Source of the DNA: Patescibacteria group bacterium
GTDB lineage: Bacteria > Patescibacteriota > Patescibacteriia > 2-12-FULL-60-25
Length of the DNA stretch: 35,576 nt
NCBI GenBank assembly: GCA_018061755.1
Contig: JAGOTP010000012.1
Span: 1-35,576 of the forward strand
Direction of reading: 5' to 3'
Part shown: in pieces, positions 1 to 35,576 of the stretch
Position numbering within the stretch: the stretch's first letter is position 1
Layout: every line of letters starts with the position of its first letter
Notes under the pieces: model-generated
Database searches by the model: none
The model's input: only the letters and a program-made list of their open reading frames with translations
Told to the model about the DNA's origin: nothing
Translations under genes and position numbers: made by a program

Positions 1-180
1 TACGAACGTGCGCTACCTTGCGTGCAACAGGCTCGCGTACGCAAAACGATTCAGCGAATTCTGCAGGAGGAATATACACACACGTCGCTCTATGATGTAC
101 TGCAGCGCTTTCAAGCGGAAGAAAAAATGCATATAAAACACTTGCAAAAAGACTGGCACAAAAAGATATCCACTGTTTGA
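1..180 (+). CDS. 3' end of an unidentified gene (partial)
   Basis: An open frame runs from base 1 to a TGA at 178-180 and encodes 59 residues; the start lies outside the window. The peptide is rich in charged residues and Gln and looks helical, including the stretch LYDVLQRFQAEEKMHIKHL. It has no cysteine motif, membrane segment or recognisable domain, so no function is assigned. Codon use resembles the moderate-GC core genes and not the GC-rich genes that follow. The frame stays open to the window edge and is followed by hairpins ending in a terminator, which supports a real gene end. Confidence 0.5.
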   Translation, partial: YERALPCVQQARVRKTIQRILQEEYTHTSLYDVLQRFQAEEKMHIKHLQKDWHKKISTV

Positions 181-211
181 CGTTGACGACAGACTCACGA
201 CTACGCACAAT
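177..211 (+). promoter_or_regulatory. Possible promoter with duplicated -35 hexamer
   Basis: TTGACG occurs twice in direct succession (177-182 and 183-188). The second copy is 17 bases from CACAAT (206-211), a 4/6 match to the -10 consensus. Transcription would start near 218 and read into the hairpin cluster ending at 365. The first copy overlaps the stop codon of the upstream gene. Confidence 0.35.
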
Positions 212-217
212 CGCTTC

Positions 218-365
218 ATCGGTCTTTCTACTCAATGCAGCGAATCACAGATTCATGCATTGAGTGGACGGAGCGATTCGTCCCAATTCGTTCATTGTCG
301 TTTCCATGCTTGACGACAATGGAACTGCCACATCTCTCGACCTCGGTCGGGAGATGTTGTTTTTT
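218..365 (+). ncRNA. Candidate small structured RNA (four hairpins ending in a terminator)
   Basis: Four inverted repeats follow one another: 231-264 (CTCAATGCA/TGCATTGAG with an inner GAATC/GATTC), 266-283 (GGACG/CGTCC), 293-321 (CATTGTCGT/ACGACAATG) and 331-356 (CATCTCTCGAC/GTCGGGAGATG). The last is followed by a T-rich tract and has the form of an intrinsic terminator. A possible promoter lies at 177-211. I see no match to RNase P, SRP RNA, tmRNA or 6S signatures. The hairpins could instead be a complex 3' end of the upstream gene. Confidence 0.35.
331..365 (+). terminator. Rho-independent terminator
   Basis: A 26-base near-perfect hairpin (331-356, one T-G wobble, tetraloop CTCG) is followed by TTGTTTTTT. 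It ends transcription from the left. Confidence 0.75.
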
Positions 366-371
366 GGAACG

Positions 372-397
372 CAAAACGCCCGTCATCGCAGAGGGCG
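372..397 (-). terminator. Weak terminator for the GC-rich gene pair
   Basis: On the minus strand an arm CGCCC pairs with GGGCG (377-381 with 393-397 on the plus strand) and is followed by TTTTG. It lies about 150 bases past the stop of the leftmost minus-strand gene. Further small inverted repeats at 460-476 (CCGCGT/ACGCGG) and 482-510 (ACTCTC/GAGAGT) fill the 181-549 gap, which otherwise shows no gene. Confidence 0.4.
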
Positions 398-549
398 CTT
401 CCTGGATTCAAGCCCGTGAAGGCGAACCAGAGAGCACCGGCGATGGCCGGGCGTTGGTTCCGCGTGTAGGACGCGGAGCGAACTCTCAACAGCATGCACT
501 TGTCGAGAGTCAGATTTCTACACCTCAGTGCAAGTGAGGGTGACCCAGA

Positions 550-2328
550 TCAGGGGTCGAAGCACAGCCCGTTGGCACGGGCCGCCTGCATGTCGTCGGG
601 CGGCACTGCGTTGACGAAGCAGCGTCGGATGCAGGCGGGGCGATCACCGCCGCGAGGATCACGCGGGCAGTCGATGGTGCCGCTGGAGGACGGGCCCACG
701 CCGCGATCGCGCATGGTGCGGGCGACCTCGTCCTTGGTCGTGCTGAGCCAGGGAATGGTCTGCAGCACCGCGACGAGCCCGGAGATGAGGAGCATCCCCG
801 TGATCCCCACACCGATCGGCACCGCGAACCAGCGCAGGTACTTGTTGTCGGTCGCCTTGAGCCACGTCGAGATCGACGGGGCGATGTGTTTGAGGGCCAC
901 GTAGGCGAAGCCCGCGACGATGGCGGCCAGCGCGAGCCAGCCGATGATCCCGATGTTGAACAGGGCGCTGAAGAAGTTCCCCGTGCCCGTCACGGCCGGC
1001 TCGGTCGTGTCGGCGATGGTCTCGCCCGTGGCGACGATGGTCGGGGTGGGGTCGGGGTAGGGCGGACCGAGGGGGCCCTTGGTCCACAGCCAGTCGGGCT
1101 GGGGGGTGTAGTCGGGCGTAGCGTCACGGCCCGCGATGCCGTAGTGGACGTATGGGAAGGTCGTGATGCTCGAGATGGCCTGGAACACGAGCAGCCTCTT
1201 CAGGCGGTGCTCCAGGACACTCGACAGAGCAGCGATCAGACCTTCGGACACGAAGAGCAGGAAGATCGACGTGCCCATCGCCCAGGTCGAAACGTTCGTG
1301 AGGGCATACTGCCAGCCGAGCCACGAAGCGAGCAGCCACTTGATGATGAGCATGCCCATGATCCGTGTGCCCCTGTAGTAGAAGATGGCGAACCAGGGAA
1401 CGTCGTCATCGCCGCGCGCCTTCGCATCTGCGGCCTCCTGCTTGAGGACGTCGTTGTAGTCGGGGCCGGGCAGCACACCCGCCGTGACCGCCCGCCGTGC
1501 GAAGATCCAGAAGCCCTCGCCCTTAATGAGCGGGACGACTCCGATTCCCCACAGGTGGATCAAGATGACCATCGGGAGCCCGAAGAGGAGCGCCGAGAGC
1601 GGCCAGATCCACTGGATGTAGTGACGCGCCATGACGAGCGGAATGCGACCGTCAGTGTGTGCGCGCAGGATGGCGATGAAGGTCGCGACACCTGCCCCGA
1701 TGAGGAGCAGATGGAAGATCGTGATGAGCTTGGCCCCACTGCGATTGTTCGCCCCGCAGCGGCGGATGAACCCGTCGTAGGCCGCCTGACGGAGCTTCTC
1801 CTCGTCTTCAGCGTCCTTGAGGTCCGCCTGGATGAAGCTCGGATCGTGCTTGCGCTTCAGAGCCTTGAGACGCGCGACCTCACGGATCGCCGCGTCCAGA
1901 GGCTCTCGGAAATCGGCGTGGTCACGCCGAGACCCCTCCATGACCGGGAGCGCGTAGAGCCACCCCACGAAGAAGGCTGCGAGGAAACCACCGACGGCCG
2001 CCCAGTCGTAGCTGTCGAAGACCTTGTAGATCTTGCCGAGGATGACGAGGAAGGCGAACACGAAGGTGCAGAACCATCCCCAACGACGTGCTCGAGCGAC
2101 CCCATCATGGCGATCGCCGAACTTGACGTCATCGACGGTGGCTTCGACGGTCTGCTTGATACCTGCCAGACCACCGAATTGGACGCGGGCGTAGTTTGCG
2201 ACAGCCGCGAGGCTGCCGAGGGTGAGGACCTGGGAAAGGATTTCTCCCAGAACATCGCCACCAGGGGGTTTTTTGGGCGCGGACGGCGGCGTGCCACCTG
2301 CAGCCGGGGTTGTAGCCGGAGCAGCCAT
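550..2328 (-). CDS. GC-rich polytopic membrane protein, unknown function (592 aa)
   Basis: I do not recognise the family. The protein begins with a Pro/Ala-rich segment (1-25) and has about eight hydrophobic helices (near 83-101, 109-130, 199-221, 238-266, 322-344, 347-368, 456-479, 500-524). A charged Lys/Glu-rich cytoplasmic-type stretch lies at 140-185 and a Pro/Thr-rich loop at 400-450. The C-terminal tail holds four cysteines in its last 40 residues, which suggests a disulfide-bearing exposed end. The ATG is preceded by a strong AGGAGG. It lies 102 bases downstream of the next GC-rich gene in the same direction, so the two are probably co-transcribed. Third codon positions are strongly GC-biased, unlike the core genes. 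A long plus-strand frame (886-2415) over the same DNA is a GC shadow. Confidence 0.8.
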   Translation of the reverse strand: MAAPATTPAAGGTPPSAPKKPPGGDVLGEILSQVLTLGSLAAVANYARVQFGGLAGIKQTVEATVDDVKFGDRHDGVARARRWGWFCTFVFAFLVILGKIYKVFDSYDWAAVGGFLAAFFVGWLYALPVMEGSRRDHADFREPLDAAIREVARLKALKRKHDPSFIQADLKDAEDEEKLRQAAYDGFIRRCGANNRSGAKLITIFHLLLIGAGVATFIAILRAHTDGRIPLVMARHYIQWIWPLSALLFGLPMVILIHLWGIGVVPLIKGEGFWIFARRAVTAGVLPGPDYNDVLKQEAADAKARGDDDVPWFAIFYYRGTRIMGMLIIKWLLASWLGWQYALTNVSTWAMGTSIFLLFVSEGLIAALSSVLEHRLKRLLVFQAISSITTFPYVHYGIAGRDATPDYTPQPDWLWTKGPLGPPYPDPTPTIVATGETIADTTEPAVTGTGNFFSALFNIGIIGWLALAAIVAGFAYVALKHIAPSISTWLKATDNKYLRWFAVPIGVGITGMLLISGLVAVLQTIPWLSTTKDEVARTMRDRGVGPSSSGTIDCPRDPRGGDRPACIRRCFVNAVPPDDMQAARANGLCFDP

Positions 2329-2358
2329 CGATGTACCTCCTCCCGTTTTTCAGGGAGA

Positions 2359-2386
2359 CCGCGCCAGACGTTCCCGTCTGGCGCGG
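2359..2386 (-). promoter_or_regulatory. Intercistronic hairpin between the two GC-rich genes
   Basis: A perfect 12-bp stem (CCGCGCCAGACG and its complement, 4-base loop) lies just upstream of the SD of the 592-aa gene. It has no clean T-run after it, so it may stabilise or partly insulate the downstream message and not end it. A (GT)n-like tract adjoins it at 2387-2410. Confidence 0.5.
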
Positions 2387-2430
2387 GTTGTGTGTGTGTG
2401 CTTGGTGTGTGTTGATGAAATTGTTGAAGT

Positions 2431-3633
2431 TCAGGAGACGAGCCACTTGGCCACGAACCGACAGGCGCGCCAGGCGACCCAGACCGGGCCCCAGATGGGA
2501 ATCAAGGGCCACTTGATCCGAGGCCAGACGGTGCGCCCGTAGAGCGAGATCACACCCTCCGATACGCCATGCTCGTGGGCACGCTGGCGACGGATGGCGC
2601 TCGGATCGACCAGACGATCTCCCGTGTCCCCTGCTTCGGCTTTCTCGACGCCGTCAGGGTCCTTCTTCTCCTCGGCTTTAGCAGCGGGCTGCGCCTCCTT
2701 GAGACGGTTTTCGGCAGCTGTCGCCAGCGCGAGCAGCGCATCCGTACGGATCGTGATTTTCCTTGGAGCGTCACGCGGAGCCCGAGGGTCATCGATGAGG
2801 TCGTCCGGCAGACCCAGGATCCGCATGGTCTCACCGGAAGGGAGAAGACCGTGCGCACTCGCCCTGATGATGGCGGTCGCCGCTTTCGGGTGAGTACCTT
2901 GGAGCTCCTTGAGAGCCGTTCTTTTCCCTCGAAGTTTCAGTTGAGCGACCGGATCATCCTTCGCCTTTTCCTCCGCTTCGTCGAATGCAGCGAAGATGTC
3001 CATCTCCCTGCCCATCCCTTCGATGTGTGATGTGTCCTTGGTGGTTTTGACGGTGTCTTTTGCTCCGGCAGTGTCAGTTCCGGAAGCGTTCTTTTTGTCA
3101 CCATCACGCGCGGGCAGAAGCTTCTCCGCCGTGTCATAGATGGCCGGCTCGATGGCCTGTCGTCGGTCTTCGATCGTCAGCGAAGCGCCCTCTCGTTTGC
3201 GCTCAGCTGATTTCGCCGAGATCTTCTTGCCGACCTCTTCGAGCCAGTACTGCGCTCGCGAGATGGTTCCCTCAATCAGTCCTTCGTAGCCAGCGTTAAC
3301 TGCAACACCAGCCGCATTCGACCAGACATTGAGGAGACGGGTAGGGATGTTGATCCGATACTGCGTTTCGCGCAGCACGAGCCGCATCGCCTTGAGCACG
3401 AACGGGGCTACTTCCCATGACTTGTAGTTGAAACCCGCCTTGCCGAGGAGGGGCACAACATAGCGGTGAGACAGACCCAGCACGAGGGCGCCCAGCAGAG
3501 CAGGAACATTCCCGCTCACTGCGTCCGTTACCTCCCCCTCGAGCGCCCAGGCCGCCAGGCGGCCGACCGCAGCGCGGATAGGCGTACCAGCGAACCTGAG
3601 GATCATATCCTCCGTGAGTGTTGAATCAGCCAT
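2431..3633 (-). CDS. GC-rich helical protein with amphipathic C-terminus, unknown (400 aa)
   Basis: I do not recognise the family. No signal peptide is visible. The N-terminal 110 residues are mildly hydrophobic with one candidate membrane segment (near 43-62). The middle (140-330) is highly charged, Lys/Glu/Asp/Ala-rich and probably helical or coiled. The last 30 residues are Trp- and Arg-rich with prolines (WPRIKWPLIPIWGPVW), typical of an amphipathic membrane-associated helix. The ATG has an upstream AAGGAGG at about 12 bases. It is the first gene of a likely two-gene unit with the 592-aa membrane protein, so the pair may form one membrane complex. Promoter candidate: TTGACA on the minus strand near 3882-3887, without a convincing -10. 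Confidence 0.75.
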   Translation of the reverse strand: MADSTLTEDMILRFAGTPIRAAVGRLAAWALEGEVTDAVSGNVPALLGALVLGLSHRYVVPLLGKAGFNYKSWEVAPFVLKAMRLVLRETQYRINIPTRLLNVWSNAAGVAVNAGYEGLIEGTISRAQYWLEEVGKKISAKSAERKREGASLTIEDRRQAIEPAIYDTAEKLLPARDGDKKNASGTDTAGAKDTVKTTKDTSHIEGMGREMDIFAAFDEAEEKAKDDPVAQLKLRGKRTALKELQGTHPKAATAIIRASAHGLLPSGETMRILGLPDDLIDDPRAPRDAPRKITIRTDALLALATAAENRLKEAQPAAKAEEKKDPDGVEKAEAGDTGDRLVDPSAIRRQRAHEHGVSEGVISLYGRTVWPRIKWPLIPIWGPVWVAWRACRFVAKWLVS

Positions 3634-3868
3634 CTTGCTTGTCGCCCTCCTTTCGAGAGCCTTGTTGTTTTTTGTTCGTCGCCGTTTGTGTTTCTTTGAC
3701 CCTTTTTACAGGACCTGAATTCGCGAACAAGCCCGCCCGGAGGCGTGGCTTGTGATGTTTTTGGTGTTTCTGTCTTTTCGACACATTCTCTCGAATTGTC
3801 GAAGGGGCTAGCTCTTCTGCGGCGTTTCCGTCACAACCAAGCCAAAGAAGAACCAAGCAGCCTGTCAT
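3626..3868 (-). CDS. Doubtful small ORF upstream of the GC-rich pair (80 aa)
   Basis: The frame starts with a short hydrophobic stretch ending LLWLGC, like a minimal lipobox, and continues as a very Lys/Gln-rich basic tail. Its stop overlaps the start of the 400-aa gene by 8 bases. It has no SD of its own and the N-region lacks a positive charge. It could be a small leader peptide or lipoprotein, or just the transcribed leader of the downstream gene. Confidence 0.2.
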   Translation of the reverse strand: MTGCLVLLWLGCDGNAAEELAPSTIRENVSKRQKHQKHHKPRLRAGLFANSGPVKRVKETQTATNKKQQGSRKEGDKQDG

Positions 3869-4025
3869 AAAAAGGAAATTTTGTCAATCTCATGCAAATC
3901 TTTTAAATGAGCGTTTTATTCGCTTATTTTAGCTAAAATCAGCATTTTATCATTCCCCCTGTCCTCCATAACCAAAACCCTGCACCATTCGGTGCAGGGC
4001 GTTGTAATCCCACAACTTGTCGGAA
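3869..4025. other. AT-rich spacer between GC-rich pair and pilin locus
   Basis: This is the most AT-rich stretch on the left side. It contains a perfect 14-base palindrome ATTTTAGCTAAAAT (3926-3939), TTGACA on the minus strand (near 3882-3887), and the terminator of the pilin locus (3972-3999). No gene is seen. Confidence 0.5.
3972..3999 (-). terminator. Terminator of the pilin-like operon
   Basis: A 9-bp stem CCCTGCACC/GGTGCAGGG with a 4-base loop is followed on the minus strand by TTTTGGTT. It lies 27 bases past the stop of the last pilin-like gene. Confidence 0.8.
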
Positions 4026-4430
4026 TTAAGCGGCGGCCAACGTGGCCAACTGACGGATAACGAAGTTTGAAATGGCGAAACCAGCTACGATGATCACCAT
4101 ACCGATGACGGCATTTTTGATCATGTCGCGAGCTTCATCCGTTTGCTTGGTGTTGCCACCAGCTGTCATCCACTTGAAACCGGCCCACAAGACGTAGAAC
4201 AACAAGATGATACCGAGGAAACCGAGCACGACGTTGATGATGCGACCGATGATGGTTTCGAGACGGGCTGGAGCACCGGATGTCCCGATGGCGGCCTGCT
4301 GAATACCACCAGCACCTGTAATCGAGTCCTCAGCGCGACGGAATGGATCCGTCTGGGCAGAGGCGAGCAACGGGGCGAATGCCAAAGCACCGACCGCGAT
4401 CGAAGTAACAATTCGCTTGATCTGAATCAT
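4026..4430 (-). CDS. T4SS-pilin-like protein, minimal form (134 aa)
   Basis: A small secreted/membrane protein of the two-helix type IV secretion pilin-like family (TrbC/VirB2-like; I believe Pfam T4SS_pilin). The start at MIQIKR gives a normal signal peptide ending LLASA before QTDPF. A longer frame to 4493 would bury it. Mature residues hold a short hydrophilic part, then helix 1 (GRIINVVLGFLGIILLFYVLW), the loop GGNTKQTDEAR and helix 2 (IGMVIIVAGFAISNFVI). There are no cysteines. It is the last gene of the locus and shares the core with five upstream paralogues. No SD precedes the ATG. It could be a structural pilin subunit; no secretion ATPase is in the window to confirm a machine. Confidence 0.85.
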   Translation of the reverse strand: MIQIKRIVTSIAVGALAFAPLLASAQTDPFRRAEDSITGAGGIQQAAIGTSGAPARLETIIGRIINVVLGFLGIILLFYVLWAGFKWMTAGGNTKQTDEARDMIKNAVIGMVIIVAGFAISNFVIRQLATLAAA

Positions 4431-4510
4431 AGAAAGGATAAGTGAAAGACCTGAGTTGTGGGAGGTCGAGAACAATGATAGCGCATTTTCCAACAGATTT
4501 CATCCACACC

Positions 4511-5428
4511 TTACAAAGGACAAGCAGGAGCCGTCCCCATCGTACAGACAACTTCGCGACAATGCGTACGCTGACCAGCCGCGTCCGCCTCACTCAAGAT
4601 ACGACCACCGACATAGATTGAATCGGTTGGCGTACAGATTGAGCGAGCGGCACAGTCACGTACACATGAGTCACACACACCAACTGGACGAGGCTCAGCA
4701 CCCAAGGCCGTGCAGTAAGCAGCAAGCGTGAAGCGCGCTGGCGTCGGTCCTGCTGTGGCACCTGGCGTACACTGCGACTGACCAGGCGCTGGACGTGGAC
4801 GCGGTGGATCACCCGATGGCGCACAGATACGTGAACCACAGGCCGTCAAACAAGCATCTTCTGTGACGGGCGCTCGCAGACCGAAGGCCGTTGGGGTCCG
4901 CTGACAATCGTTGACACACGAGATGGTCGGAGTTGCATCGGCATAACAACACGGACGAGTCGCCCCATCCATGAGCTCATCAACGGTCGGGCCACCCGCC
5001 GTACCGCTATCCGAACCACCCGTCGTTCCGTTGATCCCAGCTGAGATTTGGCCTAGCTGCGTCAACACGAAACTTGAAATAGCAAAGGAACAGGCAATGA
5101 TTACGACTCCGATAACCGCGTTACGAATAATGCCTTGCGCTTGATCAACATCTTTCGAGCCACTAGCCGTCATCCAAGTAAAGCCGCCGTAGAGCACGTA
5201 GCCCAAGAGGACGATACCGATGAAGCCGAACAAGATGTTGAGCGCACGACCGACCATCGTTGCGATACACTGACTCGCTCCTCCCGCACAGGCAGTCGAC
5301 AATCCAGCCGACCGACCGGTCGCACTTAAGCCGGTCGTGGCGTCGGTCACACGTGCTGACGCCAAGGCGGGCACGAGCAACACAACACACGACACAGGCA
5401 AGATCCATCGAAGGAGAGAAGAACGCAT
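4511..5428 (-). CDS. T4SS-pilin-like protein with cysteine-rich C-terminal tail (305 aa)
   Basis: Signal peptide (1-25, ending ALASA), a short Ser/Gly region with two cysteines, then the pilin-like core: helix 1 around 59-83 (GRALNILFGFIGIVLLGYVLY), a Lys/Asp loop (SGSKDVDQAQ), helix 2 around 102-121. A long secreted-type tail of about 170 residues follows. It has cysteine pairs such as RPCCYA and CDSCVRDC and a Pro/Arg-rich linker. The CxxCxxxC module resembles modules in the two largest proteins of the locus. It lies 20 bases downstream of the 131-aa pilin-like gene without an SD, so it is probably co-transcribed. Its tail would be extracytoplasmic if the topology matches the paralogues. 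Confidence 0.82.
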   Translation of the reverse strand: MRSSLLRWILPVSCVVLLVPALASARVTDATTGLSATGRSAGLSTACAGGASQCIATMVGRALNILFGFIGIVLLGYVLYGGFTWMTASGSKDVDQAQGIIRNAVIGVVIIACSFAISSFVLTQLGQISAGINGTTGGSDSGTAGGPTVDELMDGATRPCCYADATPTISCVNDCQRTPTAFGLRAPVTEDACLTACGSRICAPSGDPPRPRPAPGQSQCTPGATAGPTPARFTLAAYCTALGAEPRPVGVCDSCVRDCAARSICTPTDSIYVGGRILSEADAAGQRTHCREVVCTMGTAPACPL

Positions 5429-5448
5429 ACGCGGGAGGGAAGAGTTCG

Positions 5449-5844
5449 CTATTCGCTAGTAGTTGCTTTGAATACGTTACTGATCACATAAGTCGTGATC
5501 GCCCAAGCTGACAAGATAATCGCCAGACCAATAATACCCGAAATGATGTATTTGCGAGCTTCGTCGGTTTTCTCGGTGCTACCACCGGAAACCATGTACT
5601 TAAAGCCCCCCATCAATACGATCACTACTGAAATAATTCCCAGGAAACCGAGCGCGACGTTGATGATACGACCGGCGGTAGAACGCGGGTCGCCTCCATT
5701 CAAATTCGTTTCTCGGCCTACAGCGTTGACGCCAAAGGGATCCGAGGTAAGGTCGCTACTCTGCGCTAATACGGGAAGAGCCGTACAAGCAGCGAGCGTA
5801 AGCGAAGCGGCGAAACTGACGACATACTTCATACGTTTCGTCAT
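5449..5844 (-). CDS. T4SS-pilin-like protein, probable major subunit (131 aa)
   Basis: Small pilin-like protein: signal peptide with an LAAC near position 20 and a more likely signal peptidase I site after LPVLA, then a Ser/Asp/Asn-rich segment and the two-helix core (GRIINVALGFLGIISVVIVL, loop GGSTEKTDEAR, second helix IIGLAIILSAWAITTYVI). It is the only gene of the locus with a strong SD (AAGGAGGTGAGG, about 8 bases before ATG). It also has its own extended -10 promoter and a stem-loop at the predicted 5' end of its mRNA. These signals suggest the highest expression in the locus, as expected for a major fibre subunit. That role is inferred. Confidence 0.85.
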   Translation of the reverse strand: MTKRMKYVVSFAASLTLAACTALPVLAQSSDLTSDPFGVNAVGRETNLNGGDPRSTAGRIINVALGFLGIISVVIVLMGGFKYMVSGGSTEKTDEARKYIISGIIGLAIILSAWAITTYVISNVFKATTSE

Positions 5845-5889
5845 GCTGCCTCACCTCCTTTCCAGTTCAAACGTTGTGACATAGAGCTC

Positions 5890-5913
5890 GGCTTCTCATG
5901 AGAATGAAAAGCC
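5890..5913 (-). promoter_or_regulatory. 5'-end stem-loop in pilin-like mRNA leader
   Basis: On the minus strand GGCTT-T-TCAT pairs with ATGA-G-AAGCC around the loop TCTC. The predicted transcription start (near 5913) places this hairpin at the extreme 5' end, where such structures can protect an mRNA from decay. Confidence 0.5.
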
Positions 5914-5919
5914 AGTGAG

Positions 5920-5928
5920 AGTATACCA
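5920..5928 (-). promoter_or_regulatory. Extended -10 promoter of the 131-aa pilin-like gene
   Basis: The minus strand reads TGG-TATACT, an extended -10 with 5/6 core match. No good -35 is visible at 17 bases, which suits an extended -10 promoter. Predicted start near 5913. Confidence 0.6.
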
Positions 5929-5941
5929 CGAAATGATTTTT

Positions 5942-8023
5942 TTAACGTGTTGATACGGTGCGACAGTAACCGCCAGATTGTGGACGACGCGTTTGCGAAG
6001 GGGCTTCAGCCGTGGCACACCAGACAACGACCTTGCCCGCCGCTTCAGAACAACCAACGCTCGCGATGGTTGCTGCCCGTGAAGGCTGTGACCAATACGT
6101 AATACAGCGTGCACATGATGGCTCCGTCGTATTGTAACCAGTAGCATCACAAACACTGGTAACGCTCGTTGGTCGTGGAGCTGCCATCGCCCGTGGGTTA
6201 CAGGCATCACGGCAACTTGTGCTCCAAAGATGAACTAAGGCGGGAATACAGCTGGCATCGATGCCTGGGTAACGACCAGTCATGCCACGAACTCCGCTCT
6301 CCAAACAACTACGGCAGGCGGCTGCCGGGTCAGGCAATTCTGGACTCGGGGCAGGAAAACTGGTTCCCCAAGTCGTCACCAATCCGCCTAAGTCGCTCAC
6401 CCCACGCGGACAAGTACCGCCCACGGCCGTACAATTTGCAGGGTCTGCACCATAGAAGCTGCGGCAAGCGGCTCCTGGCGAACCTGGTTCGGGCAGTGGA
6501 ATAGCTCCGCTGCCCCCCGAAGGGCTTGATCCTTGAGAGGAACGTCCGGTTGCTTGTGTCGTCCCACCCGGGCGCAGCGCTGATGGATCTTCGTCTCGGA
6601 CGTTAAGCGATGTATCAGGTTCTGCAATGTCTCCGGTTTGAAGCTGATCAGAGACTTGAACGATCAAGGACACACCAATGTAGGCAAAGAGCACGATCAC
6701 GAGACCGATCACCGCATTTACAATCGCCTTACGACCCGTGTCGACCTGCTTCGGATTGCCGCCCGAAGTCAGGTACAACAATCCACCGTAGACAAAGACG
6801 CCCAAGAAAAAGACGCCACACAGACCAACCAAGATACGAATGATGCTGCCGATGATTTCTTGAATCGTTAAACGACCTTCGAATGGGTCTGGGAAGTTAA
6901 CACGGAGCGTTGGGGCCGTACGAGAAGGTGAAGATGGTCGATTGGTTGCGGTATTTCCGGTAGTCGGCGGCGTTACGTTGCCTGGCGTGCCAGCCGCACC
7001 ACCCGTCCCGTTACAAGTCGGCGCTGGCGTCGAGGCACAGGTTGCACCCAGCTCTCCACAGTAGGCGTTACAGCGGTTGGTACACAGTGTGGTCGCGGCC
7101 GTAAGCGAAGCATCGTTCGAAAAACTACAGACGGTCGCGCGATCATCGCGAACTTGCGGCGTTGGTTGTGGCGAACAAGAATAGCGGCAGGTTCCGGAAG
7201 CGCCGCTGCCGCTGCATTGGACTGAATCGGTATTGCAGCGCATGCCGCGTGCCCCACAGGTTGCTTGGCAACCGTTCAGACACCGTTCCGTACTGACAGC
7301 CGGCGCACCGTTTGGCGTACAGGTTCCGGCCTGTGCGTCATTTACCGCCGTGCGGCTACAGGTAATAACACAGCGAGCGTTGGCATCGGTTCCATCTGTC
7401 GAAATACACTCCGGTGCGCGGCTACTGATCGCAAGGTTTACGCCCGCACAAGTTGAAGCAGACAACGCACCAGCACACTCGGAAGGCGAGGATTGTGTAC
7501 AACGGCGATCCGTTCGTACGGTGCGCTCGGTTCCCAAGTTACAGGCATATTGGCAAAATCCCGTTGAGCCACTGGCTGCACGTTGTGGCACCAGACATTC
7601 TGGCCCAGGCGTTGTGCGGCAGCCGATACTTTGCACTCCCGCTGGACGCGCATAAGCGGCACATGTGTTGTTACAGCTCGTGGTACAAACACCCGCATCT
7701 GATCCTTCGCAAGTTAACGCAACCTGTGGCGTACAGCTACAGGGGGAGCAAGAACGTGGTGTGGACGTACCACAAATACTTGGACGGCTATTATCGACGA
7801 CCGCTCGAACCGTTGTTCCAAGCTGACTACAGACCGTGGCACAAAAACGCGTACATTCAACGTCTGAGGTACAGGATGATAAGGAACCAGTCAGTGGTGG
7901 CGGGATTAAATTGACCTGACAGGCAAAGCTGCAGGCGTTCGCCAGAACCGAAGGCGCGATCAGAAAGGAGACGACGAACGCGATACTAGCCACAAAGGAC
8001 GCCCACAAAGAACGGACAGACAT
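5942..8023 (-). CDS. Large cysteine-rich surface protein with T4SS-pilin-like core (693 aa)
   Basis: Signal peptide 1-29 (ending VLANA). Residues 31-340 hold about 38 cysteines, starting with the module CSFACQV and then CTSDVECTRFCATVC. A Thr/Pro/Ser-rich linker spans 340-380. The pilin-like core is at about 385-462 (IGSIIRILVGLCGVFFLGVF, loop GGNPKQVDTGRK, second helix). A C-terminal tail of about 230 residues adds some 14 more cysteines, including CRSCLESG and SCARCITYW. The N-terminal module recurs in the next two upstream genes, so these are paralogues. The protein is probably membrane-anchored with large disulfide-bonded ectodomains on both sides of the helical hairpin. It has its own near-leaderless promoter. 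Function unknown; adhesin or fibre component is plausible. Confidence 0.82.
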   Translation of the reverse strand: MSVRSLWASFVASIAFVVSFLIAPSVLANACSFACQVNLIPPPLTGSLSSCTSDVECTRFCATVCSQLGTTVRAVVDNSRPSICGTSTPRSCSPCSCTPQVALTCEGSDAGVCTTSCNNTCAAYARPAGVQSIGCRTTPGPECLVPQRAASGSTGFCQYACNLGTERTVRTDRRCTQSSPSECAGALSASTCAGVNLAISSRAPECISTDGTDANARCVITCSRTAVNDAQAGTCTPNGAPAVSTERCLNGCQATCGARGMRCNTDSVQCSGSGASGTCRYSCSPQPTPQVRDDRATVCSFSNDASLTAATTLCTNRCNAYCGELGATCASTPAPTCNGTGGAAGTPGNVTPPTTGNTATNRPSSPSRTAPTLRVNFPDPFEGRLTIQEIIGSIIRILVGLCGVFFLGVFVYGGLLYLTSGGNPKQVDTGRKAIVNAVIGLVIVLFAYIGVSLIVQVSDQLQTGDIAEPDTSLNVRDEDPSALRPGGTTQATGRSSQGSSPSGGSGAIPLPEPGSPGAACRSFYGADPANCTAVGGTCPRGVSDLGGLVTTWGTSFPAPSPELPDPAAACRSCLESGVRGMTGRYPGIDASCIPALVHLWSTSCRDACNPRAMAAPRPTSVTSVCDATGYNTTEPSCARCITYWSQPSRAATIASVGCSEAAGKVVVWCATAEAPSQTRRPQSGGYCRTVSTR

Positions 8024-8034
8024 AGATGACCTGT

Positions 8035-8063
8035 ATGATATACGATCACCCGCGAGTTGTCAG
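8035..8063 (-). promoter_or_regulatory. Near-leaderless promoter of the 693-aa gene
   Basis: Minus strand: CTGACA (8058-8063), 17-base spacer, TATCAT (8035-8040). Predicted start near 8028, about 5 bases before the ATG at 8023, so the mRNA has almost no leader and no SD. Confidence 0.7.
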
Positions 8064-8067
8064 TGAG

Positions 8068-8106
8068 ACAAACGCCCCTGTACCAAGACGGTACAGGGGC
8101 GTTTGT
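8068..8106. terminator. Bidirectional terminator splitting the pilin-like locus
   Basis: A 17-bp perfect stem (ACAAACGCCCCTGTACC and its complement, loop AAGAC) ends with GTTTGTATTTTTG on the plus strand. On the minus strand it closes transcription from the two upstream large genes, just before the promoter of the 693-aa gene. Confidence 0.85.
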
Positions 8107-8122
8107 ATTTTTGTCTCTTGGT

Positions 8123-10435
8123 TTATGGCGTCCAAGCGCAACGGGCACTCACCGGCAGACCAGTTAACAGTCGGTTCAACTCGGTCTCAACTGTCTGACA
8201 CTCGCGAGCCGTACTGCGTCCGGTACAGGTGAAAGAACTTTCATCGAAGCGGCCGTTGGCTGGAGGCGCCTGACAAGCATTTCTAGCTTGGGCGATCTGA
8301 TCAGCAGAAGCGAATGTACTAATGATCCCTCCACCGGCTGACGGACCACAGACACAGGCTCCCTGCGGACCAGTGTCGCGCACGACGCCGCCCGCACCAG
8401 CACCCGCTCCTCCACCAGCAGGAACTCCCCCGCCTCCACCGCCCACCGGCGCAACTGGTGCTGTCGGTGGCGCTCCGGCATCTCCTGGCAAAACTGGTGC
8501 CGTATTACTCAACGGGGCACAACACAAGACTTCGGCCGGATCTCTTGGACAACCACCGACCAAACAACGCGTACGGTCACTGCGCTCAGAAGGTTGCGTC
8601 TGACGACAGGCCCAATCGCTACTCGTGCGATCAGTTGCTTCATTGCGACCAATACGTCCATGCGTAACTGCATATTCGACACAGGTCGCCAACCCGCCCG
8701 AACCGCCTGTTGTTCCAGTCGTGCCACTACTGCTCTCGCTCGAACTTCCACCAATATCCGTGACAAAACCCAAGATGACGCTGCTGATGCTGTAGGAGAA
8801 GAAAATGAGCAACATGCCGATCGTGGCGTTGCGAATGATGTGTTGAGCACCTGCAACATCCTTTGGATTACCCGCTGATAAGATCCAACGAATCCCCCCA
8901 TAGACGAACATGAGCAATGCAACGGATCCGACCACTCCCAAAATTCCTTTAATGAGACGACCGATCAAACCAGCCAGAGAATCAACGCCCGTAATGGGAT
9001 TGGTCAGACGCGTTCCACCTGTACCCGCGCTTAAAGTCTGTGAACTGCCGCCACCTGATCCACCGGACGAACCACCGTCGCCAGCTGAACCGCCACTAGA
9101 ACCGCTTCCCGAACTGCCGCCACTGCTACCCGAACCGCCAGCACCACCAGCTGCACCGCCTGGCGTAACACAGGTCGGAGCCGTTTCACAGAAATTCATC
9201 CCACCGGTGACCGTTTGCGTATATGCTGCCTGACAACTCGCGCCACAGAAACTACCACAGACGGTTGCTGGAGCCTGAGCGCCTGTTCCTTGTGGGTTAC
9301 AGGTTCGCTCTTCTTGAGACGCACCGATACTACATTCAAAGGCGCAGCGTCGAATGCCCATTGGATCAGCCGATCCACAACGCGCAGCTGCTGAACCGGA
9401 TGTGACACATTGACCGTTACGGAAAGATCGACCACAGACTTGCTGACATTGTGTTGTACATTGAGAATCTTCGGTACAAACCGTTCCCTGCGTTGAAGGT
9501 GGCGGTTTACAAGTGAAGTTACAGGTTCCTTGCTGAGCGGCTGCCCCTGATCCGCCAGATGAGCCACTACCTGAACCGGAGCCCGAACCAGAGCCGGAGC
9601 CCGAACGTGAGCGACTCGTTCCTTCGCGGGTCAGCGAAATAGGGTATCCACGCTCGAAGATGGAGCCGTAATCGCCTTCGCGACAATTAGGCTGAGGTGG
9701 TTCCGCCGTTCGACAACTGCTGTAACAATCACTACGACTGGCTAACCCAGAGTTCAAACACTGTGCCATACAGGTCACACACAGGTTGAACTGGGCATTG
9801 TCCGGGAAGGTTTGCTCGATCGTGATCCCTCGGCATTGGTTGCGCCCGCCGCTTCCGGCACATTCAGCGTGACATTGAGCACGCGTCATCGGCTCAAGTC
9901 CGCCGGTTACACACGTATTGGCACAGCGCTGACACAAGCGAAGAGACGTGGCCGAGTCCAACTCAACGCACAGCGGAATATGTCCGGCCGTTCCAGCACA
10001 AGCCATCGAGGTACCACGCACCCGAATAGCCGACGAACCTTGGGCACAGACGTTGTCACACTGATCACTACAATAAGGATGAGGTGTCGTAGCTCGAGCG
10101 GCCGACGGACCCGTACAAGCCAGGGCAGCATTTGGCGTACATAAACAGCCCTGACAACTGTTATTCTGACAGGTAATGGCCGAACTCGTATCACGCTGCA
10201 TTCCAGCCGTACGGCAGATGGTTGTACACTCACTCGCACAAGACGCAGCGGCCCCTGGGTTGGAACACTCCGTCTCCCCCTCAACTGGCTCTACCGCACA
10301 ACGGAAGGAACAACTCGATGCCGCCTGAACCGTTGAGATGTTCAGCAAAAGACCGGACGTCACCAAAAGACCCATGAGAAGACCAAACGCGAGCTTGGCC
10401 TTGTCTTGGAAAAAGCGAGAGAAGAAGCGTGACAT
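8123..10435 (-). CDS. Giant cysteine-rich surface protein with T4SS-pilin-like core (770 aa)
   Basis: Signal peptide/helix 15-38 (ending TVQAA). First cysteine-rich block about 41-250, starting SSCSFRCAV and holding about 28 cysteines. A Gly/Ser tract of alternating SG follows near 275-297. A second copy of the module (CNFTCKPP, then CTEDSQCTTQCQQVC) spans 304-425. A second Gly/Ser linker precedes the pilin-like core at 485-562 (GRLIKGILGVVGSVALLMFVY, loop GNPKDVAGAQ). The tail has the module CLVGGCPRDPAEVLCC and a Gly/Pro linker. The chosen ATG is 5 bases past the upstream stop. A TTG at 10444 overlapping that stop (TTGA) is an alternative adding three residues. It is translationally coupled to the 477-aa gene. 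Probable extracellular disulfide-rich fibre or adhesin; exact role unknown. Confidence 0.82.
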   Translation of the reverse strand: MSRFFSRFFQDKAKLAFGLLMGLLVTSGLLLNISTVQAASSCSFRCAVEPVEGETECSNPGAAASCASECTTICRTAGMQRDTSSAITCQNNSCQGCLCTPNAALACTGPSAARATTPHPYCSDQCDNVCAQGSSAIRVRGTSMACAGTAGHIPLCVELDSATSLRLCQRCANTCVTGGLEPMTRAQCHAECAGSGGRNQCRGITIEQTFPDNAQFNLCVTCMAQCLNSGLASRSDCYSSCRTAEPPQPNCREGDYGSIFERGYPISLTREGTSRSRSGSGSGSGSGSGSGSSGGSGAAAQQGTCNFTCKPPPSTQGTVCTEDSQCTTQCQQVCGRSFRNGQCVTSGSAAARCGSADPMGIRRCAFECSIGASQEERTCNPQGTGAQAPATVCGSFCGASCQAAYTQTVTGGMNFCETAPTCVTPGGAAGGAGGSGSSGGSSGSGSSGGSAGDGGSSGGSGGGSSQTLSAGTGGTRLTNPITGVDSLAGLIGRLIKGILGVVGSVALLMFVYGGIRWILSAGNPKDVAGAQHIIRNATIGMLLIFFSYSISSVILGFVTDIGGSSSESSSGTTGTTGGSGGLATCVEYAVTHGRIGRNEATDRTSSDWACRQTQPSERSDRTRCLVGGCPRDPAEVLCCAPLSNTAPVLPGDAGAPPTAPVAPVGGGGGGVPAGGGAGAGAGGVVRDTGPQGACVCGPSAGGGIISTFASADQIAQARNACQAPPANGRFDESSFTCTGRSTARECQTVETELNRLLTGLPVSARCAWTP

Positions 10436-10440
10436 AGAAC

Positions 10441-11874
10441 TCAAGCGCGAGTGAAAAGGCTGACCAAGAAATTAACTAACGTGTATCCAAAGAACATGAA
10501 AAATAATCCTATCAGCGCCTTCTTGATACGATCTTCTGCCGTTTTCACACTCGTCGCATCACCTGCGATCAAGTATTCAATTCCGGCATAGACGAAGATG
10601 ACGAGCAGTAGCACACCGGCCAGACCAAACATGAACCGCACCAAGTTCAATCCGGCTTGGATGATGTCAGAAAACTGACAAGCTCCGTCTTCGATACAAG
10701 CAGGCAAGATCAAGCGCGTCAGCCCACCTGAATCGGCACTTACGTTCGCACTACCGACACGTCCATCGCCAGATCCACCACCCGCCGATCCACCCGTCGA
10801 CTCACTACCGGAGCCACTCGATCCCTGGCCTGCCGATCCACCTTCACTCGCTCCTCCGCTCGCAGGCGTTGGAGTATCTGTACTTCCCGCCACACCTGCA
10901 CCGGTTCCACGCGCTCCACACTGCTCTCCCACTGGAATACCCAAAGCCGGCGGACAGCAACGAATGGTTGAATCACCCGGACAGCCGCCTTGAACACAGG
11001 TCGATTGCTCTTGCTCGGAACAAACACGACGACACATCCAGGTGCTCGAAGCTGCCTGCATGCTATTTTCGATGGTCGCAATGATGCTCGTGAGAGCGCT
11101 ATTGGCAGCAATCGCGCGCTGCACGCAAGCGCCCGCCGGTAAGCGAGCCGCTTCTTGCTGGCTCGCGGCCGCATTCGAAGATTGAATGCGACTGCGTCGC
11201 TCTCCTGAGCCACTCACAGCCCCGGAAGCATCGGTCGTAAGCCCAGCAATGGCTTGCTCTTGCGGCACACTGTTGCATACGGGTAATGTGTCACCCGTCG
11301 CCGCACGACGACAGGCGTTGTAACAATCAGCTGGTACAGCCCGCGTTCCCATCGATGCCGTAGTGGCTATACATTCACGGATACAGCCACGACACAGTTC
11401 AACGGTTGATTCCACACAGCGTGGCGTCAATGTCGGAACGCTTCCGGTGTAACAACCGATCGAGTTAGCTGGAGCACGTAGCGGAGACGTCGATTCGCAG
11501 TAACGGCTGCGACAGGCGTCTGTACAAGTTGCATCGCCTCCATCCGCAGGATTACAAGTAACTGGGACCTGAGGAACACAATAACAGCCATTACACATCC
11601 GCAAGTCTCTCCCCGGAACCGCGCCACAAGTCGGTCGACGGCTGTCAGGCCGCATCCCTTGGGCCTGACATTGCGACTGACAATCGTTTACACAGTCTTG
11701 ATCCGACGCACACTGACTCGTCGGTCCATTTTCTGAATAGCGAATCTGACAACGAAAACTGCAACTGCCAGCTTCCGCGTTGGGAGCTGGCAGTGCAACT
11801 AACGACAAACAACTAGCGGCGACTAACAACGTAAGGTACGTCGCGCGTTTCAAGATCCGAAAAAGAGCGCTCAT
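10441..11874 (-). CDS. Cysteine-rich surface protein with C-terminal T4SS-pilin-like core (477 aa)
   Basis: Signal peptide 1-35 (ending NAEAG). N-terminal module GSCSFRCQI then CASDQDCVNDCQSQC, followed by CNGCYCVP and LCRGCIREC...DCYNACRRA, the latter shared with the 770-aa neighbour. A second region (245-310) has WMCRRVC and the module CVQGGCPGDSTIRCC. A Gly/Ser linker (330-375) leads to the pilin-like core at 403-475, which here ends the protein (LNLVRFMFGLAGVLLLVIFVY, loop GDATSVKTAED). There is no C-terminal tail, unlike its paralogues. It starts 41 bases after the stop of the solute-binding protein gene, inside a palindrome covering its SD and ATG. Confidence 0.82.
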   Translation of the reverse strand: MSALFRILKRATYLTLLVAASCLSLVALPAPNAEAGSCSFRCQIRYSENGPTSQCASDQDCVNDCQSQCQAQGMRPDSRRPTCGAVPGRDLRMCNGCYCVPQVPVTCNPADGGDATCTDACRSRYCESTSPLRAPANSIGCYTGSVPTLTPRCVESTVELCRGCIRECIATTASMGTRAVPADCYNACRRAATGDTLPVCNSVPQEQAIAGLTTDASGAVSGSGERRSRIQSSNAAASQQEAARLPAGACVQRAIAANSALTSIIATIENSMQAASSTWMCRRVCSEQEQSTCVQGGCPGDSTIRCCPPALGIPVGEQCGARGTGAGVAGSTDTPTPASGGASEGGSAGQGSSGSGSESTGGSAGGGSGDGRVGSANVSADSGGLTRLILPACIEDGACQFSDIIQAGLNLVRFMFGLAGVLLLVIFVYAGIEYLIAGDATSVKTAEDRIKKALIGLFFMFFGYTLVNFLVSLFTRA

Positions 11875-11891
11875 AGAGAGTCCTCTCTATG
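11872..11891 (-). promoter_or_regulatory. Palindrome over SD and start codon of the 477-aa gene
   Basis: CATAGAGAG/CTCTCTATG is a perfect 9-bp inverted repeat with a 2-base centre. On the minus strand it includes the SD-like AGAGAGG and the ATG. In RNA it would hide the ribosome site; in DNA it abuts a TATCAT (11889-11894) and could be an operator. Confidence 0.55.
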
Positions 11892-11914
11892 ATACAGCAA
11901 ACGAGCTCGCCTTT

Positions 11915-13339
11915 CTACTGAATCGTCTGAGAGATACGGTTCACAGCGTTACGCATCGAGACGACCAACTGAACTTGCGGATTCAAAGCGTCGGTAATCA
12001 GCTGACCAAAGGCTTCCTCAACCGCTCGCGGATCGTTCCCTTTGTACCAAGAGATAGCAGTCAGAACTTGCGAAGCGAATACTCCAACCTGTTCATCGTC
12101 GAGTTGTGGCGCGAGCATTCCTTTACGTGCGGCTGGACGCTTGATGACATCCAACACCATTTTCGCCGCCTCTGGCTTGGTCAAATAGTTTACGAAGTGC
12201 CAAGCGACATCGGTATTCTTGGATTTTTTGGCGACTGTCCAGTTCCAGTAATTGGCGACGTTGCGCTCAGCTGTTTCAGACACTTGAGGCAGTTTCGCAA
12301 TCCCCAAATTCAACTTAGGCGCACGCGCTTTGATCACAGGTAGATCATACGAATAACCAAAGTAGAAAGCCGTCTTGCCTTGGGCAAAGGCATCCAGCGC
12401 CTCTGGCTGATTCGCATTCCAAGTGTAGGTCGCTTTATTTGGGTTGGCGAAATCGGTATAGAAAGCCAAAGCAGAATAGGCTGGTGGCTCTTCACGCACA
12501 TTCGAAAGATCTGGTGGCATCTGCTGGAAGGTTGGCTGTCCCAGTTCATTCACCATGCGTGCGCCATTTTGCACCATGAGTGCCGTCAGAATGTCCGTTG
12601 CGCGCGAAATATTGTTCGACGTTCCAAGTGCGACCGCCATCTGGGCAAAGCTCTGCCCATCAATATCAAGTTTTACGAGCTTTTCAACATTGGCCTGAAA
12701 ATCAATCCAACTGGTTGGCGGCTCCAAAATCCCACCCGCATTCAACAAATCTTTGTTGTAGTACATGGCGAGCGTATCAACCGATACTGGAATCGCCAGA
12801 ATTTTATCCTGATAATCCGGCGTCGCTCCCGGTTCAGCCGGCGCCATATTGATCCGCCGAATTGTGTCTTGCGCCACCACATCAGCGAACTGCGTGCGAT
12901 ATTCGCGTAATGTTACGGTTGGCTCTTCAACCATCGTCCAGGTTCGACTTCCGCCAAAACTGCCCGAAACCGCCACCGAACCGATTTTCACCGTCTTCGG
13001 CATCGGCTGGATTCTCGGCATGTACTTCCCCGTCCAATCATTGTGGATCAAAAAAATGTCCGGTCCACGATCATCGGCAAACCCTTCCAAGATTTTCTGT
13101 TCGTATTCCTCCAAACGCAAACGACGATAGGTAATCGTGACGTTTGGATGAGCTTTGCGATACTGGTCAATGACCGGCTGGTAAGCATCAGCATCATCAA
13201 CGACCCCCCACATCTCAAGCGAGACAGGCTTGGCAGCTTCGAGTGCATCCGGCGATGGCGCTTTACTACAACCCGCTCCCAGCAATGCCAAGAGCGAGAC
13301 AACCGTTGTAAAACGAAGAAAGAACGAAGGAGCGGACAT
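11915..13339 (-). CDS. ABC transporter extracellular solute-binding lipoprotein, family 1 (474 aa)
   Basis: Lipoprotein signal with lipobox LLGAGC (Cys24). The body matches the sugar-type solute-binding family 1: N-terminal beta-strand VSLEMWGVVDDADAYQPVIDQYRKAH, then GPDIFLIHNDW, the hinge segment LAIPVSVDTLAMYYNKDLL, and the C-terminal AWHFVNYLTKPEAAK. Length (about 450 mature) is usual. It binds a substrate, probably a sugar or oligosaccharide, at the cell surface and delivers it to an ABC permease. No permease or ATPase gene is adjacent, so it may serve a transporter elsewhere or act as a surface binding protein with the cysteine-rich proteins downstream. The 477-aa gene follows after 41 bases in the same direction. 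Confidence 0.88.
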   Translation of the reverse strand: MSAPSFFLRFTTVVSLLALLGAGCSKAPSPDALEAAKPVSLEMWGVVDDADAYQPVIDQYRKAHPNVTITYRRLRLEEYEQKILEGFADDRGPDIFLIHNDWTGKYMPRIQPMPKTVKIGSVAVSGSFGGSRTWTMVEEPTVTLREYRTQFADVVAQDTIRRINMAPAEPGATPDYQDKILAIPVSVDTLAMYYNKDLLNAGGILEPPTSWIDFQANVEKLVKLDIDGQSFAQMAVALGTSNNISRATDILTALMVQNGARMVNELGQPTFQQMPPDLSNVREEPPAYSALAFYTDFANPNKATYTWNANQPEALDAFAQGKTAFYFGYSYDLPVIKARAPKLNLGIAKLPQVSETAERNVANYWNWTVAKKSKNTDVAWHFVNYLTKPEAAKMVLDVIKRPAARKGMLAPQLDDEQVGVFASQVLTAISWYKGNDPRAVEEAFGQLITDALNPQVQLVVSMRNAVNRISQTIQ

Positions 13340-13406
13340 AAGGACAAATTGTTCTCCCTGATTTTAGCACGGCTTTCGCATTCAAGGCGAAACGGATGGA
13401 GATAGA

Positions 13407-13435
13407 TTGACGAAATAGCCTAAAAAGGCTATTCT
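13407..13435 (+). promoter_or_regulatory. Promoter with operator-like inverted repeat (cassette 1)
   Basis: TTGACG (13407-13412), 17 bases, TATTCT (13430-13435). The inverted repeat AATAGCC/GGCTATT (13414-13433) fills the spacer and overlaps the -10. Nearly the same promoter occurs at 14308-14336. Confidence 0.75.
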
Positions 13436-13520
13436 CAGCGGTCGCACATTTCCGTTCCGTTCGTCGGTTCAGTCCATTCGCAACCGCTTTCCACGCCCAG
13501 ACCAGAAAGGTTCAGACGTC

Positions 13521-14192
13521 ATGCTGTCCGCTCACACCCTCCGAGACCACCTCGGAACGTCTCTCGGCGTTCGCCACGGCGCCAAGCACCCCGCGACCAT
13601 CGTGGCCATGCTCGTGACCCTCATCTCGGGCCTCGGGAGCTGCATCCTCCTCCTCTTTCCCGAGACGGTGGAGATCCGGACGACCCTCTTCGCCATCGCA
13701 TGCCTTGCAGTGATCACTGTGCTCGGCCTCCTCGGGGCCGACTTCGTCTACCTCACAGGCACGCATCGCAGCATGGTCGAGATCGGCGAAGGGGGAGGCA
13801 TGGACATCTTCGCGCTCAGCAGGCCGCTGCTGAGATGGAACCAGGTCAAGGAGAAAGATGCTGTCGTCTTCTGCTTCACGCCCGGCGAGGTCATCAAGCT
13901 CGTCATCCCCAGCGAGAACCGTGACAAGTGGGGCCACGTCACGCGACAGACGCGGCTCACCGTCTTCTTCAAGATCGTGCCCGACGCCTCCAGCAACACG
14001 CTGGACGATGACTCGATCAGACGAATCATCCGGTGGCTCTCGGATGGCTTCGAGGAGTCGACTGGGGCTCGGTGGAAGCACCTTGATGACGTGAAGTTCC
14101 TCCAAGACATACCGCGAGAATGCGTGGTGATCGGCAAGGAGCTCGAGATCCTCGTTCCGCTCCCCCAGGCGACCGTCACCGCCACCAAGTAG
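13521..14192 (+). CDS. GC-rich two-helix membrane protein, unknown (223 aa)
   Basis: I do not recognise the family. Two hydrophobic helices (about 27-48 and 54-76) are followed by a soluble domain of about 145 residues, so the protein is probably anchored with its C-terminus on the cytoplasmic side. The ATG is preceded by GAAAGG. Of the 40 codons after the start, 35 end in G or C by hand count, against 20 of 40 in tig. The protein shares topology and weak sequence resemblance with the next gene (a V-x-L-x-x-P-E segment, then a V-T-rich strand and a helix with a Trp). The two may be diverged paralogues. It has its own promoter and terminator. Confidence 0.75.
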   Translation: MLSAHTLRDHLGTSLGVRHGAKHPATIVAMLVTLISGLGSCILLLFPETVEIRTTLFAIACLAVITVLGLLGADFVYLTGTHRSMVEIGEGGGMDIFALSRPLLRWNQVKEKDAVVFCFTPGEVIKLVIPSENRDKWGHVTRQTRLTVFFKIVPDASSNTLDDDSIRRIIRWLSDGFEESTGARWKHLDDVKFLQDIPRECVVIGKELEILVPLPQATVTATK

Positions 14193-14210
14193 TCGCCCCT
14201 TCTCCACCCA

Positions 14211-14276
14211 ACGCCACCCAACAGGAAGACGCCGCCGCTCGGCCTCCTTCTTTCTTGGGTGGCGTCTTCTGTTTTC
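14211..14276 (+). terminator. Terminator with two competing 5' arms (cassette 1)
   Basis: The 3' arm TTGGGTGGCGTCTTCT (14255-14270), followed by GTTTTC, can pair either with ACGCCACCCAA (14211-14221) or with GGAAGACGCC (14224-14233). The same arrangement recurs at 15029-15087. Confidence 0.7.
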
Positions 14277-14307
14277 AAAAATGTTTCCTGATTATTTATG
14301 TTCTAGA

Positions 14308-14336
14308 TTGACGAAATGGCTTGAAAAGCCTATTCT
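14308..14336 (+). promoter_or_regulatory. Promoter with operator-like inverted repeat (cassette 2)
   Basis: TTGACG (14308-14313), 17 bases, TATTCT (14331-14336), with GGCTT/AAGCC (14318-14330) in the spacer. It matches the cassette 1 promoter in both hexamers and most flanking bases. Confidence 0.75.
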
Positions 14337-14405
14337 TACCGATCCGCACCTTCTTTCACAAGCTGTTCGTCTGTGCACCCTCCACCACCGCATCAGAGGT
14401 CGTTC

Positions 14406-15011
14406 ATGCCCACGTCATCTTCGCTCCGTCTCGCGATTCTGAGGTGTTTCTCCGATCCCCGTCCGGATTGGCCGTACGGCGATCTCGCGTATCTCGTGAT
14501 CGGTCTCATCCTGCTCCCGGTACTCCTGATCGCGCCGCTGCCGTTGCTGACAAAACTCTTTATCGGCGTACCCATCAGCCTCGGCCTCCTGGCCCTGCGC
14601 CGCTACACCCTCCAGCACGGCAACCTGATCGTGTTGCCGCAAGGCGACTGCCGCTGGAGAGTCGTCCTGACGGACAGCGGTCAGGTCATCCAGGTCGAAC
14701 GAACCTGCCAGCAGTTCTTCTGGACGCCGGCCCTCGAACGAGAGCGAGCCATCGTCATCCCGTCTGCCAAGACGGTGGAGCTGCTGTTCCAGCCTGAGTA
14801 CCACCAACACCTGGTCACGGTTACCTGGGATGTCCCCGCTCAGCCCCACAACATGCGACAGTTCGTCGAATGGATCGTGATGCTGCAGCGCTGCTCGCAG
14901 CAGCAAGCTCTCTCAAGCGCCCTTCGTCCCTACATCACGGGTGAGAAGTACATCACGTTCGGACTGACTGTGCGGGTGCAAACCCAGTGGTATCCGGTAC
15001 ACGGACTGTAA
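14406..15011 (+). CDS. GC-rich two-helix membrane protein, unknown (201 aa)
   Basis: The start MPTSSS is chosen because GAGGT lies 5 bases upstream; an upstream ATG at 14373 has no SD. Two hydrophobic helices (about 26-45 and 47-62) are followed by a soluble domain of about 135 residues with strands such as NLIVLPQGDCRWRVVLT and a helix FVEWIVMLQRC. There is no recognised family. Topology, promoter and terminator match the preceding gene, which suggests a duplicated unit whose proteins have diverged. The terminator lies 5 bases from the end of convergent ychF. Confidence 0.73.
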   Translation: MPTSSSLRLAILRCFSDPRPDWPYGDLAYLVIGLILLPVLLIAPLPLLTKLFIGVPISLGLLALRRYTLQHGNLIVLPQGDCRWRVVLTDSGQVIQVERTCQQFFWTPALERERAIVIPSAKTVELLFQPEYHQHLVTVTWDVPAQPHNMRQFVEWIVMLQRCSQQQALSSALRPYITGEKYITFGLTVRVQTQWYPVHGL

Positions 15012-15028
15012 CGAACGCTACAACGCAA

Positions 15029-15087
15029 ACGCCACCCACGGGGACGCCCTCTTCGGCCTCTTTCTCTAGGGTGGCGTCTTCCGTTTT
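15029..15087 (+). terminator. Terminator with two competing 5' arms (cassette 2)
   Basis: ACGCCACCC (15029-15037) pairs with GGGTGGCGT (15069-15077), followed by CTTCCGTTTTC. A second possible 5' arm GGGGACGCC lies between them. Shared blocks with the cassette 1 terminator are ACGCCACCCA, GACGCC, TCGGCCTC, TTTCT and GGGTGGCGTCTTC. Confidence 0.7.
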
Positions 15088-15092
15088 CAGCC

Positions 15093-16175
15093 TTAGGCGT
15101 TGACGCGGAAATAACAGACGTCGCCATCTTGCATGATGTAGTCTTTACCTTCGATCCGTGTCAGACCCTTGGCGCGACAACCGGCTTCTCCCCCATTATC
15201 GAGATAATCTTTCCAATTCGTGACTTCGACGCGAATGAAATTCTTTTCAAAATCCCCGTGAATTTTTCCTGCTGCTTGCGGAGCTTTCAATCCTTTTTTG
15301 ATCGTCCACGCACGCGCTTCATCCGGTCCGCTCGTCAAAAAAGTCATCAACCCCAGCAATTCATATGAAGCAACGATCAAACGATCAAGACCAGAAGAGG
15401 TCTGTCCCATCGCCTCCAGATATTCCTTCGCTTCCGCCGGCGACATCGGTGCCAGTTCTGCCTCCATTTTGACACAGACGGGGACAAACGCTCCTGTGAT
15501 TCCCGTCACGCGCTCTTTCCAAGAACCATCTTGCAGCTGGGATTCACTCACGTTCACAACATAGAGCATCGGTTTGGCCGTCAAAAACGCGAACGGCTTC
15601 ATAATGGCACGCTCATCGTCCGTCCATTCCAAATCACGCAGCATACTGCCCGTATTCAACGCCTCTAGGGCTTTTTTCAGAACGGCCACTTCTGCTTCCA
15701 AGACTTTGTTTGCACCTGACTTCATTTGCTTCTCTGCATTCTGCAAACGTTTGGTCACACTATCCAAATCAGCGATGGCAAGCTCCGTATTGATCGTCTC
15801 CGCATCACGCAACGGATTGACCGAACCATCGACGTGCAAAATATTCGAATCATCAAAGGCACGAACGACTTGTGCGATGGCGTCTGTCTCGCGAATATGA
15901 GCCAAGAATTTGTTTCCTAAGCCTTGCCCTTCAGAAGCACCTTTGACCAAACCAGCGATATCGACGAATTCGATGACCGTCGGCACAACTTTGGCGCTCT
16001 TATCGAACTCAGCCAAGCGTCGCAAACGCTCGTCTGGCACCTCAACCACGCCCACGTTCGGATCGATCGTACAGAAGGGATAGTTAGCGCAATCGACCTG
16101 TTTTTTCGTAACCGCACTAAATAAGGTCGACTTTCCGACGTTAGGGAGACCGACGATGCCAATTTGCAGAGCCAT
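15093..16175 (-). CDS. ychF: Ribosome-binding ATPase YchF
   Basis: A universally conserved Obg-family P-loop protein that hydrolyses ATP, binds ribosomes and takes part in stress and translation control. Visible motifs: G1 GLPNVGKST (8-16), G3 region FVDIAGLVKGASEGQGLG, the altered specificity motif NVSE in place of NKxD (ATP preference), and the C-terminal TGS-type domain ending IMQDGDVCYFRVNA. Length of 360 is typical. The mRNA is almost leaderless. It is flanked on both sides by GC-rich unknown genes and has no terminator of its own apart from the convergent one at 15029-15087. Confidence 0.97.
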   Translation of the reverse strand: MALQIGIVGLPNVGKSTLFSAVTKKQVDCANYPFCTIDPNVGVVEVPDERLRRLAEFDKSAKVVPTVIEFVDIAGLVKGASEGQGLGNKFLAHIRETDAIAQVVRAFDDSNILHVDGSVNPLRDAETINTELAIADLDSVTKRLQNAEKQMKSGANKVLEAEVAVLKKALEALNTGSMLRDLEWTDDERAIMKPFAFLTAKPMLYVVNVSESQLQDGSWKERVTGITGAFVPVCVKMEAELAPMSPAEAKEYLEAMGQTSSGLDRLIVASYELLGLMTFLTSGPDEARAWTIKKGLKAPQAAGKIHGDFEKNFIRVEVTNWKDYLDNGGEAGCRAKGLTRIEGKDYIMQDGDVCYFRVNA

Positions 16176-16184
16176 ATGAGCGCT

Positions 16185-16213
16185 ATCCTAAGCGGGATCG
16201 GCCGAAAAGGCAA
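16185..16213 (-). promoter_or_regulatory. Near-leaderless promoter of ychF
   Basis: Minus strand: TTGCCT (16208-16213), 17-base spacer, TAGGAT (16185-16190). The predicted start is about 3 bases from the ATG at 16175; no SD. Confidence 0.65.
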
Positions 16214-16347
16214 AAGAATCGCTCAATCGAGGCATCTCGCATAATAATACTTTCCTTTCTGACGGGATCTGGTAGGCTGAGGTTTGCCCCTTTCTCAATT
16301 CCACCTGGCAGCGAAACGCTGCCTCCACCCAAACATCGAGGTCGACC

Positions 16348-17367
16348 ATGAAGCTGTTCCCGCCGTGCACTCTCATCATCTGGCTCGCCCTGTCGCTCTG
16401 CCCCTTCCTCGGCGGCTGCAAGCGGACGACCAGCCCCGCTCCGCAGTCGTCCGACCTTCCCGAAGCGAGGGTTCAGCCGCAAGATCTGTGGCGGCCGATT
16501 CGACCGACCTGGCTGCAGCTGCCCGCCGAAGCGTCGCCTGAGCAACTGCACTTCTACGCGGCGCTGACCGACAGCCTGGAACAGGTCGACGTCCCCATCC
16601 CGCAGGGAGAGCCGCTGCTGCCTGCACGTCTGCGTGCTGCGGCACAGCTGGTCAACACCTCTCTGCCGCCCACCTTGTGGCGAGCCGACATTCAACAGAC
16701 CGCACGGGAGCTGGCCGAGGGCCGGATGCGTACGATTCAGGTAGCGCATATCGAACCGTCCCGAGAGCTGTCCTACAATGTGCGCTTCTACGTCGAATAC
16801 GACAGCGTCCAAGATCGCCTCGTCTACGGCGACCTGAGCCTCATGCAGGACATCGAACTGCGTACCGCCCTGGTGTACGCTCTCGCCGAGCGCATACACC
16901 TGCGACACCTGGCCGACATGGCCAATGTCAGTCCGCGTGTCCTCGCACTCACCCAGCGTATGTGCACGAACCTGCTGTCTGAGTTCAAGGTCATGACTCA
17001 CCTGGTGGCAAGCGAAGCGCAGGCTGACTGGATCGAAGTCGATCCCGACTTCCAGCTGGCAGCTCGTACGCCGAACGAGGCGGGCGTGCTCATCGCCCCA
17101 ACCGACCTGAGCGTCCCGTTTGGCGTGGTCTACCCCAGCGTCGAGCTGCTGATCGGGCGGCAGCATCCGGACCGGAAGCGCCTAGAGCTCCTGCGTCACG
17201 CTCGAGAAATCGGCATCAGCCAGTACCCGAGCGACATGGGCCGGATGTGCCCGCGCTACATCATCTCGCGTGGCCCGCGACAGGGTCAGTACCTGGTGCC
17301 GTCAGACGTCGTCCCCGAGATCGTGGCGGTCCTGAACCGCCTGCCCGAGATCAATCCCGGGCTCTGA
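16348..17367 (+). CDS. GC-rich lipoprotein, unknown (339 aa)
   Basis: Signal peptide with lipobox FLGGC (Cys24), then a Thr/Ser/Pro-rich linker and a folded domain of about 280 residues. No known motif is recognised. A helical segment with DIELRTALVYALAERIHLRHLADM lies mid-protein, without a HExxH metal site. The ATG has GAGGTCG just upstream. Codon use is strongly GC-biased. It sits between ychF (divergent) and tig (same strand). Small inverted repeats follow at 17404-17432 (GCCGGC twice) and 17440-17458 (CCCATC/GATGGG), a weak 3' end. It is likely anchored to the outer face of the cytoplasmic membrane. A long minus-strand frame over it is a shadow. Confidence 0.78.
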   Translation: MKLFPPCTLIIWLALSLCPFLGGCKRTTSPAPQSSDLPEARVQPQDLWRPIRPTWLQLPAEASPEQLHFYAALTDSLEQVDVPIPQGEPLLPARLRAAAQLVNTSLPPTLWRADIQQTARELAEGRMRTIQVAHIEPSRELSYNVRFYVEYDSVQDRLVYGDLSLMQDIELRTALVYALAERIHLRHLADMANVSPRVLALTQRMCTNLLSEFKVMTHLVASEAQADWIEVDPDFQLAARTPNEAGVLIAPTDLSVPFGVVYPSVELLIGRQHPDRKRLELLRHAREIGISQYPSDMGRMCPRYIISRGPRQGQYLVPSDVVPEIVAVLNRLPEINPGL

Positions 17368-17586
17368 ACAGATTTTCGCCCAACTGGTCCCGCCCCTTCT
17401 CTCGCCGGCCAGGCTACTCCGTCTGCGCCGGCTCCCTTCCCCATCAGGGTACGATGGGTCCCCCACTTTACGGATGACCAACGGTCGTCCTCAAAGCGTA
17501 GGAAATCCTTTATTCTGAGATGGCCGTCTGCTGTTTGACGGACAATGGGTTTTCCCGTACGCTCAAGACCACTTTTTCTTTATTTT

Positions 17587-18879
17587 ATGCCTGAAATTGT
17601 TGTCACCCACCTCCCCAAGTCCGAAGTGAAATTGGAGTTCACGGTCAGTCCAGAAGAAGCCCGTCCTTACTTGGAAGAAGCGGTTAAGGAACTTTCGAGT
17701 TCTCGTCCGATCCCAGGCTTCCGCCCCGGCAAAGTTCCTTTTGCCGATGGCATGCGTCTTTACGGACCAATGGTCGTATTAGAAGCGAGTTTGGAACGCA
17801 TCATTCGTTCAGCCTACGTTCGTGCCGTCGTCGACAAGCAACTTTCCCCGGTTGGTTCGCCATCCGTGAACGTCGATCAGATCACACCAGATCAGCCAAT
17901 CAAGTTCACGATCATCGCGCCACTTGAACCAACCGTCACGAAACTGCCTGAACCAAAAGACTGCAGCGTCGAACGCAAAGGCACCAAGATCGAAGAAAAA
18001 CAGATTGACGAAACAATCGATCAGGTTCGCAAAATGCGCCGCGTCGAATCGCCCGTCGAACGCGCTGCTACCGCTGACGATCTTGTCGTGATTGATCTTG
18101 AAATGAAGAAGGACAACGTGATCATCGATGGTGGAGCTGGCACTGGTTACCGCGTCTACTTGTCCGAAGAACACTACATTCCTGGTTTCTCCAAAGAACT
18201 GGTCGGTATCAAAGCCGGCGACGAACGTACGTTCACCCTGCCTTTCCCAAAGGAGCACTATCAAAAGCACGTGGCTGGTCACAACATCGACTTCACGGTC
18301 AAAGCCAAGCAAGTCTTCGAACTTCAGCTCCCTGAGATGGACGAAGCCTTCACCAAGTCCTTGGGTGCTGAATCGGTTGAAGATCTCCGCAAGAAAGTGC
18401 GCGAGAACATGGAACAAGAAGCCAACCAGAAGTCAGACGAAGCCGCCGAGATCGCCATGCTCGAACAGTTGTCTGAGAAAGCGACCTTCAGCGACATCCC
18501 TGAAATCTTGGTCAACGAAGAAGTTCGTCGCATGTTGGGCGAGTTGCAGCAGGGCATCGATCAGCAAGGCATGAAGTGGGACGACTATCTTTCCTCCATC
18601 AAGAAAACGATGGACGATCTGAAACTCGAATTCGCCCCTCAGGCTGTCCGTCGCATCAAGTCCGCCGTCTTGATCAAAGCCTTTGCTAAACAAGCCAACA
18701 TTGAGGTCAACGACACAGAAGTCGACGAAGAGATCGACCACATCCTGACCTCGCTCCGCAAAGGCGACAACGAAACCCGCGAACGCGTCTCATCTCCAGA
18801 CTACCGCGAATACGTCATGGTCCAAATGCGCAACCGCAAAGCGCTCGAATGGCTGAAGGATCAGTGCGTGAAGCAATAG
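17587..18879 (+). CDS. tig: Trigger factor (ribosome-associated chaperone/PPIase)
   Basis: It binds at the ribosome exit tunnel and assists folding of nascent chains. The N-terminal ribosome-binding domain has the signature GFRPGKVP (about 42-49). A FKBP-like peptidyl-prolyl isomerase domain spans roughly 145-240 (DDLVVIDLEMKKD, YIPGFSKELVGIKAGDERTF), and a helical C-terminal chaperone domain follows. Length 430 is typical. The start MPEIVV is chosen over an upstream frame extension (17545) because homologues begin close to this point. No SD is seen. Codon use is balanced (20 of 40 early codons end in G/C), so it is a reference for native core genes. Confidence 0.97.
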   Translation: MPEIVVTHLPKSEVKLEFTVSPEEARPYLEEAVKELSSSRPIPGFRPGKVPFADGMRLYGPMVVLEASLERIIRSAYVRAVVDKQLSPVGSPSVNVDQITPDQPIKFTIIAPLEPTVTKLPEPKDCSVERKGTKIEEKQIDETIDQVRKMRRVESPVERAATADDLVVIDLEMKKDNVIIDGGAGTGYRVYLSEEHYIPGFSKELVGIKAGDERTFTLPFPKEHYQKHVAGHNIDFTVKAKQVFELQLPEMDEAFTKSLGAESVEDLRKKVRENMEQEANQKSDEAAEIAMLEQLSEKATFSDIPEILVNEEVRRMLGELQQGIDQQGMKWDDYLSSIKKTMDDLKLEFAPQAVRRIKSAVLIKAFAKQANIEVNDTEVDEEIDHILTSLRKGDNETRERVSSPDYREYVMVQMRNRKALEWLKDQCVKQ

Positions 18880-18900
18880 ACTGAGATTCATACAAACAAA

Positions 18901-18957
18901 ACCGCGCGCCCGAAGATACATTCCACAGAATTGCGGAATCGGGCGACGCGGTTTTTT
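18901..18957 (+). terminator. Terminator after tig
   Basis: ACCGCG and GCCCGA arms pair with TCGGGC and CGCGGT, followed by TTTTTT. A long loop lies between the arms. Confidence 0.8.
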
Positions 18958-18971
18958 GTATTTGCTGAAAC

Positions 18972-19000
18972 TTGTAAAAAGCCTTGATTTGCGCTAGGGT
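18972..19000 (+). promoter_or_regulatory. Possible promoter of the 278-aa lipoprotein gene
   Basis: TTGTAA (18972-18977), 17 bases, TAGGGT (18995-19000). Moderate match to consensus. Confidence 0.4.
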
Positions 19001-19069
19001 TTTCCGTCCGGCTGTTCTTGTTCAGCAAACACGCTGACCAGACAAGATGAGCCGGCGAGGAGACGAACG

Positions 19070-19906
19070 ATGAACACACTGCGTGCTTTTCTGTGCGCCC
19101 TGTGCCTGACCTGCTTCGGCTGCGCTGATGAAGTGCCGCCCAGCGTCATGCCGGAGGACGGCGCGGTCGTGACCGACACAGCCCCAAACGGCGACGCCGG
19201 AAGGGAGGACACACCGACGAACGACAGCGGCGCGAGCGTCCCCGACGCCGATCCGCCCGAAGAGATCTGGACCGGCCCGCTCGAGACCGGGGACCTCATC
19301 AGGGGCACGGGCCCCGCAGTCTATTTCCTGGCGGGTTCGGGCCGGCGCTGGCTCTTCCCGAACGAAACCACCTTCTACGCGTGGTACCCGGACTTCACCG
19401 CAGTCCGACGTATCTCGGAGCTGCGCCTCAACATGATCTCGATCGGCGGCAACGTGACCTTCCGGGCTGGCACCTGGCTCGCGAAAATAACCACCGATCC
19501 CAAGGTGTACGCCATCAGCCGCTGCGGCGAGCTGCACTGGCTCGAGACGGAGGCGGTCGCGTTCGCCCTCTACGGACCGTTCTGGAACATGGGCGAGATG
19601 GTCATCATCCCGCAGGAGAACGTCCGGCGCACGCGTGACGTGCCCGACGCCTTCTTCACGAACTACGTCGTCGGTGCGAGCATCGCGACACCGATCCATC
19701 CGAACGGCACGCTCATCCAGTACGCCGGTGGCTCGGAGCGCTACCTCGTGATGGACGGACGCAAGCGCCGCATCACCGAAGCGGGCTTCCGAGCCAACCG
19801 CTTCAACCAGTGGTTCGTCGTCACGACCACGATCAGCTACCCGGACTCAGCTGATCCGCCGGTCACCGCCTACGAGCGCGACCTGTCCGACCCTTCCTGC
19901 CCGTGA
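19070..19906 (+). CDS. GC-rich lipoprotein with a Patescibacteria-type repeat domain (278 aa)
   Basis: Signal peptide with lipobox CFGC (Cys18). A low-complexity Asp/Pro/Thr/Gly linker (about 20-65) is followed by the folded region. The stretch from GDLIRGTGPAVYFL to DAFFTNYVVG (about 75-205), with WLFPNETTFYAWY and KITTDPKVYAI, resembles a repeat I know from many Patescibacteria surface proteins (the KRYVFPNEKTYFSWY type). A second partial copy follows (TLIQYAGGSERYLVMDGRKRRI). The function of that domain is unknown; it is probably a beta-rich surface domain. SD GAGGAG precedes the ATG. Codons are GC-biased (31 of the first 40). It shows that at least one GC-rich gene carries a protein family native to this phylum. 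Confidence 0.8.
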   Translation: MNTLRAFLCALCLTCFGCADEVPPSVMPEDGAVVTDTAPNGDAGREDTPTNDSGASVPDADPPEEIWTGPLETGDLIRGTGPAVYFLAGSGRRWLFPNETTFYAWYPDFTAVRRISELRLNMISIGGNVTFRAGTWLAKITTDPKVYAISRCGELHWLETEAVAFALYGPFWNMGEMVIIPQENVRRTRDVPDAFFTNYVVGASIATPIHPNGTLIQYAGGSERYLVMDGRKRRITEAGFRANRFNQWFVVTTTISYPDSADPPVTAYERDLSDPSCP

Positions 19907-19997
19907 CTCCCTGAGCGCTGACACTGACACCAACCCGACGAGTTGCTCTTTCTCGAGCCGTCCTGGCTCACCTGAGGCGATCTGCTCCACGATCCCT

Positions 19998-20039
19998 CCT
20001 CGTCCTCCATTTTCAATCTGTTGAAGATGGAGGACGAGG
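19998..20039 (+). terminator. Long hairpin after the 278-aa lipoprotein gene
   Basis: A 19-bp stem (CCTCGTCCTCCAT with ATGGAGGACGAGG, then one T-G wobble and TTCAA/TTGAA, loop TCTG). No T-run follows. It may end or protect the transcript. Confidence 0.55.
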
Positions 20040-20085
20040 CCGAACAACAATTAAAAGAGGTGTTTGGTATACTTTATTGCGTGCT

Positions 20086-20604
20086 ATGAATTCTTCTACA
20101 CCTGCTCAGACAAAGGCGGTACCTCCACCCGTAAAAAGGCGAGCTATCCTCATCCTTGCTATCTTCGCCTTCCTAGCAATCATCGTGAATATTCCACTAC
20201 TCGTGTCCTTACTCCGCGTGATTCAAGGGAGTGCCTATCCCAGTGGGCAAATACAAGAAACATTAGCGGACGGAACTAGCCGAGACTGGGCATTTCTTCC
20301 AACCCCTTCTCCTTGGGGAATCTATTCGTTTGTACTAGGACATGATGAATCAAGAGCGAACTTCGACCTGTCAGCCCAAGAACAACTCTTGGGATTCTAC
20401 CGACAAGCGAAAGGAACGGCGATCTTTCGCATTGAAGGGTTTAATGAAGGACTTGCAAAATGCGTTATTCAAAATGGACACCTCTACACAGTACGATCAA
20501 AAAAGAGACAATCTCATCCGAAATGGCACGGCAAAATCGACTTCACTTGCACATTCAGTGAGGATGCACGACACACAGCTCGCGGCACGCTCGTTCTTCC
20601 TTGA
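20086..20604 (+). CDS. Small single-helix membrane protein, unknown (172 aa)
   Basis: After a Ser/Thr/Pro/Lys-rich start, one strong hydrophobic helix (about 22-47, AILILAIFAFLAIIVNIPLLVSLL) anchors a soluble extracytoplasmic-type domain of about 120 residues with two cysteines. No family is recognised. The ATG at 20086 is chosen: a -10 TATACT (20068-20073) puts the transcript start a few bases upstream, so the mRNA is near-leaderless; a TTG at 20077 is an alternative. Its base composition is AT-richer than the flanking genes, unlike the GC-rich gene before it. It is followed by nfo with its own promoter. Confidence 0.7.
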   Translation: MNSSTPAQTKAVPPPVKRRAILILAIFAFLAIIVNIPLLVSLLRVIQGSAYPSGQIQETLADGTSRDWAFLPTPSPWGIYSFVLGHDESRANFDLSAQEQLLGFYRQAKGTAIFRIEGFNEGLAKCVIQNGHLYTVRSKKRQSHPKWHGKIDFTCTFSEDARHTARGTLVLP

Positions 20605-20612
20605 AACGTTGC

Positions 20613-20641
20613 TTGTGTTTTCGATTTAACAAGACTATCGT
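20613..20641 (+). promoter_or_regulatory. Leaderless promoter of nfo
   Basis: TTGTGT (20613-20618), 17 bases, TATCGT (20636-20641). Predicted start lies at or next to the ATG at 20650. Confidence 0.65.
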
Positions 20642-20649
20642 CCCACTAT

Positions 20650-21489
20650 ATGTATTTCGGCGCACACGTCTCTGTTTCAGGCGGTCTACAAAACGGCCCC
20701 AACAACGCCGGCGAACTCGGCTGTGAGGTCTTTCAATTCTTTTCCCGCTCCCCTCAAGGCGGTCCCGCTCCAAAAATTACGGAGGAAATGCTGGCTGCTT
20801 TCAAGGAGAACTGTCAGGCGTATGATCTCAAAGAATGGGTCATCCATGCCCCCTATTACATCAACTTCGCCAACGCTGAAGAACGCATTCGTAAAAATTC
20901 CATCCGAATCATCCGCGAAGAATTGGAACGAGGCAGTCTGCTCGGCGCCAAATACGTCATGTTCCATCCAGGCAGTGCCAAAGACGTTGGCGAAAAATTG
21001 GGCCAGCAATATGTCATCGATGGTATTAAGGAAATCTACGAAAAATACAGTGGCACAACCGAACTCTTGATCGAGATTTCAGCCGGAGCAGGGGCTGTGA
21101 TCGGTGACCAGTTTGAAGAAGTTGCGGTACTTTTGGACGGCGTCGGTGAAAAAAAATTGGGCGTTTGTTTCGACACGGCCCACGCCTTTGCAAGCGGCTA
21201 CGATCTACGCACCGCTGAAGCCGTCAACGCAACCTTCAAGACCTTCGACGATCTGATCGGCCTCGACCGTCTCAAGATGAGTCATTGCAACGACTCCAAA
21301 GTCGAACTCGGAGCGCGCAAAGATCGCCACGAACATCTAGGCAAAGGCTTCATCGGTCTCGAGGGCTTCAAAGCGATCGTGAATCATCCAAAACTCGCCC
21401 ATCTCAATCTCTACCTCGAAACAGAGCCGGATGCCTTACGAGAAGAGGATCTGGCTCTACTTAAGAAAATGCGCGGTAAGAAAAAATAA
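20650..21489 (+). CDS. nfo: Endonuclease IV (AP endonuclease)
   Basis: It cleaves DNA 5' to abasic sites in base excision repair with a three-metal zinc centre. Visible family motifs: GAHVSVSGG at the N-terminus, the ligand segments VIHAPYYINFA and MFHPGSA, GVCFDTAHAFASGYDLRT, CNDSKVELGARKDRHEHLGKGFIG and the C-terminal LETEPD. The usual ENTAGQG metal-binding segment reads EISAGAG here; the Glu ligand is kept. Length 279 is typical. It has its own near-leaderless promoter and no SD. Confidence 0.96.
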   Translation: MYFGAHVSVSGGLQNGPNNAGELGCEVFQFFSRSPQGGPAPKITEEMLAAFKENCQAYDLKEWVIHAPYYINFANAEERIRKNSIRIIREELERGSLLGAKYVMFHPGSAKDVGEKLGQQYVIDGIKEIYEKYSGTTELLIEISAGAGAVIGDQFEEVAVLLDGVGEKKLGVCFDTAHAFASGYDLRTAEAVNATFKTFDDLIGLDRLKMSHCNDSKVELGARKDRHEHLGKGFIGLEGFKAIVNHPKLAHLNLYLETEPDALREEDLALLKKMRGKKK

Positions 21490-21512
21490 CTTTGTACCAA
21501 CGCGGAATTTTT

Positions 21513-21538
21513 TGGCTTAAGCAAACCTGCTTAAGCCA
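21513..21538. terminator. Hairpin after nfo
   Basis: A perfect 11-bp stem TGGCTTAAGCA/TGCTTAAGCCA with loop AACC. A T-run precedes it and none follows on the plus strand, so its terminator activity for nfo is uncertain. Confidence 0.5.
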
Positions 21539-21600
21539 TTGAAACAAGGAACAGTGAGTGATATGTCGTTTCTCGACCAGTGAATTCCAGATGACGGCAG

Positions 21601-21627
21601 TTGACGTTACAACACGAATCTTATACA
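21601..21627 (+). promoter_or_regulatory. Weak promoter candidate for the 266-aa lipoprotein gene
   Basis: TTGACG (21601-21606), the same -35 as the twin cassettes, is followed after only 15 bases by TATACA (21622-21627). The spacing is short and the leader would be about 130 bases. Confidence 0.3.
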
Positions 21628-21761
21628 ACATTTACCTATTTGTTCCTTTATCGAGTGCAGTGCTTGAGGTTTAATTAGGGGAAGGTAAGCCCCACGCGCT
21701 GCATTTGATGGACGGTCGTGAATCCGCACAACGCCATACAAGTGCCGCCAGGAACAAACCG

Positions 21762-22562
21762 ATGCGTACGCGTTTTTCTGTGGCTTTTTCGGCCACGCTC
21801 GTCTTCGCGGCCCTCCAGATGGGCTGCGAGCCCAGCTGGTTCGCCGCCGAAGGCGTCCGGTTCGCAGTTCCGGGCAATCTCTGCCCGGCTGCCGGTACAA
21901 CCCTCCCCGCGGGTGTGACCTGCGAGGAAGAGACCGTCCCCCCGAACACGACGTGCGACGGGAGGACGACGGTCGACGTGGGAACGTTCGGCAACGACCC
22001 GCGCAGTGAGCGGGCCGCTCACCACATCGCTCACTGGACGGTCTCGGCGAGCGCCGTGACGTCGGGTGGGGTTCCCGTCACCCTCGTGAGCCGCGCCGAC
22101 ATCGGTGGGGTCGCCTGGACGGTGACCGTCGGACGCAACGCCGGTGGCGTGCTCTTTCGGATCGACAGCCGCACGGGCTCCTTCCCCCGGCGCGTCCCGG
22201 ATGGGAGTGGCTGCACCGGGAACATCTACACCTGGGAGCTCGGTGGCGTGCAACACTCGGGCCACATCGATGACATGCGCTCCATCCTGACATTCCGCCC
22301 GGGCACCAACCAGCGGGTCGCGCGCGTGACGAACACCTTCCCGGTCTGCACCGCGAACCCGAGCGACGGACGCATCACCTGCGACGCGACCGTGATCCAG
22401 ATGACGACCAACATCGCCGACCAGTGCTGGTTCAGCATCACGGACGGTGACCAGCTTGGGCAACGCGCTACGCTGCCCAACGGCCAGCCGGCCAACGGAT
22501 CACCGATCAACCTCTTCGACCTGCGGCGGATCCACGCCATCCGCACCTGCCTCGCGCTCTAG
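21762..22562 (+). CDS. GC-rich lipoprotein, unknown (266 aa)
   Basis: The start at MRTRFS gives a normal lipoprotein signal with lipobox LQMGC (Cys22) and has AGGA upstream; a longer frame from 21705 would hide the signal. The mature part is rich in Thr, Val and Gly, with about nine cysteines (for example CEEETVPPNTTC, CTGN, CTANPSDGRITC), so it looks like an extracytoplasmic beta-rich domain stabilised by disulfides. No family is recognised. It is convergent with yidD and occupies the place where yidC often follows yidD. Three hairpins separate the two genes. Confidence 0.75.
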   Translation: MRTRFSVAFSATLVFAALQMGCEPSWFAAEGVRFAVPGNLCPAAGTTLPAGVTCEEETVPPNTTCDGRTTVDVGTFGNDPRSERAAHHIAHWTVSASAVTSGGVPVTLVSRADIGGVAWTVTVGRNAGGVLFRIDSRTGSFPRRVPDGSGCTGNIYTWELGGVQHSGHIDDMRSILTFRPGTNQRVARVTNTFPVCTANPSDGRITCDATVIQMTTNIADQCWFSITDGDQLGQRATLPNGQPANGSPINLFDLRRIHAIRTCLAL

Positions 22563-22580
22563 AGAGAGCGCCCCACCGAT

Positions 22581-22694
22581 GAGCCTGTGCAGGCTCTCGA
22601 AAAACCCGTGTCCCGTCTCTACGGACTCACGGCGTTCCAGACAATGGGGTCTGGAATCCACCAAACACCGATCGGAGTTCCCGATCGGTGTTTG
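22581..22694. terminator. Triple hairpin between the 266-aa lipoprotein gene and yidD
   Basis: Three consecutive inverted repeats: GAGCCTG/CAGGCTC (22581-22596), TTCCAGAC/GTCTGGAA (22635-22656) and a perfect 14-bp CAAACACCGATCGG/CCGATCGGTGTTTG (22662-22694). The last is a likely two-way terminator for convergent genes, as both flanks give short T stretches. Confidence 0.65.
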
Positions 22695-22723
22695 ATACTC
22701 AGCTGATATTTATCTATATATAG

Positions 22724-22999
22724 CTAACGTCTTGGGATCGGATCCTCTCCACCTGGATGCCAAGGATGGCACCGTCCAAGACGGCTCATCGTGAGACCGA
22801 TTCCTTTTAAAACTCCAAACTTCGAAATGGCCTCTTCAGAATAGACTGAACAAGTTGGATGAAAACGACAGACACCGTGCGGAAAAAAGACACGCAGTGG
22901 CCCATGATCGGGTGACAGCGTGGCACGATAGATCCGTAAGAGACCGATGAAGGGATAGCAGACAAATTTAAGCACAAAAAGAGAACAAGGCTCACTCAA
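22724..22999 (-). CDS. yidD: Membrane protein insertion efficiency factor YidD
   Basis: A small membrane-associated protein that aids YidC-dependent insertion. The family signature is clear: an amphipathic N-terminal helix (FVLKFVCYPFIGLLRIYR), then CRFHPTCSVYSEEAI and GRCHPWHPGGEDPIP. Length 91 is typical. The start is probably TTG at 22999 in a TTGA overlap with the stop of rnpA, which indicates coupled translation. No in-frame ATG exists before the conserved region. Confidence 0.93.
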   Translation of the reverse strand: MSEPCSLFVLKFVCYPFIGLLRIYRATLSPDHGPLRVFFPHGVCRFHPTCSVYSEEAISKFGVLKGIGLTMSRLGRCHPWHPGGEDPIPRR

Positions 23000-23412
23000 G
23001 CCTGAGATTTCTGATCCTTAAACACGACGGACGTTTTCTTTTTAGCCTTTGGTTTGCGTTTTGGAATCGGTTTTAAAGCGGCTTCCGGCATCTTCTCGAA
23101 GGCATGAAGGATTGCCGTTTTTATTTCTTCGAAGGGAGCGTCTTTCGCTTCCGGTCGAGCGATGAGCAGAATATCTTGCTTGTCTGGCCAGGAGGCCTGA
23201 ATCAAACGGACCGCCTCACGCAAACGACGCTTGGTCCGATTTCGATCGTGAGCGCGCTTGTAGAGTTTGGTTGAGACGACAAATCCAATCTTAGTTGGTT
23301 CTTGGGAAGCCCGAAAACGCAACGTAAAAAAGGGCCCGTACACGACGCGCCCCTTCTGCGAGAGCAAGGCGAAGTCCCGCATGCGGCGGAGCCGATGGGT
23401 CTTCGCGAGCAT
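22996..23412 (-). CDS. rnpA: Ribonuclease P protein component
   Basis: Protein subunit of RNase P, which matures tRNA 5' ends. The N-terminal helix region and the family signature RNRTKRRLREAVR (about 57-69) are present, along with GFVVSTKLYKRAHD. A Lys/Pro-rich C-terminal extension (about 115-138) goes beyond the compact family core. It lies 9 bases downstream of rpmH and overlaps yidD, the standard rpmH-rnpA-yidD order. No SD precedes the ATG. Confidence 0.95.
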   Translation of the reverse strand: MLAKTHRLRRMRDFALLSQKGRVVYGPFFTLRFRASQEPTKIGFVVSTKLYKRAHDRNRTKRRLREAVRLIQASWPDKQDILLIARPEAKDAPFEEIKTAILHAFEKMPEAALKPIPKRKPKAKKKTSVVFKDQKSQA

Positions 23413-23421
23413 GGCTCTGTA

Positions 23422-23574
23422 CTATTTACCCGGACGAAGAGCGATCGCCTTGCGGCCTTTCGCACGACGACGAGACAGCACTTCGCGACCACCACGGGTG
23501 GCCATACGCTCACGGAATCCGTGCACGCGGGCGCGGCGGGCTTTCTTTGGCTGGTATGTTCGCTTGGTTGCCAT
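23422..23574 (-). CDS. rpmH: Large ribosomal subunit protein bL34
   Basis: 50 residues starting [20 protein letters not shown], followed by [20 protein letters not shown], the full bL34 signature. A longer upstream frame (to 23685) is not part of the protein. First gene of the rpmH-rnpA-yidD unit, with a strong promoter 14 bases before the ATG. Confidence 0.97.
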
Positions 23575-23587
23575 AGGAATGACGGGG

Positions 23588-23616
23588 ACTATAGAGGAAA
23601 TGCCCTTTTTTGGCAA
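23588..23616 (-). promoter_or_regulatory. Promoter of rpmH
   Basis: Minus strand: TTGCCA (23611-23616), 17-base spacer, TATAGT (23588-23593). Predicted leader is only about 7 bases. A 26-base palindrome directly adjoins the -35. Confidence 0.8.
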
Positions 23617-23642
23617 GCCACGTCGCTCGCGAGCGACGTGGC
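23617..23642. repeat. Perfect 26-base palindrome next to the rpmH -35
   Basis: GCCACGTCGCTCG and its exact complement meet without a spacer. It lies between divergent genes (rpmH and the DUF4173-like gene). It could be an operator site or a cruciform/hairpin; there is no gene upstream on the plus strand for it to terminate. Confidence 0.7.
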
Positions 23643-23716
23643 AGGGTTTAACCGTTTTTTTTCGACCCAGAGCCCCATTCGTCATATTCTAGGGAGATCT
23701 TTCGTTCCTCTTCCAT

Positions 23717-25249
23717 ATGGATACCCCTTCTTTCCAGTCTACGCCCGAATTGGCCCGTTTTATCCGGCCATTCGCCTTCGGTACCGCCTTCGTGATCGCT
23801 CTTGGATTTCATTTTCTGGTGTCATACGTCCCTTCCGGCTGGCCGCTCGCCCTGTTCGCCCTGCTGGTTGCGAGCGCCATCATGTTCATCACTCAAAAAG
23901 TTCAGGGTCTACGCAATCAATGGGCGCTCCTGTTCCTCATACCTCTTATCTGCGGTTCGTTGAGCAGTCTTTTATACGAAAGTGAAGTGACAAGGACTCT
24001 AAGCTTCTTGACCATCGCTGGCAGCCTCATGGCTCTCGCCTATTGGCTGACTGCGCCTGCTGTCGAATGGCGGAAAGGGATCCATCTCTGGAAGACGAAT
24101 GTGTTTATTGAAACCGCTCTCCCCTTTCGTCAGTATCAAGCCTTGTTCACAGAACCATCAGGCGCTCGCAAATTGAATGCCAAGCTACTGCTGCAAATCG
24201 CTTTAGGCTTATTGGTGGCTGGTCCAGTCCTGCTCATTTTCTTATCGCTCTTCTTGGAGGGAGATCGTTTCTTCAGCCAAGTCATGGGTCAGTGGTTCAC
24301 TTTCGACTTCATGACAGACAACGTGGTTCGCCTGTTCTTTGATGTCTTGGTCTTCTTTTTCGCTTCCGCTTTCTTTTGGGGCATTGCTCGCCGCTCGCGA
24401 GAAGAAGCAAGCGTCAAAGAGCCAAAAACGCCATTTCAGGAGCTGGTTGCGCTCCGTAGTTTCTTATTTGCAATCGGTGCTCTGTTCGTTGTTTTCGCCG
24501 GTTTTCAGGTGTTTTACCTGTTTCAAGGCTCGGGCTATATCTTGGCTCAAGGTCGTACCTATGCTGAGTATGCCGTTTCAGGCTATCAACAATTGTGCGC
24601 TGCTGCCGCCTTCGCGTTAGGCATCCTCATCATCGTCTATCGCTTAAGCAACATGGAAGATCGCTGGGTTCGCATCTCAAGCGTCATCATTGGGATCACT
24701 TCTCTCATCAGCACGTTCTCGGCTGGCAAACGCTTGTGGCTCTACGTTGACGCCTATGGTCTCACGCTCAGTCGTTCTTGGGGAATGGAGTTTTTGGCGC
24801 TCATCATGGTGTTATTCGGCGTTTTGCTCTGGAGCTTGAAGCGTCGTTGGAACATTCACCAACTGATCAGTGCAAGCAGCCTGGTTTCCCTTGGACTCCT
24901 CTCATTAGCGCTCGTCTATAACCAAGAAGGCTTGGTCGCGCGCTATAATTTGGCACGACACGCCGAACAAAAAGGACCGGCGCTTGATCTGAGTTATCTC
25001 GCGACGCAATTGAGTAGCGACGCGATTCCAGCCATCGTGAGCGCCTTCCAGGAACCAACCTGGAGCGATAACCACGTGAATATGAGCAACTATTCACTGA
25101 GCGATGGGCAACCACCGAACGTTGGGCCACGTGAGCGCGTCTATGGGTATTGGAAGAATGAGGTGCTCCCCCAACTAAAACGACGACCGTCACGCGAGCT
25201 CACCGCCTCAAGTCTCCGTGCTGAGCGAGCGATTGAAATGCCGCGCTAG
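23717..25249 (+). CDS. DUF4173-like polytopic membrane protein (510 aa)
   Basis: About 11-12 hydrophobic helices in the first 410 residues and a soluble C-terminal tail of about 100 residues ending in basic residues. Features such as GRTYAEYAVSGYQQLCAAA and LWLYVDAYGLTLSRSWGMEF resemble DUF4173 proteins (the motif Y-A-E-Y-x-x-x-G and the conserved YGLT..R). The molecular role of that family is not established. A promoter candidate is TTCGAC (23661-23666) with an 18-base gap to TATTCT (23685-23690). No SD. Divergent from rpmH and upstream of dnaA. Confidence 0.75.
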   Translation: MDTPSFQSTPELARFIRPFAFGTAFVIALGFHFLVSYVPSGWPLALFALLVASAIMFITQKVQGLRNQWALLFLIPLICGSLSSLLYESEVTRTLSFLTIAGSLMALAYWLTAPAVEWRKGIHLWKTNVFIETALPFRQYQALFTEPSGARKLNAKLLLQIALGLLVAGPVLLIFLSLFLEGDRFFSQVMGQWFTFDFMTDNVVRLFFDVLVFFFASAFFWGIARRSREEASVKEPKTPFQELVALRSFLFAIGALFVVFAGFQVFYLFQGSGYILAQGRTYAEYAVSGYQQLCAAAAFALGILIIVYRLSNMEDRWVRISSVIIGITSLISTFSAGKRLWLYVDAYGLTLSRSWGMEFLALIMVLFGVLLWSLKRRWNIHQLISASSLVSLGLLSLALVYNQEGLVARYNLARHAEQKGPALDLSYLATQLSSDAIPAIVSAFQEPTWSDNHVNMSNYSLSDGQPPNVGPRERVYGYWKNEVLPQLKRRPSRELTASSLRAERAIEMPR

Positions 25250-25273
25250 CACGTTCAGGTCGTGTTAAGCAAG

Positions 25274-25312
25274 AGAAAAACACAGCCTAGCTCAGCTAGG
25301 CTGTGTTTTTCT
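25274..25312. terminator. Bidirectional terminator
   Basis: AGAAAAACACAGCCTAGC pairs with its complement around TCA, with A-run before and T-run after. It ends the DUF4173-like gene and isolates dnaA. Confidence 0.88.
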
Positions 25313-25364
25313 TATCCTGGTACTTCGATGTGTTTAGTTCTCTCCAAACAAAAATTATGCTACA

Positions 25365-25416
25365 TTATCCACAATTGATCCACAGATTTGACAGGCCCCA
25401 ACACGACTGAAATCAT
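25365..25416 (+). promoter_or_regulatory. dnaA promoter with upstream DnaA boxes
   Basis: A perfect DnaA box TTATCCACA (25365-25373) and a near box TGATCCACA (25376-25384) precede TTGACA (25388-25393), a 17-base spacer and AATCAT (25411-25416). This suggests autoregulation by DnaA. Confidence 0.75.
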
Positions 25417-25468
25417 CCAGACCATTCACTCCTTCTTTTAGCTCTCTCTTTTCCTTTTCCACTCGCCT

Positions 25469-26875
25469 ATGGACCACCAAACGACTTGGCAATCCGCCCT
25501 CGGAGAACTAGAGCTCACGCTCTCAAAGGCGAATTTTACAACGTGGTTCAAAGACACCTTCATCAGCTCACTTGAGAATGGCAAAGCCGTGATTGCGGTT
25601 CCTAACGCCTTCACGAAAGCCTGGTTCGAGAAGAAATACCACGAATCGATCGTCAAAGCTCTCCGTTCAGCCACCAACCATGGCGTCCGCGAAGTGGCCT
25701 ATCGCGTGGAAGTCAAAAATACGACTGTTTTGCCGATCGAGCACATTGCTCAGGAAGCCATGTCTGAATATGTTCCTTCAAATATCGACCAACCAACGAT
25801 CGAACCTGAGGCTCAGATCGCTCAAGACACCCACCAAACAGACATCGGTCTGAATCCTCGCTACCTTTTTCAACAATTTATCGTCGGAAAAAGCAATGAG
25901 TTGGCTCACGCAGCTTCGATGGCTGTCGCCGCTAAACCTGGCCAGGTCTACAACCCACTGTTCCTCTACGGCGGTGTCGGCATGGGAAAAACCCATTTGT
26001 TGCAAGCCATCGGCCATCACATTTTGACGACTCAGCCACATCTCAAAGTGGTCTATGTCACCTGTGAGCGCTTTACCAATGAATTCATCCAAGCCGTACG
26101 TGGCGGACGAGCCAATGAATTCAAAGATCAATATCGCACGGCTGATGTGCTCCTGATCGACGACATCCAATTCCTGACCGGCAAAGAGCAAACCCAAGAA
26201 GAGTTTTTTCACACCTTCAACACGCTCCACCAAAACAACAAACAGATCATCATCGCTTCAGATCGTCCACCACGCGACATTCAGACGCTCGAAAGTCGCC
26301 TGCAATCCCGTTTTGAATGGGGCATGATGGCCGACATTTCGAAGCCTGACTTCGAGACTCGCGTTGCCATTTTGCAAGCCAAGTCACGTGAAAAGCAGTA
26401 TGCACTTGGTACAGATCTCTTGCATCTCGTCGCAGGAGCCATTCAATCCAACGTTCGCGAACTGGAAGGAGCGCTGAACAAGATCATTGCTTATCATCAG
26501 TTCAAAAATTTGTTACCCAGCCTAGAATCGGTTCAGACCTTGCTCCAAAGCTTTGGTCCAACGATTGCGAAGCGAACAGTGACTCCTCGAAGCTTGATTG
26601 AGATCGTGACTGCTTACTATGACATTCGCTTGGACGATATTCTCGGCAAAAGCCGCGAACAACGCTTCGCCCTGCCTCGTCAGATCGCCATGTACTTGCT
26701 GCGCGAAGAAACCAAGTGCTCCTACCCTTCCATCGGTCATCACATCGGCGGACGTGATCACACCACAGCCATGCACGCTTGCGACAAGATCGGTGGACTC
26801 GTCAAAGCGGATGAACAACTGAAACGGGACATCGGAACGATTCGTGAGAGACTCTACTCGACCAACAACGCCTAG
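25469..26875 (+). CDS. dnaA: Chromosomal replication initiator DnaA
   Basis: It binds DnaA boxes and opens the origin. Domain I (1-85) starts with TTWQSALGELELTLSKANFTTWF; a short domain II follows (about 90-125). AAA+ domain III has Walker A GGVGMGKT (168-175) and Walker B LLIDDIQFL (228-236). Domain IV carries the DNA-binding signature GRDHTTAMHACDKI near the C-terminus. Length 468 is typical. No SD. A bidirectional terminator follows at 26888-26925. Confidence 0.98.
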   Translation: MDHQTTWQSALGELELTLSKANFTTWFKDTFISSLENGKAVIAVPNAFTKAWFEKKYHESIVKALRSATNHGVREVAYRVEVKNTTVLPIEHIAQEAMSEYVPSNIDQPTIEPEAQIAQDTHQTDIGLNPRYLFQQFIVGKSNELAHAASMAVAAKPGQVYNPLFLYGGVGMGKTHLLQAIGHHILTTQPHLKVVYVTCERFTNEFIQAVRGGRANEFKDQYRTADVLLIDDIQFLTGKEQTQEEFFHTFNTLHQNNKQIIIASDRPPRDIQTLESRLQSRFEWGMMADISKPDFETRVAILQAKSREKQYALGTDLLHLVAGAIQSNVRELEGALNKIIAYHQFKNLLPSLESVQTLLQSFGPTIAKRTVTPRSLIEIVTAYYDIRLDDILGKSREQRFALPRQIAMYLLREETKCSYPSIGHHIGGRDHTTAMHACDKIGGLVKADEQLKRDIGTIRERLYSTNNA

Positions 26876-26887
26876 CTTCTAAAGAGA

Positions 26888-26925
26888 AATAAATCAGGGC
26901 TCCCATCTGGGAGCCCTGATTTATT
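26888..26925. terminator. Bidirectional terminator between dnaA and the small minus-strand gene
   Basis: A perfect 17-bp stem (AATAAATCAGGGCTCCC and complement, loop ATCT) serves both convergent genes. Confidence 0.9.
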
Positions 26926-26927
26926 GT

Positions 26928-27320
26928 TCAGACTTTTGGTCTTGTTCCGCCCTTCAACTGCGCCTGATCGTTTGCGTTATAGGCTGCAACTACTCCCCAA
27001 GCGTTGAGAAATTCCCTTTTAAACAGCTTTGCTCCGGTTCTTCCGGCAAATCTTCCAACAAGAATCCGGTAAAGCTGCTCTTGATTCGCTTCTCCATCCA
27101 ATAACGCTTCTGTGATGGAGAATTTGCAGGCGTTTGATACGAAACCGGCTGGAAGATCCGCTGCTTGTGGAGCGTTCATCACTCTCTCCCCCGCCAGCAC
27201 CCGTTCCTTATATTGAGTATATTTTTCCTTCAATGCATTCCGCATTGCTGGATTCAGCACGATGCGAGCGGGAAAAAGTTCTCGTTCCGGCTCCTTGGGC
27301 TTGCTAAACCAATCAAACAT
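26928..27320 (-). CDS. Small soluble protein, unknown (130 aa)
   Basis: No signal peptide or membrane helix. Charged N-terminus (MFDWFSKPKEPERELFPAR), then a helical-looking region with one cysteine (SNACKFSITEALLDGEANQEQLY) and GRFAGRTGAKLFKREF. No family is recognised. It lies 36 bases downstream of the ABC-F gene on the same strand and could be co-transcribed with it. Codon use is like the core genes. Confidence 0.65.
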   Translation of the reverse strand: MFDWFSKPKEPERELFPARIVLNPAMRNALKEKYTQYKERVLAGERVMNAPQAADLPAGFVSNACKFSITEALLDGEANQEQLYRILVGRFAGRTGAKLFKREFLNAWGVVAAYNANDQAQLKGGTRPKV

Positions 27321-27356
27321 ATTAGACGTAGCCTAGATTAACACGAAAAACCAGCT

Positions 27357-28808
27357 TTATAAACTCCCTAAATCTAATACATCCGTAAACGTAATCTGAC
27401 TGACGAACTCTGGGGCATGACTGACCAAGATCAAACCACCTTCATAGGCCTCCAAGGCGCGAGCGATGACTGGTAAGTGACGGAAGTTGATATGGTTCGT
27501 CGGTTCATCCAAGATGAGTAGCCCTGGACGCTGCAGAACGAAACGAGCGAAACACAGAAGACCTTTTTGTCCTTCCGACAACACTCCAATTGGACGCTTC
27601 AGGGCATCTGATGTCAGCAAAAATTCCGAAGCAACGGCTCGCAATTTCTCATTGGAGGGTGCTTCCATAACACTTTCGAGAGACTCATAGGCAGTCTGTT
27701 CGAAATTGAGACCGGAAAAATCTTGGCGATAGTAGCCAACCTTCACACCTTCCGTGATAATAGCGCCCTCATTTTTTTCTTCCGCTAAACTACGCAACAA
27801 GGTGCTCTTTCCAATGCCATTTGGACCGGTAATCAAGAGCTTGCGACGCTTGCGCAGTGTCATATCAACCGAAGCGATCGATGGTTCGTGGTTTTTAATG
27901 ACTTTGACCGACGAAAGCTTGAGCAACGCGTCCGAAAAATCCTGGGTCGGAATCTCGAAGTCACGAATGGTTCGATCATCGCGACGCACATCGACCATGT
28001 CGTCCTCCGCTTCATCTACCTGATCGCGGAGTTTGCTCGCCAGTTTACGCATCTTTCCTCCTTTGTTAGCAAAGAAGTTGATCTTGTCCTTACGATCCTG
28101 AATTTCTTTTAACAGACGAGCATTCTTCATGCGTTCGCGCTCCAAACGAGCCGAAATTTCTTCCACAACATTGAAGTAGTTACCCACATATTGTTCCACC
28201 TTGTGTGTATAAACATCCAAGTGCAAAACACCGTCCGTGAAGGCGTTCAAGAAGTCAGCGTCGTGCGAAATAACCACCACCGTCTTGGGATACATCATCA
28301 AAAAACCGGTCAGCTGTTCGATTCCATCTTTATCGAGGTTGTTAGTCGGCTCGTCCAAGAGCAAAATGTCCGGATTCTGGATCAAAGCGTAGGCCAAGAG
28401 CAAACGAGCTTGCTGGCCACCGGAAAATTCTTTGATCTGCTTCTCAAGTGGAGCTACTAAGTTCACGACTTCCAAGACTTCGCGAATGCGACGATCGAGA
28501 TCGTAGATCTGTTCAGGAAAAGCTCTTCCAAAGAAATCCAACACCGTGTCCTCCATCTGATCACGCGGGATGACTTGGTGAGCGGTCGCGATCGTTGCGC
28601 CTTTCAGAAAGTGAATTCCACCCGACTGCGGCTTATAGACGCCGGTCAGTAGCTTCAAGATGGTGCTTTTTCCAGCGCCGTTTTGTCCCATGATGGTAAT
28701 CTTGGCGTTTTCGCGCACCGAAAAGCTGACTTCATCCAAGACAGGATGGTCCTCGTCGTACCAAAAAGACACGTCGCTAAATCGGATGATGACATTACCG
28801 TGGTCCAT
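27357..28808 (-). CDS. ABC-F family ATPase (translation factor type)
   Basis: Two ABC cassettes in one chain without membrane segments, the ABC-F layout; these proteins act at the ribosome E site. Cassette 1: Walker A GQNGAGKST, signature FSGGQQARL, Walker B ILLLDEPTNNLD. The charged linker follows (LERERMKNARLLKEIQDRKDK). Cassette 2: Walker A GPNGIGKST, a degenerate signature LSEGQKGLL in place of LSGGQ, Walker B LLILDEPTNHI. Length 483 is on the short side for the family. The subtype (EttA, Uup, resistance type) cannot be told. It separates dnaA from dnaN. Confidence 0.9.
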   Translation of the reverse strand: MDHGNVIIRFSDVSFWYDEDHPVLDEVSFSVRENAKITIMGQNGAGKSTILKLLTGVYKPQSGGIHFLKGATIATAHQVIPRDQMEDTVLDFFGRAFPEQIYDLDRRIREVLEVVNLVAPLEKQIKEFSGGQQARLLLAYALIQNPDILLLDEPTNNLDKDGIEQLTGFLMMYPKTVVVISHDADFLNAFTDGVLHLDVYTHKVEQYVGNYFNVVEEISARLERERMKNARLLKEIQDRKDKINFFANKGGKMRKLASKLRDQVDEAEDDMVDVRRDDRTIRDFEIPTQDFSDALLKLSSVKVIKNHEPSIASVDMTLRKRRKLLITGPNGIGKSTLLRSLAEEKNEGAIITEGVKVGYYRQDFSGLNFEQTAYESLESVMEAPSNEKLRAVASEFLLTSDALKRPIGVLSEGQKGLLCFARFVLQRPGLLILDEPTNHINFRHLPVIARALEAYEGGLILVSHAPEFVSQITFTDVLDLGSL

Positions 28809-29158
28809 AGGTCAGAAAGTGCCTTATTAAAACAGAAAACGCCCAAGTCGTCCACAGCCCCTGCACAGATTAACCCCCAACCCTCCCCAGCCTTCTCCCC
28901 AGGTTATACGCCTGTTTACAGCTAGGAGGATAACTAGGTGGATGAATTGGGTCTAACTGAGGGATAACTTTATCCCCCTTCATCCATCCCCAACCGCCCC
29001 CAGCGACTCCCCAGGCTTACCCCCTCCACCTGGGGAAAAGTGTTCATTGTTTTTCCGCTTGGTTACGATGTATTTTGCGTTTCCCACACAGTCCACAGAC
29101 CTTACTATTACTGTCATTGTCTTATATACTATATAACCCTAAGATAGATAACAAACAT
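28809..29158. other. Candidate origin region between the ABC-F gene and dnaN
   Basis: 350 bases without a gene. It holds an inverted pair of DnaA-box-like TTATCCC sites (GGGATAA-CT-TTATCCC, 28961-28976), GTCCACAG twice (28849-28856 and 29091-29098), and several C-rich CCCCAG runs. AT-rich sequence follows just before dnaN. This fits an oriC-type element, but the boxes are degenerate; the dnaA upstream region (perfect box at 25365) is the rival location. Confidence 0.45.
29125..29130 (+). promoter_or_regulatory. -10 element of dnaN
   Basis: TATACT (29125-29130) lies 28 bases before the dnaN ATG; the -35 (TTACTA near 29102) is weak. Confidence 0.45.
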
Positions 29159-30292
29159 ATGGTTTGCACATGCACTCAGGAGAACCTGCTCCAAGGACTC
29201 TCACTTGTCGGACACATCGCAGGCAAGAATGCGAACCTTCCCATTTTGGGAAACGTTTTGATTCAAGCCGAGGGCGGTCAGCTGCGGATCTCGACCACCA
29301 ATTTGGAAATGGCCATCTCGGTCATTGTTCGTGGACGGGTCGACGAACCAGGAGAGTACACCGTTCCAGCCAAGCTCTTTCAGGAGTATGTCTCATTGCT
29401 CGGCGAAGGAAAGGTTGAACTTAGTCTGACAAACGATGGATTAGAAATCAAAGCTGATGGCAAGGTCACGAATATAAAAGGAATTGCTGCCACGGAATTT
29501 CCGCTCATTCCAAAGCTCGCTAAAGGCGCGGTCTACCAACTGGATGCTGAACCTTTACGTCAGGCATTGCAGCAGGTCGCCTTTGCGGTGTCAGCGTCGG
29601 ATTCTCGCCCGGAGCTTGCCGGTGTCGCTTGTTATTTTCACACGGTGGGTGGACGCGACACGCTTATGCTCGCTGCGACTGACTCATATCGCTTGTCAGA
29701 ACGAAAATTGAGCTTGGTCACGGGCGGCAATCAAGCCGAGGCGAAATGCATTGTTCCAGCTCGCGCGATTCAAGAGGTGGCTCGTATTCTTTCCGGCTAC
29801 AAAGACGATGTGGCCATGCCAGAAAAGATCGATTGGGCCATGGCAGAAAATCAACTAGCTGTGTCTTTTGGCTCGGTTGAGCTCGTCTCTCGTTTGATTG
29901 AAGGATCCTTTCCTGACTACAAGCGCATTATCCCAACCCAGTTCCGCACCCATTGTCGTGTGAAGCGTACGGAATTGATGCGTGCCATTCGTGCTTCCTC
30001 CCTCTTTTCACGTCAGGGTATTTATGACGTGAAGCTTGAGATGACGACGGATGGAGCGCTCACGGTTTCCTCGTCGGATACAGGAACCGGAACGCATCGC
30101 GCCACGTTGCAAGCAGTAGTTGAGGGCGAGTCGAACAAGGTAACGCTCAATTTTAAGTACGTAAACGACGGGCTGGCGGCGATGGATACCGATCAGGTCA
30201 CTCTGAGTGTTATCGACTCGATGAACGCCGTAGTGGTCCGCCCAGAGGGTCGAGAAGGCTTTCAGTATATTGTGATGCCGATCCGTCAGTAA
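29159..30292 (+). CDS. dnaN: DNA polymerase III sliding clamp (beta subunit)
   Basis: Ring-shaped clamp that holds the polymerase on DNA. The protein follows the family through all three clamp domains: NLLQGLSLVGHIAGKNANLPILGNVLI at the N-terminus, then TNLEMAISV and the C-terminal VVRPEGREGFQYIVMPIRQ. Length 377 is typical. The start at MVCTCTQ is chosen because the longer frame (from 29075) runs through the promoter. The usual dnaA-dnaN adjacency is broken by two minus-strand genes. Confidence 0.96.
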   Translation: MVCTCTQENLLQGLSLVGHIAGKNANLPILGNVLIQAEGGQLRISTTNLEMAISVIVRGRVDEPGEYTVPAKLFQEYVSLLGEGKVELSLTNDGLEIKADGKVTNIKGIAATEFPLIPKLAKGAVYQLDAEPLRQALQQVAFAVSASDSRPELAGVACYFHTVGGRDTLMLAATDSYRLSERKLSLVTGGNQAEAKCIVPARAIQEVARILSGYKDDVAMPEKIDWAMAENQLAVSFGSVELVSRLIEGSFPDYKRIIPTQFRTHCRVKRTELMRAIRASSLFSRQGIYDVKLEMTTDGALTVSSSDTGTGTHRATLQAVVEGESNKVTLNFKYVNDGLAAMDTDQVTLSVIDSMNAVVVRPEGREGFQYIVMPIRQ

Positions 30293-30316
30293 AAGAAAAC
30301 TTGTAGATAAACGAAT

Positions 30317-30360
30317 ACGGGCCCGGAAGTCACGACGTAGTGTCGCGCTTCCGGGCCCGT
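30317..30360. terminator. Hairpin between dnaN and a convergent lipoprotein gene
   Basis: A 13-bp stem ACGGGCCCGGAAG/CTTCCGGGCCCGT with an inner CGAC/GTCG. It probably ends both convergent genes. Confidence 0.75.
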
Positions 30361-30385
30361 TGGGTACTCCCCACGATGTTATCTG

Positions 30386-30715
30386 TCAGTCTCCCACGCG
30401 GCCGCCGTCGGCTCGCGGGAGGCGCGCCAGGCCGGAAGCGACGCAGGCGGCGATCGCCTGGTCGGTTCGTCCCGAGCAGCAGACTGCGAGGACGCGACCG
30501 CCGTCGGACGGGTAGCCCGGCTGGCAGACGGCCCGCTGCCCGAGTTCGGGGGCGCACGAGGTGCCCCCGTCGAGCGGGTTCGGGATGGCGACGAAGCCGC
30601 CGTCCGGCCCGGGGGCGCACTCGGTGATGACGCCGTCCTGTGCCTCCGTCGGCGCGCAGCCAACGGACAGGGTGGCCAGCAAGGCGAACGTGATGCCGAT
30701 GATCCTGGTCTTCAT
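30386..30715 (-). CDS. GC-rich small cysteine-rich lipoprotein, unknown (109 aa)
   Basis: The start MKTRIIG is chosen because AGGAG lies about 11 bases upstream and gives a clean lipoprotein signal with lipobox LSVGC (Cys20). The mature part (about 89 residues) is Gly/Asp/Pro-rich with further cysteines (TECAPG, TSCAPE, AVCQPG, AVCCSG, AACVAS). No family is recognised. It has its own promoter at 30874-30902 and a GC-rich terminator at its 3' end. Confidence 0.75.
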   Translation of the reverse strand: MKTRIIGITFALLATLSVGCAPTEAQDGVITECAPGPDGGFVAIPNPLDGGTSCAPELGQRAVCQPGYPSDGGRVLAVCCSGRTDQAIAACVASGLARLPRADGGRVGD

Positions 30716-31098
30716 GAGGCGTTTACTCCTGGGCTGTTGCCCGTTCGGGTGAGGACGAGCGGTGTTATGCACACCGCGTTGGGGACAGTTCTGACAAATC
30801 GTGGATAAGTTGTAAGAGGAAGAAGGTGCTTTGTGCTCGTGGTTACGCGGAAAATGCGAACACACGACCGACCATTAAACCAAAAATCTCAGAAAAAGTC
30901 AATCTTCTGAGATCTTCGGTGCGGTCAAGCTCTTATTTTGTAACTTTCGCCTTTCTCAGAGTCGCAATCTGGAATTGCGGCGCTCAGAACGGATGAGGAG
31001 GCGCGGAAGGAGAGGTGCGCTGCCTCAGTGTTCGTCCGGCGAGCTTCGCCGGGCTTCCCCAGTTGGTGAATGCGGGGCATTGGAGGGGTGAAAGGGCG
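30716..31098. other. Intergenic leader and hairpin region
   Basis: 383 bases without a convincing gene. It contains the leader of the 109-aa gene, a near DnaA box on the minus strand (TTATCCACG, 30800-30808), the composite promoter/hairpin at 30874-30913, and an imperfect hairpin at 30956-30988 (CTCAGAGTCGCAAT with ATTGCGGCGCTCAG). Confidence 0.5.
30874..30913 (-). promoter_or_regulatory. Composite promoter and terminator hairpin upstream of the 109-aa gene
   Basis: Minus strand: TTGACT (30897-30902), 17 bases, TTTAAT (30874-30879). The perfect 9-bp repeat ATCTCAGAA/TTCTGAGAT (30886-30913) encloses the -35 in its loop and is followed by TTTTT on the minus strand, so it also reads as a terminator for the gene upstream. 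Confidence 0.6.
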
Positions 31099-31764
31099 TC
31101 ACTTCAGCCAGCCGCGCGCCTTCTCGATCAGGGCGGGTTGGGTACCGCTCAGAACCAGGGCCACGTACCAGACTTCCTGATCGAAGGGCCAGGGACCGCG
31201 CAGGATTACGAAGCGGACGATGCGCGGCGTGCAGACTTCGCGGAAGCGGTCGTGATCCCGGCGGACGACCTTGAGCGTCGGATTCCTCTGCGTGATACCG
31301 CGCAGCAGGTTCTCGACCCGGTCTTCGTCCGCGCTAAAACCGAGCAGATGCCCCATCGCCTGGAAGATCAGCTCGCGTTCGAAGAGGCGGAGATCCGGGG
31401 CGGCCTGGTTCGTGCTCAGGGCCCCCGCGATGGCGTGGTAGACCGCCTCGAAGTGGACGGCATCCTCCGGATCTCGCGACGGGTACGTGAGCCCGCAGAT
31501 CATGTAGCGATCCTCCACGAGCAGTCGATTGATGCCGTGAGCCGCATTGTCGCACATGTCGCTGAACGACTGGTTCAGCAGACCCTCCGGAATCCGCACG
31601 TTGTAGCTCTGCATCAGCTCGAGGAGCTCTGCATAGCTCAGGACGACTTCTTCCGTGATGCCGCCGTGCGCGACAGCGAGGACCGCTCCGTCGAGGAACT
31701 TCGATCCGGGGAGCGTCTTCACGCCGACGATCTGGAATGTTCTGAGGGGTGCTTGTTGTGACAC
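31099..31764 (-). CDS. GC-rich soluble protein, unknown (221 aa)
   Basis: The start is GTG at 31764, with AGAAGGAG 7 bases upstream; a longer frame to 31857 would run through the promoter hairpin. No signal peptide or clear membrane helix. The sequence is balanced in charge, with motifs such as GGITEEVVLSYAELLELMQSY and AAHGINRLLVEDRYMICGLTYPSRDPEDAVHF. No family is recognised. With the 400-aa protein it is one of the two GC-rich genes lacking a signal peptide. It follows the PBP gene on the same strand. Confidence 0.72.
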   Translation of the reverse strand: MSQQAPLRTFQIVGVKTLPGSKFLDGAVLAVAHGGITEEVVLSYAELLELMQSYNVRIPEGLLNQSFSDMCDNAAHGINRLLVEDRYMICGLTYPSRDPEDAVHFEAVYHAIAGALSTNQAAPDLRLFERELIFQAMGHLLGFSADEDRVENLLRGITQRNPTLKVVRRDHDRFREVCTPRIVRFVILRGPWPFDQEVWYVALVLSGTQPALIEKARGWLK

Positions 31765-31813
31765 GTCCGACTCCTTCTGTGTTTGCCTCGCAGACAGGCT
31801 GGGTTGAAAACGA

Positions 31814-31857
31814 AATTCTGCGACCCAGAGAGTCGCAGAATTCGTGCAAAAAGTCAA
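31814..31857 (-). promoter_or_regulatory. Composite promoter and hairpin between the PBP and the 221-aa gene
   Basis: Minus strand: TTGACT (31852-31857) 17 bases from a weak GACTCT. A perfect 11-bp inverted repeat AATTCTGCGAC/GTCGCAGAATT (31814-31842) overlaps the -10 and is followed by TTCGTTTTC. It may serve as the PBP terminator and as a control element of the next gene. Confidence 0.55.
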
Positions 31858-31869
31858 TATTTTGTTATT

Positions 31870-34509
31870 TTACGGGTTGGATATTGGCGGCTGGAAGAGC
31901 GAATCAACAGTTGTTATCCCAGTGTTCGTTGGCGGTACCGGATCGGCTGCGCCTAGGTAGTTAATGGCGACTTCAGCCTGTCCGCGGTTCCCGACATCAT
32001 CAATGGCGATCACGGTCAGGGTATGCCGACCAGCGACCAAGTCCTGTGGCAAGATAACGCTGAAGGCAGTGCCGTTCGCGGTACCAATCGTTTGGCCGTT
32101 CAAAAGGATTTCGTACATTTGGATGACGCGCGGCGTGGCGGCGCTGATCTGCATTTGAAGTAGTCGTGCGCCTACGTTTTCCTCCATCTGAGGAGACAGA
32201 ATCGTAATGATCGGTTGCATCTCGGGTGTATGTTGATCATCGATCTCGGTTGGTGGTGGACCGAACTGAGTACTCGTTGCTTTGCTGACCCAGAGCTGTA
32301 CTGCTCGTTCCCAATTTTCGAACTGTGGATCCTGAGCGGGATTGTTCGGTGAAGCACCCGTTGGATCATCTTTATCGAGATAGTACAAGATTTCGTGAGG
32401 TTGATAATAGATGCGATCTTCGACCAGATCGGCCGGTGTCGAGTCTGAAGCTAAGCGGCCAGTCGCTTTTACAACGCGGAATTTTTGGGCGATAGCTGTG
32501 CCAAGCAAGGCTGGTTTGTCGGTGCTTGGTGCCTCCGGTGTTTTGAAGCGTTCAACCGGCATGCCTTTCATGGCTTGTTTCATGTAGCCACCCCAGATCG
32601 GTGCGGCGACAACCGAACCATCAGCACCACGGCTCATCTCTTTGCCGTCGCTGTTACCGACCCAGACAACTGTCGCCAAGTTAGGCGTGAACCCAACCGT
32701 CCAAGCGTCTTTGAAGTTGTTGGTCGTTCCCGTCTTCGCGGCCACGGGTCGATCAGGCAACGTTAGATAGTTTCTAGCGGCCTGATTGAAAACGAGCGAT
32801 CTAGCTTGGTTGTCGCTCATCACGTCTGATAAAAGACGAGCGGCTTGAGCCTCAACGACGCGGGTACCTTCAGATGCTTTCCATTCCTGCAAGACGACGC
32901 CATCATGATCTTCAACCCGTAAAATTGAAGCGATCGGTTGGCCGATGCCGTCATTGGCGAAGGCGGCAAAGGCCGAAGCATGTTCGATTGGTCGGACTTC
33001 CCCACCGCCTAACGCCAGAGACAGGCCGAAATTGCTGCGATTGCTGAGAGTTGTATAACCCAATTTTTCCGTGAAATCGAGAACGCGGCCTAGACCGACC
33101 AAGTAGAGCGTTTTGACGGCCGGCGTATTCAGCGAGTTTTGCAAAGCTGATCTTAACGTAATCGGCCCACGCTGACGGAAGTCGTAGTTGCGCGGGGTGT
33201 AGTTGCCACTATCGGTTTTGAACACAGTATCCACATCCCAGACCATCGTCTGTGGAAGATAGCCGCGAGCGAAGGCTAGGGCATAGACAATCGGTTTGAA
33301 GCTTGAACCTGGCTGACGTGATCCGTTCATAATCACATCGAACTTCCCCTTAATCTCATTATCATGGAAGTCTTTTGATCCAACCATGGCAAGGATTTGT
33401 CCCGTTTTTGGATCAAGTGAAACGAGAGCCGCATTACTGAACTTGTAGGCCTTGCCGCGTGCTTCCACGCCCTTCACTACTTCTTGTTCCGCGATCTGTT
33501 GCTTGCTCCAGTCCAAAGTCGTAATGACTTTGAAACCGCCTTCTTCTGCCCGCTTAAGTCCATACGTCTCTTCTAGCTGTGACCGTACGTAAAGAGCGAA
33601 ATGAGGCGCTTTTAGTGAGTTGTAGGTTTGAGGTTTCAATTTATCGAGCGTTTTAATCAGCTTAGCGGCGGCCGCTTCGTCTTTTGTAATGTAACCTTCC
33701 TGGGCCATCATATCCAAGACGTAGTGCTGACGTACGATCAGACGAGAACGGTTATCGCCGCGTGTTCCCGTGCCGTAGGGAGAATACAGGTCGGGCGCTT
33801 GAGGAACGGACGCAAGCAAGGCTGATTCGTCGAGCGTAAGCTCTTTGGCGGGTTTTCCGAAATAGGTCTGCGCGGCGGACTCGATGCCATACATGGTCGA
33901 TCCGTAAGGAATCTCGTTCAGGTAGAGCTGGAGAATCTGATCCTTTGAAAAGGTTCGTTCAATCTGAAGGGCGAGAATAAATTCTTTTGCCTTACGCATG
34001 ACTGATCGTTCGTTGGTCAGAATGGCATTTTTTACGAGCTGTTGGGTAAGCGTTGAAGTACCACGAACACGACTAGCGGTTAAGATGCTGTTCCCAAAGG
34101 CACGGACGAGTCCTTTCCAGTAGATGCCATGGTGGGTGTAAAAATTCCGATCTTCAATGGCGATCGTGGCATGCTGCATGTTCAATGGAATGTCCTGAAT
34201 TTTAACCAGGGTGCGTTTTTCATCGCCATGCAATTCGTACAGAAGCTGAGTGCCAGTTCGATCGTAGATTTTGGTTGATTGTGGGATGTCTTGGGTCGAC
34301 AAGGTGTCTGGATCCGGCAGATCACGACTGACCCAGGCCAAGAAAATAGTGAAACTGAAGACGCTAATCGCCCCTACCCCGACCAGGATAAGCAAAGCCT
34401 TTTTTATGAAGCGCCAAATACGCCCTTTCCGGTCTGGACGAGGCGCGTTTGGCCCAAGTTTGGGCTTGGGGCGGATCGAGGAGAGAATACGGGGAAGGGG
34501 CATAAGCAT
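31870..34509 (-). CDS. Class A penicillin-binding protein (PBP1A-type, glycosyltransferase and transpeptidase)
   Basis: Bifunctional peptidoglycan synthase: a basic cytoplasmic start, one membrane helix (about 35-59), a GT51 domain with the catalytic Glu in AIEDRNFYTHHG (Glu119) and RGTSTLTQQLVKN, then a transpeptidase domain with SSFK (402-405), SLN (459-461) and KTGT (592-595). A C-terminal Ig-like domain (about 770-855, PIITILSPQ...TVIAIDDVGNRG) is an extra for this class. The start is at MLMPLPR; a longer frame would run into the divergent promoter. Length is 879 aa. Divergent from a 3D-domain wall protein, with overlapping promoters. Confidence 0.93.
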   Translation of the reverse strand: MLMPLPRILSSIRPKPKLGPNAPRPDRKGRIWRFIKKALLILVGVGAISVFSFTIFLAWVSRDLPDPDTLSTQDIPQSTKIYDRTGTQLLYELHGDEKRTLVKIQDIPLNMQHATIAIEDRNFYTHHGIYWKGLVRAFGNSILTASRVRGTSTLTQQLVKNAILTNERSVMRKAKEFILALQIERTFSKDQILQLYLNEIPYGSTMYGIESAAQTYFGKPAKELTLDESALLASVPQAPDLYSPYGTGTRGDNRSRLIVRQHYVLDMMAQEGYITKDEAAAAKLIKTLDKLKPQTYNSLKAPHFALYVRSQLEETYGLKRAEEGGFKVITTLDWSKQQIAEQEVVKGVEARGKAYKFSNAALVSLDPKTGQILAMVGSKDFHDNEIKGKFDVIMNGSRQPGSSFKPIVYALAFARGYLPQTMVWDVDTVFKTDSGNYTPRNYDFRQRGPITLRSALQNSLNTPAVKTLYLVGLGRVLDFTEKLGYTTLSNRSNFGLSLALGGGEVRPIEHASAFAAFANDGIGQPIASILRVEDHDGVVLQEWKASEGTRVVEAQAARLLSDVMSDNQARSLVFNQAARNYLTLPDRPVAAKTGTTNNFKDAWTVGFTPNLATVVWVGNSDGKEMSRGADGSVVAAPIWGGYMKQAMKGMPVERFKTPEAPSTDKPALLGTAIAQKFRVVKATGRLASDSTPADLVEDRIYYQPHEILYYLDKDDPTGASPNNPAQDPQFENWERAVQLWVSKATSTQFGPPPTEIDDQHTPEMQPIITILSPQMEENVGARLLQMQISAATPRVIQMYEILLNGQTIGTANGTAFSVILPQDLVAGRHTLTVIAIDDVGNRGQAEVAINYLGAADPVPPTNTGITTVDSLFQPPISNP

Positions 34510-34535
34510 TATTTGGCTAAATGAAGCGTAAAAAC

Positions 34536-34576
34536 AGTGTACTTCCGTTGACAAAAACCCGCAAATATGATATGGT
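34536..34576. promoter_or_regulatory. Overlapping divergent promoters
   Basis: Plus strand: TTGACA (34548-34553), 17 bases, TATGGT (34571-34576). Minus strand: TTGCGG (34559-34564), 17 bases, TACACT (34536-34541). The two polymerases cannot bind at once, so the PBP and 3D-domain genes are likely co-controlled. Confidence 0.7.
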
Positions 34577-34621
34577 ATTGCCCTCCAATGGCCCGAACAG
34601 GGCTGTTGTTGTATACAGACT

Positions 34622-35236
34622 ATGACATCGAATTCCACGTCCAACGATGGTAAACGCCCCTGGAATCAGGTCGTTGTATCCACCTTCTTCGTTCTTTTCC
34701 TTGTCATCTCCCCTATTAGTTCAGCCCAAGCTCAGACAGTTCCCGTGACGGAGATCTCCAGCACCGTTGTCACGAGCACTGAAGTAACGGAGCTGCCCGA
34801 TCAGCCTGACATGCGTTCCGAAATCGGCGAACCAGCCGTGATCGAAATCGTACGCCCCGATCGTCTCGCTACCCTCAAAACATATTCGATCAGTGTGACC
34901 GGTTATAACTCGGAAGAAGGCCAGACTGACAGCACGCCTTTCACGACGGCTGACGGTTCGACAGTTGGTGACGGCATCATCGCCGCCAACTTCTTGCCCT
35001 TCAATACCAAAGTTCGTTTCCCAGAGCTCTTCGGCGACCGCGTCTTTGAAGTCCATGACCGTATGAACCCACGCTATAACTTGCGTGCCGATGTCTGGAT
35101 GGCCAACAAGAGCGACGCCTTGAAGTTCGGTGTAAAACGCAATATCAAAATCGAAGTCATCGAATGGGGTAACAACAGCGACACCCAATGGAAACGCATC
35201 GCCCAAGAAAACGCCCTAAAACGCGCCATGCGCTAA
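34622..35236 (+). CDS. Secreted 3D-domain protein, putative peptidoglycan-active enzyme (204 aa)
   Basis: A signal peptide of about 38 residues (ending SSAQAQ) and a Thr/Ser-rich linker lead to a 3D domain (about 94-180). Its three aspartates are in QTDSTPF, VHDRM and ADVWM. The fold is the double-psi beta barrel found in MltA and related lytic transglycosylases, so glycan cleavage at the cell wall is plausible, not proven. It is transcribed away from the class A PBP gene from a shared promoter region. No SD. The terminator at 35270-35292 follows. Confidence 0.85.
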   Translation: MTSNSTSNDGKRPWNQVVVSTFFVLFLVISPISSAQAQTVPVTEISSTVVTSTEVTELPDQPDMRSEIGEPAVIEIVRPDRLATLKTYSISVTGYNSEEGQTDSTPFTTADGSTVGDGIIAANFLPFNTKVRFPELFGDRVFEVHDRMNPRYNLRADVWMANKSDALKFGVKRNIKIEVIEWGNNSDTQWKRIAQENALKRAMR

Positions 35237-35269
35237 AAGTAGTCCTAACGCTTTGCCGTTAGCAGACCA

Positions 35270-35292
35270 AACCCCGCCACCAGCGGGGTTTG
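35270..35292 (+). terminator. Terminator after the 3D-domain gene
   Basis: AAACCCCGC/GCGGGGTTT with loop CACCA, followed by a short GT stretch. Confidence 0.75.
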
Positions 35293-35501
35293 TCGTTCAG
35301 ATCTTCACGAATCCCCTAGCCTTTGCTACGATCCGAACGCATTTTAAGGATTGTTTCTTGTACCTGTCTTTGTCTGTTCGCCTCCCCTTGTCTCTTGTCC
35401 GACTTGCGGAGCGTAGCGCAGCAAAGCGCAGGCATGGCGCAGACCGCAGTGAGTTCGCGAGCACGCGGACGAACGGATGGTCAGCGCCATAAGCCGAGCA
35501 C

Positions 35502-35576
35502 GGCGTGGTAGCCAAGTGGTAAGGCACGGGTCTGCAAAACCTGTATTCGTGGGTTCGATTCCCACTCACGCCTCCA
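35502..35576 (+). tRNA. tRNA-Cys (anticodon GCA)
   Basis: Full cloverleaf: acceptor GGCGTGG with TCACGCC, D arm, anticodon stem CGGGT/ACCTG with loop CTGCAAA (anticodon 35534-35536), T arm GTGGG/CCCAC with loop TTCGATT, discriminator T and encoded CCA ending on the last base of the window. It supplies cysteine, used heavily by the surface proteins of this window. The 35293-35501 stretch before it shows no gene. Confidence 0.97.

Follow-up and report, generated by a model that had tools for sequence, protein, structure and literature searches.

An array of predicted T4SS-type pilins with cysteine-rich members downstream of an orphan solute-binding lipoprotein in a relative of Candidatus Uhrbacteria

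The window analyzed here, that is, the whole stretch of DNA examined, is the entire contig C12 (35,576 bases) of a 1.15-Mb, 93%-complete genome, and dnaA, dnaN and rnpA are also located on it. The source bacterium is a relative of Ca. Uhrbacteria in the Patescibacteria (ABY1-type), and it is tiny and probably host-dependent. Six co-directional pilin genes, each encoding a two-helix core of the family PF18895 (T4SS_pilin), lie at 4026-11874 on the minus strand. The order of genes from the upstream side is a solute-binding protein (SBP) lipoprotein gene and then pilins 1, 2, 3, 4, 5 and 6. The spacing between the SBP gene and pilin 1 is about 40 bases, the stop of pilin 1 and the start of pilin 2 overlap by 4 bases, and the later gaps between the pilin genes are about 20-100 bases. 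Because these spacings are short, the SBP gene and the six pilin genes are likely to form a single transcription unit. The features are listed below.

11915 to 13339, minus strand: SBP lipoprotein (SBP_bac_1, 474 aa), first gene of the conserved unit; Pfam SBP_bac_1 E 8e-30, lipobox LGAGC
10441 to 11874, minus strand: pilin 1, 477 aa, with signal peptide, 400-aa Cys-rich ectodomain (33 Cys) and C-terminal core; PF18895 E 2.9e-8 and topology
11578 to 11712, minus strand: Cys module of pilin 1, common to pilins 2 and 3; regular-expression match, modeled as helix and strands with pLDDT about 70-87 over residues ~55-104
10456 to 10662, minus strand: core of pilin 1 (two-helix hairpin); profile at residues 405-473, model helices 401-436 and 440-476
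8123 to 10444, minus strand: pilin 2, 773 aa, 56 Cys, with N-part (44 Cys), core and C-part (12 Cys); PF18895 E 6.5e-8
10139 to 10267, minus strand: shared Cys module of pilin 2; regular-expression match
8765 to 8974, minus strand: core of pilin 2, residues 491-560
5942 to 8023, minus strand: pilin 3, 693 aa, 53 Cys, with N-part (38 Cys), core and C-part (14 Cys); PF18895 E 2.2e-9
7733 to 7873, minus strand: shared Cys module of pilin 3; regular-expression match
6653 to 6862, minus strand: core of pilin 3, residues 388-457
5449 to 5844, minus strand: pilin 4, 131 aa, small and undecorated; PF18895 E 2e-9, NF045849 E 8e-8
4511 to 5428, minus strand: pilin 5, 305 aa, 20 Cys, with core near the N-terminus and a 181-aa C-part (16 Cys); PF18895 24.3 bits in the protein scan and 28.2 in the genome scan, NF045849 E 3e-5
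4026 to 4430, minus strand: pilin 6, 134 aa from the probable ATG at 4430 (ORF 4026-4493), small and undecorated; PF18895 E 5.6e-8, NF045849 44.5 bits

Downstream of the array, at 550-3633 on the minus strand, are two ORFs encoding a multi-helix membrane protein of 592 aa and a protein of 400 aa. The G+C content of this block is 61-65%, versus about 50-57% elsewhere, and neither a Pfam match nor a homologue in the relatives examined was found for its ORFs. The block may be an island or a chimeric contig end.

The profile PF18895 matched all six pilins (E 3e-5 to 2e-9). Its curated cut-off of 26.6 bits was passed by five of the six in the protein scan and by all six in the genome scan, and pilin 6 also scored above the cut-off of 40 bits of NF045849. 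In every pilin of the window, a hydrophobic export segment at the N-terminus is followed by two more hydrophobic helices, and a hydrophobic N-terminal segment was found in 469 of 512 pilins. The loop between the two helices is short and has 2-4 basic residues in all six. A sequence-only reading of this DNA had described six T4SS-pilin-like paralogues sharing a two-helix core with a GG-N-x-K loop. The profiles bear out the family and the core for all six, but the literal loop occurs in only two; the others have AGNPK, GGSTEK, ASGSK and AGDATSVK. In the AlphaFold2 model of pilin 6, made with 48 relatives, helices were placed at residues 57-89 and 94-133 with pLDDT of about 87-96. If the signal peptide is cleaved, both ends of the core lie outside, where the Cys-rich parts sit.

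The profile of the TrbC/VirB2 pilins (PF04956) had no match in the source genome and matched 4 of 31 decorated pilins of relatives. A fold search with the pilin 6 model gave no match at E <= 0.001, a bare helix pair giving such a search little power, and the small-pilin matches that it returned were unrelated helical hairpins, which we rejected. With the 477-aa model of pilin 1 nothing significant was found, and the conjugative pilus of P. calidifontis (8dft) appeared at E 3.7. A profile search of PDB sequences gave no significant match to a solved conjugative pilus; the only matches, to repeat-designed Pizza6 proteins, were rejected as an artefact because they consisted of six 19-residue pieces, none of them significant by itself (i-E about 600 for each piece). 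A plasmid search with pilin 6 gave no match. The assignment of the cores as T4SS-type pilins is supported at the level of sequence.

Cys-rich extensions are attached to the cores of pilins 1, 2, 3 and 5, which agrees with the four proteins with extracellular parts of the earlier reading, and the three giants, to which it had ascribed about 32 to 56 Cys each, were counted to have 33, 56 and 53. The Cys content was 4.4-6.0% in the extensions, 0.06% in the cores and 0.84% in other ORFs, and the enrichment in the extensions is therefore not due to chance. We then considered whether the number of Cys is even, using extensions with at least 4 Cys from a set that was redundancy-reduced by removing cores of more than 70% identity. 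The number was even in 68 of 84 N-extensions and in 53 of 57 C-extensions, versus 195 of 321 (61%) non-pilin control ORFs (p = 6e-5 and 3e-8, respectively, against the control baseline, related sequences being not fully independent). The partition of Cys between core and extension and this even parity bear out the disulfide-rich ectodomains that had been proposed. In addition, the module C..C-x3-C-x3-C..C..C-x2-C-x-C is present in pilins 1, 2 and 3, with 0.04 matches expected in shuffles across the set. A search of the genome for Dsb-type genes found a VKOR gene on contig C3, a gene for a DsbD-like protein on contig C24, and, on contig C6, a DsbA-like gene that immediately precedes the gene for an 810-aa pilin (L016:9016-12150). 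The disulfide chemistry of the extensions is supported by several independent lines of evidence. The Cys-rich parts of the pilin 1 model are mostly of low confidence. A defensin-like (CS-alpha-beta) reading of residues 55-104 of pilin 1, suggested by its Cys pattern and by the order of helix and strands, found no fold support and is kept as a lead only. The source genome has other Cys-rich exported proteins, since a predicted lipoprotein of 440 aa with 25 Cys on contig C7 (56407-57729, minus strand; L013) has no pilin-profile match.

The array is part of a larger set, as ten PF18895 genes are present in the source genome. On contig C7 (20605-30783; L012:605-10783) is a protein of 3,392 aa and 167 Cys with a pilin core at residues 52-121, and the core is followed by TIG, Big_5 and Big_7 domains and Cys-rich repeats of the TIGR02232/DUF4215 type. 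A 641-aa pilin with Big_5 domains adjoins it, and the family as well as other families of the class keep this pair between hisS-yqeY and ftsA-ftsZ. The 810-aa pilin on contig C6 has a C39-peptidase-like domain; in its C-terminal half a pattern HG...GHS was noted, which is hydrolase-like by eye. On contig C24, a 534-aa pilin lies downstream of a PD40 propeller gene.

PF18895 was found in 57 of 57 relatives of the class, usually in 6-13 copies per genome, and these genomes commonly include one PF18895 frame of about 2,400-4,100 aa. In the phylum it was found in 139 of 143 genomes, and outside the class most frames were short among the matches listed. Across the class, cores are joined to disulfide-rich modules, to Ig/TIG domains or to domains resembling enzymes, in proteins that reach about 4,000 aa (4,046 aa) and about 190 Cys. 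The arrays, of six genes in the window, reach eleven in relatives, with the conserved order of SBP lipoprotein, decorated pilins and then small pilins. When 38 arrays of five or more genes were counted, extensions with at least 4 Cys were present in 53, 61 and 45% of the genes at positions 1, 2 and 3, versus 0-13% at positions 4-8. In a Magasanikbacteria relative, a pilin is fused to an SLT transglycosylase domain (L176:1603-3027), and a VirB1-like activity of this protein is possible. A frame combining DUF559 and a pilin (L130:10440-11615) is probably mis-extended or chimeric and was excluded from the evidence.

The array and the SBP gene occurred together in 73 of 80 named loci, and five of the seven loci without pilins end within 400 bases of the SBP gene. 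Counterparts of the window SBP in the class share 33-53% identity with it. The named relatives in which it was found are Ca. Uhrbacteria, Falkowbacteria and Magasanikbacteria, all of them members of the class ABY1. ABC permeases of the BPD type (PF00528, BPD_transp_1), with which such SBPs pair, were found neither in the source genome nor in 17 of 19 relatives, so that 18 of the 20 genomes tested had none, and the same search was positive in 14 of 14 well-known genomes used as control. Because no PF00528 permease was found, ABC import of this type by the window SBP is unlikely. From the synteny, we infer that the SBP may function together with the pilins.

The sequence-only reading had also stated that no T4SS ATPase is present nearby. 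This is true for the window but misleading for the genome, in which the PF19044 profile detected VirB4 at C9:38874 and C13:32484; PF03135, tried as another VirB4 probe, had no match there. Since the window is one whole contig, the lack of a nearby ATPase reflects the limits of the locus and of the contig: virB4 lies on another contig than the array, and the window stops at the contig end. At the array loci of relatives that were examined, no VirB4 was found within about 10 kb. The source VirB4 scored 315.8 bits with the CD1110 family (cut-off 325) on the part before the contig end, and its orthologue in the relative G040 scored 352 bits, above the cut-off. The T4SS core genes on C9/C13 encode a VirB6-like candidate, PrgI, a TrsD-like protein and VirB4. 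PrgI/VirB3 near virB4 was matched at E 3e-10; the TrsD-like protein, also near virB4, had a weaker TrsD/VirB4-N match (E 2e-10 to 2e-4, under the cut-offs). The VirB6-like candidate (1,133 aa) has no family match and was assigned by its position in the T4SS operon and its similarity to L081/L082. In G040, genes for PrgI, TrsD, VirB4, two ORFs, PD40 and a Cys-rich pilin are contiguous on one strand. Moreover, VirB4 was present in all 36 pilin-bearing genomes tested, and a VirB4-grade match was lacking in three of the four PF18895-negative genomes; one genome lacking both belongs to a genus in which the other two members tested carry PF18895 and VirB4 alike. The link of the pilins to a T4SS is supported by several independent lines of evidence.

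Some further observations were made at these loci. On C9 (L075:11782-18028), an insert of about 6 kb absent from relatives lies between the trsD-like gene and virB4. The virB4 gene reaches the end of C9, and the ends of C9 and C13 overlap at 94% identity over 614 bases, which may reflect strain variants or misassembly. In G041/G048, the giant Cys-rich ORFs that immediately precede the VirB6-like gene were ruled out as pilins, having CBM_4_9 domains and no pilin core; giant Cys-rich CBM_4_9 proteins lie just upstream of the VirB6-like gene at L082:9877-17784 (2,635 aa) and L083:6952-15642 (2,896 aa).

We propose that the locus is a VirB2-like pilin array of a Patescibacteria T4SS, part of which is decorated in this class. 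Each pilin would be inserted as a hairpin whose basic loop faces inward and whose two ends lie outside, and VKOR and DsbA may oxidize the ectodomains. VirB4, VirB6 and PrgI would polymerize the small pilins into the shaft of a pilus, and the decorated pilins would join it at the base, side or tip as minor subunits whose ectodomains, adhesive or lytic, would face a host cell or another surface. We give this explanation a probability of about 0.55. Incorporation of the decorated pilins is a presumption about a pilus that is itself predicted here from its genes. Sister pilins bear adhesin-like domains (TIG, Big_5, Big_7 and Cys-rich repeats), and attachment to host cells is plausible from such domain types. 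The orphan SBP lipoprotein might be an accessory ligand-binding or assembly factor rather than a part of ABC import. A bolder form of the proposal, to which we give distinctly less weight, is that the subunits of a single filament provide its shaft, adhesins and lytic enzymes together, through disulfide-armoured, Ig-like or enzymatic ectodomains of up to about 4,000 residues, and that the SBP has been freed from ABC transport to act as a ligand sensor or assembly factor.

A real rival, and the main one, is a membrane-anchored coat. That is, the decorated core would be an anchor only, holding a disulfide-rich coat or adhesin layer that never enters a pilus, and the small paralogues would be the sole true pilins. 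Ectodomains of up to 4,046 aa look hard to polymerize, and a core flanked on either side by bulky parts could be difficult to pack helically; the decorated genes on C7, C24 and C6 lie a long way from the T4SS operon, and the Ig/TIG domains of the giant pilins are typical of surface adhesins. However, the decorated cores share the family signature of the small pilins, both kinds alternate within one co-directional array, and the T4SS gene run of G040 includes a decorated pilin. We consider this rival a serious one, though it is the less probable reading.

It is also conceivable that the array is a source of pilins that vary antigenically or by host, whose Cys-rich parts have diversified to fit different host strains and play no structural part. 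This has been suggested in print for VirB2 arrays (PMC12102498), and the low identity among the array members and the many copies per genome are in line with it. In contrast, decoration is concentrated at positions 1-3 across families and Cys parity is kept, and these two features therefore indicate retained roles. We think this explanation unlikely.

Slightly less likely still is an apparatus for DNA import like the archaeal Ced/Ted systems, in which the decorated pilins would capture DNA or a surface and not a host. A comF-type gene, named from a look at its sequence and from the literature, adjoins virB4 (L076/L080/L081), competence and recombination genes have been reported near ABY1 T4SS (PMC12102498), and CedA1/TedC are two-helix pilins that share with the present system a VirB4-like motor and the absence of outer-membrane parts (PMC9905601). 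However, VirB4 scored far higher with CD1110-type conjugation ATPases than with CedB, DNA import needs no Ig/TIG or enzyme domains, and no sequence match to CedA1/TedC was found in our analysis. To our knowledge, CedA1/TedC carry no large ectodomains. Finally, that the cores belong to an unrelated two-helix membrane family with a superficial T4SS-pilin likeness is very improbable: the lack of a significant structural match to a known conjugative pilus would allow it, but the matches to PF18895, NF045849 and PF04956 and the co-occurrence with VirB4 argue against it.

The proposed decorated pilus can be compared with known systems. Classical VirB2/TraA pilins are small and undecorated. Like the TrbC/VirB2 pilins (PF04956), the present proteins have a signal peptide and two hydrophobic helices. 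They also resemble the small two-helix pilin-like Mbov_0395 family of Mycoplasma ICEs (NF045849), above whose cut-off pilin 6 lies, but the decorated members fall below it and carry ectodomains. PF18895/VirB2 arrays of 2-11 genes have been reported in 383 Patescibacteria assemblies, in which many pilin genes lie away from virB4 (PMC12102498), and these arrays have been reviewed (PMC12857230). The T4SS pilin array of the epibiont Ca. Southlakia epibionticum is essential for its epibiotic growth (PMC10633639, PMC12857230). The present array is like these in its tandem divergent PF18895 pilins and in the VirB4/PrgI/TrsD-type T4SS of the genome (PMC12102498, PMC10633639). It is unlike the published Patescibacteria arrays in the Cys-rich, Ig-like or enzyme-like ectodomains on many members, in its place downstream of an orphan SBP lipoprotein, and in the giant pilins at other loci. 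The texts of PMC12102498 and PMC10633639 make no mention of Cys-rich or giant pilins, and searches of the open-access literature found no other report of them.

The special surface family suggested by the earlier reading is accordingly known in one part, the PF18895 arrays of Patescibacteria, and its decoration is the part for which we found no published description. The same is true for the class-wide occurrence of decorated pilins, for the position of the array downstream of a conserved SBP lipoprotein although the permease is mostly absent, for the decoration mainly in the first three array genes, and for the disulfide-forming genes (VKOR, DsbA-like) alongside decorated pilins.

In the sole genetic system tested for Patescibacteria, the T4SS pilins are essential (PMC10633639). 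The decorated pilins found across the class are concrete candidates for the surface with which these bacteria make contact with other cells, and an orphan SBP lipoprotein was not an expected companion of such an array. If the decorated subunits do enter the pilus, the resulting conjugation-type filament would be of a kind that has yet to be described.
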